This document shows positions 1 to 64,000 of a DNA stretch of 64,000 nt, piece by piece. A program made the position numbers and the translations under genes. The notes beneath the pieces were generated by a model, which saw nothing but the letters and a program-made list of their open reading frames with translations, did no database searches and was not told the origin of the DNA. The stretch's first letter is position 1. Each line of letters begins with the position of its first letter. The stretch comes from Gordonia jacobaea (GTDB lineage: Bacteria; Actinomycetota; Actinomycetes; Mycobacteriales; Mycobacteriaceae), in assembly GCF_001186365.1 (NCBI RefSeq), contig NZ_LDTZ01000015.1, positions 1-64,000 on the forward strand. The letters run 5' to 3'.

Positions 1-284
1 CCCCAAAGAGTCGACAGAATTTTCAACACAATCTCAGCCAGAGAGACAAAAACCTGACCAAACAAAAACTAGCAACACCCAGACCCAAAGACCTGAGCGT
101 CACAAAAATAAATCATCACATAATCCAAAAACTTGGACACACGATGCCAAAATATGGCATCAGACAATCTTGTCAATACACTATCGAGTTCTCAAAGAAC
201 ACACACCTACCAGCGCCACCCCGCATGGCGAGGCGCTCTCTAGTAAGCTGGTGTTTGGAATTGTTGACCCCGTCTCCGGAGCAA
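1..284 (-). other. 5' leader of an rRNA operon (16S gene beyond window edge)
   Basis: No gene lies here. Read on the minus strand it has the features of an actinobacterial pre-16S leader. The conserved leader box (minus strand: TTCTTTGAGAACTCGATAGT) lies at about 180-200. A hairpin with 7-bp arms GATGCCA/TGGCATC (143-161) and a GC-rich hairpin around 213-237 flank it, followed by AT-rich sequence down to base 1. The 16S start signature (GAGTTTGATCCTGG) is not inside the window, so the gene should begin just past the left edge. In fast-growing mycobacteria one rRNA operon also follows tyrS, which supports this reading. Confidence 0.8.
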
Positions 285-291
285 CTCTTCC

Positions 292-320
292 AGGCTACCA
301 GATCCGATTCGCGTTCGCAA
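292..320 (-). promoter_or_regulatory. rrn promoter P3
   Basis: On the minus strand TTGCGA (320-315) and TAGCCT (297-292) have a 17-base spacer and a TG upstream of the -10. This is the promoter nearest the leader box and probably a main start for the rRNA transcript. Confidence 0.6.
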
Positions 321-365
321 CACCGTGTGTTGCGGGCTATTCGTTTCTGGCCGCATCGGTGTTCC

Positions 366-394
366 AGGCTATCAGACCTGAGACACTGCAGTTT
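366..394 (-). promoter_or_regulatory. rrn promoter P2 (extended -10)
   Basis: On the minus strand the -10 box TAGCCT (371-366) is preceded by TGA, an extended -10. The -35 region is weak (AAACTG). The TAGCCTGGAA string is repeated at P3, which suggests tandem duplication of rRNA promoters. Confidence 0.45.
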
Positions 395-444
395 CCCCGA
401 TTCCGTGTCGGCCCCGGGGTCTTGCTCGCTGCGGTGCAACAAGA

Positions 445-473
445 AAGTTACACACACGGGAACAGGGCGTCAA
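445..473 (-). promoter_or_regulatory. rrn promoter P1
   Basis: On the minus strand TTGACG (473-468) and TAACTT (450-445) are separated by exactly 17 bases, a good vegetative sigma promoter. It starts 10 bases beyond the tyrS stop and points into the rRNA leader. Confidence 0.65.
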
Positions 474-482
474 ATCGCCTGG

Positions 483-1784
483 TCAGAGGCTTAAACGAGC
501 GCCGGCAAAGCTCTTCTTACCGCGTCGGATGACCAGCCAACGGCCGTGCAGCAGGTCGGAAGTGCCTGGAGTCCACTCCGGATCGGTGATCTTGGTGTTG
601 TTGACGTAGGCACCTCCTTCGCCGATCGCGCGTCGTGCAGCTTTGTTGCTCTCAGAGAGCCCGCTGTCCACGAGAAGTCCGACGAGCGTCGGTGCGTCGG
701 AGCTGTATTCGGCGATCGTGGTCTCGCCCAGTGCTGCCGCAAGCGTCGACTCGTCGAGATCCGTCAGTTCGGCGCGGCCGAACAGCGCCTGACTGGCCAG
801 TTCCACGGCGTGGGTGTTGGCCGCGCCGTGGATGAGCGTCGTCATCTCCGCTGCGAGGCGCTTCTGCGCCAACCGAAGATGCGGAGTCTCTTCCGTTGCA
901 CGCTCCAGCTCACCGATCTCTTCCCTGCTCAGGAACGTGAACCACTTCAAGTAGCGGACGACGTCGGCGTCGGACGTGTTCACGAAGTACTGGTACCAGG
1001 CGTAAGGACTGGTGAGTTCCGGGTCGAGCCAGAGGCTTCCGCCGCCGGTCGACTTACCGAACTTCTTGCCGTCCGACGAGGTCACGAGCGGAACTGTCAG
1101 CGCATGCACGGTGTCTCCGGTGATCCGGCGCGTGAGATCGACACCGCCGACGATGTTTCCCCACTGATCCGAGCCACCGATCTGCAGGCTGCACCCGTGC
1201 CTGCGGTGCAGTTCGAGGTAGTCGTTGGACTGCAGCAGCAGGTAACTGAACTCGGTGTAGCTGATCCCATCGGACTCGAGGCGTCGTCGAACGGTTTCTC
1301 GAGCGAGCATCACGTTGACCGAAAAGTGCTTACCGAGGTCGCGGAGGAACTCGATCGCGCTCAGCCCTGCCGTCCACTCCATGTTGTTGACCAGCAGGGC
1401 GCTGTTCGGACTGTCGTCGAATCGCAAGAAGCTGGCCAGCTGGTCGCCGATGCGTCCGGTCCATCCGCCAACCGTGTCGACGGAGTTCATGGTCCGCTCA
1501 CCGACATCACGCGGGTCGCCGATGAGTCCTGTCGCACCACCTGCGAGAGCGATAGGCCGATGACCTGCGAGTTGAAAGCGACGCAGCGTCAGAAGCGGCA
1601 CCAAATGCCCAGCATGCAGGCTCGACGCCGTCGGGTCGAAGCCCGCGTACACAGTGATCGGGCCGGCTTCGACAGCGGACCGCAGTTCATCGATGTCGGT
1701 TGACTGCGCGATCAAGCCTCGCCACTGCAGATCGTCGAGAATGTCTGAACCATCGATTCGGTCTTCAGAGGTCAGTGTGCTCAC
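483..1784 (-). CDS. tyrS: Tyrosyl-tRNA synthetase
   Basis: Charges tRNA-Tyr with tyrosine in the cytoplasm (class I aminoacyl-tRNA synthetase, 433 residues, normal length). The HIGH motif is HAGH at residues 57-60. The KMSKS loop is KFGKS at 241-245. The signature IGGSDQWGN for tyrosine recognition is at about 202-210, and a C-terminal S4-like RNA-binding part contains SNKAARRAI and [12 protein letters not shown]. The start is a GTG. A nearby ATG (1788) is out of frame and I see no strong ribosome binding site. It is the last gene before the rRNA promoters, the same arrangement as tyrS-rrnB in fast-growing mycobacteria. Confidence 0.95.
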
Positions 1785-1859
1785 ACATCGATCTTGTCAT
1801 CTGCGCGTGCGCGGCCGGCGAACACCCGACCTGTATCGATCAGACCCGGCCCTCATCGA

Positions 1860-2072
1860 TCAGGCAGAAGTGAGACGTTGATGCTCTTCGTCGTCGACCG
1901 CGCGCGCCTCAGTGGCCAACATGACCGGGATGCCGTCGGCATCGATCCGGTAGGCGACACGAAGCCGCGGGTTGTAGAGCTCATCGCCCGCGTCGAGCAG
2001 CGGGCCGTGATCCTGCGGGCACACCAGCCGGTCACGAACGATCGGATCCAGTGACTGCGCGCGAGAACCCAT
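1860..2072 (-). CDS. Trm112-like small zinc-ribbon-type protein
   Basis: A 70-residue protein of the bacterial Trm112/UPF0434 family (Rv1684 type in M. tuberculosis). Recognisable parts are DPIVRDRLVCPQDHGPL, ELYNPRLRVAYRI and DADGIPVML. Only one cysteine of the zinc ribbon is visible (in CPQDHGPL), as is usual for the reduced bacterial forms. Eukaryotic Trm112 activates methyltransferases; the bacterial role is less clear. I chose the ATG at 2072 because a GAGAGGAAG ribosome binding site lies about 10 bases upstream. The frame is open further upstream, but that part is not conserved in character. It lies between the fusion enzyme and tyrS, 75 bases from the latter. Confidence 0.8.
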   Translation of the reverse strand: MGSRAQSLDPIVRDRLVCPQDHGPLLDAGDELYNPRLRVAYRIDADGIPVMLATEARAVDDEEHQRLTSA

Positions 2073-2183
2073 CGGCTTGCTTCCTCTCTCAGCGGATTTC
2101 CCCAGCGGATTTCGACGTGCCGCGGGGCACGACAGCAAGCCTAACGGCGCGGCGAACGCGTCGATCACCCGCTCGCCTCCACA

Positions 2184-5100
2184 TCAACGCGTGCCGGTCG
2201 CGGCTCCCCCGGCTGTTGTCCTGGTCGGCGCGCCCGCGGTTCCGACAGCTCTTGCCGACGTCGTGCGATCGCGTGAGGTTGCGGAGGACGAATCCGGCAG
2301 CCAATCCACTCTGCTCACCGCAGTCTTGGTGAACCGTCGGTACCTGCCCTCCGAGTCGCGGTACCAGACCTTTGACCCGGGTTTCGGCACACCACGAGCC
2401 GCCAGTGCGCTCGCCTGGGGGCGATAGGACTCCGATACCGGGATCTCGTCGACGACGCAGACCAGGTGAGGTCGACGGTGCGCGGGCAGTGCGCCGAGGC
2501 CGAGCCGCAGTTGCGTGACTGTCAATGAATCCACGTCGACATCGGACCGCATCGTCAGCGCGGCCACCACGATCTGGCCTCCCGGATCGCCGAGCCGGTA
2601 GGCGGCCACTTGATCGACACCGGGCACCCGCGAGAGCAGTTGCTCGATCGGCGGGAGGTAGATGGGGCCCTCGATCGAATGCGCCACGGTGTCAACCGAT
2701 CCCATGAACCACAGGTCGTCGTCGGAGTCCCGGTAGAACAGGTGACCCGACACCTCCCACCGGTCCTTGGGCGCGAAGACGTCACGCAAGACGGTCGCGG
2801 TGGTGTCGAAGCGATGCCGTGAACGCGCCAGCAGCAGCCCGACCTCGCCCTGCCCCGCACGGTCGACGAAACCGTTTTCACCGACGACGAGGCGCTCGGC
2901 GTCGACGTCGTATGCCGCGATTGCCACCTCGTTGGTTTCCGGCAGAGCGCGACCCATCGACCCGACCTTGTCGGCGGCGACGTTGGCCAGGATGGCCGAA
3001 CCGTCAGCTGTCGCGAAGAACTCGAGAACGCGGGCACGTGGGAAGCGTTCGCTTATCTCGTCCCAGAGGCCGGTGGGAAGTCCCGATCCCATGAACAAGC
3101 GGATCGGATTGTGCTCGTTGATCTGAAAGTTCTTGTCGTGCAGTATCTCTCGCAGCATCGACCAGGTGTAGGACACCACCGTGACGCCGTATCGATGAAC
3201 CTCGGTGGCGAAGTTCTCGGCGTCGACGCCCTCCGACAATGCGATACGCGACCGTCCGACGGCCGTCGCGCCGAGCGTGGTCAACAATCCGGAGGCGTGG
3301 TGCAGCGGCGGGATGCAATAGACCGTGTCGCGGTCTGTGAGACCTGCCGCCGACGCCGCTCCGAACGCCGACATCGCGAACCTGTGATTGGTCACCGGCC
3401 ACACCGCAAGTTTGCCGCGTGAGCGGGTGAACAGGATGAATGCCAGATCGCCTGCGAGACCGGGATCGGGGCGATACCACGCTGGCATCTGTACGACGTC
3501 GGGGTCGATCTGTTCCATGTCGATGACGGTGCGGCCGTCAACGCCGTCGATCTCGCGTGCCGACCCGCTTCCGCCACCGAGCACGAGGACGCGATCGCTG
3601 TGAGCTGTCGCGGTCTCGAGGTGAACGGGATCGCAGACGACGACGTTCGCGCCTGCCAGCCGCAGCATCTCGCCGACATCGCCCTCACCGGCGAGAAGTA
3701 CGGCGACCGCGCCCAACCGGGACAGTGCGGCAACCGCGACCAGCGCGCTCGGGCGGGTGTCCATCAGAACCCCGATGTGCTCGCCGGGGCGCACGCCACA
3801 CTGCACCAGTCCCGCCACCACGTTGTTGATGCGGGTGTCGACCTGCGAATGGGTGAGAACTCGATTCTCGAAGAGGAAAACCTCGCGGTCGCCGCCCCAG
3901 TCGGTGTTCTCCGACATCAGCTTTCCCAGCGAGATACGAGTACCTGACTGGATCTGTCCGAGGCGGAACAGTCGCGGCACCGTGCGGACTGATTCCTGCG
4001 CGACGGCAAGCGACGTCCGCTGCACAGCGCCCGCCATTTCCCACAGATCGCGGGACGCCCCGGCACCCGCATCGGCAACCGAACCGATGCCGTGCGTGAT
4101 CCGAGACAGCAGGCCGACGCCGGTGCCTTTCCCGTCGACCGGCGCCTCCATCGGCTCGACGTGATCGGGCTCAGGCCCCAGGTCCTCCTGCCAATTGATC
4201 CATTCCGCAGTCGTCGGCCACGTACGAGTACCCGAAGTACTTCCCACCACAAGACCGAAATGCCCTACGGGAAGCCGTGATTCGTACACGCGAGCTCGTG
4301 GTGCCGCACGGACGACACCACGGATAGCGATCGGTTGCCCGATGTCGTCGACCTCGCCGACGAAACCCAGAACGGGGGCGGTGATCTCGGCGAGCGTCAC
4401 CAGTTCGCCGTTGATCACAAACCCGCCGGACACCATGCGGTTATGTGCGACGAACTGGCGCAGCAGTTCCGCGATGGCCGGGCCGGACCAGGCGACCCAC
4501 CCTTCGGCTTCGAGGAAGCGGCGCTGATCTTCGCGGGGCAGAAGTGCGTCGCGGTCGTGGAGCTGGCGGAGGAAGTCGAAGCGGCTGCGCGCGGTCTTCA
4601 CCGGGTCGAGCATTTGGAAACCGAGACGCGCCAGCCAACTGGGCACCCACAGATGTGGAAATACCTTGTCGGCCAAGACCTCCGCGCCGGGAGCGACCAG
4701 TGCTGCGGGCAGTCCGAGCGGTAGTGCCGCGAGAACGTCGACCGGGCTACCGAAGGTGATCACGCTGGCCACCCCGCGGGAACGTCGATACGCAGCTGCC
4801 TGATAGGCGAACATGCCGCCCTGCGAGTAGCCGGCGACGTGAACATCGCGGCCGGTGGATTCGATGATCCAGTCGATCGCCTCGCTCACCGCGACGACGT
4901 GGTCGGCGAGGTTGCGCTCCATCCCGCCTTCTTCGTGATCGGGAGATCCGAAGTCGACGACCCAGGCAGTGATGCCGTTGCGGTGCAGCACAGAGACGGC
5001 ACCGTTGTGCTCGGTCACGTCATAGACGTTGGCAGACACCATCATCGGGGGAATCAGCACGATGTTGGGACCGGTCGCCGGGGCATCCGGGAAGTAGCGT

Positions 5101-5258
5101 CGCAACCGGAACATCCGTGTCGTCTCGACCACGGTGAACGGCGCGGGCTCGGTCCCGGTCTGCAGACCGCCGTACCGGAGCACCTCGAGACCATTCTGCG
5201 CTGTCGCGAGGACACGCTCGGCAAATGCCTTCACGTCGGGAATACCGCCGCCTGCCAT
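2184..5258 (-). CDS. PhaC-like alpha/beta hydrolase fused to acyl-CoA synthetase (Rv1683 type)
   Basis: A 1024-residue fusion. The N-terminal half (about 1-360) is an alpha/beta hydrolase of the poly-hydroxyalkanoate synthase/lipase type with the nucleophile motif AGYSQGG. The C-terminal half (about 420-990) is an AMP-binding acyl-CoA synthetase fold. The M. tuberculosis/BCG counterpart (Rv1683/BCG1721) has been linked to lipid droplets and triacylglycerol turnover. The usual synthetase P-loop (YTSGTTG-x-PKG) is replaced here by LFTRSRGKLAVWPVTN, so ATP-dependent activation may be weak or lost. I start at ATG 5258 because GGGGAGGA lies 9 bases upstream; a GTG at 5279 precedes that site and is unlikely. 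The C-terminal tail is low-complexity Thr/Ala/Arg. Confidence 0.85.
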   Translation of the reverse strand: MAGGGIPDVKAFAERVLATAQNGLEVLRYGGLQTGTEPAPFTVVETTRMFRLRRYFPDAPATGPNIVLIPPMMVSANVYDVTEHNGAVSVLHRNGITAWVVDFGSPDHEEGGMERNLADHVVAVSEAIDWIIESTGRDVHVAGYSQGGMFAYQAAAYRRSRGVASVITFGSPVDVLAALPLGLPAALVAPGAEVLADKVFPHLWVPSWLARLGFQMLDPVKTARSRFDFLRQLHDRDALLPREDQRRFLEAEGWVAWSGPAIAELLRQFVAHNRMVSGGFVINGELVTLAEITAPVLGFVGEVDDIGQPIAIRGVVRAAPRARVYESRLPVGHFGLVVGSTSGTRTWPTTAEWINWQEDLGPEPDHVEPMEAPVDGKGTGVGLLSRITHGIGSVADAGAGASRDLWEMAGAVQRTSLAVAQESVRTVPRLFRLGQIQSGTRISLGKLMSENTDWGGDREVFLFENRVLTHSQVDTRINNVVAGLVQCGVRPGEHIGVLMDTRPSALVAVAALSRLGAVAVLLAGEGDVGEMLRLAGANVVVCDPVHLETATAHSDRVLVLGGGSGSAREIDGVDGRTVIDMEQIDPDVVQMPAWYRPDPGLAGDLAFILFTRSRGKLAVWPVTNHRFAMSAFGAASAAGLTDRDTVYCIPPLHHASGLLTTLGATAVGRSRIALSEGVDAENFATEVHRYGVTVVSYTWSMLREILHDKNFQINEHNPIRLFMGSGLPTGLWDEISERFPRARVLEFFATADGSAILANVAADKVGSMGRALPETNEVAIAAYDVDAERLVVGENGFVDRAGQGEVGLLLARSRHRFDTTATVLRDVFAPKDRWEVSGHLFYRDSDDDLWFMGSVDTVAHSIEGPIYLPPIEQLLSRVPGVDQVAAYRLGDPGGQIVVAALTMRSDVDVDSLTVTQLRLGLGALPAHRRPHLVCVVDEIPVSESYRPQASALAARGVPKPGSKVWYRDSEGRYRRFTKTAVSRVDWLPDSSSATSRDRTTSARAVGTAGAPTRTTAGGAATGTR

Positions 5259-5286
5259 CAACCACGCTCCTCCCCGCACACTGTAT

Positions 5287-5302
5287 GGTGATCTGCATCA
5301 CC
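5287..5302. promoter_or_regulatory. Inverted repeat upstream of the hydrolase/synthetase fusion
   Basis: Perfect repeat GGTGAT-CTGC-ATCACC, 30 bases upstream of the start at 5258 and downstream of a possible -35 (minus-strand TTGACC, 5320-5315). It could be an operator or a leader hairpin. No regulator gene adjoins it. Confidence 0.3.
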
Positions 5303-5366
5303 TTACCCAAGCTTGGTCAACTCGCACCGTACACGGATCGACATAGACCCCGCGCACTCGTCGACC

Positions 5367-8019
<2,653 letters not shown>

Positions 8020-8169
8020 GGTGGTGTGTGCTCCTATGTCGTGGTTCGACATCCATCATCGGATGTCGTGCCCGATGCGATCGGGCTGGGGTCTGTTTGT
8101 CGGTCCGGGTTCGGGCCTCGGTGTGTCCGACTCCGGCTCAGGGGCCGCCGGGGCGTCGGTAAGGGGTTG

Positions 8170-10803
<2,634 letters not shown>

Positions 10804-10807
<4 letters not shown>

Positions 10808-11798
10808 GAGTGCGACGCTCCGTCTGTGTCTAGCGTGGTGTGCGCGGTTGCGGGAGAGAGGTTTTCGGGAGCGACGACGGTGGTCCCGGTGCTCGTCGCG
10901 GTCAGCAGTTCGGCCAAGACAGCGTGCGGCACACGGCCGTCGACGACATGAGCTCGCCCGACACCGCCTTCGACCGCACGCAGGCACGCCTCCATCTTGG
11001 GCACCATGCCTGCGTCGAGACTCGGAAGCAGTTGTGCCAGTGCGTCGGTCGAGATCTGCGACACGAGCGACGAGCGGTCGGGCCAATCGGTGTAGAGCCC
11101 TTCGACGTCGGTGAGCATCACCAGTCGGGTGGCACCGAGCGCCTCGGCGAGAGCGCCCGCAGCCGTGTCGGCGTTGATGTTGTGGACGACGCCGTCACGG
11201 TCGGGGGCGAGTGTCGAGACGACCGGAATGCGTCCCGCACCAACGAGATCGAGCACCGCGGAGGTGTTGACCGAGGAGATGTCGCCGACGAGTCCGATGT
11301 CCGTGGCAACTCCGTCGACGACGACGGTGCGTCGCGTCGCCGTGAACAGGTTGGCGTCCTCACCGGTGAGGCCGACGGCATAGGGTCCGTGCGCGTTGAT
11401 CAAGCCGACGAGCTCGCGACCGACCTGACCGAACAGCACCATCCGCGCCACGTCCATCACCTCGGGCGTGGTCACACGGAACCCGCCGCGGAACTCGCCC
11501 GTCAGGCCGAGACGTGCGAGCATCGCCGAGATCTGTGGTCCGCCACCGTGCACCACGATCGGGTGCATGCCGCAGGCCCGCAGGAAGACGATGTCGGCGG
11601 CGAAGGCGCGTTTGAGGTCGTCGTCGATCATCGCGTTGCCGCCGTACTTCACGACGACCGTCGCACCGTGCATGGCCTGCAGCGTAGGCAACGACTCCGC
11701 CAGGATCGCGGCCTTCGCGGCGCCGCTGATCGAGCCGTCCCCGCTGATCGAGCCGTCCCCGCCGAGCGAGCCATCCCCGCTGATCGAGCTTGTCGAGA

Positions 11799-11802
<4 letters not shown>
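10804..11802 (-). CDS. argB: Acetylglutamate kinase with repeat-encoded N-terminal extension
   Basis: Phosphorylates N-acetylglutamate (332 residues). [19 protein letters not shown] and LTDVEGLY are typical of the family. The ATG at 11802 overlaps the argJ stop (ATGA). The first 25 or so residues are unusual: four 18-bp units (11723-11794) encode a Gly/Ser/Asp/Ile string of the form DGSISG repeated. The conserved fold starts only after it, near [11 protein letters not shown]. An N-terminal helix in this place is important for arginine inhibition in some family members, so the extension may matter or may be neutral. Confidence 0.95.
11723..11794. repeat. Four 18-bp tandem units inside argB
   Basis: Units at 11723-11740 and 11741-11758 are identical (CCGCTGATCGAGCCGTCC). 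Those at 11759-11776 and 11777-11794 are diverged copies. The array is in frame with argB and codes for the N-terminal extension. Confidence 0.85.
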
Positions 11803-14172
<2,370 letters not shown>

Positions 14173-14871
14173 CTAGGTCGGCGGGCGCAGCGAAGTAGAT
14201 TCCCAACCGGCGTCGTGTAGTCGTTCGACGGCCTCGAGAATCAGATCCACCGCGAACTCGAACTCGAAGTCGTCGTCGCAGCCAGCGGGCCCCGTACGTG
14301 CGCGAGCATCGAGGGCGATCGCCGTCACTGCGGGATATCGTTTCGCGAATTCGGCCTCCGCTGCCGCCTGCGCCGCCGGACCGAGGTCGGCAGGCGGCGC
14401 GGCACTACCGGTGAACACTTCCGCCGTGAAGCCCCAGATCCGTGGCCCGACTACGTGCATGGCGTGGTGGGTCAGATCGATTGCGATGCCTCCGTCGATG
14501 AACTCCGCCGCCAGGGAATCCATGTACGCGAGCGCGCCCGGCGTAGGAGTGTCACGGGATTCGATCGCTGTGCGCATCCACGGGTGCGCTTGGTACACGC
14601 GCCGTGCGGCGAGTATTCGCGAGCGCACCGACCTGCGCCAGCCCTGCGCGGAGGACGCGGGGTAGGAGTCGACGACGACATCGATCATTCCGTCGACCAG
14701 GTCGCTCTTGTTGGCCACATGTTTGTACAGCGCCATGGGCACCACGTCGAGCTCGGTCGCAAGCGCGCGCATGGTGACCGCGTCGAATCCGTCTCTGTCG
14801 GCAAGACGGACGGCACAGCCGAGTACGCGATCCCGGTTGAGCGGAACTCGCTGAGCTGAGTCATCCGACAT
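14173..14871 (-). CDS. TetR-family repressor
   Basis: A 232-residue one-component regulator. The N-terminal helix-turn-helix is at about 18-62 (TMRALATELDVVPMALYKHV). The C-terminal half resembles the tetracycline-repressor-like C domain, and the ligand is unknown. The ATG at 14871 is preceded by a -10-like TAGGGT (14884-14879) 7 bases upstream, so the mRNA is probably leaderless. It is divergent from a DUF4386 membrane protein, with two 17-bp palindromes between them, so it should repress itself and that neighbour. Confidence 0.88.
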   Translation of the reverse strand: MSDDSAQRVPLNRDRVLGCAVRLADRDGFDAVTMRALATELDVVPMALYKHVANKSDLVDGMIDVVVDSYPASSAQGWRRSVRSRILAARRVYQAHPWMRTAIESRDTPTPGALAYMDSLAAEFIDGGIAIDLTHHAMHVVGPRIWGFTAEVFTGSAAPPADLGPAAQAAAEAEFAKRYPAVTAIALDARARTGPAGCDDDFEFEFAVDLILEAVERLHDAGWESTSLRPPT

Positions 14872-14892
14872 ACCCGAAACCCTAGCGAAGCC

Positions 14893-14922
14893 TTGACCGG
14901 GTGTACGTAGTACACCTACGGT
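14893..14922 (+). promoter_or_regulatory. Promoter of the DUF4386 gene, with operator in the spacer
   Basis: TTGACC (14893-14898) and TACGGT (14917-14922) are 18 bases apart. The first palindrome fills the spacer exactly, so a bound repressor would block RNA polymerase. Confidence 0.55.
14900..14916. promoter_or_regulatory. TetR operator 1
   Basis: Perfect 17-bp palindrome GGTGTAC-GTA-GTACACC. It overlaps the plus-strand promoter spacer and the expected -35 region of tetR. Confidence 0.7.
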
Positions 14923-14928
14923 AGGCGG

Positions 14929-14945
14929 GGTGTACGACATACACC
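14929..14945. promoter_or_regulatory. TetR operator 2
   Basis: Palindrome GGTGTA-CGACA-TACACC, 29 bp from operator 1 and with the same half-sites. It lies just downstream of the DUF4386 promoter, so it may act as a roadblock or a cooperative site. Confidence 0.65.
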
Positions 14946-14996
14946 ACTGACTCAGCACGCGTCACGCGCACCAAGGCCACAGGCAGGAGAACTCGC

Positions 14997-15674
14997 ATGG
15001 TCGAATCGAACGAGCGAGCCCGGGCGCGGTGGGCCGGTATCTGGTACCTCGTCACCTTCGCGACGTCGCTTCCGGCTCTCGCTCTCAAGAAACCCTTTCT
15101 CGACGGCGATCCCGACGCTTCGGGGGCCGCTGCCCAGTTCGGATGCGTGCTGGAGGTCATCCTCGCCGTGAGCTGCGTCGGCACCGCCATTGCGCTCTAC
15201 CCCATCATTCGACGCCACAGCGACGCCCGCGCACGAGGTTTCGTCGCGTCGCGAACCGTCGAGGCGACGCTCGTGGTGATGGGAGTGGTTGCGGTACTGG
15301 CACTCGTCACGGTCCGGGATGCGCCCGGTACATCGTCAGGAGTCGACGACGCGCTCGTCGCACTTCACGATGGCGCGTTCCTCCTAGGACCCGGCCTACT
15401 ACCGGCAGTCAATGCACTCCTGCTGGCTCCGGTGCTGTACGCGAACCGACTGGTTCCACGTGCCATTCCCGCACTCGGGATCATCGGCGCGCCGCTCCTG
15501 CTCGCGTCGGCGACCGCGACAATCCTCGGCCTCGTGTCACAGGTGTCGCCGATCGGCGCGCTCGCCGCCGCCCCCATCGCGCTATGGGAACTCGCGCTGG
15601 GCGTCTGGCTGACCGCGCGTGGCGTGCGAGAGCACAGCGAGGCGTCGAACAGCACACCGGTCGCCGTCGCCTGA
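14997..15674 (+). CDS. DUF4386 membrane protein
   Basis: A 225-residue integral membrane protein with about six hydrophobic helices and an N-terminal RARWAGIWYLVTFATSLP segment typical of DUF4386. No enzymatic function is known for the family. The start has a good ribosome binding site (GCAGGAGA). Its promoter contains the TetR operators, so it is the likely main target of the divergent repressor. It may take part in responding to whatever molecule the repressor binds. Confidence 0.8.
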   Translation: MVESNERARARWAGIWYLVTFATSLPALALKKPFLDGDPDASGAAAQFGCVLEVILAVSCVGTAIALYPIIRRHSDARARGFVASRTVEATLVVMGVVAVLALVTVRDAPGTSSGVDDALVALHDGAFLLGPGLLPAVNALLLAPVLYANRLVPRAIPALGIIGAPLLLASATATILGLVSQVSPIGALAAAPIALWELALGVWLTARGVREHSEASNSTPVAVA

Positions 15675-15699
15675 CGTGGTCGGCTATCGACGTGCCGAG

Positions 15700-18174
15700 C
15701 TATCGAAGCCGCGCGCCGACGCCCTCGGTCGCGCGAGCCACGGCAGCCAGTTTCGCCGCGGTCGCCTCGTCTTCGGTGAGGGTCCGATCGCCTGCCCGGA
15801 ACTTCAGCGCGAAGGTCAACGATTTGTTTCCCTCGCCGACCTGCTCACCGGTGAAGACATCGAAGAGCTCGATGGAGTCGAGCAGCTCACCGGCGCCCTC
15901 GCGCAGCAACGCCTCGACGTCTGCCGCGGGCACGCCGTCCGACACGACGACGGCGACGTCCTGCAGCACCGCCGGGAACACGGAGATGTGCGGCGCTGGC
16001 AGTGTCGCGTCGAGCGGCAACGCGTCGACGTCGATCTCGACGGCGCACATCCGCTTCGGCAGCCCTGTACGTTCCAGCACCGCGGGGTGGAGCTCGCCGG
16101 CATGTCCGACGACCCGACCGTCGACGACGACGGCCGCGCACCGACCCGGATGCCAGGGCGCGTAGGTGTCGGCCACCAATGTGACGTCGACTCCGGCTGC
16201 GACGCCGATCTCACGAGCAGCCTCGAAGGCGTCGAGATAGTCACCGGGCCTGCCGGGACCCCACGGGCCCGCCGGATCACGCAGCCCGGTCAGCGCAACC
16301 GCGACGTGCAGTGGCTGAGCGGGTAGCGAGTCGTCGAGTTGGGCGATCTCCTCGGCCGTGGGGCGTCGGGTCACGTCGAGTTCGGCCACCGGGCGCATGT
16401 GGTCGGTGGCCAAGACGACCTGTCCGATCGTGTACAGCGACAGGTCGCGCTGGCCGCGAGCAATATTCCGGGCGACCATCTCGAACAGCCCGGGCAGAAG
16501 CGTCGTGTTCAGCTCCGGCCGGTCGGACTCGAGCGGGTTGAGCACCTTGACCGTGCGGCGTCGAACGTCGTCGGAGGACAGGTCCCAGGTGTCGAAGACG
16601 CCCGCGGGCATGAACGGGAAAGGCAGCACCTCGACGTAACCGTCGAGCGCGAGCGTGCGACCGATGCTGCGGCGTCGACGCTGGGTTGGCGTCAGCCCGC
16701 GTCCGCCCGGAGCAGACGGAAGAACGGCCGGAATGTCTTCGAGGCCTTCGAGCCGCAAGACTTCTTCGACGAGGTCGGCGCGCTGACGCAGATCCGGTCG
16801 CCACGACGGGGGCGTGACGGTCAGCGGGTCGGTGCCGGTGACCGTGCACCCGACCTCGACGAGCCGAGCTGCGGTGGTGCCGGCCGGGTAGGTGACCCCG
16901 GCCGTGCGGTCGGGCTCGTCGGCAGAGATCGTGATGGGCGCGGTCGCCGGAAGCGATATCCGCTCCTCGGCCAGTGGCGACGCGATGGCACCACCCGCGA
17001 GTTCGACGATGAGTCCGGCTCCGCGGTCAGAACCTGCGGCGGTGATCTCCGGGTCGACGACGCGCTCGAACCGCTTGCTCGCCTCCGACGTGAGCTTGTG
17101 ACGCTTTCCGGTCCGGAAGACACGGACGGGATCGAAGGTCGCCGCCTCGAGCAGCACACGCGTGGTCTGCGGACCCACCTCGGTGCTCTCGCCGCCCATG
17201 ACACCTGCCAGCGCGACGGGGCCACTGTCGTCGGCGATGACGACGTCCTCGGGATCGAGGTCGCGAACGACGCCGTCGAGCGTTGTCAGCTTCTCCCCCG
17301 ACCGCGCGTTGCGGACGGTGATGGTCCCGGACAACTTGTCAGCGTCGAAGGCGTGCAGCGGCTGTCCCAATTCGAGCATCACGTAATTGGTGACGTCGAC
17401 GATCGCAGAGATCGGGCGGACCCCGGCGACCATCAATCGCTTCTGCATCCACCACGGCGATATGGCAGTCGGGTCGACGCCCTCGATGAGGCGCGCGGTG
17501 TATCGGGTTGCGCCGGAATCCTTCTCGATCGCCACGGGCCAGGGCGCACCGTCGGACACCGAGATGGCGGGGACGGAGGTACCGGGATCGACGAACGGCA
17601 CGGTGAAGCTGCTCGCCAGCTCACGGCCGAGTCCGCGGATCGAGAACGCGTAGCCACGGTCAGGGGTGACGTTGACGTCGATCGCGGCGTCGTCGAGTCC
17701 GAGGACCTCGCGGGCGTCGGCGCCGGGCTCTGCGGTGCCGGGCGCCAGGACGAGGATGCCGCTGTGATCGGTGCCGATACCGAGCTCGGACACCGAGCAG
17801 ATCATGCCGTCGGAGATGTGTCCGTACGTCTTGCGGGACGCGATCTCGAACGGCCCCGGCAGCACGGTTCCGGGCAGAGCGGCAACGATGAGGTCGCCCT
17901 CCGCGAAATTGCGTGCCCCACAGACGATTCCGCGGGGTTCCGACTCCCCCACCTCGACCTGGCAGAAGCGAATGGGCTTCTTGAACTCGGTCAGTTCCTC
18001 GATGTGCTCGACGCGCCCGATCACCAGCGGGCCGGTGATCTCGGGGAACGACTCGATGTCTTCGATCTCGAAACCGACACGGACGAAACCCGCGTCGATC
18101 TCCTCAGTGGTCGCCGACCAGGTCGGATCGCCGGCACGGAGTACCTCGGTGTACCAGGACTGCGGTGCACGCAT
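15700..18174 (-). CDS. pheT: Phenylalanyl-tRNA synthetase beta chain
   Basis: Beta subunit of the heterotetrameric enzyme that charges tRNA-Phe (824 residues). In order: an N-terminal tRNA-binding EMAP-like domain (about 40-150), the B3/B4 editing region (about 200-400), the B5 domain, a catalytic-like core, and the C-terminal anticodon-binding FDX-ACB domain (HISVFPAVLQDVAVVV onwards). Begins MRAPQSWYTEVL as expected. It follows pheS by 57 bases and is convergent with the DUF4386 gene. Confidence 0.95.
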   Translation of the reverse strand: MRAPQSWYTEVLRAGDPTWSATTEEIDAGFVRVGFEIEDIESFPEITGPLVIGRVEHIEELTEFKKPIRFCQVEVGESEPRGIVCGARNFAEGDLIVAALPGTVLPGPFEIASRKTYGHISDGMICSVSELGIGTDHSGILVLAPGTAEPGADAREVLGLDDAAIDVNVTPDRGYAFSIRGLGRELASSFTVPFVDPGTSVPAISVSDGAPWPVAIEKDSGATRYTARLIEGVDPTAISPWWMQKRLMVAGVRPISAIVDVTNYVMLELGQPLHAFDADKLSGTITVRNARSGEKLTTLDGVVRDLDPEDVVIADDSGPVALAGVMGGESTEVGPQTTRVLLEAATFDPVRVFRTGKRHKLTSEASKRFERVVDPEITAAGSDRGAGLIVELAGGAIASPLAEERISLPATAPITISADEPDRTAGVTYPAGTTAARLVEVGCTVTGTDPLTVTPPSWRPDLRQRADLVEEVLRLEGLEDIPAVLPSAPGGRGLTPTQRRRRSIGRTLALDGYVEVLPFPFMPAGVFDTWDLSSDDVRRRTVKVLNPLESDRPELNTTLLPGLFEMVARNIARGQRDLSLYTIGQVVLATDHMRPVAELDVTRRPTAEEIAQLDDSLPAQPLHVAVALTGLRDPAGPWGPGRPGDYLDAFEAAREIGVAAGVDVTLVADTYAPWHPGRCAAVVVDGRVVGHAGELHPAVLERTGLPKRMCAVEIDVDALPLDATLPAPHISVFPAVLQDVAVVVSDGVPAADVEALLREGAGELLDSIELFDVFTGEQVGEGNKSLTFALKFRAGDRTLTEDEATAAKLAAVARATEGVGARLR

Positions 18175-18231
18175 CGGTCAATCAGCTTCTTTCATCGAGT
18201 GGAATCGGTGCGGGTTGCGGCGTCGACCGGC

Positions 18232-19338
<1,107 letters not shown>

Positions 19339-19486
19339 TCACGACCACCTCGACGACGAGAGCAGATCAGCAATGCGCCGGTCAGAGGCCGTGATACTTC
19401 CTCGTCAAGGTTAGTCGACCGTCCTGGGGCCCTACCTCGACGCCCCCACGAACCCGCGCCGATCGATCATCCACGATCCGCCCGGC

Positions 19487-20833
19487 TCAGCAGCGTCGGG
19501 AGCTCGCAGGTGCTCGACCCAGTGATCGAGCGGCCATCGCGGCGGCGACGCCGATCACCAACCAGATCCAGCCGGCGACGATTCCCGAACCGGCCAGGAG
19601 CAGCGTCGTCACACCGACGACGACCAGGAGCCCCACGATGAGGGTGTCGCGTCGTGCACTCCACCCACCGACGACCTGCGCGTCCCACCACGGCACCGGA
19701 CGGTTCTCCAGGACGAGCAGCACTCCGGTCACCGGGATCATCAGCGCGAGCAGGCATGCGGTGGTCGCGAGAACCGTCGGCCAGAACAGCAGGGCGTGGG
19801 GATCTCTATGCAATCCACACAGCGCGGAGAGGCCAATGATGAGACCCAACACCGGAAGGTGCCACAGATACAACGTCATCGCACCTCGGTTGCCGAGCAC
19901 GACCCACCACCAGACCCGTGGGCGGGCGGCGACTCGTGCAAGTGGCGCGCGCAACGCGATGACCAGCGCACACAGCACCACAGTGTGACCAGCGAGTAGC
20001 AGGCTCGGCGGACTCATGTTGGACAGTTGCTGTCCGGGGACGGTCACCAACGACATCTCGTACGGACCGAGGGCCACCAGCGCGATGTCGACGACCAGAG
20101 CGGTCACGCACAGCACTGCGGCTTCGACCATCGAGAACAGGCGTTTCGCATACGCGACGCCGAGGATCGCCGGGATGATCCACACGCTGAGAAAGTTGAC
20201 GTAACCGACGTTGTTCGACGCACCGACGGCGATCCGAAGGGCGTCGACGACCGCGGTCACCAGCCACGCGGCCGCCAGAGCTGACAGCACAGCCCGGCGC
20301 GACGAGAGTCGTTGGAGCATGGGCATCACCGCGAGCACCAACAGGTAGGCGCCGAGAAACCACAGCAACTGAACTCCCAGGCGCGCCACGACGTCGGCGA
20401 TGGCGGCGGCACCGACCAGCGTCGACACCCCGTAAACAATCAGGACGACCACGAGATACCACCCGACCGGCCGCAGAAGTCGCTGGACCCGACGCAACAG
20501 CCAGTGGCCGGGACGTGTGCCTGGACGCCACCCGTAGGTCGACGCCGCGGCGCCTGCGAAGAAGAACAGCGGAAGGATCTGGAACAGCCAGGTCATCGGT
20601 TGCAGAAGCGGAACGTCGGCGAGGGTGTTACCGAGGACGAGCCGACCGTCGTCGACGGACACCGTCAGCATGAGCGAATGCCCGGCGATCACGACGACCA
20701 GCGAGGTGAGTCGGATGAGATCGACGACGCGATCGCGGTTGCCGGTCAGCGCGTCGAGTTCTGCGACAGAGGGAGTCAGGGTTGAGTGGTTTCGCACTCC
20801 GAGAAGTCTTCGCCGACATGCCCTTTCGATCAT
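19487..20833 (-). CDS. Acyltransferase-3 family membrane protein
   Basis: A polytopic protein of 448 residues with about ten membrane helices. The first helix region RVVDLIRLTSLVVVIAGHS contains the histidine typical of the acyltransferase-3 family, which transfers acyl groups to sugars or cell-envelope lipids. The substrate cannot be told. The ATG at 20833 has no clear ribosome binding site; a GTG at 20797 is an alternative that removes the 12-residue basic tail. The 193 bases between this gene and pheS hold no gene that I can support. Confidence 0.75.
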   Translation of the reverse strand: MIERACRRRLLGVRNHSTLTPSVAELDALTGNRDRVVDLIRLTSLVVVIAGHSLMLTVSVDDGRLVLGNTLADVPLLQPMTWLFQILPLFFFAGAAASTYGWRPGTRPGHWLLRRVQRLLRPVGWYLVVVLIVYGVSTLVGAAAIADVVARLGVQLLWFLGAYLLVLAVMPMLQRLSSRRAVLSALAAAWLVTAVVDALRIAVGASNNVGYVNFLSVWIIPAILGVAYAKRLFSMVEAAVLCVTALVVDIALVALGPYEMSLVTVPGQQLSNMSPPSLLLAGHTVVLCALVIALRAPLARVAARPRVWWWVVLGNRGAMTLYLWHLPVLGLIIGLSALCGLHRDPHALLFWPTVLATTACLLALMIPVTGVLLVLENRPVPWWDAQVVGGWSARRDTLIVGLLVVVGVTTLLLAGSGIVAGWIWLVIGVAAAMAARSLGRAPASSRRC

Positions 20834-20895
20834 GGGTGCAACTACTCAGCACGCGTATGCGTTTCAACTCGATCAGCCGGTGCCGCCCGTCGCCC

Positions 20896-20901
20896 TAGAC
20901 T
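20896..20901 (+). promoter_or_regulatory. -10 box, leaderless SRPBCC gene
   Basis: TAGACT ends 8 bases before the ATG at 20910, and there is no ribosome binding site. It decides the start. Confidence 0.5.
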
Positions 20902-20909
20902 CGACACCC

Positions 20910-21368
20910 ATGCGATACACACTGGAAGATTCCGTTGTCGTCGAGCGCAGCCCGGAGGACGTGTACGCGCTGATCAGCGACGTCACACGCACCGGAGAGT
21001 GGAGCGAACAGTGCCACGCGTGTGAGTGGGACAGTTCCGCACGCGGTGCGGGCGCGACCTTCACCGGTCACAACCGCACGCCGGTCCGCGAGTGGTCGAC
21101 CGTCTCGACCGTGACCGTCGACGAGCCCGGCACTCGCTTCGAATGGACGATCGGAACCAGCGGAACGAGGTGGGGCTATCGCGTCGAAGCCGTCGGCGAC
21201 GGCAGCACACGGCTCACCGAGTACACCGCCTTCTCTGACACCGGCGAAGTATTCTTCCGCGAGAAGTACGGCGACGACGCCGATGACCAGATGAGGATTC
21301 GCCTCGTCGCGGCGGCTGAGGGAATTCCTGCCACTCTCGCCAGGATCAAAGTGATCGCCGAGGCGTGA
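20910..21368 (+). CDS. SRPBCC (START/Bet v1-like) family protein
   Basis: 152 residues with the helix-grip pattern of polyketide-cyclase/SRPBCC proteins: VVVERSPEDVYALISDVTRTGEWS at the N-terminus, a central beta-sheet rich in charged residues, and a C-terminal helix. Such proteins bind hydrophobic ligands; the ligand is unknown. The frame is open further upstream, but the leaderless -10 box and the family start both support 20910. Convergent with the RNA methyltransferase gene. Confidence 0.8.
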   Translation: MRYTLEDSVVVERSPEDVYALISDVTRTGEWSEQCHACEWDSSARGAGATFTGHNRTPVREWSTVSTVTVDEPGTRFEWTIGTSGTRWGYRVEAVGDGSTRLTEYTAFSDTGEVFFREKYGDDADDQMRIRLVAAAEGIPATLARIKVIAEA

Positions 21369-21381
21369 GCTGCGCTACAAC

Positions 21382-22176
21382 CTAGCGGGCTTGTACTCGT
21401 GCGCTCTCGTAGAGACAGATCGACGCCGCCGACGCGAGATTGAGGCTCTCGGCGCGACCGCGGATCGGAATGGACACCCGGTGGTCGGCCGACTGCGCGA
21501 GTGGTGCGGACAACCCGTGGGCTTCGTTGCCGAACAGCCAGGCGGTCGGCTCGGCGAGGACGTCTGAGGCGTCGTCGAGCACGAGCTCACCGTCGGCCGA
21601 CGTCGCCAGGATCGTGATGCCCGCCGACCTCACCGACGACAGCGCCGCGTCGACGTCTCGTTCCCGAACGATCGGCAGATGGAAGACGCTGCCCGCGCTC
21701 GCGCGTACGCACTTCCCGTTGTGCGGATCAACCGCGTCGCCGAGCAACAGCACGGCGTCGGCGCCCATCGCGTCGGCTGTGCGGATCAGCGTCCCGGCAT
21801 TACCTGGTTCACGCGGCTCGACGGCCACCGCCAGTAGGCGCGGACCGGACGACAGCACGTCGTCGAGGGACGCGTCGAGGAGCTCGGCGAGAGCGAAGAT
21901 TCCGGGCGGCGTCGTCGCTTCCGAAAGCTTTTCGGCGGCGCGATCCGACAATCCGACGACGTCGACGCCTGCGCCGGATGCGGCGCCGAGGATCTCGGCG
22001 TGCCGGTCGGCGTCACTCTCGCGGACCAGGATCTGCACTGCCCGACCACTCTCCAGAGCGGCGGCAACCGCATTGGCGCCTTCGACGAGAAATCTTCCCT
22101 CGGACCGTCGTACCGACGCCCGATGGAGCTTTGCATACGACACGACCCGCGAGGATCGTTCGGACAAGATCTCCAT
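21382..22176 (-). CDS. TrmH/SpoU-family RNA 2'-O-methyltransferase (TsnR type)
   Basis: 264 residues. An N-terminal substrate-binding domain (RRSEGRFLVEGANAV) is followed by the SPOUT knotted methyltransferase domain with the three family motifs: EPREPGNAGTLIRTADAMGA, LFGNEAHGLS and IPIRGRAESLNLASAASI. Likely methylates a ribose in tRNA or 23S rRNA using SAM. ATG 22176 chosen; the longer frame upstream is proline/arginine-rich shadow. It lies 55 bases downstream of rplT, as tsnR does in M. tuberculosis. Confidence 0.9.
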   Translation of the reverse strand: MEILSERSSRVVSYAKLHRASVRRSEGRFLVEGANAVAAALESGRAVQILVRESDADRHAEILGAASGAGVDVVGLSDRAAEKLSEATTPPGIFALAELLDASLDDVLSSGPRLLAVAVEPREPGNAGTLIRTADAMGADAVLLLGDAVDPHNGKCVRASAGSVFHLPIVRERDVDAALSSVRSAGITILATSADGELVLDDASDVLAEPTAWLFGNEAHGLSAPLAQSADHRVSIPIRGRAESLNLASAASICLYESARVQAR

Positions 22177-22231
22177 CAGATGATGTCCGTGATCACTCGC
22201 GGGTCGTGTGCGACGTGTTCGATGTGAACGC

Positions 22232-22612
22232 TCAGGCTGCGGGAGCGTTGACGTCGGCCGGCAGTGCCTTGCGGGCAACCTCGACGAGGCCGGTGAAGGC
22301 CTCCGGGTCGGTCACGGCGATGTCGGCGAGCACCTTGCGGTCAACCTCGACACCCGCGGCCTTGAGGCCCTGGATGAAGCGGTTGTAGGTGATGTCGTTG
22401 GCGCGGGACGCAGCGTTGATACGCGCGATCCACAGCTTGCGGAACTCACCCTTGCGGGCGCGACGGTCCCGGTAGGCGTAAGTCATCGAGTGGAGCTGCT
22501 GCTCCTTGGCCTTGCGGTACAGGCGCGAGCGCTGCCCGCGGTATCCCTTGGAGGCCTCCAGCGTCGAACGACGCTTCTTCTGGGCGTTGACAGCCCTTTT
22601 CACGCGTGCCAT
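22232..22612 (-). CDS. rplT: 50S ribosomal protein L20
   Basis: 126 residues. [15 protein letters not shown] and the conserved [16 protein letters not shown] and [15 protein letters not shown] blocks identify L20, an early 23S rRNA-binding assembly protein. Third gene of the infC-rpmI-rplT operon. In other bacteria L20 or IF3 controls this operon. Confidence 0.97.
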
Positions 22613-22652
22613 GTCAGTTCCTCTTGTTCGTCAGATGTGGTGGTCGGGTGCG

Positions 22653-22847
22653 TCAGCGGTTGAGCAGTCGCTTGATACGCGGTGCGTCGTTCTCACTCAC
22701 CACGGCGATGCCGTCGAGACGACGGGTACGGCGAGAGGACTTGTGCTCCAGGAGGTGGCGACGGTTGGCCTTCTGGCGGACGATCTTTCCGCTGCCGGTC
22801 ACCTTGAAGCGCTTGGCTGTGCCCTTGTGGGTCTTGCTCTTCGGCAT
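22653..22847 (-). CDS. rpmI: 50S ribosomal protein L35
   Basis: 64 residues, basic. [20 protein letters not shown] and the C-terminal RIKRLLNR are typical of L35. Start at ATG 22847, with GAAGGAA upstream. An 11-residue upstream in-frame extension is rejected. Confidence 0.97.
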
Positions 22848-22952
22848 GTTCTTTCCTTCATTCGAGCGGACGCAAGCCACACCCGCGGTTGTCGGGTGCG
22901 GTATGCGTCCGCAGTGGTTCTCCGACGGTCCGTTCTCACGGACCGCATCGGC

Positions 22953-23546
<594 letters not shown>

Positions 23547-23550
23547 GGGG

Positions 23551-23557
23551 CCTCCTT
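23551..23557 (-). promoter_or_regulatory. infC: Ribosome binding site of infC
   Basis: Minus-strand AAGGAGG, a near-perfect anti-16S match, 4 bases before the ATC codon. It fixes the non-canonical start. Confidence 0.8.
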
Positions 23558-23612
23558 GATAAAACCTGACAGGGGTGGCCGTCGCGGAGTGGTCGGTGGC
23601 CGCGCATGGAAA

Positions 23613-23653
23613 GGGGCTCTCAGCAGAAGAGCCCCGAGATGGTGTTCACCATC
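23613..23653 (-). promoter_or_regulatory. infC leader: two adjacent hairpins, possible attenuator
   Basis: On the minus strand the message first meets a 7-bp hairpin (arms GATGGTG/CACCATC, 23638-23653). An 8-bp GC hairpin (arms GGGGCTCT/AGAGCCCC, 23613-23635) follows, with a short TTTCC tract after it, 55-60 bases before the infC binding site. This looks like a leader attenuator for the infC operon. The rest of the 322-base gap to the divergent DUF1844 gene contains only another GC hairpin (23824-23841). Confidence 0.5.
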
Positions 23654-23868
23654 GTCAGGGCTCCGATACCGACCGGTCTGCACACCATTGGATGCGCATC
23701 GCCGACGGCGTGGAAAGACCACGCCCATCGGCAGGACCGGACCGTACAACTGCGTGAATCGCGTGTGCGGCAAGCGCACATATTCGACGCGTCGTAGCGG
23801 TGGGAGCGGAACTCCACTTGCGACCCCGGCGCCAACCGGGGCGGTCGTGCTATGGAAGTCTAGCAGTC

Positions 23869-24309
23869 ATGCCCGAGAACACCTATTCGCCTTCGGGCGA
23901 CGATGCAGGTGACGACCTCACCGGCGTTCCGAACAACGATTCCGCGCGTCCGGACGTGACTACTTCCACAGACGATGATGACAACGTCCGTGACATGGCC
24001 GACATTCCCTCGATCGAGGTCGTGACCCGGGCCATCGTCATGCTGATGAGCGCGTCGGCGGAGAAGCTCGGCCTGGCGCCGGGGGCATCCGAAGACGACG
24101 CCGATCTCGATGAGGCCCGAAAACTCATCACCGCACTGGCCGGACTCGTCGACGCAGCCAAACCGGATCTCGGCGTTCATGCCGCTCCCATCCGAGACGG
24201 ACTCAAGCAACTGCAACTGGCGTTCCGCGACGCGAGCGCATACCCGGACGAGCCAGGCGAGGGCCCCGGCGAGAAGTACACCGGACCGGTTCGAGACCGT
24301 CGTCGGTGA
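23869..24309 (+). CDS. DUF1844 family protein
   Basis: 146 residues. The first about 45 are acidic and low-complexity. The conserved DUF1844 part follows: IPSIEVVTRAIVMLMSASAEKLGL, then LDEARKLITALAGLVDAAKPDLG and a helix ending in LKQLQLAFRDA. The function of the family is unknown. Divergent from the infC operon, as in related actinobacteria. No clear ribosome binding site precedes ATG 23869. Confidence 0.82.
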   Translation: MPENTYSPSGDDAGDDLTGVPNNDSARPDVTTSTDDDDNVRDMADIPSIEVVTRAIVMLMSASAEKLGLAPGASEDDADLDEARKLITALAGLVDAAKPDLGVHAAPIRDGLKQLQLAFRDASAYPDEPGEGPGEKYTGPVRDRRR

Positions 24310-24339
24310 CGCTCTCGTTGGCCGCGAATTCACCGCGAT

Positions 24340-24358
24340 GTAGGTAGCGCTTACCTAA
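24340..24358. promoter_or_regulatory. DtxR/IdeR-like iron box 1
   Basis: The 19-mer GTAGGTAGCGCTTACCTAA matches the IdeR consensus TTAGGTTAGGCTAACCTAA at 14 of 19 positions, counted by eye. It contains a perfect TAGGTA/TACCTA inverted repeat. It lies 110 bases upstream of the DUF1540 gene, in a gap that has no other gene. Confidence 0.5.
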
Positions 24359-24370
24359 CGTTTCAGCAGG

Positions 24371-24389
24371 TCAGGCGAGCCTTTGCTTG
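24371..24389. promoter_or_regulatory. Possible second, weaker DtxR/IdeR-like box
   Basis: TCAGGCGAGCCTTTGCTTG keeps the AGG-nn-AG-CCT core (about 11 of 19 matches, counting C at position 10). It starts 31 bp, three helical turns, after box 1. Tandem boxes upstream of a promoter are the arrangement by which IdeR activates ferritin genes in mycobacteria. Confidence 0.3.
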
Positions 24390-24468
24390 CTGGAAAGGGT
24401 CAACGGACTCACCTAGATTGGAAGGCAGGGCAGATACCCGCCCGCCAACCTCGATCCAGGAGTTCACG

Positions 24469-24768
24469 ATGGCCACGCTCGAAATGCCACATGTCGCCGA
24501 ATGCACCGTCAGTGAGTGTTCCTACAACCACGACGGCTGCCACGCGTTCGCGATCAACGTCAGCGGAACCAACGGCACTGCCGACTGCGCGACGTTCATC
24601 CCCCTGACAACTCGCGGCGGCCTCGACCGCGTCTCCACCCAGGTCGGTGCATGCCAGCGGGTCGACTGCGAGCACAACGCGAATCTCGAATGCACGGCCA
24701 CTGCGGTCCGTATCGGTGCAGGCGAGAGTTCCGACACCGCGAACTGCCTCACCTACTCCCCTCGCTGA
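24469..24768 (+). CDS. Cysteine-rich protein with two DUF1540 units
   Basis: 99 residues. Two copies of the DUF1540 pattern are visible: cysteines at 12, 17, 24 and 40 (ECTVSECSYNHDGCHAFAI ... CATF) and at 62, 67, 75 and 93 (ACQRVDCEHNANLECTA ... CLTY). Four cysteines per unit suggest a metal-binding knuckle; the function is not known. ATG 24469 has AGGAG 8 bases upstream and a -10-like TAGATT at 24414-24419. Iron-box-like sites upstream suggest control by an IdeR/DtxR protein. Confidence 0.8.
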   Translation: MATLEMPHVAECTVSECSYNHDGCHAFAINVSGTNGTADCATFIPLTTRGGLDRVSTQVGACQRVDCEHNANLECTATAVRIGAGESSDTANCLTYSPR

Positions 24769-24862
24769 CGGCTTCGCGTCACCAGACCACTCTGCAGCCC
24801 TCGACGGACGTCGTGCGGGTCATTCTGTGACCAGCGCGGCGTCCGTCGTTTCGTATGCGGGC

Positions 24863-24868
24863 TAGCCT
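24863..24868 (+). promoter_or_regulatory. -10 box, leaderless acidic protein gene
   Basis: TAGCCT, 6 bases before the ATG at 24875, with no ribosome binding site. Confidence 0.5.
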
Positions 24869-24874
24869 GAATCC

Positions 24875-25261
24875 ATGACCTCCGAAGGTGCGCACGACCA
24901 CGACCCGGCCGATCCGACACGGACGACCTCCTCGGCCGGCGGCACAGAGCCCGTCGGAGAGATCATCGACGCCGAGGTCCTGGATACGGAAGTCGTCGAC
25001 ACCGCCTCTCCCGGATCCAGCTTTCCCGGCTCGACGACCATCTCGAGCCCCGGGCACATCGATCCCGACTACAGCGAGCAAGGTGTGCCGAGTTTCGATT
25101 TCGTCCGCGACAAGATCGAGAAGCGCATCTCGACCGCGATCGGTTCCCAGGAGTTGGCTGAGGGCACGCCCGAGGGCCAGGGCGTCGACGACATGATGCG
25201 CAAGCGCGACGAGGCCGCGAAGAAGAAGCTCGACGAGATCCGAAAGTCCATGGGGCACTGA
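24875..25261 (+). CDS. Conserved-looking acidic hypothetical protein
   Basis: 128 residues, which I cannot assign to a named family. The N-terminal 70 residues are acidic and disordered-looking (EIIDAEVLDTEVVDTAS). The C-terminal half is helical and charged (SFDFVRDKIEKRISTAIG, MMRKRDEAAKKKLDEIRKS), possibly a short coiled coil. No signal peptide or membrane segment. Leaderless start. Its codon use fits its neighbours, so I take it as a real gene. Confidence 0.65.
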   Translation: MTSEGAHDHDPADPTRTTSSAGGTEPVGEIIDAEVLDTEVVDTASPGSSFPGSTTISSPGHIDPDYSEQGVPSFDFVRDKIEKRISTAIGSQELAEGTPEGQGVDDMMRKRDEAAKKKLDEIRKSMGH

Positions 25262-25320
25262 CACTCCCCACCACTCTTCTCCCCCGGCCTCGGCGAACCT
25301 CGCGCCGGCGGCGAACCCAG

Positions 25321-25749
25321 TCAGTGATCCGGCCGCAGCGCGATGCGCGTCTGGGTCTGCGCGGCACCGGCGTCGCTCTTGAGCCGCCGAAGCAGTCTGT
25401 CGAGTCCCGCGGTGTCGGCCACCGATACCTGCAGCAGGTAGTCGTAAGGGCCGGTCACGTGGACCGCGTCGCGCACCATCGCCTCACGTTGCGCCCACCG
25501 CAAGAACTCCTCCGAGTCGCGATCAGGGTGCAGCCGTACGTCGATGAACGCTTCGATCCCGGCCGGTGACGGTGCGTCATCGGTGCTGATCACCGCGCGA
25601 TAGCCGAGGATGACACCGTCGCGCTCGAGGCGTCGCACCCGCGCTGCGGCACTGTTGGTTCCAAGCCCCACAAGCCGACCGAGCGCACTGAACGATGCGC
25701 GACCATCATGGCGAAGTGCCTCTATGATCTGTCGGTCGATCGGGTCCAC
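25321..25749 (-). CDS. Lrp/AsnC-family regulator
   Basis: 142 residues. The N-terminal helix-turn-helix (PIDRQIIEALRHDGRASFSALG, then AAARVRRLERDGVILGY) is followed by the RAM/ligand-binding domain (VHVTGPYDYLLQVSVAD). GTG start with a -10-like TATCTT 6 bases upstream, so probably leaderless. Divergent from a LysE-type amino-acid exporter, which it probably controls in response to an amino acid, as LysG-type and Lrp-type regulators do in actinobacteria. Confidence 0.9.
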   Translation of the reverse strand: MDPIDRQIIEALRHDGRASFSALGRLVGLGTNSAAARVRRLERDGVILGYRAVISTDDAPSPAGIEAFIDVRLHPDRDSEEFLRWAQREAMVRDAVHVTGPYDYLLQVSVADTAGLDRLLRRLKSDAGAAQTQTRIALRPDH

Positions 25750-25753
25750 ATCG

Positions 25754-25782
25754 AAAAGATATCAGTCGAAGCGACATCTTTT
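25754..25782. promoter_or_regulatory. Operator in the lrp/lysE gap
   Basis: Inverted repeat AAAAGAT-N15-ATCTTTT. Its left arm overlaps the -10 box (25756-25761) of the regulator gene. The 15-base centre fits a protein that binds two successive faces, as Lrp proteins do. Confidence 0.55.
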
Positions 25783-25817
25783 AGGCATCGTCATCAACCG
25801 CGGTCGATGGTGGTCAG

Positions 25818-26459
25818 ATGTCGGTGATCCACGCACTCACACTCGGTCTCGTGGCGGGTTTCGGTATTGCGATGCCGCTCGGTGCGATCGGTGTGATGCT
25901 CATGCTCGAAGGAGCGGAGCGCGGTGTGCGCAGTGCACTCGAGGCCGCGGCCGGGGTCGCGACGGTCGACGCCGTCTACGCCGCCGCGGCCACAACGTTC
26001 GGAGCGGCGATCGCACCGTTCATCAGCCGTCTCGGCCCGTATCCCGGCATCGTCGGCGGCAGCGTGCTCTTACTCGTGGCGGCGCACGCCATATTCCGCG
26101 CACACTCGGCGTCGAGCCGTGCCCAGTCGACGTCGAGCCGTGCCCAGTCGACGAGGGGGCACCGCTACCTCATGTTCGTCGGGTTGACCGCGATGAATCC
26201 GGCGACGCTCATCTACTTCGCATCCATTGCCGTACCAGCTGTCGCCTTGCCGAGCGGGGGCCACATAAGTGGTTGCGGCGCAGCACTATTCGTGGCCGGG
26301 GTCGGCCTCGGTTCCCTGCTGTGGCAGGCGGTTCTGGCGATCGCCGGGGCGGCCGCCGGTACTCGGATAACCGGCAGCGGCCGTCGACTCACGATCATCG
26401 CCGGAAACGCCGTCGTCGCTTTGCTGGGCGTGTCACTGATCGCAGCATCACTGCACTGA
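25818..26459 (+). CDS. LysE/RhtB-type amino-acid exporter
   Basis: 213 residues with about six membrane helices. The N-terminus HALTLGLVAGFGIAMPLGAIGVM is the LysE-family signature (proline after the first helix), and the second half has GLTAMNPATLIYF. The family exports lysine, arginine, homoserine or similar amino acids. Between helices 3 and 4 a 7-residue unit, SSRAQST, occurs twice, the product of a perfect 21-bp duplication. Regulated in all likelihood by the divergent Lrp protein. Confidence 0.88.
   Translation: MSVIHALTLGLVAGFGIAMPLGAIGVMLMLEGAERGVRSALEAAAGVATVDAVYAAAATTFGAAIAPFISRLGPYPGIVGGSVLLLVAAHAIFRAHSASSRAQSTSSRAQSTRGHRYLMFVGLTAMNPATLIYFASIAVPAVALPSGGHISGCGAALFVAGVGLGSLLWQAVLAIAGAAAGTRITGSGRRLTIIAGNAVVALLGVSLIAASLH
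26111..26152. repeat. 21-bp perfect tandem duplication in lysE-type gene
   Basis: GTCGAGCCGTGCCCAGTCGAC plus one identical copy (26111-26131, 26132-26152). It is in frame and located in a cytoplasmic loop. Confidence 0.9.
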
Positions 26460-26510
26460 ACCAGATCGGCTGGACGAGACCGGCTGATCGGGACCGCGGG
26501 CAAACACGAA

Positions 26511-29393
26511 TCAGCCGGCAGTCGCGACCGGCTCCCCTGTCTCGAGCACGTCGGCGAGGAACTTCCCGGTGTGGCTTCCCGGTGTCTCCGCAATGTCTTC
26601 GGGAGTCCCCTCGGCGATCACCGTGCCACCGCCCGTTCCACCTTCTGGTCCCATGTCGATGACCCAGTCGGCAGTCTTGATGACGTCGAGGTTGTGCTCG
26701 ATCACGATCACCGTGTTGCCCTTGTCGACCAGTCCGTTGATCACGTCGAGGAGCTTCTTGATGTCCTCGAAGTGCAGGCCGGTCGTCGGCTCGTCGAGGA
26801 TGTAGACGGTTCGGCCTGCCGACCGCTTCTGCAGTTCGGCGGCCAGTTTGACGCGCTGGGCCTCACCGCCCGAGAGTGTCGGTGCGGGTTGTCCGAGACG
26901 GACGTATCCGAGGCCGACGTCGACGAGCGTCTTGAGGTAGCGGTGGATCGAGGTGACAGGCTCGAAGAAGTCGGCGGCCTCCTCGATCGGCATGTCGAGA
27001 ACCTCCGAGATGGTCTTGCCCTTGTAGTGCACCTCGAGGGTCTCGCGGTTGTACCGCGCACCGTGACACACCTCGCAGGGAACGTAGACGTCAGGCAGGA
27101 AGTTCATCTCGATCTTGATGGTTCCCTCGCCCTGACACGCCTCGCAGCGTCCGCCCTTGACGTTGAACGAGAACCGTCCTGGCTGGTAGCCGCGCACCTT
27201 CGCTTCGGTCGTCGCTGCGAACAGCGTGCGGATCTTGTCGAAGACGCCTGTGTAGGTCGCCGGATTCGAGCGCGGTGTCCGACCGATCGGCGACTGATCG
27301 ACCTGCACGAGCTTGTCGAGGTTGCCGAGGCCGTTCACGCGAGTGTGCCTGCCCGGTACCTGACGCGCACCGTTCAGCTTGTTGGCGAGCACCGTCGCAA
27401 GGATGTCGTTGACCAGCGTCGACTTTCCGGATCCGGACACCCCGGTGACAGCGGTGAGCACGCCGAGCGGAAACGAGACGTCGATGCCGCGCAGGTTGTG
27501 CTCGCGCGCCCCCACGACGGTGAGTTGGCGGTTCTTGTTGATCGGCCGACGGATGGGCGGGACCGGAAGCGTCTCGCGGCCGGACAGGTAGTTGCCCGTC
27601 AGCGACTTGCGGTTCTTCAGCAGATCCTTGTAGCTACCGGAGTGCACCACCTTGCCGCCGTGCTCGCCCGCGCGCGGTCCGATATCGACTATCCAATCGG
27701 CTGCGCGGATCGTGTCCTCGTCGTGTTCGACCACGATCAGCGTGTTGCCCAGATCGCGCAGTCGCGTGAGGGTGTCGATCAGTCGACGATTGTCGCGCTG
27801 GTGCAGTCCGATCGACGGTTCGTCGAGGACGTAGAGGACACCGGCGAGACCCGAACCGATCTGAGTGGCCAAACGGATTCGCTGCGCCTCGCCACCCGAC
27901 AGCGACCCTGCGGCACGGGACAGCGACAGATAGTCGAGTCCGACGTCGAGCAGGAACGTGATGCGTGCCTGCACCTCTTTGAGGACGCGGCCGGCGATCG
28001 CCTCCTGGCGTTTGTCGAGCTTCAATCCGCCCAGGTAGCCCGCGGCGTCGGCCACCGACAGCGCCGACACCTCGGCGATCGATTTCGGTCCGTATTCGGG
28101 GTGATCGAGCGTCACCGCGAGGATCTCCGGACGCAACCGCGCACCCTGACAGACCGGGCACGGAACGTCGCGCATGTACCCCTCGTACCGTTCCTTCATC
28201 TGTTCGGATTCGGTCTGGTCCATGCGGCGGTTGAGGAACGCCATGACACCCTCGAACTCGGTGTAGTACGAGCGCGTCCGTCCGTACCGGTTACGGAACT
28301 TGACGTGCACCTGGTGCTCGCTGCCGTTGAGCAGCGCGTTCCGCGCCTTGGCGGGCAACTTCTTCCACGGGGTGTCGACGTCGAATCCCATCTCGTCGGC
28401 CAGACCGGACATGAGTCGCAGGAAGTAGTCGGCGTTGTGTCCGGTCGACCAGGGGGCGATGGCGCCCTCGGAGAGTGAGAGGTCGGGATCGGGCACGACG
28501 AGGTCCTCGTCGACCTCCTTGCGAATCCCGAGGCCGTCGCATTCGGGACATGCGCCGTACGGCGAGTTGAAGGAGAACGACCGCGGCTCGAGATCGTCGA
28601 TGGCGATCGGGTGTCCGTTCGGGCACGCCATGCGCTCGGAGAATCGACGTTCGCGGTGGGGATCGTTCTCCTCGATGTCGACGAAGTCGAGGACGACAAT
28701 GCCATCGGCAAGCCGCAGGGCCGTCTCCACCGAGTCGGTGAGACGCTGCTTGGCGCTCGGCTTCACGACGAGCCGGTCGACGACGACGTCGATGTCGTGC
28801 TTTTCCTGCTTCTTGAGCTTGGGCGGGTCCGTCAGCGAATGGATCTTGCCGTCGACGCGCGCACGGGAGAAGCCCTGGGTCTGCAGTTCGGCGAAGAGGT
28901 CGACGAACTCACCCTTACGAGTGCGGACGACCGGCGCGAGGACCTGAAAGCGGGTGCCCTCGTCCATGGCGAGCACCTGATCGACGATCTGCTGAGGTGT
29001 CTGCTTGGCGATCTCGGCACCGCAGATCGGACAGTGTGCGACGCCGGCGCGTGCGTAGAGCAGGCGCAGGTAGTCGTAGACCTCGGTGATCGTGCCGACC
29101 GTCGACCGAGGATTGCGGTTCGTCGACTTCTGGTCGATCGACACCGCGGGCGAGAGTCCTTCGATGAAGTCGACGTCGGGCTTGTCCATCTGCCCGAGGA
29201 ACTGCCGCGCATACGCAGACAGCGACTCCACGTAGCGTCGTTGGCCCTCGGCGAAGATCGTGTCGAAAGCCAGCGACGACTTCCCCGAACCCGAGAGTCC
29301 GGTGAACACGATGAGGCTGTCGCGGGGCAGATCAACATCGACACCGCGAAGGTTGTGTTCGCGGGCACCACGGACGATCAAACGATCAACCAC
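26511..29393 (-). CDS. uvrA: Excinuclease ABC subunit A
   Basis: Damage-sensing ATPase of nucleotide excision repair (960 residues). Two ABC ATPase modules each have a P-loop ([14 protein letters not shown] and [14 protein letters not shown]), a zinc module ([17 protein letters not shown] ... [10 protein letters not shown]) and a signature ([24 protein letters not shown]). I start at the GTG 29393 because [17 protein letters not shown] is the family N-terminus and AGGAC lies just upstream. ATG 29426 gives a longer form without a binding site. Confidence 0.95.
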
Positions 29394-29399
29394 TACTGT

Positions 29400-29535
29400 C
29401 CTATCCACATGTCTTGGCTGGTCCATACGTCTTGGCCAGCCCCTGCGCGGGATCGCCGCGCATCCGGCCGCCGCTGGGCACCGATCGTCGACCGATGTCA
29501 CGTTGGGCGTGTCTGTCTCGTTGGGCGTGTCCGCG
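29400..29535. repeat. Short repeats upstream of uvrA
   Basis: Near-duplicates GTCTTGGC (twice, near 29408-29435) and GTTGGGCGTGTC (twice, 18 bases apart, about 29505-29533) lie in the 290-base uvrA upstream gap. I see no SOS box here that I would defend. Otherwise nothing. Confidence 0.4.
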
Positions 29536-29671
29536 GCTCACCATAACGGCAGCCACCGACAAGAAATCTCGACGCCGAGCCGGCGGTCTCCAGGCGGCGT
29601 CACAACACTTGTCAACGATACGCGGCCCACCAGGTGTTCCCATCCTCGTCCACCGCGTCGACCTGCGTGGC

Positions 29672-29677
29672 TACGCT
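29672..29677 (+). promoter_or_regulatory. -10 box, leaderless metallo-hydrolase gene
   Basis: TACGCT, 6 bases before the ATG at 29684. Confidence 0.45.
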
Positions 29678-29683
29678 GAGTTC

Positions 29684-30370
29684 ATGACCTCGTCCGACCT
29701 CACCATCACCGACGAATACACCGGCGATCTGTCCGAGACCGGCCCGCAGCGCCGCACACTGAGCAACGCCTCGATCGTGAAGATCTCCGTTGGGCCCATG
29801 GACAACAACGTCTACATCGTCACCAGTGTCGCGACCGGCGACCAACTCATCATCGACGCCGCCAACGATGCGGACACCATTCGCGATGTGCTCGACGAAC
29901 TCGACGGCACCCCGCGCACGATCTTCACCACGCACCAGCACTACGACCATTGGCAGGCACTTGCCGACGTCGCGTCAGCGACGGGAGCGCCGACCGCGGC
30001 CGGCAGGATCGACGCTCCCGAACTGCCCGTGACCCCCGACATCCTCCTCGACGACGGCGACGTGCTGACCGTCGGCGACCTGACCTTTGACGCAATCCAC
30101 CTCGTCGGCCACACGCCCGGATCGATCGCGCTGGCACTCACCGATCCCGCAAGCGGCGTCGTCCACCTGTTCACCGGCGATTCCCTCTTCCCGGGCGGCG
30201 TCGGAAAGACCTGGGCGCCAGGCGACTTCGACACTCTCGTCGACGACGTCGAGACCAAGCTCTTCGAGCGCTATCCCGACTCGACCGTCGTGTACCCCGG
30301 CCACGGCAAGGACACGACCCTCGGCACCGAACGCCCGTCGCTGGACGAATGGCGCGAACGCGGCTGGTGA
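29684..30370 (+). CDS. Metallo-beta-lactamase-fold hydrolase (glyoxalase II-like)
   Basis: 228 residues with the zinc motif HQHYDH (H84, H86, D88, H89). Further metal ligands are the histidine in LVGHTPGS, the aspartate in FTGDSLFPGG and the histidine in YPGHGKDT. This set matches small thioesterase-type MBL hydrolases of the glyoxalase II group. The substrate is unknown. Located between uvrA (divergent) and the DoxX-repeat gene. Confidence 0.88.
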   Translation: MTSSDLTITDEYTGDLSETGPQRRTLSNASIVKISVGPMDNNVYIVTSVATGDQLIIDAANDADTIRDVLDELDGTPRTIFTTHQHYDHWQALADVASATGAPTAAGRIDAPELPVTPDILLDDGDVLTVGDLTFDAIHLVGHTPGSIALALTDPASGVVHLFTGDSLFPGGVGKTWAPGDFDTLVDDVETKLFERYPDSTVVYPGHGKDTTLGTERPSLDEWRERGW

Positions 30371-30490
30371 GAATCGGCCTACACGCACAACACTTGCGCC
30401 AGATCATCAACTCCGCCGAGCGCCCCGACACCGGACGGGTAGCCTCGATAGAGCGCCGCCGACCCCAGTCCAACGCGTGATCGACCAACG

Positions 30491-30546
30491 CAGTGACCGA
30501 AGAGCCGCAGTAAACGAAAAGCACAGTGACCGACTAACACAGTGAC
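30491..30546. promoter_or_regulatory. Direct repeats upstream of the DoxX-repeat gene
   Basis: CAGTGAC occurs at 30491, 30524 and 30540, the first two extended to CAGTGACCGA, with spacings of 33 and 16 bases (helical phase). Possibly binding sites of a response regulator. No regulator gene is adjacent. Confidence 0.3.
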
Positions 30547-30570
30547 TTCCGAAGGGACCGTGTCAACAAG

Positions 30571-31578
30571 ATGATCCTCCGCCGTATTGCCCGACCGATG
30601 CTCGCATCGGTGTTCATCGTCTCCGGCTATGACGCCCTGCGACACCCGCAGAAGCGAGCAGAAATCGCGGAGCCCTTCGTGGAGAGCACCGTCGGTGTGC
30701 TGCCGGACGAGGTCACCTCCGTCATCCCCACCGATCCGGTCACGCTGGTCCGAGTGAACGGCGGCATCCAACTCGCGAGCGGTGTCCTCCTTGCGACGGG
30801 CAAGTTCCCACGCTTCGCGTCGGCCGTTCTGGCGGGCTCCCTCGCACCGACGACGTTCGCCGGCCATCCCTTCTGGGAAGAGTCGGACCCGGTTGCGCGG
30901 AGTATGCAGCGCACACACTTCCTGAAGAACCTGAGCCTGATGGGCGGCCTGCTGATCTCGGCGGCCGACACCGAGGGCAAGCCCTCGCTCGCGTGGCGTG
31001 GTCGACGCAAGGCCGACGCCGCACTCGCGGCCCTGCCACTCGGCGCGAAGGCGAGCACCACAGCGTGGGATTCGATCCGCGAGCACGCACAGGATTCCGC
31101 GTCGACGCTCGGTGAGAAGTCCAGCGAGGCCGCAGGTCTCCTCAAGCAGGACGCGCACAAGTTGGGAGAGCGTTCTGCCGAGGCCGCGGAGAAGTTCCGC
31201 GATCGTGCGCCCGTCGTCGCAGAAAACGCCCGCGAGCGTTCGGCGGAATTCGCCGACAAGGTGCGCGACCGTGCGCCCGTCGTCGCAGAAAACGCCCGCG
31301 AGCGTTCGGCGGAGTTCGCCGACAAGGTGCGCGACCGCGCCCCCGAGATCGCTGAGACGGCACGCGAGCGCTCCACAGAATTTGCCGACAAGGTGCGCGA
31401 CCGCGCCCCCGAGATCGCAGAAGCCGCTCGGGAGCGCTCCGCAGAGCTCGCCGAAGCCGCGCGGGAGCGTTCCGCAGAGCTCGCAGAGTCGGCCAAGGAA
31501 CTGGTGTCGACCGCAGGCGACAAGGCCGACGCAGCCGTCGCCGACAGCAAGAAGCGCTGGCGCAAGGCCCGGTCCTGA
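30571..31578 (+). CDS. DoxX-like membrane protein with 22-residue repeat tail
   Basis: 335 residues. Residues 1-150 resemble the DoxX family (RRIARPMLASVFIVSGYDALRHP, hydrophobic helices, LKNLSLMGGLLISAAD). From about residue 170 the protein becomes a long charged amphipathic helix of repeated 22-residue units of the type RDRAPVVAENARERSAEF. Four units at 31198-31461 are 66 bp each, and the first two are almost identical in DNA. 11/22-residue repeats of this sort occur in apolipoprotein-like and LEA-like proteins that lie on membrane or lipid surfaces. Ends in a basic KKRWRKAR. The start ATG has only a weak AAGGGA site. Probably the first gene of an operon with the next two. Confidence 0.75.
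   Translation: MILRRIARPMLASVFIVSGYDALRHPQKRAEIAEPFVESTVGVLPDEVTSVIPTDPVTLVRVNGGIQLASGVLLATGKFPRFASAVLAGSLAPTTFAGHPFWEESDPVARSMQRTHFLKNLSLMGGLLISAADTEGKPSLAWRGRRKADAALAALPLGAKASTTAWDSIREHAQDSASTLGEKSSEAAGLLKQDAHKLGERSAEAAEKFRDRAPVVAENARERSAEFADKVRDRAPVVAENARERSAEFADKVRDRAPEIAETARERSTEFADKVRDRAPEIAEAARERSAELAEAARERSAELAESAKELVSTAGDKADAAVADSKKRWRKARS
31198..31461 (+). repeat. Four 66-bp coding repeats
   Basis: Units at 31198, 31264, 31330 and 31396. The first two differ at only a few bases, while the later ones diverge but keep the 22-residue register. A coding repeat, not a CRISPR or intergenic element. Confidence 0.9.
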
Positions 31579-31634
31579 CCCCTTCGCTCTACGCGCGGAC
31601 CCCATCGCCTTCGGAACAGACTCCGAGCGGGCGC

Positions 31635-32402
31635 ATGGGGTCCGCCGCGTTTCCGCCACAGCACTATCCGTGGGTCGCGGACACCGACTACGCCCCTCTG
31701 GAGATGCGCCACGAAGGTCGCACGCTCATGGTTGCCGTCGGTTCCAACGCATCACGCGCGGTGCTGACCACAAAGCTCGCCGATGTGGGCGGCGTCGACA
31801 TCCGTCCTGCCCGCGTCGTCGTGAGCGGTATCGCTGTCGGGTATTCCGGCCACGTGTCGGCCCGCGGATACATTCCGGCAGCTCCCTTCGCGTCCCCCGG
31901 CGCCAACACACCTCTGACGGCGTTCTGGCTCGACAACGACCAACTCGCCGCACTCGACCGCACCGAACCCAATTACCATCGATTGACAGTGACCACGACT
32001 TCTCATCCCCTGCGTGAACTCCTCGACGACGTCGACTCCGCTCCCCTCCGCTCACCGATGCCGGTGCGCGAGTTCGCCATATACGCATCACGACACGGAA
32101 TCCTCACCGATCGACGCTCGACCCCGCTCCCCTTCTCGACCCAGTCCGCAGTCCTCGCGCACCTTGCGGAAGCGCTCGACGACCCGTCGCTGGCGGAGCC
32201 GCCCGCGATCGTCTGCGCGCGACTCGGCGACACCGACGCGGGCAAGGATCTGACAGCGGGCAAGGATCTGACACGGCGCATCCAGAGCCGCGGACAGTGC
32301 CGTCCCGACGGCCTCAGCCGCGACACCGCACCCCACCATCCCGACAGCACCGCACATACCGCATTCGGTACGCACGCCGAACCCGACGATGAGATCCGAT
32401 GA
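31635..32402 (+). CDS. Hypothetical protein, possibly gamma-glutamylcyclotransferase-like
   Basis: 255 residues, no confident family. MVAVGSNASRAVLTTKL and FWLDNDQLAALDRTEPNYHRL recall the gamma-glutamylcyclotransferase fold, but this is a guess from short patterns. A six-residue unit AGKDLT occurs twice in tandem (18-bp perfect duplication at 32238-32273). After it the tail is low-complexity. Its stop overlaps the HelD start (ATGA), so the two are translated together. Confidence 0.6.
   Translation: MGSAAFPPQHYPWVADTDYAPLEMRHEGRTLMVAVGSNASRAVLTTKLADVGGVDIRPARVVVSGIAVGYSGHVSARGYIPAAPFASPGANTPLTAFWLDNDQLAALDRTEPNYHRLTVTTTSHPLRELLDDVDSAPLRSPMPVREFAIYASRHGILTDRRSTPLPFSTQSAVLAHLAEALDDPSLAEPPAIVCARLGDTDAGKDLTAGKDLTRRIQSRGQCRPDGLSRDTAPHHPDSTAHTAFGTHAEPDDEIR
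32238..32273. repeat. 18-bp perfect tandem duplication
   Basis: GCGGGCAAGGATCTGACA occurs twice, in frame, giving AGKDLT twice. Confidence 0.9.
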
Positions 32403-34738
32403 GTACCTCGCCGACACACACCGAACGCACCGATCCCCGGATCGATGAGGAACAGACACACCTCGACGCCGTGTACGGGCGTCTGGACAGGATGCGTGCC
32501 AACACCCGTCGTCGACTCGCCGCAACCCTGCGCGAGTCCGCGGGAACCCCGCAGGCGCTGTCCGAACGCGAGTCCTACGAACGCATGTACGTCGACGACC
32601 TCGCGAAATACGATGCCGCCGAACACAATCTGTATTTCGGCCGCCTCGACCTCGACGACGGCGAAACCCGGCGGATCGGACGCATCGGAGTCCTCGACGA
32701 CGATGACGGCGACACGACACTGCTTCTCGACTGGCGGGCGCCCCTGTCGCGAGCGTTCTACCTCGCAACGCCTGCAGCGCCGGAAGAGGTCGCTCGCCGC
32801 AGACACATCCGCACGCGAAATCGTGGCGTCCGTGAGGTCAACGACGAATTCCTCACCGCGGGTGAGGCTTCGATCGACGAGTCAGCGCACGGCGACGTGG
32901 TCAACGAGTCCGCGCTCGTAGCTGCCCTCAACGCCGCACGTACCGGCGAGATGACCGACATCGTCGAGACCATCCAGCGCGAGCAGGACCTCATCATCCG
33001 GTCACCGCACCGCGGCGTCACGGTCATCCAGGGCGGCCCCGGCACCGGCAAGACCGCCGTGGCGCTCCACCGCGCCGCATACTTGCTGTACACACATCGA
33101 GACATCCTCTCGCGCAGTGGAATCCTCATCATCGGCCCCAACAGCGACTTCCTCGACTACATCGGCCAGGTGCTGCCTTCGCTCGGTGAGTCCGGAGTGC
33201 TCCTCGCGACGATCGGCGAGCTCTTCCCCGGCGTCACCGCGACCGCCGACGAACCTCGACGCACCCGAGAGGTCAAGGGGCGCTTACAGATGCTCGACGT
33301 GCTCAAGCGCACGGTTCGGGCACACGAGTCGCTGCCGACCAAGCCGGTATCCGTGGACTTCGACGGTTACCGGGTCGAAATCGACAGTGCACTCGTCAAG
33401 GCAGCGCGTACGGCGGCCCGCGGGTCGCGCAGGGCGCACAACCAGGCGCAGCCGGTATTCCTGCGCTCGGCACTCGACGCACTCGCCGCCCGACACTCGG
33501 CGGCGATCGGCGCCAGTCTGCTCGACGGGTCGCAACTCCTCACGCCCGCCGACCTCAAGGACATTCGCGACGACATGGGTCGCGATCCGGATATCCGTGA
33601 GGCGGTGCTCGCCTTCTGGCCGACGCTCACTCCGACGGACGTTCTCCGCGACCTCTACGACGACCCCGCCGCCATCCGCAAGGCCACGCCGGGCTGGTCC
33701 GACGATGATCGCGCAGCGCTCCACCGGGCACGCCGCAGGCCAGTCGGCAAAGCGGAAAAGGGCAGCGAGAGCGACGAGTTCACTCCCGCCGACGTTCCGT
33801 TGCTCGACGAACTGGCCGAACTCGTCGGCTACGGCACCGATGAGGCCGAACGTGCCGAACGCGAGCGGTGGCGTCGACAACTCGCCGACGCCCAGGATGC
33901 GCTCGACATCCTCACCGGCTCGGCACCACAGGATCTCGAGGACGAACTCGACCCGGAGATCCTGATGGCCTACGACCTGATCGACGCAGAGCAACTCGCC
34001 GCGCGCCAGACCGACGTACAACGCGCGACCACCGCGGAGCGCGCCTTCAACGACCGCACCTGGACATTCGGCCACGTCATCGTCGACGAAGCCCAGGAGT
34101 TGTCCGGTATGGCGTGGCGCATGGTGATGCGCCGAATCCCGAACCGGTGGATGACCATCATCGGCGACACCGCACAGACCGGCGACCTTGCGGGCACGAC
34201 GTCGTGGAGCGAGGTACTGACACCCTACGTCGCGAACCGTTGGCAGTTGCGCGAGCTGACCGTCAACTACCGCACGCCGAGTGAGATCATGACCTACGCC
34301 GCGCGCGTCCTGGCGCACGTCGGCGATTCACTGACACCGCCGACCTCGTTGCGCAGCAACGGAATCGATCCGTATGCCCGTTCGGTGTCAACTGCCGAGC
34401 TCGTCGCGACTGCGATCGAGGAGGCCACGCGACCGGAACTGCGCGGGCTGACCGGAATCGTGGTGCCCGACAGCCTCTTCGACGCCACCTCGCAGTTGGT
34501 CGCCGGCCTCGACCCGACGACACTCGGCGTCGACGAGCTCCCCCGCGTCCACACGGTCACCACCTGTAAAGGGCTCGAGTTCGACACGACTGTCGTCGTC
34601 GAACCGAGCGCACTCATCGCTCAGTCGCCGCGCGGATACAGCGATCTCTACGTCGCGCTGACCCGCAGCACGCAGCGCCTCGTCGTGGTCAACGCCGACC
34701 CGCTGCCAACAGAGCTCGACGACATGCCGCGTCGCTGA
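32399..34738 (+). CDS. HelD-family RNA polymerase-recycling ATPase
   Basis: 779-residue superfamily 1 helicase-like ATPase. In order: an N-terminal coiled-coil arm (about 15-75), a first domain with RIGRIG and LLDWRAPLSRAFY, the Walker A GGPGTGKT (212-219), a large charged insert (about 350-520), Walker B HVIVDEAQELS, motif III IIGDTAQTGD, motif IV LTVNYRTPSEI and a final VALTRSTQRLVVV. HelD proteins bind RNA polymerase, pull stalled enzyme off DNA and recycle it. The ATG overlaps the preceding stop. Convergent with a second paralogue. Confidence 0.9.
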   Translation: MSTSPTHTERTDPRIDEEQTHLDAVYGRLDRMRANTRRRLAATLRESAGTPQALSERESYERMYVDDLAKYDAAEHNLYFGRLDLDDGETRRIGRIGVLDDDDGDTTLLLDWRAPLSRAFYLATPAAPEEVARRRHIRTRNRGVREVNDEFLTAGEASIDESAHGDVVNESALVAALNAARTGEMTDIVETIQREQDLIIRSPHRGVTVIQGGPGTGKTAVALHRAAYLLYTHRDILSRSGILIIGPNSDFLDYIGQVLPSLGESGVLLATIGELFPGVTATADEPRRTREVKGRLQMLDVLKRTVRAHESLPTKPVSVDFDGYRVEIDSALVKAARTAARGSRRAHNQAQPVFLRSALDALAARHSAAIGASLLDGSQLLTPADLKDIRDDMGRDPDIREAVLAFWPTLTPTDVLRDLYDDPAAIRKATPGWSDDDRAALHRARRRPVGKAEKGSESDEFTPADVPLLDELAELVGYGTDEAERAERERWRRQLADAQDALDILTGSAPQDLEDELDPEILMAYDLIDAEQLAARQTDVQRATTAERAFNDRTWTFGHVIVDEAQELSGMAWRMVMRRIPNRWMTIIGDTAQTGDLAGTTSWSEVLTPYVANRWQLRELTVNYRTPSEIMTYAARVLAHVGDSLTPPTSLRSNGIDPYARSVSTAELVATAIEEATRPELRGLTGIVVPDSLFDATSQLVAGLDPTTLGVDELPRVHTVTTCKGLEFDTTVVVEPSALIAQSPRGYSDLYVALTRSTQRLVVVNADPLPTELDDMPRR

Positions 34739-34758
34739 ACGGCTTTCGACGACGCCCG

Positions 34759-36945
34759 TCACACTCCTGATCGCTCATCCTGATCGCCCGTATGGTCGCC
34801 CTCGGGGTGCAGGATGACGAGTTCGCGGGTCGCACGAGTCATCGATACGTAGCGGTCGACGGCCCCGGTGATCCCCGAGCCGAAGACCTCGGACTCGACA
34901 ACCACGACCAGATCGAACTCGAGGCCCTTCGCAGTGATCGGATCGAGTGCGCGCACCCGGCCCGTGCTGGTGAAGTCCGGATCACCGATCACACACGCGA
35001 CGCCCTCGTCATTGCGCGCGAGCCACTCGGCGAGGATCACATCTCGGTCACCGTGCGAGGCATGTCGAACGGGCAGTCCCGATTCCCTGATCGACGACGG
35101 CACGTTGGCATCCGGTATGGCAGCTCGGATCACCGGCTCGGCCGCCTCCATGACCTCGGCGGGCGTTCGATAGTTGATCAACAACGACTCGACGCGCACG
35201 TCCCGGCATCCGACGCTGCGAAGCCGTTCCGACCACGACTCGGCGAACCCCGCCCGCGCCTGCGCCCTGTCGCCGACGATCGTGATGCTTCCGGACGGGT
35301 TGCGCCGCAGCACCATTCGCCACTGCGCCGGGGTGAGTTCCTGCGCCTCGTCGACGATGATGTGCGCGAACGGCCCGTCGAAGGTGCCGGGCTCGATGTC
35401 CGGCGCGGCCGAATCGTCGACAAGAACGTCGCGCAGGTCTTTCTGCCGAAGCATCGACATCAGGCCCTCGCCGTCGTCGTAGGTCGTCGACGCCATGAGG
35501 TCGTCGACGACGAGGTCCATACGACGGCGCTCGGCTCGCAGCGCGGCGGACCGGCGGCGACGCCGATCGTCCGCACTGCGGTCTCCCAATCGGTTGCGCG
35601 CGGCGTCGAGAAGCGGGAGGTCGGCGTCGGTCCACGCATCCGGACGCTCGCGCTGGAGCCGTCGCACGTCATCCGGCGCCAACCACGGCGCACACATTCG
35701 GAGGAACGCGGGAACCGACCACAGGTCGCCGACGAGATCCGTCGCGTCGAGCATCGGCCACGCGCGCCCCACTGCCGCCGCAAGAGAGTCGTTGCGCCGC
35801 AACGATTCCTGCACGTCGTCCAGGTCGAGGTCATCGTTGCCGATGCGTCGCCGCACCGTCTCGGCCAGGTATTGCCAGATCGCGCCGCGCGCCTCGTTGT
35901 GTGGCATGCCGGCCTCGGGCGCCGCGAATGCTTCGGCCCAATCCCGCCGCCGCAGAGTCACATCCGCCCACTCGGTCTCGACAAGAAGCGGTTCCGTCGG
36001 CGGTTCCTCGTACCACCGCACCGCCGTCTCGATCGCGTCGACCATCCCCGCCGTCGACTTCAGTGCCGCCGCCACATCGTCGGCCTCTCGCACCGCGGTA
36101 TCGCCCTCGGCGACCAGATCGCGCAACGTGCACGTCTGCACGCCTTCTTCACCGAGACTCGGCAAGACATCGGCGACATACGAGAGGTACTGCTCGTGTG
36201 GTCCGACGATCAGCAGACGTCCGCGCGTGAGCCGCGCGTCGGAGTAGAGCAGGTAAGCGGCGCGATGCAGCGCGACGACGGTCTTTCCGGTGCCGGGGCC
36301 GCCGTCGACGACCAGCGCGCCTGCCGAGTCGGCGCGGATGATGGCGTCCTGGTCGGCCTGGATCGTCGACAACACGTCACGCATGCGTGGCGAACGGCTC
36401 GCGGAGAGGCCTGCGAGCAGCGCCGAATCGCCGTCGAGCCAGACCCCATCGTCGGCGGCGTCCGCGGTGAACACTTCGTCCCAGTAGTCGGTGATCTGCC
36501 CGCGCGTCCATCGGTAGCGTCTGCGGGAACGCACGCCCATCGGCTGCGCCGCGGTCGCGTTGAAGAACGGAGCAGCGGCGGGGGTCCGCCAGTCGACGAG
36601 CAGTTGGCGGCCCGACTGATCGGTCACCCCGACGCGACCGATGTAGACGGGGTCAGGCTCGTCGATCAGCGTCATCCGGCCGATGCACAGGTCGAGGCCA
36701 TAGCGACGCAGCGTCCGCAGACGGCTGGTCAACTGATGAATCTCGAGGTCGCGATCCGATGCGCGCTGCCCACCTCCACCCTCTGCCCTGCGCGCGGCGT
36801 CGAGCCTGGCTGAGAGCGCATCGACCGTGCCGGCGAGGGATGCAGTGGTGTCCTCGAAATGGCGCACGTCGCTCTCGATACGAGTCGGGACGGATTTCGG
36901 TGACTCGGGCGGAAGATTGAAGACATGGTCGGTCACTGCGGGCAC
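34759..36945 (-). CDS. helR: HelR-type RNA polymerase-recycling ATPase (rifamycin protection)
   Basis: 728 residues with the same plan as the neighbouring HelD: N-terminal helical arm (about 20-85), RIGRVG-like IGRVGVTD, LLVDWRTPAAAPFF, Walker A GGPGTGKT (215-222), Walker B HIIVDEAQELT, VGDRAQAR, LLINYRTPAEV, and SMTRATRELVIL. The sequence and size fit HelR, which displaces rifamycin-bound RNA polymerase in Streptomyces and M. abscessus. The main support is the 21-bp RAE-like palindrome 59 bases upstream. GTG start 36945 with CGGAG 7 bases upstream. The identity as HelR rather than another HelD paralogue is inferred. Confidence 0.82.
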   Translation of the reverse strand: MPAVTDHVFNLPPESPKSVPTRIESDVRHFEDTTASLAGTVDALSARLDAARRAEGGGGQRASDRDLEIHQLTSRLRTLRRYGLDLCIGRMTLIDEPDPVYIGRVGVTDQSGRQLLVDWRTPAAAPFFNATAAQPMGVRSRRRYRWTRGQITDYWDEVFTADAADDGVWLDGDSALLAGLSASRSPRMRDVLSTIQADQDAIIRADSAGALVVDGGPGTGKTVVALHRAAYLLYSDARLTRGRLLIVGPHEQYLSYVADVLPSLGEEGVQTCTLRDLVAEGDTAVREADDVAAALKSTAGMVDAIETAVRWYEEPPTEPLLVETEWADVTLRRRDWAEAFAAPEAGMPHNEARGAIWQYLAETVRRRIGNDDLDLDDVQESLRRNDSLAAAVGRAWPMLDATDLVGDLWSVPAFLRMCAPWLAPDDVRRLQRERPDAWTDADLPLLDAARNRLGDRSADDRRRRRSAALRAERRRMDLVVDDLMASTTYDDGEGLMSMLRQKDLRDVLVDDSAAPDIEPGTFDGPFAHIIVDEAQELTPAQWRMVLRRNPSGSITIVGDRAQARAGFAESWSERLRSVGCRDVRVESLLINYRTPAEVMEAAEPVIRAAIPDANVPSSIRESGLPVRHASHGDRDVILAEWLARNDEGVACVIGDPDFTSTGRVRALDPITAKGLEFDLVVVVESEVFGSGITGAVDRYVSMTRATRELVILHPEGDHTGDQDERSGV

Positions 36946-37003
36946 TGGGCGACTCCGAAAAAGGCTGGGCGGGGGGCGGAATCACCGATTGTGCACCCGG
37001 ATG

Positions 37004-37024
37004 GGGGCCTTGCGGCAAGGCCCC
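37004..37024. promoter_or_regulatory. Rifamycin-associated element (RAE)-like palindrome
   Basis: Perfect inverted repeat with 10-bp arms, GGGGCCTTGC and GCAAGGCCCC, around a single G. As I remember it, the RAE of actinomycete rifamycin-resistance genes is a repeat of about this sequence. It sits between helR and a TATAAC -10 box on the minus strand. Confidence 0.8.
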
Positions 37025-37032
37025 TACCTCGC

Positions 37033-37040
37033 GTTATAGT
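37033..37040. promoter_or_regulatory. -10 elements beside the RAE
   Basis: Minus-strand TATAAC (37038-37033) points to helR. Overlapping plus-strand TATAGT (37035-37040) points away, with TTGCGG of the RAE 19 bases before it. I found no good -35 for the minus strand, so direction is unsettled. Confidence 0.4.
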
Positions 37041-37168
37041 GAAAAGGGCAGGGACGCAGCAGTGACCACGGCGGATCGGGAGTCACGCTCCCCACAGCAC
37101 ATCGCGACGGCTTTCATCACGACGACTTTTCATCACGGCGGCATACGTCGAACCACCAGCACACGCGC

Positions 37169-37205
37169 AACAGCTGGGCAGACGAATCCGTCTGCCCGGC
37201 TGTTG
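37169..37205. terminator. Terminator after the universal stress gene
   Basis: A 16-bp stem (AACAGC, T-G pair, GGGCAGACG, then the complementary arm) with tetraloop AATC. It lies 19 bases past the stop of the stress-protein gene. The U-tract is weak on both strands, as is usual in mycobacteria. It would also end any transcript coming rightwards from 37040. Confidence 0.7.
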
Positions 37206-37223
37206 GTTTCGAGGAGAAGCGAA

Positions 37224-37664
37224 CTAGGTGGTGTGCACGATCAGCACATCGCACGCAGACTTACGCGCGACGTCGGCCGGCACCGAACCCAGCAGACGTC
37301 CCGCAATCGAATTCAGTCCACGATTGCCGACGACGAGAAGATCAGCTTGAACATCGGTGACCAACTGCAGCAGAGCATCCACGGGTGCGCCCTTCACCGG
37401 GCGTGCCACGATCTGCGTGCCCCCCGACTTCGATGCCCGCTCCTTCGCCCGACGCAGAATCTCGTCGGTCGGGGCACTTCCGGTCACCTGATAAGCCTCG
37501 TCTTTAAGGACGTCCGCAGCCTCACCGGCGCCGCGATCGTTCGGAAAATATGCACATGCGATCACCAATTTCGAATCGCCCGCGATCGCACCCGCGCGAT
37601 CGACCGCCTTCAACGACGATTCCGATCCGTCCGTTCCGACGACGATCGTCTGGTAAGCGCCCAT
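37224..37664 (-). CDS. Universal stress protein (ATP-binding type)
   Basis: 146 residues, single UspA domain. YQTIVVGTDGSESSLKA at the N-terminus. The nucleotide motif G-2x-G-9x-GS is present as GNRGLNSIAGRLLGS, so it should bind ATP. ATG 37664 with GGAGG upstream; a longer in-frame form is rejected. Expressed alone and followed by a strong terminator. Confidence 0.92.
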   Translation of the reverse strand: MGAYQTIVVGTDGSESSLKAVDRAGAIAGDSKLVIACAYFPNDRGAGEAADVLKDEAYQVTGSAPTDEILRRAKERASKSGGTQIVARPVKGAPVDALLQLVTDVQADLLVVGNRGLNSIAGRLLGSVPADVARKSACDVLIVHTT

Positions 37665-37837
37665 CCCTGACCTCCACACATGTCTGATTCCGCACATTCG
37701 CGGACTTCATCGATCACGACAACTTTAGAGTCACCTGAATCGGCAGGATAGTGTGCCACGCAACATTTGTCCGATGATCACGGCGATCGCTACACCGCGC
37801 ACCCGAGTGGGACGAACGTCCCAATGGGGAGTGCCAA

Positions 37838-40000
37838 CTACTTGATTCCGGCGGCATCCATGCCGCGCAGCTCTTTCTTCAGATCTGCGATCTCGTCGCG
37901 CAGCCTTCCGGCGAGTTCGAACTGCAGATCGCGAGCCGCGCTCATCATCTGCTCCGTGAGTTGCGCGACGAGATCGGCGAGCTCGGCTCGTGGCATCGAT
38001 CCCACATCTCGCTTCTCGACGACCCCCGCGGAGCCGCCCTTCGCCTTCGAGACTTCTCCCTGCGCTCGCCGTCCACGGCTGGCGTTGCGGCCGGAGCCAC
38101 CGACGTCGACTGCCGAATCCTCCGCTTCGCGGTACACCTGATCGAGGATGTCGGCGATCTTCTTGCGCAGTGGTTTCGGGTCGATGCCGTGTTCTTTGTT
38201 GTAGGCCACCTGCTTCTCACGACGACGCTCGGTCTCTTCGATCGCGTTGCGCATCGACTCGGTAACCGTGTCGGCGTACATGTGCACCTCACCCGAGACG
38301 TTACGGGCAGCACGCCCGACAGTCTGGATCAGCGATGTCGTCGACCGCAGGAATCCCTCCTTGTCGGCGTCGAGGATCGCGACGAGCGACACCTCGGGAA
38401 GGTCGAGTCCCTCGCGCAGCAGGTTGATACCGACCAGCACGTCGTATTCACCCGATCGGAGCTGCCGCAGCAACTCGACCCTTCGTAGCGTGTCGACCTC
38501 GGAATGCAGGTAGCGCACACGGATACCGAGTTCGAGAAGGTAGTCGGTGAGATCTTCTGCCATCTTCTTGGTCAATGTCGTCACCAGCACGCGTTCGTCG
38601 CGCTCTGTGCGATCACGGATCTCGTGAACCAGGTCGTCGATCTGCCCCTTGGTCGGCTTCACCACGATCTGCGGATCGACCAGCCCGGTCGGGCGGATCA
38701 CCTGCTCGACGAACTCTCCGTTGGACTGGCCGAGTTCGTACGCGCCCGGCGTCGCGGACAAATAGACCGTCTGCCCGATACGACCGACGAACTCGTCCCA
38801 GGTAAGCGGACGGTTGTCGACCGCGGAGGGTAGCCGGAACCCGAAGTCGACCAGATTGCGCTTGCGCGACATGTCGCCCTCGTACATGCCGCCGATCTGC
38901 GGGACCGTCACATGCGACTCGTCGATCACGAGGAGGAAGTCGTCGGGGAAATAGTCGATCAGCGTTGCGGGGGCGCTGCCCGCCGGTCTGCCGTCGATGT
39001 GGCGCGAGTAGTTCTCGATGCCCGAGCAGAACCCGACCTGCCTCATCATTTCGAGGTCGTAGCTGGTGCGCATGCGCAGGCGCTGCGCCTCGAGGAGTTT
39101 GCCCTTGCCCTCGAGGTCGGCGAGGCGCGCCTCGAGCTCTTCCTCGATGCTCGTCATCGCCTTCTCCATGCGCTCAGGTCCCGCGACATAGTGCGTCGCG
39201 GGGAAGATGCGCAGCGTGTCGACCTGTCTGACCACATCACCGGTCAGTGGGTGCAGGTAGTAGAGCGCCTCGACCTCGTCACCGAAGAACTCGATCCGCA
39301 CCGCCAACTCTTCGTACGACGGGATGATCTCGACGGTGTCGCCGCGGACACGGAAGCTTCCGCGGGTAAACGACATGTCGTTACGTGTGTACTGCACGTC
39401 GACCAGCAACCGAAGCAGTGCGTCGCGGTCGATCTCGTCGCCGACCTCCACCTCGACCGAACGGTCGAGGTAGGACTGCGGCGTGCCGAGGCCGTAGATG
39501 CACGACACCGATGCCACGACCACAACGTCGCGTCGTGACAGCAGACTCGACGTCGCGGAGTGCCGCAGGCGTTCGACGTCGTCGTTGATCGACGAGTCCT
39601 TTTCGATGTACGTGTCGGTCTGGGCGATGTACGCCTCGGGTTGGTAGTAGTCGTAGTACGAGACGAAGTACTCGACAGCGTTGTGCGGCAACATTTCTCG
39701 AAGTTCGTTGGCGAGCTGCGCAGCAAGTGTCTTGTTCGGTGCCATCACGAGCGTCGGGCGCTGGACCCGCTCGATCAACCACGCGGTGGTCGCGGATTTA
39801 CCGGTGCCGGTGGCGCCGAGTAGGACGATGTCGCGCTCCCCCGCCCCGATACGACGTTCGAGGTCGTCGATGGCTTTGGGCTGGTCACCTGCGGGCTCAT
39901 ACTCGCTGACCACCTCGAACCGACCCTCGGTACGTTCGACGGCACCGACGGGACGGTGCTCGGAGTGCGCGAGAATCGGGTGTTCGGTAGCAAAAGCCAT
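37838..40000 (-). CDS. uvrB: Excinuclease ABC subunit B
   Basis: Helicase-like damage-verification subunit of nucleotide excision repair (720 residues). P-loop GATGTGKS at 62-69; the beta-hairpin region [21 protein letters not shown]; helicase motifs [17 protein letters not shown] and QTVGRAAR; and a C-terminal UVR/UvrC-interacting helix ([26 protein letters not shown]). ATG 40000 has a -10-like TACCCT 6 bases upstream and no ribosome site, so it is probably leaderless. Confidence 0.96.
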
Positions 40001-40006
40001 AGTGCC

Positions 40007-40012
40007 AGGGTA
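40007..40012 (-). promoter_or_regulatory. -10 box, leaderless uvrB
   Basis: Minus-strand TACCCT, 6 bases before the ATG at 40000. It faces the -10 box of the DUF402 gene 56 bases away. Confidence 0.5.
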
Positions 40013-40067
40013 AACGCGACCTATGACAAATCTGTTCCGGATTCACGCACACCCCGTGACCTGCGGT

Positions 40068-40073
40068 TAAGGT
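40068..40073 (+). promoter_or_regulatory. -10 box, leaderless DUF402 gene
   Basis: TAAGGT, 6 bases before the ATG at 40080. Confidence 0.5.
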
Positions 40074-40079
40074 GTGACG

Positions 40080-40601
40080 ATGTCCGATCTGCACCCGCCG
40101 AAGCGGGAGATCTTCGACGTTCCTGCAATGACCAATACGGACAACAAGGGGTTCGTCCGACCGGTGGACCGATACGAGGAGACAGCGTTCGGTCTCTACA
40201 TGTCGCGCACTGCCGATCACCCCAGATTCAGTCACCTCGAGTCCTGGCTGCTTCCCGCACTCGGACTTCGCGCGAACATCTTCCACTTCGTCGATGGGCA
40301 TCGGACTGGGCAGCGCCTCTACCTCGACATAGGACGCTTCCACGGTCCCGACGACGATGGCCGCTGGCACGCCGCGGACTGGTACCTCGACCTCGTCGAT
40401 GTTCCCGGTCGCCCACTCGAACTCATCGACGTCGACGAATTGTTCGACGCACACGCAGCGAGCCTGTTGTCGACCGCCGAGTGCGAGGAGGCCGTCCACA
40501 TCGCACGGCGGGCACTGGTGGGTGCGGCCGAACATGACCACGACATCCAGAAGTGGCTCGACACCGCGAGCGGCGGCCGCGTGTCGTGGCTCGACGACTG
40601 A
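40080..40601 (+). CDS. DUF402 family protein (Rv1632c type)
   Basis: 173 residues. The DUF402 core is visible: GLYMSRTADHPRFSHLESWLLP, then DDGRWHAADWYLDLVDVPG and the acidic stretch IDVDELFDAH. Some family members are nucleoside phosphatases or RNase-associated, but the role of this actinobacterial type is unknown. Divergent from uvrB and convergent with coaE, as in M. tuberculosis. Confidence 0.8.
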   Translation: MSDLHPPKREIFDVPAMTNTDNKGFVRPVDRYEETAFGLYMSRTADHPRFSHLESWLLPALGLRANIFHFVDGHRTGQRLYLDIGRFHGPDDDGRWHAADWYLDLVDVPGRPLELIDVDELFDAHAASLLSTAECEEAVHIARRALVGAAEHDHDIQKWLDTASGGRVSWLDD

Positions 40602-40606
40602 CGTCG

Positions 40607-41800
40607 CTACGTCTCCCGACGACCGGCACGCCAGGCGGCGACTCGCGCATATGCCCGATCGAACCAGGGTTCCTTCGCCGCGACGTACGCGTCGCGGTCG
40701 CCGTCTGCAGCGGCCATTGCGGCCAGCTTGATCTCGGCATACTCGTCACGTGCTGCGGCGTCTGACCTCAACCAATCGCGGAACTCGACGGCGAACCGAC
40801 CGCCCGGTGATCCCTGCGCCCGCACATGCACATTGACCGACCGCCCGGGATCGGCCGAACCGTGGAACCTCTTGCCCCAGAGGCCGTCATCGACCGAGCC
40901 GGTCTCCGGATCCGGCTTCGGCCGGTCGCTCGTGGTCTCTGGATTACGCGGGAACCCGCCGTCGGCCAGCACGTCGGCCAGAGCATCCGCGACGTCGAGG
41001 TCGGCGACGGTGATCTGGATGTCAATCGTCGGCTTCGCGATCAGCCCCGGCACCGCCGTCGACCCGATGTGATCGATCGCCGACGCTTTGTCGCCGACGA
41101 TCGCCCACAGTCGATTGACCAGTCGCGCACCTATGGCCGCCCATGCCGGCTCGGGATCGGCCAGTGCCAACGGGCCGGGGACGATCGTCCGGGAGCGCAC
41201 ATTCTCCTCGTATGGCACCAACCGCTCGTCCCAGAGTTGTGCGGCAGCGTCCGCGAGATCGTCTGGTGTGCCCGAGTTGTCGAGCCAGACGTCGGCGACG
41301 GCCCGTCGCTGTTCGTCGGTGGCCTGGGCGCGGATTCGGGCGCGTGCGTCGTCCTCGGGCATGCCGCGCAACTCGGTCAACCGTTGGACGCGCAGCTCCT
41401 CGTCTGCCCCCACGATCACGACGAGATGGAAGAACGGAGCCATGTTGCCCTCGACGAGCAGCGGGATATCCTGCACCACAATGGCATTCGACGGCGCCTC
41501 GGCGAGCAGTTCCTGCGTACGCGCACCGACCAGCGGGTGCGTGATCGAGTTCAGCTTCTGTCGACTCTCGTCATCGACGAACGCCTTGGCTGCCAGTGCT
41601 GGCCGATCAAGCGTCCCGTCAGCGGCCAGGATGTCGTCGCCGAAAGCCTCGACCAACTGCGTCAGGCCGGGCGTTCCGGGTTCGACGACCTCGCGGGCGA
41701 TCTTGTCGGCGTCGATGTGATATCCACCCCGCTCCACGAAGGTCTTGGCCACGGTCGATTTGCCGGCTCCGATGCCGCCGGAGAGCCCTACACGGATCAC
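40607..41800 (-). CDS. coaE: Dephospho-CoA kinase fused to a GrpB/UPF0157 domain
   Basis: 397 residues. Residues 1-200 are dephospho-CoA kinase, the last step of CoA synthesis: P-loop GGIGAGKS (8-15), ADKIAREVVEPG and HPLVGARTQ. Residues about 215-395 are a GrpB/UPF0157 domain of the nucleotidyltransferase superfamily (IDHIGSTAVPGLIAKPTIDIQI). The fusion is normal in Mycobacteriales, where the C-terminal part helps folding or regulates the kinase. GTG start. Separated from rpsA by its terminator. Confidence 0.94.
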   Translation of the reverse strand: MIRVGLSGGIGAGKSTVAKTFVERGGYHIDADKIAREVVEPGTPGLTQLVEAFGDDILAADGTLDRPALAAKAFVDDESRQKLNSITHPLVGARTQELLAEAPSNAIVVQDIPLLVEGNMAPFFHLVVIVGADEELRVQRLTELRGMPEDDARARIRAQATDEQRRAVADVWLDNSGTPDDLADAAAQLWDERLVPYEENVRSRTIVPGPLALADPEPAWAAIGARLVNRLWAIVGDKASAIDHIGSTAVPGLIAKPTIDIQITVADLDVADALADVLADGGFPRNPETTSDRPKPDPETGSVDDGLWGKRFHGSADPGRSVNVHVRAQGSPGGRFAVEFRDWLRSDAAARDEYAEIKLAAMAAADGDRDAYVAAKEPWFDRAYARVAAWRAGRRET

Positions 41801-41895
41801 GAGGTCCAGTGTGGCAAACGGCCGGCCGATCGGGTGATCCGACCGGCGATCTCAGCGGGCCGGGAGCGCAGCGCGAATCTCACACACACAAAGAC

Positions 41896-41931
41896 AAGAG
41901 CGCCTTCCGGACGAATCCGGAAGGCGCTCTT
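41896..41931 (-). terminator. rpsA terminator
   Basis: Perfect 16-bp stem (AAGAGCGCCTTCCGGA and its complement) with a 4-base loop, followed on the minus strand by TTGTCTTTGTG. Begins 26 bases after the rpsA stop. Confidence 0.88.
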
Positions 41932-41956
41932 GGCGTTTACGTGCGAGACGCAACTA

Positions 41957-43426
41957 TCAGGCGTTGCCCGACAGCTTCTCGCGCAGTGCGGCGAGCTGCT
42001 CGTCGCTGGCAAGCGAGCCGCCCGACGATGCGGGAGCGCTGCTCGACGAAGCGCTGCGGCTCTCCGACGATGCCGACGAGTAGTCCTGCGGGGCCTTCTC
42101 GGCCTCGGCTGCGGCAGCAGCGAACTTCTCGATCTGCGCGGTGTGCATCTTGTGGCGACGCTCGGCCTCGGCGTAGCGGTTCTCCCACTCTTCACGCTGC
42201 TTCTCGTAACCGTCGAGCCATTCGTTGGTCTCGGCGTCGAAGCCCTCGGGGAAAATGTAGTTGCCCTGCTCGTCGTAGCTGTCGGCCATGCCGTACTTCG
42301 AGGGGTCGAACTCCTCGGTGTAGTCCTCGTTGGCCTGCTTGAGGCTCAGCGAGATACGACGACGCTCGAGGTCGATGTCGATGACCTTGACCATCGCGTC
42401 GTCGCCGACGGCGACAACCTGGTCCGGGACCTCGACGTGGCGCTCGGCCAGCTCGGAGATGTGGACGAGGCCCTCGATGCCGTCGTCGACGCGGACGAAC
42501 GCACCGAACGGAACCAGCTTGGTGACCTTGCCCGGCACGATCTGACCGATCGCGTGGGTGCGGGCGAACTGACGCCACGGGTCTTCCTGAGTTGCCTTGA
42601 GCGACAACGACACACGCTCGCGGTCGAGATCGACGTCGAGAACCTCGACGGTGACCTCGTCACCAACGGTGACGACCTCGGACGGATGATCGATGTGCTT
42701 CCAGGAGAGCTCGGAAACGTGGACCAGACCGTCGACGCCGCCGAGATCGACGAACGCACCGAAGTTGACGATCGAGGACACGACGCCCTTACGGACCTGG
42801 CCCTTCTGGAGCTGGTGCAGGAACTCGCTGCGGACCTCGGACTGGGTCTGCTCGAGCCATGCACGACGCGACAGCACCACGTTGTTGCGGTTCTTGTCGA
42901 GCTCGATGATCTTGGCTTCGATCTCCTTGCCGATGTACGGCTGCAGATCGCGCACACGACGCATCTCCACAAGCGATGCCGGGAGGAAGCCGCGCAGGCC
43001 GATGTCCAGGATCAGGCCGCCCTTGACGACCTCGATGACGGTGCCCTTGACGGCCTCGTCCTTTTCCTTGAGCTCCTCGATGGTGCCCCAGGCACGCTCG
43101 TACTGCGCGCGCTTCTTGGACAGGATGAGGCGGCCTTCTTTGTCCTCCTTGGTGAGAACCAGGGCCTCGACCTCGTCACCGACGTTGACGACCTCAGAGG
43201 GGTCGACGTCGTGCTTGATCGACAGTTCGCGAGAAGGGATCACGCCTTCGGTCTTGTAACCGATGTCGAGCAGAACCTCGTCACGATCGACCTTGACGAT
43301 GGTCCCTTCGACGATGTCGCCATCGTTGAAGTACTTGATCGTGGAGTCGATGGCTGCGAGGAAGTCCTCAGCCGAGCCGATATCGTTGACGGCTACTTGC
43401 GGCGAGGTGATCGTGGGGGACGACAT
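41957..43426 (-). CDS. rpsA: 30S ribosomal protein S1
   Basis: 489 residues with four S1 RNA-binding repeats (about 35-105, 122-190, 207-277 and 292-364; each shows the GxV/I ... GAFV/GFLP ... LS pattern), then an acidic, serine-rich tail. S1 binds mRNA on the 30S subunit and interacts with tmRNA. The actinobacterial form has four repeats rather than the six of E. coli. Begins MSSPTITSPQVAVNDIGSAEDF; GGAG lies 11 bases upstream. Confidence 0.97.
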   Translation of the reverse strand: MSSPTITSPQVAVNDIGSAEDFLAAIDSTIKYFNDGDIVEGTIVKVDRDEVLLDIGYKTEGVIPSRELSIKHDVDPSEVVNVGDEVEALVLTKEDKEGRLILSKKRAQYERAWGTIEELKEKDEAVKGTVIEVVKGGLILDIGLRGFLPASLVEMRRVRDLQPYIGKEIEAKIIELDKNRNNVVLSRRAWLEQTQSEVRSEFLHQLQKGQVRKGVVSSIVNFGAFVDLGGVDGLVHVSELSWKHIDHPSEVVTVGDEVTVEVLDVDLDRERVSLSLKATQEDPWRQFARTHAIGQIVPGKVTKLVPFGAFVRVDDGIEGLVHISELAERHVEVPDQVVAVGDDAMVKVIDIDLERRRISLSLKQANEDYTEEFDPSKYGMADSYDEQGNYIFPEGFDAETNEWLDGYEKQREEWENRYAEAERRHKMHTAQIEKFAAAAAEAEKAPQDYSSASSESRSASSSSAPASSGGSLASDEQLAALREKLSGNA

Positions 43427-43716
43427 ATGTTGAGTTGCTCCGGACAGGTATGTAGTAGGTACAGTTCACATTGTTTGAACAGCGATGTCAGGCGACGCGC
43501 GGCTCGATCACAGTGCCACCGAGCTGCGTCCTCCCAGGTCATCACACGAGGGTGACGTCCAGGTGACGACAAGCTGAACTGCGCGAAAGATGCCTCCACG
43601 CGCTTTGTCTACCTTACTCTAGCGGCGTTGTGCTGGGCAAATACCACTTCTGAGCGCATCCCGCCACCGTGCAAATGACACGGGCCGGGACACCACGACA
43701 GGCGAGGGGTGCAACG
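43427..43716. promoter_or_regulatory. rpsA leader and promoter region
   Basis: A 290-base gap without a supported gene. Minus-strand TAGAGT (43621-43616), about 190 bases upstream of rpsA, is a plausible -10 box with a long leader behind it; no strong -35 is visible. The long leader could carry autoregulation by S1, but I see no defined structure. Confidence 0.35.
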
Positions 43717-44319
43717 TTGGCGCATTCGGTGGAATTCCTCTTCGACGACGAGTCAGAGGTTCGCCTGCGCATGTTCTGGGAAGCCCTCGCGGCGTCTCAC
43801 CTGCCCAACGCAGGCACGAACCCCTCGCCCACCAACCGCCCGCACGTCACGGCCGCCGCGACTCGACGGATCGACCCGGCCGCCGACCGGGCAGTACGCC
43901 AGTGCACCGCAGCACTTCCGATCCCGGTGACCATCGGCGCGCCATTGATCTTCGGCCGTGGCGACCGCCTCGTCGTCGCACTGCTGGTGGTGCCGACCGC
44001 CCGCTTGCTGACCGCCCACCTGCAGCTGGTCGAGGCGCTGTCCGGACATGCGTTCACCGCCGACGACGAGCCGGGCGTCTTCTCCCACTCACTCCCGGGC
44101 TCCTGGACCCCACACGTCACGATGGCACGCCGTGTGCACTCCGACGTCCTCGCCGACGTCGTGGCCGCGCTCGATCTGCCCCCTCGCGGCATTCGCGCCG
44201 GTGCTACCGAAGATGGAGGCATTCGCGCGACCATCACCGCGATCCGACGCTGGGACGGCGACAGTCGAACAGATGTCGTCTTCGATGAGTATCCCGACGG
44301 TTCGGGTTCGGCCTCATGA
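43717..44319 (+). CDS. 2H phosphoesterase / 2'-5' RNA ligase-like protein
   Basis: 200 residues with the two H-x-T motifs of the 2H superfamily, PHVTAAA and PHVTMAR, about 100 residues apart. Such enzymes open cyclic 2',3'-phosphates or ligate RNA; the substrate is unknown. I start at TTG 43717 because AHSVEFLFD is the usual N-terminus and GAGGGG lies just upstream. An ATG at 43675 and a GTG at 43669 are alternatives. Confidence 0.78.
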   Translation: MAHSVEFLFDDESEVRLRMFWEALAASHLPNAGTNPSPTNRPHVTAAATRRIDPAADRAVRQCTAALPIPVTIGAPLIFGRGDRLVVALLVVPTARLLTAHLQLVEALSGHAFTADDEPGVFSHSLPGSWTPHVTMARRVHSDVLADVVAALDLPPRGIRAGATEDGGIRATITAIRRWDGDSRTDVVFDEYPDGSGSAS

Positions 44320-44373
44320 CTCCCGGCCGGTCGATGGCTGCGCCGGCTTGAACGCCGATGGCTCCGCCATCTC

Positions 44374-44379
44374 TAAACT
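44374..44379 (+). promoter_or_regulatory. -10 box, leaderless methyltransferase gene
   Basis: TAAACT, 7 bases before the GTG at 44387. Confidence 0.5.
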
Positions 44380-44386
44380 CAGTCAG

Positions 44387-45220
44387 GTGATCGGCGACGA
44401 CGAGACTCCCCACGCGCCGCGACTGCTCGGCCGTATCGATTCGTCGACGAGCGATGCCGCGAGCCGCGCCTGGTGGGATGCAGAGGCGCAGGACTATCAC
44501 CGCGAACACGGCGGTTTCCTCGGCTCCGACACGCGTGGCGGCGAGTTCGTGTGGGGACCAGAACGATTGCGAGAGGCCGACGTTCACCTGCTCGGCGACG
44601 TCGCCGGCCGCGACATTCTCGAGATCGGGTGCGGTTCCGCGCCGTGTTCACGGTGGCTCGTCGCCCGAGGTGCCCGCGCCGTCGGACTCGATCTGTCGCA
44701 GAAGATGCTCGCGCACGGGCTCGCCACCATGAAGCGATTCGACGAACCGCCCGTACCGCTCGTTCAGGCGACCGCGGAGTCGCTGCCCTTTGCCGACGAG
44801 AGCTTCGACATCGCGTTCTCGTCGTTTGGCGCAGTGCCTTTCGTCGCCGAACCCGCCCGGGTGATGGCCGAGTCCGCACGTGTCCTGCGGCCGGGCGGCC
44901 GCTGGGTCTTCTCGGTGAATCACCCCATGCGCTGGATGTTTCCCGACGATCCAGGCCCTGCGGGGCTGACCGTCACCATGCCGTACTTCAGCAGAACGCC
45001 CTATTCCGAGGTCGACGCCGACGGCACGGTGACCTACGTAGAGCATCACCGCACCATCGGCGATCGAGTCCGCGACATCCGCGCTGCCGGACTGATCCTC
45101 GACGACATCGTCGAGCCGGAATGGCCGGACGACCTCGAGAACGAGTGGGGTCAGTGGAGTCCGCTTCGGGGACAGTACTTTCCGGGCACCGCGGTGTTCT
45201 GCTGCGTTAAACCCCGCTGA
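44387..45220 (+). CDS. Class I SAM-dependent methyltransferase
   Basis: 277 residues. Motif I ILEIGCGSAPCSRWL, an acidic residue at the end of strand 2 (GLDLSQKML), and FADESFDIAFSSFGAVPF identify a Methyltransf_11-type fold. The substrate is unknown. The frame is open for over 300 bases upstream, but the leaderless -10 box and the family length favour GTG 44387. Confidence 0.85.
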   Translation: MIGDDETPHAPRLLGRIDSSTSDAASRAWWDAEAQDYHREHGGFLGSDTRGGEFVWGPERLREADVHLLGDVAGRDILEIGCGSAPCSRWLVARGARAVGLDLSQKMLAHGLATMKRFDEPPVPLVQATAESLPFADESFDIAFSSFGAVPFVAEPARVMAESARVLRPGGRWVFSVNHPMRWMFPDDPGPAGLTVTMPYFSRTPYSEVDADGTVTYVEHHRTIGDRVRDIRAAGLILDDIVEPEWPDDLENEWGQWSPLRGQYFPGTAVFCCVKPR

Positions 45221-45250
45221 TCCCAGCAGAATTCACGACAGCGGAATCGA

Positions 45251-46036
45251 TCACAACAGCTTCGACAGAAAGGTCTTGGTCCGCTCGTGCTGCGGATTGG
45301 CCAGCACCTCTCGTGGATCGCCCTGTTCGACGACGACGCCACCGTCCATGAACACCAGTTGGTCTGCCACCTCGCGGGCGAAACCCATCTCGTGGGTGAC
45401 CACGAGCATGGTCATTCCACTTGCTGCGAGTTCGCGCATGACGCCCAGCACGTCACCGACCAGTTCGGGATCAAGCGCCGACGTCGGCTCGTCGAAGAGC
45501 ATCAGTTTCGGCTCCATGGCCAGTGCTCTGGCGATGGCGACGCGCTGCTGCTGTCCGCCGGAGAGTTGCGACGGATACGACTGCGCCTTGTCGGCGAGTC
45601 CGACGCGCTCCAGCAGGTATTCGGCGCGAGAAGTGGCCTCGGCCTTGTTCTTTCGTTTGACCTGAGTCGGCGCCTCGATCACGTTCTCGATTACCGTCCG
45701 GTGAGGGAACAGGTTGAAGTGCTGGAACACCATGCCGATGTCACGACGCTGCTTGGCCGCGTCCTTCGGACTCATCTCGTAGAGCTTGCCACCGCGTTCG
45801 CGATAGCCGATGAGATCGCCGTCGACGTACAGCCGTCCCGCGTTGACCTCCTCGAGATGGTTGACGCAACGCAGGAATGTCGACTTGCCAGAGCCCGACG
45901 GACCGATGATGCACAGGACCTCGCCGCGCTCGACCTCCAACGAAATGCCTTTGAGCACCTGCGTCGTACCGAAGCTCTTACACACCCGGTCGGCCAGCAC
46001 CATCGGTGTCGCTGAAGCTACTTCTAAAGCCGTCAT
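45251..46036 (-). CDS. Polar amino-acid ABC transporter, ATP-binding protein
   Basis: 261 residues. Walker A GPSGSGKS at 45-52, Q-loop [10 protein letters not shown], signature [15 protein letters not shown], Walker [14 protein letters not shown] and the H-loop THEM. The GlnQ/HisP group energises uptake of glutamine, glutamate or basic amino acids. The ATG overlaps the permease stop by four bases. Confidence 0.93.
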
Positions 46037-46995
46037 ACCTGACCACCTCCCCCGTGTGGCGCACCTTTCGATTGCGTTAACGTGCTTTGCGCCTTGCGCT
46101 GCTTGTTGGTCAACTCGCGACTCGCACCCCTCGCGTAGTACCGCTCCAGGTAGTACTGCCCGACCATCAGGATGCTCGTGACCACGAGGTACCAGGTCGA
46201 CGCGACCATCAGCAGCGGGATCGGCTGGAAGATCACGCCCGAGATGTCACGAGCACGACCGTACAGTTCGAGGCTGAACGGCACCGCCGCCACGAGGCTC
46301 GTGGTCTTGAGCATGCTGATGACTTCGTTGCCCGTCGGCGGGATGATCACGCGCATCGCCTGCGGGAGCACCGTTCTGCGCATGGTCTGCGACCACGTCA
46401 TACCCAGCGCCACCGACGCCTCGGTCTGCCCCTCTCCCACCGACGACACACCCGCACGCACGATCTCCGCCATGTAGGCGGCCTCGTTGAGGGCCAGGCC
46501 GATGACCGCGAACAGAAAAGCAGCATTCAGCGACTGGATGTCGAAGTGCGCGAACTGAACTGTGAACGGTATACCGAGGTCGATGCGCTTGTAGATCGAG
46601 GGGAACAGACCCCAGAACACGAGCTGGACGTACACCGGCGTACCGCGGAACACCCATAGATAGACCCACGACGTCGAACGGAGTACCGGATTCGGCGACA
46701 GTCGCATGATCGCCAACACGACGCCCAGCACGATCGCGATCACCATCGACAGGACCGTCAGCGCGAGTGTGTACCCGACACCCGACATGATGCGGGTGTC
46801 GAACAGGTACTTGGCGTAGGTGTCCCACGCGTAAGCCTTGTTGGTGGCCGCGCCGTAGACGAACAGGGCGACAAGGATGAGCACGATCGCCGCGGCGATC
46901 CACTGACCGGGATGTTTGAGCGGTACGGCCTTGATCGGGGTCGGCTCCGCTTTCGCGGAGTCGACCCCGACTCGGCCGTCAGACGGCGTCGACAC
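46033..46995 (-). CDS. Polar amino-acid ABC transporter, permease
   Basis: 320 residues, HisM/GlnP type with about five or six membrane helices and the EAA loop [24 protein letters not shown] that docks the ATPase. The first 30 residues are a charged cytoplasmic tail. One permease gene only, so it should act as a homodimer. It follows the binding protein by 3 bases. Confidence 0.93.
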
Positions 46996-46998
46996 GGA

Positions 46999-47934
46999 TC
47001 AGCTGACCGCGCCGTTGATCACAGATTTCTGGATCGCGCCTGCTTCGACGCCCCAGTTCTCGGCGATCTGCTTGTACTGACCGTTGTCGATGAGGTGCTG
47101 AACAGCCTGCTGCAGCGCCTGGGTCAACGACGACCCCTTCTGCACCGGGTAGCCGTAGGGTGCCGAGTCGAATACTCCGCCTGCGGCCTCGAGCTTGCCG
47201 TCCGAGCGCTTGATCGCGTAGGCGGTCACGGGCGAATCCGCCGACATCGCATCCACCTTGCCGAGCACGAGAGCGTTGGTCGCTTCGTCCTGGCTGTCGA
47301 ACTTGACCTTCTCGATGGCAGGCTTACCCGCGTCGGTGCACGCCTTGCTCTTGGCAGGAACCTCGTCGGTGTCCTCGACGGTGGTCGACTGCACCGCGAC
47401 TCGCTTGCCGCAGGCGTTGTTCGGGTCAATGTTGCCGCCCGCCTGCTGCGCCCACTGCACACCGGCGTTGTAGTAGGTGACGAAGTCGACCTGCTGCTCG
47501 CGCTCCTTGCTGTCGGTGAACGACGACATGCCCACGTTGTAGGTGCCCTGCTGGATTGCCGGGATGATCTTGTCGAAGTCGGCTTCCTTGTACTCCGGCT
47601 TGAGACCGAGCACTGCGGCGACCGCGTTCATCAGATCCACGTCGTATCCGACGATCTTGCCGGAGGGATCCTTGAACTCGTTGGGGGAATAGGGAACGTT
47701 GACACCGACGATGAGCTGGCCTGACTGCCGAATCGGTTCAGGCACAAGCGCGGCGATGGAATCGACCTTGGTCGCCTCGACGGCCTTCGACGAGCTGGCC
47801 GCGCCGCCGGCCGACCCCTCGTCGGACTCGTTGTTCGTACATCCGGCGAGTACCAAAGCCAGCACTGCCACCAGTGCGGCGAACAGGCCACCGAATCGCC
47901 ATGATCGCGCACGTGTCGATCGCTGAAGTCGCAT
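46999..47934 (-). CDS. Polar amino-acid ABC transporter, lipoprotein binding protein
   Basis: 311 residues of the family-3 solute-binding proteins. Signal peptide with lipobox LVLAGC (Cys32), then a Ser/Gly linker and the two-lobed domain (LIVGVNVPYSPNEF, YDVDLMNAVAAVLGL, PAIQQGTYNVGMSSFTDSKER). Two internal cysteines may form a disulfide. ATG 47934 with GGAAGGA upstream. A GlnR-like site lies about 105 bases upstream. Confidence 0.92.
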   Translation of the reverse strand: MRLQRSTRARSWRFGGLFAALVAVLALVLAGCTNNESDEGSAGGAASSSKAVEATKVDSIAALVPEPIRQSGQLIVGVNVPYSPNEFKDPSGKIVGYDVDLMNAVAAVLGLKPEYKEADFDKIIPAIQQGTYNVGMSSFTDSKEREQQVDFVTYYNAGVQWAQQAGGNIDPNNACGKRVAVQSTTVEDTDEVPAKSKACTDAGKPAIEKVKFDSQDEATNALVLGKVDAMSADSPVTAYAIKRSDGKLEAAGGVFDSAPYGYPVQKGSSLTQALQQAVQHLIDNGQYKQIAENWGVEAGAIQKSVINGAVS

Positions 47935-48039
47935 CGAAATCCTTCCCCCGGCACCCCTGTGGGCGCCTCGAGACCACACACCGACACACCGTCGGCACTT
48001 CGAAGTAACTTACTGGCTCAGCGTTGAATCCACCCGGTA

Positions 48040-48055
48040 GTTACGCAGGATTAAC
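48040..48055 (-). promoter_or_regulatory. GlnR-like site upstream of the amino-acid ABC operon
   Basis: On the minus strand GTTAA-TCCTGC-GTAAC (forward GTTAC-N6-TTAAC), close to the GlnR half-site pair (gTnAC-n6-GnAAC). A very similar sequence lies upstream of livK. The rest of the 319-base gap up to the lipase gene holds the lipase promoter and nothing else I can name. Confidence 0.35.
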
Positions 48056-48217
48056 TGCGCTCGGCTCGAGGACGCATCCGAGTACCGGTACTGCCGGGCG
48101 CTTAGGTCAGACCGGCCCGAGTCGCACGGTCGGGCATGAACACAACGTGTCCGATCAATAAACTTCTCCACGCGAACATTGTCGAAAAAGCGTGAATTGA
48201 TGGATACACGTTAAATG

Positions 48218-48246
48218 TTGCGGCGAATCATTAATCGCATTACCAT
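48218..48246 (+). promoter_or_regulatory. Promoter of the secreted lipase gene
   Basis: TTGCGG (48218-48223), a 17-base spacer and TACCAT (48241-48246), 7 bases before the GTG at 48254: a complete leaderless promoter. It lies inside the longer open frame that would start at ATG 48215, so it argues against that ATG. Confidence 0.55.
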
Positions 48247-48253
48247 TCCGACC

Positions 48254-49525
48254 GTGAAACGCCTTCCTCGGCCATTCTGGGTCGCTTTGTCTGGATTTGT
48301 GGCGGCCCTGTTGGCTGCGACGCTCACCGGTTTCCTCGTCCCCGGCACAGCTTCCGCGAGTCCGTTGAAGCCGCCGTCGCAAGATCCCTTCTACGGGACT
48401 CAACGCGATCTCACTCACGTCGCCCCCGGCGCACCGCTGAAGACCCGCGTCGTCCAGCTTTCGTACGGCGACAAGCGGTTTCCGGCAGTTGCGACGCAGA
48501 TCCTGTTCCGCACAACCGATCAGTTCGGCAAGCCGACGGCAGCGGTCACCTCCATCATCGAACCGCCGACATCCGGGCCGCGAAAGCTGATCTCGTATCA
48601 CTCCCCCTATGACGCGCTCGGGTCCCAATGCGATCCCTCATACGCCCTCCGCGGCGGCAACACTGGCCGCGGACCGGAATTCGACGACATCATCATCGGT
48701 TCATTTCTCGCCCAGGGATACACCGTCGTAGTCCCCGACTACGAGGGCCTGAAGATGCGTTGGACGATGGGACGCGAATCCGCACAAACCGCTCTCGACA
48801 GCATTCGTACCGCTGAGCGACACCTACGCCTGCCCTCGTCGACGCCGGTCGGACTCTTCGGCTACTCGGGCGGATCGGTGCCCACCGGCTTCGGTGCCGA
48901 CCTCGCCCCGACCTACGCTCCCGAACTCCGTATCGTCGGCGCGGCCGCGGGTGGAGTCCTGGTCCAGCCGTCGCACAACCTGCCCTATGTCAACGGCAGC
49001 AAGCAGTGGGCCGGCGTGATACCCGCGCTCATGAACGTCTACAACGCGACCTTCGACCTCAACATCGGCCAGTACCTGTCCCCCAAGGGCACCCAAACAC
49101 TCGCGGAGACCCAGGGGCAGTGCCTGATCAACTTCGCGACCAAATATCCAGGACTGACCGACACACAATTGCTGCTACCGCAGTATCCGGGACTGTTGAC
49201 CGTCCCCGGGATCCCGCAAGCCTTCAACCAGAACATCATGGGTTGGGTCGGCAAGCCGAGGAATCCGATGTTCCTCGGTGTCGGCAACGTCGACGGAACC
49301 GGCGACGGGATCATGATCGACGGCGACGTGCAGGGATTGGCGACGAAGTACTGCCGCGAAGGAGTACCGACGCAGTACAAGACCTATCCCAAGCTCAGTC
49401 ACTTCGATGCGTTCCTGCCCTGGGCACCCGACGCGGAGAAGTTCCTGGCCGACCGGTTCGCCGGGCGCCCCGCAACCTATTGCTCGGGAATTCCCACCGG
49501 CAACACGCTGGGACCCATCAGCTGA
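48254..49525 (+). CDS. Secreted lipase of the LIP family
   Basis: 423 residues. Sec signal peptide KRLPRPFWVALSGFVAAL... with a likely cut after Ala35 (ASA-S). The catalytic serine is S205 in GYSGG; YHSPYDALGSQCDPS and the C-terminal LSHFDAFLPWAPDAEKFL (likely His) fit the LIP fold of actinobacterial and fungal secretory lipases. Hydrolyses esters of fatty acids outside the cell. GTG 48254 gives a textbook signal peptide; ATG 48215 would add 13 residues before it. Confidence 0.88.
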   Translation: MKRLPRPFWVALSGFVAALLAATLTGFLVPGTASASPLKPPSQDPFYGTQRDLTHVAPGAPLKTRVVQLSYGDKRFPAVATQILFRTTDQFGKPTAAVTSIIEPPTSGPRKLISYHSPYDALGSQCDPSYALRGGNTGRGPEFDDIIIGSFLAQGYTVVVPDYEGLKMRWTMGRESAQTALDSIRTAERHLRLPSSTPVGLFGYSGGSVPTGFGADLAPTYAPELRIVGAAAGGVLVQPSHNLPYVNGSKQWAGVIPALMNVYNATFDLNIGQYLSPKGTQTLAETQGQCLINFATKYPGLTDTQLLLPQYPGLLTVPGIPQAFNQNIMGWVGKPRNPMFLGVGNVDGTGDGIMIDGDVQGLATKYCREGVPTQYKTYPKLSHFDAFLPWAPDAEKFLADRFAGRPATYCSGIPTGNTLGPIS

Positions 49526-50626
49526 TCAGGCTCCAGTAGCTGATTCGGTGCCGCGGTCGATCGCTTCGACGACCGCGGCACCGAACTCTGTCGTGGTCGC
49601 GGTACCGCCGAGATCGGCCGTGCGGATGCCGGCCGCCAGAGTGACGTCGATGGCGTCGTCGATTCTCGCAGCGCAGGCCGTCAGCGCAGCGTCGGCTCGC
49701 TGATCGCCCCACCATCGGAGCATCATCGCCGTCGAGGCGAGAATGCCGACAGGATCGGCGATTCCGCGTCCGGCGATGTCGGGCGCCGCACCGTGGCTGG
49801 CTTGCGCCATGGCCTTGGTCGACGAGCAGTTCACCGAACCGGCCATGCCCAGCGATCCCGCCAACTCACCGGCGAGATCGGAGAGGATGTCGCCGAAGAG
49901 GTTCTCGGTGACGAGCACGTCGAAGTCCGCCGGCCTGCGGACCAGCAGTGCCGCCATTGCGTCGACATGCTGCTCGTCGACGTCGACGTCGGGAAAGTCC
50001 ACCGCCACTTCGCGACACGCGTCGCGGAAGAGTCCTGTCGTGAGTCGCAGGACGTTCGCCTTGTGCACGATGGTGACATGCCGTGAGCGTTGCCTGGCGA
50101 GCCGGAATGCCTCTCGAGCGATTCGACGACTCGCCTCTCGGGTGATCACTCCGACGGCGAGCGCAAGATCTGGTGTCGGCATGAACTCGCCACTGCCGAC
50201 GGCCATGTTCCGGTCGGCGTAGAGCCCCTCGGAGTTCTCCCTCGCGATCACCACGTCGATGTCAGGTGCGGTTGCGGCTACGCCGCGATACGCCCGACAC
50301 GGCCGGATATTCGCATACAGCCCGAATCGCTTACGGATCATCGCGCCAGGGGTCAGGGTGCCGCGGAACTGCTCGGGATAGCCGGCAGAGTCGTGCGGGC
50401 CGAGAATCCACACGTCGAGTTCGTCGAGACCCGCGAGCGTCGATTGCGGCGTCGGCGTGCCGTGCTCAGCTATGGCGCCACGACCGAGAGGCAAAGGGAC
50501 CCAATCGAATTCGACGCCTTCTTGCGCGCCTGCAGCACTCGCCGCGCCGACGGCCACCGGCACGATCTCCGGCCCGATCCCGTCGCCGTCGAGTACACCG
50601 ATCGATAGTCGAGTCTCCCTGCTCAT
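49526..50626 (-). CDS. Isocitrate/isopropylmalate/tartrate dehydrogenase-family enzyme
   Basis: 366 residues. N-terminal LSIGVLDGDGIGPEIV, central RKRFGLYANIRPCRAY and IARENSEGLYADRN, and NLFGDILSDLAGELAGSLGMA for the metal/NAD site. The family oxidatively decarboxylates hydroxy-diacids. It lies outside any leucine or TCA operon, and its neighbours are a permease and an amidohydrolase, so tartrate or another 2-hydroxyacid is likelier than isopropylmalate. The frame is open upstream past 50900, but the conserved start is ATG 50626. Ends abut the lipase stop. Confidence 0.85.
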   Translation of the reverse strand: MSRETRLSIGVLDGDGIGPEIVPVAVGAASAAGAQEGVEFDWVPLPLGRGAIAEHGTPTPQSTLAGLDELDVWILGPHDSAGYPEQFRGTLTPGAMIRKRFGLYANIRPCRAYRGVAATAPDIDVVIARENSEGLYADRNMAVGSGEFMPTPDLALAVGVITREASRRIAREAFRLARQRSRHVTIVHKANVLRLTTGLFRDACREVAVDFPDVDVDEQHVDAMAALLVRRPADFDVLVTENLFGDILSDLAGELAGSLGMAGSVNCSSTKAMAQASHGAAPDIAGRGIADPVGILASTAMMLRWWGDQRADAALTACAARIDDAIDVTLAAGIRTADLGGTATTTEFGAAVVEAIDRGTESATGA

Positions 50627-50683
50627 TTCGCAAATATTGCCAGAACGCTTGACAACTCCGGCGAGCCACCTCAGCATAGCTAG

Positions 50684-50704
50684 AAACCGAATATCATTCG
50701 GTTT
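50684..50704. promoter_or_regulatory. Palindromic operator between dehydrogenase and permease
   Basis: Perfect 9-3-9 inverted repeat, arms AAACCGAAT/ATTCGGTTT around ATC. It lies 58 bases from the dehydrogenase start and 76 from the permease start, so it can serve both. The TetR gene at the end of the permease operon is the obvious candidate to bind it. Confidence 0.6.
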
Positions 50705-50780
50705 GGCTTTCAACGCCGCAGGCCAGCCGCCATTCTCTTCGACGACGCTCACGTAGGGCGTCGCTCTCGAAAGGCTCCTC

Positions 50781-52280
50781 ATGAGCACTGCAGATCCATC
50801 CCGACTCGTCACCCCACCTGCCGCTGTCGATTCGCCACCACCCGCGGGAGTCGACCTCAAACAGGACGCGCTCGGTGCGCCGTCGATCGCGTTCATGGTG
50901 ATCGCGGCAGCGGCCCCGCTGACCGTGATGGCTGGGGTCGCGCCATTGGCTCTCGCCATCGGCGGCGTCGGTGCGCCGGTCGCCTATCTCGCCGCCGGAA
51001 TCAGCTTCGCCGTGTTCGCGGTGGCGTTCATGGCGATGACCAGGGCAACCGGCGGCAAAGGCGCTTTCTACTCCTACATCACGCTTGGCCTCGGACGGGT
51101 CACGGGACTCGCGTCGGGCTTCCTCGCAGTCGTCTCGTACAACGCACTCCAGATCGGCGTGTACGGACTCCTCGCCGTTCAGACGCACGACGCCATCTCG
51201 CGGGTGCTCGGCGTCGACATCCCCTGGCCAGTCCTCGCGCTCGTCGCGATCGCGATCGTGTGGTTCGTCGGACGTCGGGGAATCGACGTCGGCGCACGAT
51301 TCCTCGGACTTCTGCTCGCCCTCGAAACCGGCATCCTGCTGGTGCTCGCCGTCGCGATCGTCGTCCAGGGCGGCGCCCACGGTATCGAGTTCTCCACCTT
51401 CACTCCCAACGCGATCTTCGCTCCCGGAATGGCAGGTGTACTGGCCTTCGCATTCGCGGCGTTCATGGGATTCGAGTCGACGGCCCTCTATCGCTCCGAG
51501 GCTCGCGACCCCGACCGCTCCATCCCCCGCGCCACGTACTGGGCAGTCGGATTCATGGCCGTCTTCTACTGCTTCATCGTCTGGGCGATCGTCCAGGCAT
51601 TCGGCGCGGCTCAGGTGCAGCAGGCCGCGGGTGACGACGTCGCCGACCTCTTCTTCACCGCGATGACGACGTACGTGGGCACCTGGGCGACCGACGTGAT
51701 GTCGCTGCTCATCGTCACGAGCGCACTGGCTTCGCAGATCGCGTTTCACAACGCCATCAACCGCTACACGTACGCACTCGCACGCGACGGCGCACTGCCA
51801 CGCATCCTCGACCGCACCCATCCCGTGTACAAATCCCCTTCTCGCGCAGGCAATCTGCAGACCATCCTCGCCGCCGTCGTCATCGCAGCGTTCGGCCTGG
51901 CCGGTGCAGATCCCTACTATCAACTCCTCCTGGTCCTCAACACCCCGGGAATCGTGGGAATCATTGCGCTGCAGGTGATCACATCGCTGGCCGTGGTCGC
52001 ATACTTCGTACGCAAGCGCTACGTCCGGGCCGAGCGGATAGGAATGATCGCGGGTGTGCTCAGCACGATCCTCCTCACCCTCGCATTGCTGGTACTCGTG
52101 GCGAACATCAAGTTGCTGACCAACATGGGAACCGCGGCGAACACGGCACTCGTCGGCAGCGTCGGGGTGGTGTTCCTCCTCGGAATCGTTGCGGCACTCT
52201 ACTTCCGCGCACGGGTACCTCGCGTGTATGCCCGCATCGGTGGCCTCTACGACGACCCGCACGCCGCCACCGAACGCTGA
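50781..52280 (+). CDS. APC-superfamily permease
   Basis: 499 residues with about twelve membrane helices, amino acid-polyamine-organocation type (APSIAFMVIAAAAPLTVMAG, GGKGAFYSYITLGLGR, FMGFESTALYRSEARDPDRSIPRATYWAV). Transports an amino acid, amine or related organic ion; the substrate is unknown. GAAAGG lies upstream of ATG 50781. First gene of a probable operon with the amidohydrolase (54 bases later). Confidence 0.88.
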   Translation: MSTADPSRLVTPPAAVDSPPPAGVDLKQDALGAPSIAFMVIAAAAPLTVMAGVAPLALAIGGVGAPVAYLAAGISFAVFAVAFMAMTRATGGKGAFYSYITLGLGRVTGLASGFLAVVSYNALQIGVYGLLAVQTHDAISRVLGVDIPWPVLALVAIAIVWFVGRRGIDVGARFLGLLLALETGILLVLAVAIVVQGGAHGIEFSTFTPNAIFAPGMAGVLAFAFAAFMGFESTALYRSEARDPDRSIPRATYWAVGFMAVFYCFIVWAIVQAFGAAQVQQAAGDDVADLFFTAMTTYVGTWATDVMSLLIVTSALASQIAFHNAINRYTYALARDGALPRILDRTHPVYKSPSRAGNLQTILAAVVIAAFGLAGADPYYQLLLVLNTPGIVGIIALQVITSLAVVAYFVRKRYVRAERIGMIAGVLSTILLTLALLVLVANIKLLTNMGTAANTALVGSVGVVFLLGIVAALYFRARVPRVYARIGGLYDDPHAATER

Positions 52281-52334
52281 ATCTCCAACGCCGAATCCAC
52301 AAGCCGACCACTACCTCCGAAACCAGGGACGACC

Positions 52335-53948
52335 ATGACACACCGAGCCGACACCGTGATCCTCGCCGAGACCATCCACACGCTCACAGAGGAACAAGGC
52401 CACAGCGCTGTCGCCATCTCCGACGGGCGGATCTGCGCTCTCGGTGACGCGGATTCGCTGGCCACCTACATCTCTGCGTCGACTCAGATCGTCGACCTGG
52501 GTAGCGCGACCCTCACCCCCGGCCTCATCGACGGGCACATCCATCCTGTTCTCGGACTGGACATCTCGGCAGGCGTCGACCTCTCGGGCGTCGACAACCT
52601 CGATCAACTCGTCGAGACTCTGCGGACCGCCCGCGTCGTCGACGGCTGGGTGCGGGGTTGGGGCCTCGATCCCAACGCGTTCGGTGGCCGACCAGTCACG
52701 TCCGACGTGGTGGTGACGGCGTTGGGACCCGACCTGCCCGCCCTGCTCTACCTCTTCGACGGTCATTCAGCACTCGCCACCCCGGCGGCACTGCGCATCG
52801 CGGGCGTCGACGGCCCACGGGCATTCAGCGGCAACGCCGAAATCGTCTGCCAGGACGGCATTCCCACGGGTCACCTGCTGGAACTGGAGGCGGTCAGCGT
52901 CGTCTCCGCGGTCGTACCGCTCGAGTCGGCGCAGCAACGCCGACAACGCCTCACCGATCTGCTCGGCTCCATGGCTGCGGCCGGACTGACGTCAGCGAAC
53001 GCCATGGACTTCGAGGGCGACAGCGGCGAGCTCGTCACCGCACTCGAAGCCGACATCGAACTTCCCATGCGGCTCCGTTTCGCTCCCTTCTGCATGCCCG
53101 GCACCGATAACGAGCAACTCGACCACATCGTCGAGCTGCAGCGTCGCGGTGGCAGGCGGTGGCGCGTCGACGGCGTCAAGTTCATGGTCGACGGAACCAT
53201 CGACGGAGGTACCGCATGGCTCGATACTCCCGACTCTCACGGCGAATCAACCGCACCGCTGTGGCCGAACCCAGCGGAGTACCGACACGCGCTCCGCTAC
53301 TTGGCCAAGCGGGGCGTCCCCACGGTGACTCATGCGATCGGCGACGCCGGAATCCGCTACGCCCTCGACAGTCTCGCTGACCTACCAGAACTCCCGTCGG
53401 GCGCACGGCATCGGATTGAACACATCGAGACGCTCCCCGACGACCTCGTCGACCGCTTCGCGCAGCAGGGGGTGGTGGCGAGCATGCAGCCGACCCACTG
53501 CACCCATTACACGCGCGCCGATCACTCCGACAACTGGTCGGAAAGACTCGGCACCGAACGCGCCGACCGCGCATTCCGCACACGCGACATCCGTGACGCG
53601 GGGGCGATCCTCGCGTTGGGCTCGGACTGGCCGATCGCCCCCTTCGACGCCCGGTCGATCATGGCCGACGCCCAACTCCGACGCCGTGCGGGACATGTCG
53701 ACGATGCGCCGATCCTTCCCGGACAGGCACTCACCGCTCGCATGGCGCTCGAGGGCTACACCAGCCACGCCGCTCGCGCACAGGGCGCCCGCGACGCCGG
53801 AGCCATCGCGGTCGGCCACCGCGCCGATCTCACCGCGTTCGCCGTCGATCCGCTCCGGTGCCCGCCCGACGAGCTCGCCGACGCCCCGATCGTGCTGACC
53901 ATGGTCGGAGGCGATGTGGTGCATCGCGCCGACCACGTGGACGCCTGA
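52335..53948 (+). CDS. Amidohydrolase-3 family metal-dependent hydrolase
   Basis: 537 residues. The first metal ligands are in DGHIH (H68, H70); later ligands lie in VTHAIGDAG, RIEHIE and LGSDWPIAP. N- and C-terminal strands build the composite beta-sandwich of YtcJ-like exoenzymes. Such enzymes hydrolyse N-acyl or cyclic amide substrates, often N-formyl compounds; the substrate here is unknown. Next to a permease and a diacid dehydrogenase, it suggests a route that cleaves an amide and uses the acid product. Confidence 0.85.
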   Translation: MTHRADTVILAETIHTLTEEQGHSAVAISDGRICALGDADSLATYISASTQIVDLGSATLTPGLIDGHIHPVLGLDISAGVDLSGVDNLDQLVETLRTARVVDGWVRGWGLDPNAFGGRPVTSDVVVTALGPDLPALLYLFDGHSALATPAALRIAGVDGPRAFSGNAEIVCQDGIPTGHLLELEAVSVVSAVVPLESAQQRRQRLTDLLGSMAAAGLTSANAMDFEGDSGELVTALEADIELPMRLRFAPFCMPGTDNEQLDHIVELQRRGGRRWRVDGVKFMVDGTIDGGTAWLDTPDSHGESTAPLWPNPAEYRHALRYLAKRGVPTVTHAIGDAGIRYALDSLADLPELPSGARHRIEHIETLPDDLVDRFAQQGVVASMQPTHCTHYTRADHSDNWSERLGTERADRAFRTRDIRDAGAILALGSDWPIAPFDARSIMADAQLRRRAGHVDDAPILPGQALTARMALEGYTSHAARAQGARDAGAIAVGHRADLTAFAVDPLRCPPDELADAPIVLTMVGGDVVHRADHVDA

Positions 53949-53998
53949 ACCGCCAGAGCGTCGAGGCTGCGGCGAACATCAGGCATACGGCGAGTCAC

Positions 53999-54004
53999 TA
54001 GGCT
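53999..54004 (+). promoter_or_regulatory. -10 box, leaderless tetR
   Basis: TAGGCT, 6 bases before the ATG at 54011. The regulator therefore has its own promoter downstream of the amidohydrolase. Confidence 0.5.
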
Positions 54005-54010
54005 TACGGA

Positions 54011-54634
54011 ATGCCTCGACCGCACACGCCGATCCTCGACCCGGACACCATTGCCCGAGCGGCACTCGATGCGCTCGACTCCGACGGCTCGTTCACCATG
54101 CCCGGCATTGCGAAGCGCCTCAATGTCGCGGTGTCGTCGCTGTATCACCACGTGGCGAGCCGCGAGCAACTCCTCGAGCTCATCCGCGGGGTGATCGCCG
54201 AGGAACTCTCGGTGGCGATCGTGTGGCCCGAGGACTGGCGCGAGGTGGTTCGGCAGTGGCTGATCGGATACCGCGCAGGCTTCGGCGCCCACCCCGAACT
54301 GGTACGCGCACTCACGGCGCAAACGGTCCGCGCACCCGAAGTGCTGCGCGGCTACGACCGATTGGCGCAGAAGCTCGTCGACGCCGGGTTCCCGATCGAT
54401 CGGGTGTTGCACGTCATCACATTTCTCGACACCATCGCGCTCGGGTCGGCGCTCGACGTCGGCGCACCCGACGAGGTGTGGTCGGTCGACGGCGTCGCTG
54501 CTGACAGCGCCCTCGGGCGCGCATTGTCAGCGGCGCCAACGGGACGTGTGCGCGCTGATGAGGCGTTCGAGCTGACGGTCGACTTGGCCATCACCGGCCT
54601 CGAGAGCGAACTGGCCCGCGCATCCCGGACCTGA
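54011..54634 (+). CDS. TetR-family regulator
   Basis: 207 residues. Helix-turn-helix at about 10-55 (TMPGIAKRLNVAVSSLYHHV), then a helical ligand-binding half. Same strand as the permease and amidohydrolase genes, 62 bases after the latter, so it probably controls them through the palindrome at 50684-50704. Convergent with polA. Confidence 0.85.
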   Translation: MPRPHTPILDPDTIARAALDALDSDGSFTMPGIAKRLNVAVSSLYHHVASREQLLELIRGVIAEELSVAIVWPEDWREVVRQWLIGYRAGFGAHPELVRALTAQTVRAPEVLRGYDRLAQKLVDAGFPIDRVLHVITFLDTIALGSALDVGAPDEVWSVDGVAADSALGRALSAAPTGRVRADEAFELTVDLAITGLESELARASRT

Positions 54635-54644
54635 GCGACCCGCC

Positions 54645-57458
54645 TCAGTGCGCGGCGTCGTCCCACGAGCGACCGAAGCCGACCGAAACCTCCAGTGGCA
54701 CAGACAGATCGATAGCGTTGCCCATCTCTTCACGAACCACCTTCTCGGCCTGTTCGCGTTCGCCCTCGGCGACCTCGACGACGAGTTCGTCGTGGACCTG
54801 GAGCAACATGCGGGAGGCAAGCTTCTCGGCGGCGAGGCGCTTGTGCACGTTGATCATGGCGACCTTGATGATGTCGGCGGCCGTGCCCTGGATCGGAGCG
54901 TTCAGCGCCATCCGCTCTGCCGCCTGGCGCCGTTGCCAATTGTCGCTGTTGAGGTCGGGCAGATAGCGGCGTCGACCGAAAAGCGTTGCGGTGTACTCGT
55001 TTCGGCGTGCCTCGACGACGACGTCATGGAGGTAGTCCCGCACTCCACCGAAGCGGTCGAAGTAGGCCTCCATCTGTTCCTTGGCTTCGTCGCGACTGAT
55101 CCGCAGCTGCGCCGCGAGCCCGAACGCCGAGAGTCCGTACGCGAGGCCGTACGACATTGCCTTGACGCGGTGCCGCATCTCGGTGGTCACCGCGTCGATC
55201 GGCACTCCGAACGCTCGTGACCCGACGAAGTTGTGGAGATCTTCTCCGGTGTTGAACGCCTCGATGAGGCCTGCATCGCCGGAGAGGTGAGCCATGATGC
55301 GCATTTCGATCTGGCTGTAGTCAGCCGTCATGAGCGTCTCGTAGGGCTTGCCGGTCCCGCCGGGGCCGTTGTCGGAGCCGACAACGAATCCGTGACGGAT
55401 CTCCCTGCCTGCCTCCGTACGGACCGGAATGTTCTGCAGGTTGGGTTCGGTCGACGACAGACGACCCGTCGCCGCGACGGTCTGGTTGAAGGTCGTGTGG
55501 ATGCGGCCGTCGTCGGCCACAGACTTGAGCAGACCGTCGACGGTCACCTTGAGTCGCGTGGCATCGCGGTGTTCGAGAAGATACGCGAGGAACGGATGCT
55601 CGGTCTTCTCGTAGAGGGTCTGCAGCGCGTCGGCGTCGGTCGTGTATCCGGTCTTGGTCTTCTTGGTCTTGGGCATGTCCAACTTGTCGAACAGCACCGT
55701 CTGCAATTGCTTGGGAGAGCCGAGGTTGATCTGCTCGCCGATCACCTCGTAGGCGGCCTCCGCGGCCGTCCGGATGCGCTCGGAGAACGTTTCCTCGAGC
55801 TGCCCGAAGTGCTCGACGTCGACCGCGATGCCCGCGGCCTCGAGGTCGGCGAGCACGAACAGCAGGGGCAACTCCATCTCGGTGAGCAGCGGCTTGGAGT
55901 CGATGCGGTCCAGCTCGGTGTCGAGGGTGTCGGCGAGTTCGGCGACAGCTCGCGCTTCGAGCATCGCCTGCTCGGCGATCTTGCCCGCCCCGCCATCGTC
56001 GTCGAGGAGCGAGAGCTGACCGGAGTCGGCGCCATCGTCGGCTCGCAGTTCGCGTCGTAGGTAGCGCAGCGCGAGATCGTCGAGGTTGAAGGTTCGTTGG
56101 CCGGGCCGCACGAGGTACGCGGCGAGGGCGGTGTCGCTGGTGACGCCGGCGAGCGTCCACCCGCGCGACCGCAGCGCGTGGATGGCCCATTTCGTCTCGT
56201 GCAGCGCCTTCTCGACCGACGAATCGGCAAACCACTCGCCGAGCGCCTTCTCGTCGTCCGGTCCGAGCGCTGTGACGTCGACGTAGCCCGAGGAACCGTC
56301 GGCCGCGGCTATCGCGACACCGGTCACGTCAGCGCCGACGACCTGATGCGGCGCGGTGACCGTGAGGCCGCTGCGACCGGTACGAGCGTGCGCGTCGAGC
56401 CAGTCGCGAACCTCACCTTCGCCGAGGATCGACCCGTCGAGTTCAAACCCTGATTCCGCTTCCGGTTCGACGGAACTGAGCGTCGAGAACAGACGATCGC
56501 GCAGGACACGGAACTCAAGGTCGTCGAAGAGTTGGTGGATGCGGTCACGGTCCCAGCCGACCATCGCCAGCTCGTCGGGAGTCGCGGGCAACTGCATGTC
56601 GCGGACGAGCTCGGTGAGCTGGCGATTCGTCTGCACCGACGCCAAGTGCGCACGCAATGCGTCGCCGACCTTTCCCTTCACCTCGTCGACATGATCGATG
56701 AGTGAAGCGAGAGAACCGTACTCACGAATCCACTTCGACGCCGTCTTCTCCCCCACGCCCGGGATGCCGGGCAGGTTGTCGCTCGGGTCGCCGCGCAGCG
56801 CCGCGTAGTCGGGATACTGCGTGGGTGTGAGCCCGTACTTCTTCTCGACCTCTTCGGGTGTGAAGCGGGTCAGCTCCGACACGCCCTTGCGCGGGTACAA
56901 CACCGTCACCGAGTCGTCGACAAGCTGCAGCGAGTCACGGTCGCCGGTGACGACGAGCACCTTGTAGCCCTGCGCTTCTGCCTGCGTGGCCAGTGTCGCG
57001 ATGATGTCGTCGGCCTCGTAGCCCTCGATCGCCATGACGGGGATTCCGAGGGCGTCGAGAACCTCTTTGGTCAGATCGACCTGCCCGTTGAACTCGTCGG
57101 GCGACTTGGATCGTTGTGCCTTGTACTCGGGGAACATCTCCGAGCGGAAGGTCTTGCGCGAGACGTCGAACGCCGCTGCGACGTGTGTCGGTTCCTCGTC
57201 GCGGAGCAGGTTGATCAACATGGAGGTAAAGCCGTAGACCGCGTTGGTCGTCTGCCCGGCCGCAGTTTTGAAGTTCTCGGCGGGAAGTGCGAAGAAAGCC
57301 CGGTAGGCAAGAGAGTGCCCGTCGAGCAGCATCAACGTCGGCTGACGCTTATCCTTGCCACCCTTCTGACTCGATCGCGACGACGTCGACGGCGCGGCCT
57401 TGCCGGCAGCGGCTGTGCCGTCGGAACTCTTCACGGGTGCACTCTGCGCAGGACTCAC
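54645..57458 (-). CDS. polA: DNA polymerase I
   Basis: 937 residues. The N-terminal 5'-3' exonuclease (about 50-330: LMLLDGHSLAYRAFFALP, EGYEADDIIATLA, GDRDSLQLV) is followed by a 3'-5' exonuclease-like domain lacking the catalytic acids in this group, and the polymerase domain with motif A DYSQIEMRIMAHLSGD, the O-helix RHRVKAMSYGLAYGLSAFG and motif C QVHDELVVEV. The O-helix has Tyr where E. coli has Phe762, as in mycobacteria. Start GTG 57458, with the -10 box TAGACT 7 bases upstream. The first about 40 residues are a lysine/serine-rich tail. Confidence 0.96.
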   Translation of the reverse strand: MSPAQSAPVKSSDGTAAAGKAAPSTSSRSSQKGGKDKRQPTLMLLDGHSLAYRAFFALPAENFKTAAGQTTNAVYGFTSMLINLLRDEEPTHVAAAFDVSRKTFRSEMFPEYKAQRSKSPDEFNGQVDLTKEVLDALGIPVMAIEGYEADDIIATLATQAEAQGYKVLVVTGDRDSLQLVDDSVTVLYPRKGVSELTRFTPEEVEKKYGLTPTQYPDYAALRGDPSDNLPGIPGVGEKTASKWIREYGSLASLIDHVDEVKGKVGDALRAHLASVQTNRQLTELVRDMQLPATPDELAMVGWDRDRIHQLFDDLEFRVLRDRLFSTLSSVEPEAESGFELDGSILGEGEVRDWLDAHARTGRSGLTVTAPHQVVGADVTGVAIAAADGSSGYVDVTALGPDDEKALGEWFADSSVEKALHETKWAIHALRSRGWTLAGVTSDTALAAYLVRPGQRTFNLDDLALRYLRRELRADDGADSGQLSLLDDDGGAGKIAEQAMLEARAVAELADTLDTELDRIDSKPLLTEMELPLLFVLADLEAAGIAVDVEHFGQLEETFSERIRTAAEAAYEVIGEQINLGSPKQLQTVLFDKLDMPKTKKTKTGYTTDADALQTLYEKTEHPFLAYLLEHRDATRLKVTVDGLLKSVADDGRIHTTFNQTVAATGRLSSTEPNLQNIPVRTEAGREIRHGFVVGSDNGPGGTGKPYETLMTADYSQIEMRIMAHLSGDAGLIEAFNTGEDLHNFVGSRAFGVPIDAVTTEMRHRVKAMSYGLAYGLSAFGLAAQLRISRDEAKEQMEAYFDRFGGVRDYLHDVVVEARRNEYTATLFGRRRYLPDLNSDNWQRRQAAERMALNAPIQGTAADIIKVAMINVHKRLAAEKLASRMLLQVHDELVVEVAEGEREQAEKVVREEMGNAIDLSVPLEVSVGFGRSWDDAAH

Positions 57459-57465
57459 ACCGCTG

Positions 57466-57471
57466 AGTCTA
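57466..57471 (-). promoter_or_regulatory. -10 box, leaderless polA
   Basis: Minus-strand TAGACT, 7 bases before the GTG at 57458. It decides between three in-frame starts. Confidence 0.5.
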
Positions 57472-57526
57472 GTGACGCCTCCCGACACGCCTCACCCCCG
57501 GCAAGTCCGCGGCCCCTTGCGAATCC

Positions 57527-58102
57527 TCAGCCAGGCGCGCGGCGGTACATCGGCCACACCGTAGGTCCGTTCTCAGGCAGCGTCACCTCTGCGGTCACTG
57601 TGAAACCGAATCGCTCGTACAGCGGGATGTTCGCCTCATTCGAGCTCTCCAGATACGCGGGGCCGACGACCGACTCCATCCCGGCGCGCAGCAGCGTGCT
57701 TCCGACGCCGCGCCCATGCACGGTGGCACCGACAAATGCCAGGTACCAGTGCGGTTCGCGCGGCCGATACCCGGCGAACATCTCCTCGAGCAGCTGGCCG
57801 CGACGGTAGCGCCCGCCCAGAGCCGAGAGGAAGCGCGGAACCGCCAACAGTTGGCGGCCGCTCGAGGGCCGAAACCCCGGCGGGTCCCACACCGCGGCGC
57901 CGACTGCGCGGTCGCCGTCGAAGCACACGTCGCGACGTCCGCGCGAGCCGTGACCCGCGGTCAACAACGCGCGATACAGGGCCGCGTACCTGGTGGTGTC
58001 GGGTTGCAACCACCGCATCACCGGATCGTCGGCGAACGCCTCTCCGAGTATCTCGCTGACGAGCTTGTTGTCCGATGAGCCCTCGATGGCGTAGGCGGTC
58101 AC
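57527..58102 (-). CDS. GNAT-family N-acetyltransferase
   Basis: 191 residues. The acetyl-CoA loop is GRGVGSTLL after the strand WYLAFVGATV; the C-terminal YLESSNEANIPLYERFGF is typical of small actinobacterial GNATs. The substrate is unknown. GTG start 4 bases after the livF stop, so it may be read from the liv operon. Confidence 0.85.
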   Translation of the reverse strand: MTAYAIEGSSDNKLVSEILGEAFADDPVMRWLQPDTTRYAALYRALLTAGHGSRGRRDVCFDGDRAVGAAVWDPPGFRPSSGRQLLAVPRFLSALGGRYRRGQLLEEMFAGYRPREPHWYLAFVGATVHGRGVGSTLLRAGMESVVGPAYLESSNEANIPLYERFGFTVTAEVTLPENGPTVWPMYRRAPG

Positions 58103-58106
58103 CGCG

Positions 58107-58877
58107 TCAGGCTACGCCGAGATACGCCTCACGCACCGCATCGTCGACGAGTAGCTCTTTGCCCGGCCCTTCTTTCAGAATCGTGCCGGTCTCCAGGATG
58201 TAGCCCCGGTCAGATCGGCTCAATGCCTGCTGAGCGTTCTGCTCGACGAGCAAGATCGTGGTTCCCTCAGCGTTGATCTGCGCGATGATCGAGAAGATCT
58301 GCTGAATCACCATGGGCGCCAAACCCATTGACGGTTCGTCGAGTAGCAGCAGATTGGGGCGCGCCATCAGTCCACGACCGATCGCGAGCATCTGCTGCTC
58401 GCCACCGGACATGGTGCCGCCGTATTGCTTACGTCGTTCCGCCAACCTCGGGAACAGGTCGAAGACCTGGTCGAGAGCCTGACTGTAGGCAGCCTTGGAG
58501 TCGAATTTCCTTCCATAGCAACCCATGTCGAGATTCTCGAGCACGGTCATTCCAGGGAAGATGTGCCTGCCCTCGGGAACCTGGATGATTCCCCGTGCCA
58601 CTCGCTCGTGCGGGGCCAGTTTGGTGATCGACTCACCGTGAAACTTGATGTCTCCCTGACTCAGTTTGAGCAGACCGGATATCCCGCGCATCGTGGTGGA
58701 TTTTCCTGCGCCGTTGGCTCCGAGGAGAGTGACCAGCTCGCCCTCGTCGACACGAAGCGAGATGCCGTGCAGCGCTTGGATTCGGCCGTAGTGAATGACG
58801 ACGTCGGTCATCTCCAGCACCGGCGCCTTGGAGGTCGTCGAAGCCGAATCCTTGCTGAGGTCAGGCGATTTGGTCAT
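58107..58877 (-). CDS. livF: Branched-chain amino-acid ABC transporter, ATPase LivF
   Basis: 256 residues. Walker A GANGAGKS, QVPEGRHIFPGMTV, signature MSGGEQQMLAIGRGL, Walker B LLLLDEPSMGLAP and the terminal DDAVREAYLGV typical of LivF. ATG 58877 lies inside the end of livG (17-base overlap) and has GGGAG upstream. Confidence 0.94.
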   Translation of the reverse strand: MTKSPDLSKDSASTTSKAPVLEMTDVVIHYGRIQALHGISLRVDEGELVTLLGANGAGKSTTMRGISGLLKLSQGDIKFHGESITKLAPHERVARGIIQVPEGRHIFPGMTVLENLDMGCYGRKFDSKAAYSQALDQVFDLFPRLAERRKQYGGTMSGGEQQMLAIGRGLMARPNLLLLDEPSMGLAPMVIQQIFSIIAQINAEGTTILLVEQNAQQALSRSDRGYILETGTILKEGPGKELLVDDAVREAYLGVA

Positions 58878-59871
58878 CTGGAACTCCCAGGTATGCAGCG
58901 ACGACGGCGGGATTCTCGCGAACCTCACGCGGTGATCCGTCGGCGATTTTGCGGCCGAATTCGAGGACGACGATGCGATCGGTCACTCCCATGACCAAGC
59001 GCATGTCGTGCTCGATGAGCAGCACGGTATAGCCGTCCTCACGGATCTTCTGAATCAACTCCATCAGCGCCGACTTCTCGCTCGGATTGAAGCCCGCCGC
59101 AGGCTCGTCGAGGCACAGCAGCTTGGGTTCGGTCGCCAATGCGCGAGCGATCTCGAGCCGACGTTGGTCTCCGTACGGGAGATTCGACGCCTTCTCGGCC
59201 GCGCGCGCACCGATTCCGACGAACTCGAGCAGCGCCATCCCGCGGTCGACGGCGTCGTGTTCCTCGCGGTACAGCCGGGGTGTGCGCATGATCGCGCTGA
59301 AGACAGACGATTTGTGTCGGGCGTCGGTGCCGACGGCGACGTTCTCCAGAGCGGTCATCTCACCCCAGAGCCGCACGTTCTGGAAGGTACGCGCGATCCC
59401 CTTCCGAGTGATCTTGTGCTGCGACATCTTCCCCAACGGCGCGCCGTCGAATGTCACCGTTCCACGAGTCGGGCGATAGACCCCGGTGATCGCGTTGAAG
59501 CACGTCGTCTTGCCTGCGCCGTTGGGTCCGATCAGGCCGAGGATCTCGCCGCGCTTGATGTCGAACGTGACGTCGTCAAGTGCTGCCAGTCCACCGAACT
59601 CGACTGTCAATCCGTTGACCTTCAACAGCGGCTCACCCTCCGCTGTTGCGATGTCTCGTTGCGGCGCAACGGCTTCGGCGACAGCTTCGGGATCGGCGAG
59701 TTGCGGGTCGACCGCGGCGGGATCGACGACGGCCGTCGACTCGGGGTCGGCGAGCACCTCCTCGATCTGTTCGGCGTTGTCAGGACCGGAATTCGCTTTG
59801 CTGACATCGACACGCGGCGTCGTGTCGTCGGTGTGATCGCCTTCGGGTTCGTCAGGTGTCCTGTGCGTCAT
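58861..59871 (-). CDS. livG: Branched-chain amino-acid ABC transporter, ATPase LivG, long N-terminus
   Basis: 336 residues. Walker A GPNGAGKT, TFQNVRLWGEMTALENV, the shortened signature LPYGDQRRLEIARAL and Walker B LCLDEPAAGFNP are LivG-specific. The first about 75 residues are acidic, Pro/Ala/Val-rich and disordered-looking; usual LivG proteins begin near LLKVNGLTVEFGG. The ATG overlaps the livM stop by four bases, which supports the long form. Confidence 0.92.
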   Translation of the reverse strand: MTHRTPDEPEGDHTDDTTPRVDVSKANSGPDNAEQIEEVLADPESTAVVDPAAVDPQLADPEAVAEAVAPQRDIATAEGEPLLKVNGLTVEFGGLAALDDVTFDIKRGEILGLIGPNGAGKTTCFNAITGVYRPTRGTVTFDGAPLGKMSQHKITRKGIARTFQNVRLWGEMTALENVAVGTDARHKSSVFSAIMRTPRLYREEHDAVDRGMALLEFVGIGARAAEKASNLPYGDQRRLEIARALATEPKLLCLDEPAAGFNPSEKSALMELIQKIREDGYTVLLIEHDMRLVMGVTDRIVVLEFGRKIADGSPREVRENPAVVAAYLGVPDDQIA

Positions 59872-61103
59872 GCGTGCGCCTCCTCACTTCCCGACGGTAG
59901 CGGGTTGGGGTTACGACGGACTGCGGCATAGACCTTGCGACCGAAAGTCAACAATCGAGCTCGCGCCGGGAAGAGACCTTGTGGCCGGAAGATCATCAGC
60001 ACCACGAGGGCGATGCCGAAGAACAGGTATTTGAACTCGCTGAGCGACTGCCCGCCCACCTCGATGCCCTGCACCCGAGCGGGCAGGTAGACGATGATGA
60101 ACGCACCGGCGATCACGCCGAGCTTGTTGCCCTGTCCGCCGAGCACGACGGCACACAGGAAGAGCATCGAGTTGATGACGGTGAAGGCTTTGGGATCGAC
60201 GTACTGCACCTGTCCCGCGTAAACCGCGCCCGACAGCCCGCCGATACCCGCGCCGATCACGAACGCCCACAGCTTGTACTTGAACGTGGGCACGCCCATG
60301 ATCTCGGCGGCGTCCTCGTCTTCGCGAATCGCGACCCACGAGCGTCCGACGCGGCTGCGTTCCAGATTGCCGACGATGATCAGCACGAGGATGACCGCGA
60401 CGATTCCCAGCCAGTACCACCAGACACCGTAGTTCGTGGTCGGGCTGTTGTTGCCGACGGAGAACACGCCGTCGGGATGCTCGTCGGACCGCCCGAGCTC
60501 GGGGAACAGAACACCCTGCAGACCCGACGCACCGTTGGTGATGTCTGACAGGTTGTCTGCAAGCAAGCGGACGATCTCACCGAATCCCAAGGTGACAATC
60601 GCCAGGTAGTCACCTCGCACGCGCAAGGTCGGGGTACCGAGGACCAGTCCTGTGAGACCGGTGATGATGATCGCGAGGGGGACGCACGCGAGCCACGCCC
60701 ATGGCCCCGAGAAGAATCCGTGATCCTCGCTGTCCCACAACGGACTTGCCGGACTCGTCAGCAACGCGACGACGTAGGCGCCCACCGCGTAGAAGCCGAC
60801 GTATCCGAGGTCGAGGAGACCCGTCTGGCCGACCACGACGTTGAGTCCGATGGCGATCAATGCCGTCATGGCGAACGTCGCCATGACCACACCGAAGTTG
60901 GTCGCCGTCGTCGTGATCAGTGGCGGTTTGATGACCGGAAGAAGCGCGAGAAGGATGATGAGCGGTACGCCGAGCAGCCACTGCTGCACGCGAGGCAGGC
61001 TGTCCCACCAAGTACGTATCCGGTCGCCGAGGCCGCGCGGCGGAGGCGTGGTCAATTGTGTCGACGCCGCATTCTCTGACGCCACATTGTCTGATGTCGT
61101 CAT
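59868..61103 (-). CDS. livM: Branched-chain amino-acid ABC transporter, permease LivM
   Basis: 411 residues, about nine membrane helices. GLNVVVGQTGLLDLGYVGFYAVGAY and RVRGDYLAIVTLGFGEIVR are typical of LivM, with the ATPase-docking loop SWVAIREDEDAAEIMGV. The ATG overlaps the livH stop. The N-terminal 40 residues are cytoplasmic and polar. Confidence 0.94.
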   Translation of the reverse strand: MTTSDNVASENAASTQLTTPPPRGLGDRIRTWWDSLPRVQQWLLGVPLIILLALLPVIKPPLITTTATNFGVVMATFAMTALIAIGLNVVVGQTGLLDLGYVGFYAVGAYVVALLTSPASPLWDSEDHGFFSGPWAWLACVPLAIIITGLTGLVLGTPTLRVRGDYLAIVTLGFGEIVRLLADNLSDITNGASGLQGVLFPELGRSDEHPDGVFSVGNNSPTTNYGVWWYWLGIVAVILVLIIVGNLERSRVGRSWVAIREDEDAAEIMGVPTFKYKLWAFVIGAGIGGLSGAVYAGQVQYVDPKAFTVINSMLFLCAVVLGGQGNKLGVIAGAFIIVYLPARVQGIEVGGQSLSEFKYLFFGIALVVLMIFRPQGLFPARARLLTFGRKVYAAVRRNPNPLPSGSEEAHA

Positions 61104-62146
61104 ACTCGCGCCTTCCCCAGCTTTTCACCGAGTATTCCGGTTGGACGGAACATCAACACCAGGATCAGGAGAACGAAGGCCACCACGTCCTTCCACTGAT
61201 TTCCGAAGAGCACCGAACCGTAGTTCTCCATCACACCGAGCAACAAGCCTCCCAAGAGGGCGCCCCGCACGTTGCCGATTCCACCGAGCACCGCGGCGCA
61301 GAACGCCTTGATGCCGAGGATGAAGCCGCCGTTGTAGACGATGTTGGTCGGAACTCGCAGCGTGTAGAGCAGCGCCGCAGCGCCCGCCAACAGGCCACCG
61401 ATGAGGAAGGTCACCAGGATGATGCGGTCACGGGAGACGCCCATCAGCAGCGCGGCATCGGGATCCTGTGCGACCGAACGGATTCCACGTCCCAGCCGGG
61501 TCTTGTTGATCAGGAAATCGACGCCGAGTGCCAGCACCAGGGCCGAGCCGATGATCACCATCGTCATGTTGAACACCGGTGCGCCGAAGATCGTGAACTG
61601 CTCGACCGGCTGAACCAGTCGGATCGTCGGCTGTGCCGTTGAGCCGCCCAGCGGCGGGTCGACCGGGAACTTCGGTAGCACGTAATGCACGAATTCCTGC
61701 AGTACGAACGACATTCCGATCGCGGTGATGAGGAACGCCAGCGGCTTCGCGCCGCGTCGACGCAGAGGCCGATAAGCAACGAACTCCAGTCCGACCGCCG
61801 CGCCGCCCGCCACGATCATGCCGCACATCCCCGCGAGGACGAGGTAGACGATCGTCATGACCGTCCCCTCGGAGTACGTGTTACCCGACGGCGTGAAGCC
61901 CAACAACAGCAGTCCGATGTAGGTACCGAACATGCCGAGCATGAAGACCTCGGAATGCGCAAAGTTGATCAGTCGGAGCACGCCGTAGACGAGTGTGTAT
62001 CCAACTGCGACAAGCGCGTACACCGATCCGTAGGTCAGCCCCTCGATGGTCAGACCCCAGAACCCGTCGAACAGCGAGTGGTAGTCGAACCCGATCGTGG
62101 ATGCCACTGCGGTCGACGTCTGTGCCACCAGAAGTGTGGCGGTCAT
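61100..62146 (-). CDS. livH: Branched-chain amino-acid ABC transporter, permease LivH
   Basis: 348 residues, about eight membrane helices. GLTYGSVYALVAVGYTLVYGVLRLINFAHSEV and GIRSVAQDPDAALLMGVS (docking loop) identify LivH. It follows livK after an 84-base gap that contains a strong hairpin. Confidence 0.94.
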   Translation of the reverse strand: MTATLLVAQTSTAVASTIGFDYHSLFDGFWGLTIEGLTYGSVYALVAVGYTLVYGVLRLINFAHSEVFMLGMFGTYIGLLLLGFTPSGNTYSEGTVMTIVYLVLAGMCGMIVAGGAAVGLEFVAYRPLRRRGAKPLAFLITAIGMSFVLQEFVHYVLPKFPVDPPLGGSTAQPTIRLVQPVEQFTIFGAPVFNMTMVIIGSALVLALGVDFLINKTRLGRGIRSVAQDPDAALLMGVSRDRIILVTFLIGGLLAGAAALLYTLRVPTNIVYNGGFILGIKAFCAAVLGGIGNVRGALLGGLLLGVMENYGSVLFGNQWKDVVAFVLLILVLMFRPTGILGEKLGKARV

Positions 62147-62182
62147 ACGATCCCCTCAATCGTCGAAAAGTCGCAGACACGA

Positions 62183-62220
62183 ACCGCGCCCGGCCGCCGT
62201 GATCGACGGCCGGGCGCGGT
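62183..62220 (-). terminator. Hairpin between livK and livH
   Basis: 14-bp GC stem (ACCGCGCCCGGCCG and complement) with a 10-base loop, 10 bases after the livK stop; there is no U-tract directly behind it. It probably stops part of transcription or protects the 3' end of livK mRNA, giving more binding protein than permease. Confidence 0.7.
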
Positions 62221-62230
62221 GGTGTCGTAC

Positions 62231-63457
62231 TTACTTGACCTCGTATACCCAGATCAGTGATGTGGTGAGTTCACCCTTCGGTGTCCACGAGTACTTACGG
62301 GCCAGTCCGGTGCCGTTGTACTTGCTGATGTACTCGAGCAGCTTGGGACGGGTGTTGTTGCCCTCCTCGATGCCCTTCATCATGATCGTCGCGATGTCGT
62401 ATGCCTCAACGGAGTACACGCCGGGCGGCTGGTTGAACGCTGCCTTGTAGTCCGAAGCGAACTTGTCGGGAGCGGGGCCACACGGGCATGAGAGCAGTGC
62501 GCCCTTGGCAGCATCGCCGGCCTGCGCGGTGAACTGCGGATCGTTCGCGCCGTCACCCGAGACGAAGAGGATATTCGGATCAGCGGACTTGAGCTGCTGC
62601 GCGAGCGGCGCCGCCTCTGCGTAGTAGCCCGCGTAGAAGACCGCATCCGGCTGTGCCGCAGTGACTTTCGAGATGATCGCGGAGAAGTCGCGCTCCCCCT
62701 TCTTGACGTCGCCCGAGCAGCCGGCGTCAGCAGCAGAGCCGAGCGCACTGGTGACGGCCTTTTCCAGACCGGCACCATAATCGGTGTCGTCCTTGATGAC
62801 GCAGACCTTCTTCTTGCCCTTGGTCCCGGTCAGGTACTTCGCGACGGCGGGGCCCTGAATATCGTCGTTGGCAAGGCCGCGGTAGAAGGTCTTCCAGCCG
62901 TTGTCGGTGAGCGTCGGGTTGGTGGCCGAAGCGGTCACCGAGACGAGTCCGGCCTGGTTGAAGATGCCGCCGGTTGCCTTGGTCTCACCGGAGAACGCCG
63001 GACCGATCAATCCGATGATCGAGTCGTCATTGGTGATGGTCGGCGCAACCTGTGTTGCCTTCTGTGGGTCACCTTCGGTGTCGAAACGCTTGAGGGTGAT
63101 CTTGCAGTCGGGGTTGGCCTTGTTGTGCTGGTCCACGGCGAGCTGCGCACCGTCGACGATGTTGATACCAAGAGCCGCGTCGGCGCCGGTCAATGCTCCC
63201 GCCATCGCGATGGTCGCCGGGTCGCACTTCTGTCCGCTCGGCGAGGACGGATCGAGAGCTTCCGCATCCGATGCCTTCGGCTGTTCCTTGCCCGCCGTAT
63301 CGATCTGGGCGAGAGCCGAAATGGTGAGCCCCGACCCCGCTGATGCCGACCCACTCGATGACGAATCCGAGTCGGTCGACTTACTGCTACATGCCGAAAC
63401 GGCGAGCACAGCGGCCAGCGTCGCCCCTAGCGCTGCGGTCGTCACGCGACGATGCAT
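62231..63457 (-). CDS. livK: Branched-chain amino-acid ABC transporter, lipoprotein binding protein
   Basis: 408 residues. Signal peptide with lipobox VSAC (Cys23), a Ser/Asp-rich linker, then a type I periplasmic-binding fold (PATIAMAGALTGADAALGINIVDGAQLAVDQHN; IIGLIGPAFSGETKA; VCVIKDDTDYGAGL). Likely binds leucine, isoleucine, valine or a related compound. ATG 63457 with GAGAGG upstream; the 34 residues encoded in frame before it overlap the leader. Confidence 0.92.
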   Translation of the reverse strand: MHRRVTTAALGATLAAVLAVSACSSKSTDSDSSSSGSASAGSGLTISALAQIDTAGKEQPKASDAEALDPSSPSGQKCDPATIAMAGALTGADAALGINIVDGAQLAVDQHNKANPDCKITLKRFDTEGDPQKATQVAPTITNDDSIIGLIGPAFSGETKATGGIFNQAGLVSVTASATNPTLTDNGWKTFYRGLANDDIQGPAVAKYLTGTKGKKKVCVIKDDTDYGAGLEKAVTSALGSAADAGCSGDVKKGERDFSAIISKVTAAQPDAVFYAGYYAEAAPLAQQLKSADPNILFVSGDGANDPQFTAQAGDAAKGALLSCPCGPAPDKFASDYKAAFNQPPGVYSVEAYDIATIMMKGIEEGNNTRPKLLEYISKYNGTGLARKYSWTPKGELTTSLIWVYEVK

Positions 63458-63473
63458 CTTTACTACCTCTCGT

Positions 63474-63519
63474 CCAGCCACCCGACCCCCTGTGGCCGGG
63501 AGGTCTACTGAGGAGACCT
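63474..63519 (-). promoter_or_regulatory. Two adjacent stem-loops in the livK leader
   Basis: Read on the minus strand, a 6-bp hairpin (arms AGGTCT/AGACCT, 7-base loop, 63501-63519) comes first. A hairpin with 8-base arms, one mismatch and a 10-base loop (63474-63499) follows, just before the ribosome site. Possible attenuation or RNA-protein target. Confidence 0.4.
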
Positions 63520-63592
63520 TGAGAAAACATAGACCGAGATACGAGTTTGCGTGGGGCAATGAAAGAGAAATCCGCTAGTCACCGTCGACGCG

Positions 63593-63608
63593 TTTTCACA
63601 GATTTAAC
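63593..63608 (-). promoter_or_regulatory. GlnR-like site upstream of liv
   Basis: Minus-strand GTTAA-ATCTGT-GAAAA, the same spacing and almost the same half-sites as the site at 48040-48055. Confidence 0.35.
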
Positions 63609-63624
63609 GCGGCCGACTCAGGGG

Positions 63625-64000
63625 TCAGTCTGTGGGTCCCAACGTTTCGACGACGACCTGCGCGACGGCCTTCATCGTGGTACGACGATCCATCGCTGCG
63701 CGCTGAATCCACTTGAACGCCTCCGGTTCTGACAACGACTGCTTCTCCATGAGCAATCCCTTGGCGCGCTCGACCAGCTTGCGAGTTTCGAGTCGGTCCT
63801 GCATTGTCGCAACTTCTTTTTCAAGCATCTTCAGTTCGTGATAGCGACTGACCGCAACCTCGATGGCGGGAACGAGATCGGCTTTGGAGAATGGCTTCAC
63901 CAAGTACGCCATAGCACCGGCATCTCGGGCTCTCTCGATGAAGTCGCGCTGGCTGAACGCCGTCAACATCACCACTGGCGCCAACCGCTTTTGTGCGATC
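63625..64000 (-). CDS. pdtaR: ANTAR-type response regulator, partial (PdtaR)
   Basis: Only the last 125 codons lie in the window; the gene continues past the right edge. The visible part is the end of a receiver domain (VVMLTAFSQRDFIERARDAGAMAYLVKPFSKADL, with the switch Thr/Ser region and the conserved Lys in VKPF) and a complete ANTAR RNA-binding domain (LETRKLVERAKGLLMEKQSLSEPEAFKWIQRAAMDRR). ANTAR proteins prevent transcription termination by binding paired hairpins. The order pdtaR, then polA nearby, matches M. tuberculosis Rv1626-Rv1629. Confidence 0.9.
   Translation of the reverse strand, partial: IAQKRLAPVVMLTAFSQRDFIERARDAGAMAYLVKPFSKADLVPAIEVAVSRYHELKMLEKEVATMQDRLETRKLVERAKGLLMEKQSLSEPEAFKWIQRAAMDRRTTMKAVAQVVVETLGPTD

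Follow-up and report, generated by a model that had tools for sequence, protein, structure and literature searches.

How actinobacteria sense rifamycins by way of the RAE is a question left open in the available portions of both a 2022 review (PMC10719064) and a 2026 paper (PMC12802891), and a locus of Gordonia jacobaea bears on it. In the window, meaning the whole 64,000-nt stretch of DNA that was analysed, a perfect palindrome stands a short way upstream of a gene for a HelD-type ATPase, and a preliminary description had read the pair as an RAE-like element in front of helR, with probable rifamycin-inducible protection of RNA polymerase. Is the palindrome an RAE, and by what means could it set the gene in response to the drug?

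The gene is readily placed. It occupies 34759–36945 on the minus strand, begins at a GTG codon that follows a ribosome-binding-like GGAG (36953–36956, minus strand) after 7 nt, and encodes 728 aa. The product had been called a HelR/HelD-type ATPase, and the profile search bears this out, with a score of 1150.8 bits against NCBIfam NF041254 motor_HelR (cut-off 750) and a match that spans the full profile (1–706 of 706), as befits an RNA polymerase recycling ATPase of the HelD type. The NTPase motif is also present, as a Walker A sequence GGPGTGKT at residue 215. The best segment is 91% identical to G. sputi, and the nearest named relatives belong to Gordonia. By sequence, the closest solved relative is M. 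smegmatis HelD (PDB 6yxu), against which chain 6yxu_H gives 341.9 bits with residues 27–714 of 728 aligned. The region of the primary-channel loop, whose rifampicin-displacing position in M. smegmatis HelD was taken from the accessible text of PMC11464796, aligns near residue 485 of that protein with no large deletion and with differing residues.

The palindrome lies where it had been placed, at 37004–37024 (centre 37014, assigned to neither strand), as an exact 10-1-10 inverted repeat, GGGGCCTTGC-G-GCAAGGCCCC (21 bp; full letters GGGGCCTTGCGGCAAGGCCCC), and the gap of 59 bases to the gene is likewise exact (37004 minus 36945). Its letters probably match those of the published RAE, GGGGCTTGCGGCAAG. 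With up to three mismatches allowed, the palindrome occurs once within the 64,000 nt and not at all in 100 dinucleotide shuffles. When a slightly looser pattern was run over the whole 4.92-Mb genome, the sole match with fewer than three mismatches was again 37004–37024. At up to three mismatches the genome holds the RAE pattern in 3 places against 11 for the reversed control, with no excess, so only the exact site is meaningful. An Rfam search returned no match.

Linkage to genes offers another means of identifying the element. It was measured with a 17-base RAE pattern, the reversed pattern serving as control. Among 59 Gordonia genomes, 44 carry a total of 53 pattern sites, against 2 for the control, and every one of the 53 precedes helR (39), arr (9) or a rox-like gene (5). 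Four of the five rox sites score above the 800-bit cut-off, and the fifth (L127) is a short frame below it; this rox-like frame behind the RAE (L127:3022-4152) matches the model, 472 positions long, over roughly the first 270 only. The 48 Gordonia helR genes comprise 47 over the cut-off and one split gene (G017), which lies in two frames at G017:C18:14018-16136. Exact RAE patterns stand at 39 of these 48, and the remaining nine have the pattern with one or two mismatches. That the palindrome arose by chance, with HelR in this strain outside rifamycin control, is a reading to which we give almost no weight, because the site is the sole genome copy, stands at helR and comes with the whole module described below, and because the same RAE–helR arrangement is found in G. 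sputi, G. aichiensis and G. otitidis.

Beyond the genus the linkage holds in several gene families. At the order level, 121 genomes were scanned and 67 carry the pattern, with 99 sites in all against 13 for the reversed control. Of the 99 sites, 70 were examined, and tblastn assigned 62: 30 to helR, 18 to rox-like genes, 8 to arr, 3 to glycosyltransferase-like genes and 3 to mycobacterial-type HelD. The remaining eight comprise six at rph and two (L157 and L162) without an assigned rifamycin gene; two of the five rph frames scored are above the cut-off, and at least four are cut short by the end of their stretch. At the phylum level, 198 genomes were scanned and 20 carry the pattern, with 28 sites in all against 7 for the reversed control; 23 of the 28 were examined, the others being the source-window site and four already in the order-level set. 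Genes were assigned at 21 of these 23 sites from other orders. At L228 the RAE precedes a frame with a weak, below-cut-off UvrD-like match and the module is kept, and at L241 it precedes none of the genes searched. Assignments at these sites come from tblastn, and because many "rox" matches are only 34–45% identical and were not scored against the cut-off, they are named here rox-like monooxygenases.

The position of the element relative to helR was followed in 52 named loci, one of which (L045) ends at a contig end. The RAE lies within 400 nt of helR in 44, and in five it stands before the upstream gene of an apparent helR operon (L017, L027, L037, L046 and L047). In Actinoplanes and Virgisporangium (L017, L027, L037 and L046; about 3700–5010) the RAE is followed by a glycosyltransferase-like gene and then directly by helR, in an apparent two-gene rifamycin operon; in Plantactinospora (L047) an MFS transporter replaces the glycosyltransferase-like gene. 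No RAE was found at the helR loci of Cryobacterium (L031) and Ruania (L042). A candidate RAE-linked family of alpha/beta hydrolases (L124 and L130) was dropped, since the RAE there precedes arr and the hydrolase is divergent. A single RAE separates the divergent arr and hydrolase genes in both (L130:1918-3508 and L124:2500-4097), so the predicted antisense promoter discussed below would point at the hydrolase.

Taken as a palindrome of about 19 bp upstream of a rifamycin-resistance gene, the RAE is thus found here and recurs in other genomes, where it precedes helR, arr, rox-like and rph genes across Actinobacteria. The RAE-like reading of the preliminary description is borne out, and on linkage to rifamycin genes the 37004–37024 palindrome is identified as an RAE. 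In the source genome there was no match to arr (PF12120), the best rox score (NF033145) was 146.5 bits against a cut-off of 800, and rph (NF041857) reached 21.4 bits against 999; with a single RAE present, helR is the only RAE gene found here. There is one rpoB gene (three matched stretches of one frame), and its rifampicin region is presumably the sensitive wild type, so a change in rpoB need not be invoked, as had been anticipated.

Immediately beside helR and convergent with it lies a second HelD paralogue of 779 aa (32399–34738, plus strand), which has no RAE. It falls under the cut-offs of all four HelD/HelR models that it matches (best 668.8 against 1100 and 605.3 against 1051), and its likeness to M. 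smegmatis HelD, at 528.1 bits, exceeds that of HelR. The same convergent arrangement occurs in G. sputi, G. otitidis and G. aichiensis (91–97% identity), and the paralogue adjoins helR in at least 4 of the 59 Gordonia genomes, the source genome included. None of the 53 Gordonia pattern sites was assigned to it.

Positions beyond the edges of the palindrome proved strongly conserved as well. Sites were centred on the RAE and oriented by the gene, giving 128 non-redundant sites: a discovery set of 88 of 89 gene-oriented sites (L047 excluded), reduced to 72 by removing those at least 70% identical outside the core, and an order-level set of 62 of 70 sites, reduced to 56 by the same filter applied also against the discovery set. 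On the gene strand, offsets +21 to +26 read NANNNT at 127 of 128 sites, CANNNT at 113, CANAAT at 94 and TANNNT at none. The mirror hexamer on the opposite strand reads TANNNT at 125 of 128, that is, at 71 of 72 discovery and 54 of 56 order-level sites, against a mean of 0.06 and 0.08 sites, respectively, at other offsets. At the predicted antisense +1, 7 nt past the last T of the hexamer, G is found in 126 of 128. Antisense TANNNT holds across unrelated gene families (helR 81/83, rox-like 18/19, arr 17/17, glycosyltransferase-like 6/6, mycobacterial-type HelD 3/3). In the other orders, antisense TANNNT and the +1 G are each present at 21 of 21 gene-assigned sites, a set that was not redundancy-filtered, and the sense hexamer is never TANNNT. 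Several distant-order sites carry a sense CATAAT, as though selection had preserved a single down-mutation of a consensus −10.

On both strands 19 bp separate the −10-like hexamer from the palindrome's TTGC. The antisense letters fit the grammar of a sigma-A promoter (TTGC, a 19-bp spacer, TANNNT, 6 nt and a purine at +1), and the RAE lies in the middle of a fixed module with two sides, a weak putative sense −10 on one side and a mirrored putative antisense −10 on the other. It appears, then, to carry the overlapping −35 elements of a conserved antisense promoter and a weaker sense promoter.

Sites chosen by other means tell the same story. Among 16 helR sites that lack the exact pattern, 14 have an RAE with one or two mismatches (the other two being L031 and L042, with none). 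In each of the 14 the three antisense bases are retained together with the +1, ties among equal RAE matches having been broken in favour of the flanking letters. In a pattern-free check, loci were fetched by the helR protein or family only and sites were anchored on the inner core; from 88 loci, the loss of 3 without a usable helR start, 6 without a core and 1 below the score limit left 78. The antisense module was present in 77 of these, and in 59 of 60 after redundancy was removed. The inner core and the outer GGG/CCC arms were both conserved upstream of these protein-fetched genes, the arms almost as well as the core. At three pattern sites to which no rifamycin gene was assigned (L241, L157 and L162), TANNNT was absent at the offset in either orientation.

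In the window both hexamers fall inside 36945–37040, a feature that the preliminary description did not mention. The sense hexamer of helR, CACAAT (36988–36993, minus strand), lies 19 bp from the palindrome's TTGC, so that the −35 of this putative downstream promoter would overlap the RAE; from its position, helR transcription would be expected to start in the region 36978–36982 (minus strand), about 32–36 nt from the RAE centre. On the plus strand, TATAGT (37035–37040) also lies 19 bp from a TTGC, and the conserved offset of 7 nt past its last T leads to GG at 37047–37048, with 37047 as the predicted antisense start. A generic promoter scan, which permits spacers of 16–18 nt and requires 4 of 6 matches per hexamer, detected neither promoter.

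It is conceivable that the conserved upstream block is no antisense promoter and forms the outer half of a longer site for a regulator, or else belongs to a sense promoter. The block does show mirror symmetry, with A at offset 22 and T at offset 26, and its TATA-like letters can also be read on the sense strand; moreover, a published sense promoter, P1, starts upstream of the RAE in M. smegmatis, according to the available part of PMC10719064. On the antisense strand, however, the invariant letters fit TANNNT and a +1 G in canonical spacing, and GG at offset 33–34 is found on that strand at 116 of 128 sites and on the sense strand at none. Nor was any upstream sense TANNNT offset widely conserved, the maximum being 15 of 72 in the discovery set and no offset exceeding 6% in the order-level set. 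We consider this alternative improbable. The published upstream sense promoter and the lack of a widely conserved sense TANNNT give differing pictures.

A further sign of antisense transcription could be the termination of its product. Terminator-like hairpins with a T-rich tail were found on the antisense side of 17 of the 128 sites and on the sense side of 2, against a shuffle expectation of 3.9, and 15 of the 17 start 0–3 nt from the predicted +1. The scan itself began at the predicted +1, so earlier starts were invisible to it. When it was begun 13 nt earlier, and stems of at least 7 pairs were counted with the tail ignored, 73 antisense and 61 sense sites qualified, and the starts of the best antisense stems peaked at offsets 0–1 from the predicted +1 (18 of 73). 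Two of the predicted antisense RNAs with hairpins fold at z −5.93 and −4.63. Under the T-rich-tail rule, 111 of the 128 sites have no such hairpin, and the antisense region of the source window contains no terminator and folds no better than shuffles (z +1.20). Immediate termination would therefore be specific to certain lineages and absent from this strain. A 17-bp inverted repeat (37168–37205, 94% complementary), with the usp gene on one side and the predicted antisense start on the other, could end both transcripts, yet its T-run is short.

The chief competing explanation is the classical one, in which the RAE binds a dimeric rifamycin-responsive regulator. The antisense hexamer would then have arisen as a by-product of symmetry, or would mark a minor promoter with no part in sensing. 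The outer arms of the palindrome are near-invariant, the RAE is described as a possible transcription factor site in the accessible passages of PMC10719064 and PMC12802891, and the former, as far as its available text goes, reports that deletion of half an RAE abolishes induction. A by-product, however, would not be expected to hold TANNNT at 125 of 128 sites and G at +1 in 126, nor to leave the mirrored sense hexamer without a single TANNNT, and the terminator-like hairpins at the antisense start in some genomes also speak against it. We regard the classical account as a serious possibility that stops short of being probable. Since the outer arms are conserved beyond what sigma contacts need, a DNA-binding protein at the RAE is indicated all the same.

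The explanation that best covers the evidence overall, and that we consider modestly probable, is that helR is a rifamycin-inducible target-protection gene that the RAE would set through the balance of an antisense and a sense promoter, probably with the help of a protein. A further-reaching reading, that the RAE is more than a regulator site and serves as the shared −35 core of back-to-back promoters and that the antisense one acts as a rifamycin sensor through RNA polymerase occupancy, is put forward tentatively; from the letters of the module we infer both that the antisense promoter fires and that it senses the drug. As both −10 hexamers lie 19 bp from the palindrome's TTGC, the −35 sites would overlap and the promoters would exclude each other. 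In the absence of drug, RNA polymerase would favour the antisense promoter, helR would be kept low, and a short RNA would be made; in some genomes a terminator sited at the start of this RNA would end it. Rifamycin stops initiation at 2–3 nt. At sub-inhibitory levels it may affect the busier antisense promoter first and so shift the balance to the sense promoter, and a protein reading the outer GGG/CCC arms of the RAE probably joins in the shift. HelR would then remove rifamycin-stalled polymerase; such removal has been published for relatives of HelR, and RNA polymerase rescue by the same route would be expected in this strain. The presence of a conserved antisense promoter inside the RAE would make the question of rifamycin sensing directly testable, and the two-sided module may be a sharper signature of rifamycin-responsive genes than the palindrome alone.

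The nearest known systems are those of Streptomyces venezuelae (SVEN_6029) and Mycobacterium abscessus (MAB_3189c), which likewise have a palindrome of about 19 bp upstream of a class II HelD/HelR gene, and in which, according to the available text of PMC10719064, the −35 of the downstream promoter also overlaps the palindrome. In M. smegmatis, strong induction by rifampicin is given for MSMEG_2174 (helD), a rox homologue and arr in the accessible part of PMC6529629. The portion available of PMC10719064 maps two sense promoters there, one of them starting upstream of the RAE, and the M. smegmatis/M. abscessus description combines two sense promoters with an unknown regulator. The model proposed here has a conserved antisense promoter instead, and the RAE sites examined show no widely conserved upstream sense −10. 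The literature surveyed, which consists of partial texts outside the primary RAE and HelR papers, yielded no description of an antisense RAE promoter, and a prior description may exist.

Another point of comparison is the bidirectional promoter of E. coli, where pseudo-symmetric DNA likewise engages RNA polymerase in two exclusive orientations (PMC12825309, in the text available). Those promoters share a −10 and have starts mostly 18, and also 10 or 23, bp apart, whereas the overlap at RAE sites is at the −35 elements, with the −10 hexamers 21–26 nt to either side of the centre. The same passages state that the basal level of five tested E. coli bidirectional promoters is too weak for competition.

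The closest functional parallel is the helD/pps alarm of B. subtilis. As set out in the available sections of PMC12802891, helD, which has the weaker sense promoter, is repressed by a dominant antisense promoter whose spacer is 19 bp and whose product is a short terminated RNA, until rifampicin stalls this antisense promoter; mutation of the antisense −10 leaves helD highly active without drug, and shortening the distance between the promoters so that the polymerases clash abolishes induction. The hexamers at RAE sites, TANNNT for the antisense and CANAAT for the sense promoter, would agree with the same order of strengths. The B. subtilis promoters, however, are convergent with starts 39 bp apart, whereas the predicted RAE promoters would point away from the palindrome that they share, with about 65 bp between their predicted starts, and their polymerases would be mutually exclusive. 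Because the geometry differs and forced overlap abolished induction in B. subtilis, a pure copy of that mechanism is unlikely, and because the conserved arms argue for a protein at the RAE, we hold to a mixed model, with a model of regulator alone as its main rival. If the antisense promoter does act as a rifamycin sensor, the RAE would be an actinobacterial counterpart of the B. subtilis alarm in a different geometry, and a single principle would underlie rifampicin sensing in both Bacillus and actinobacteria.
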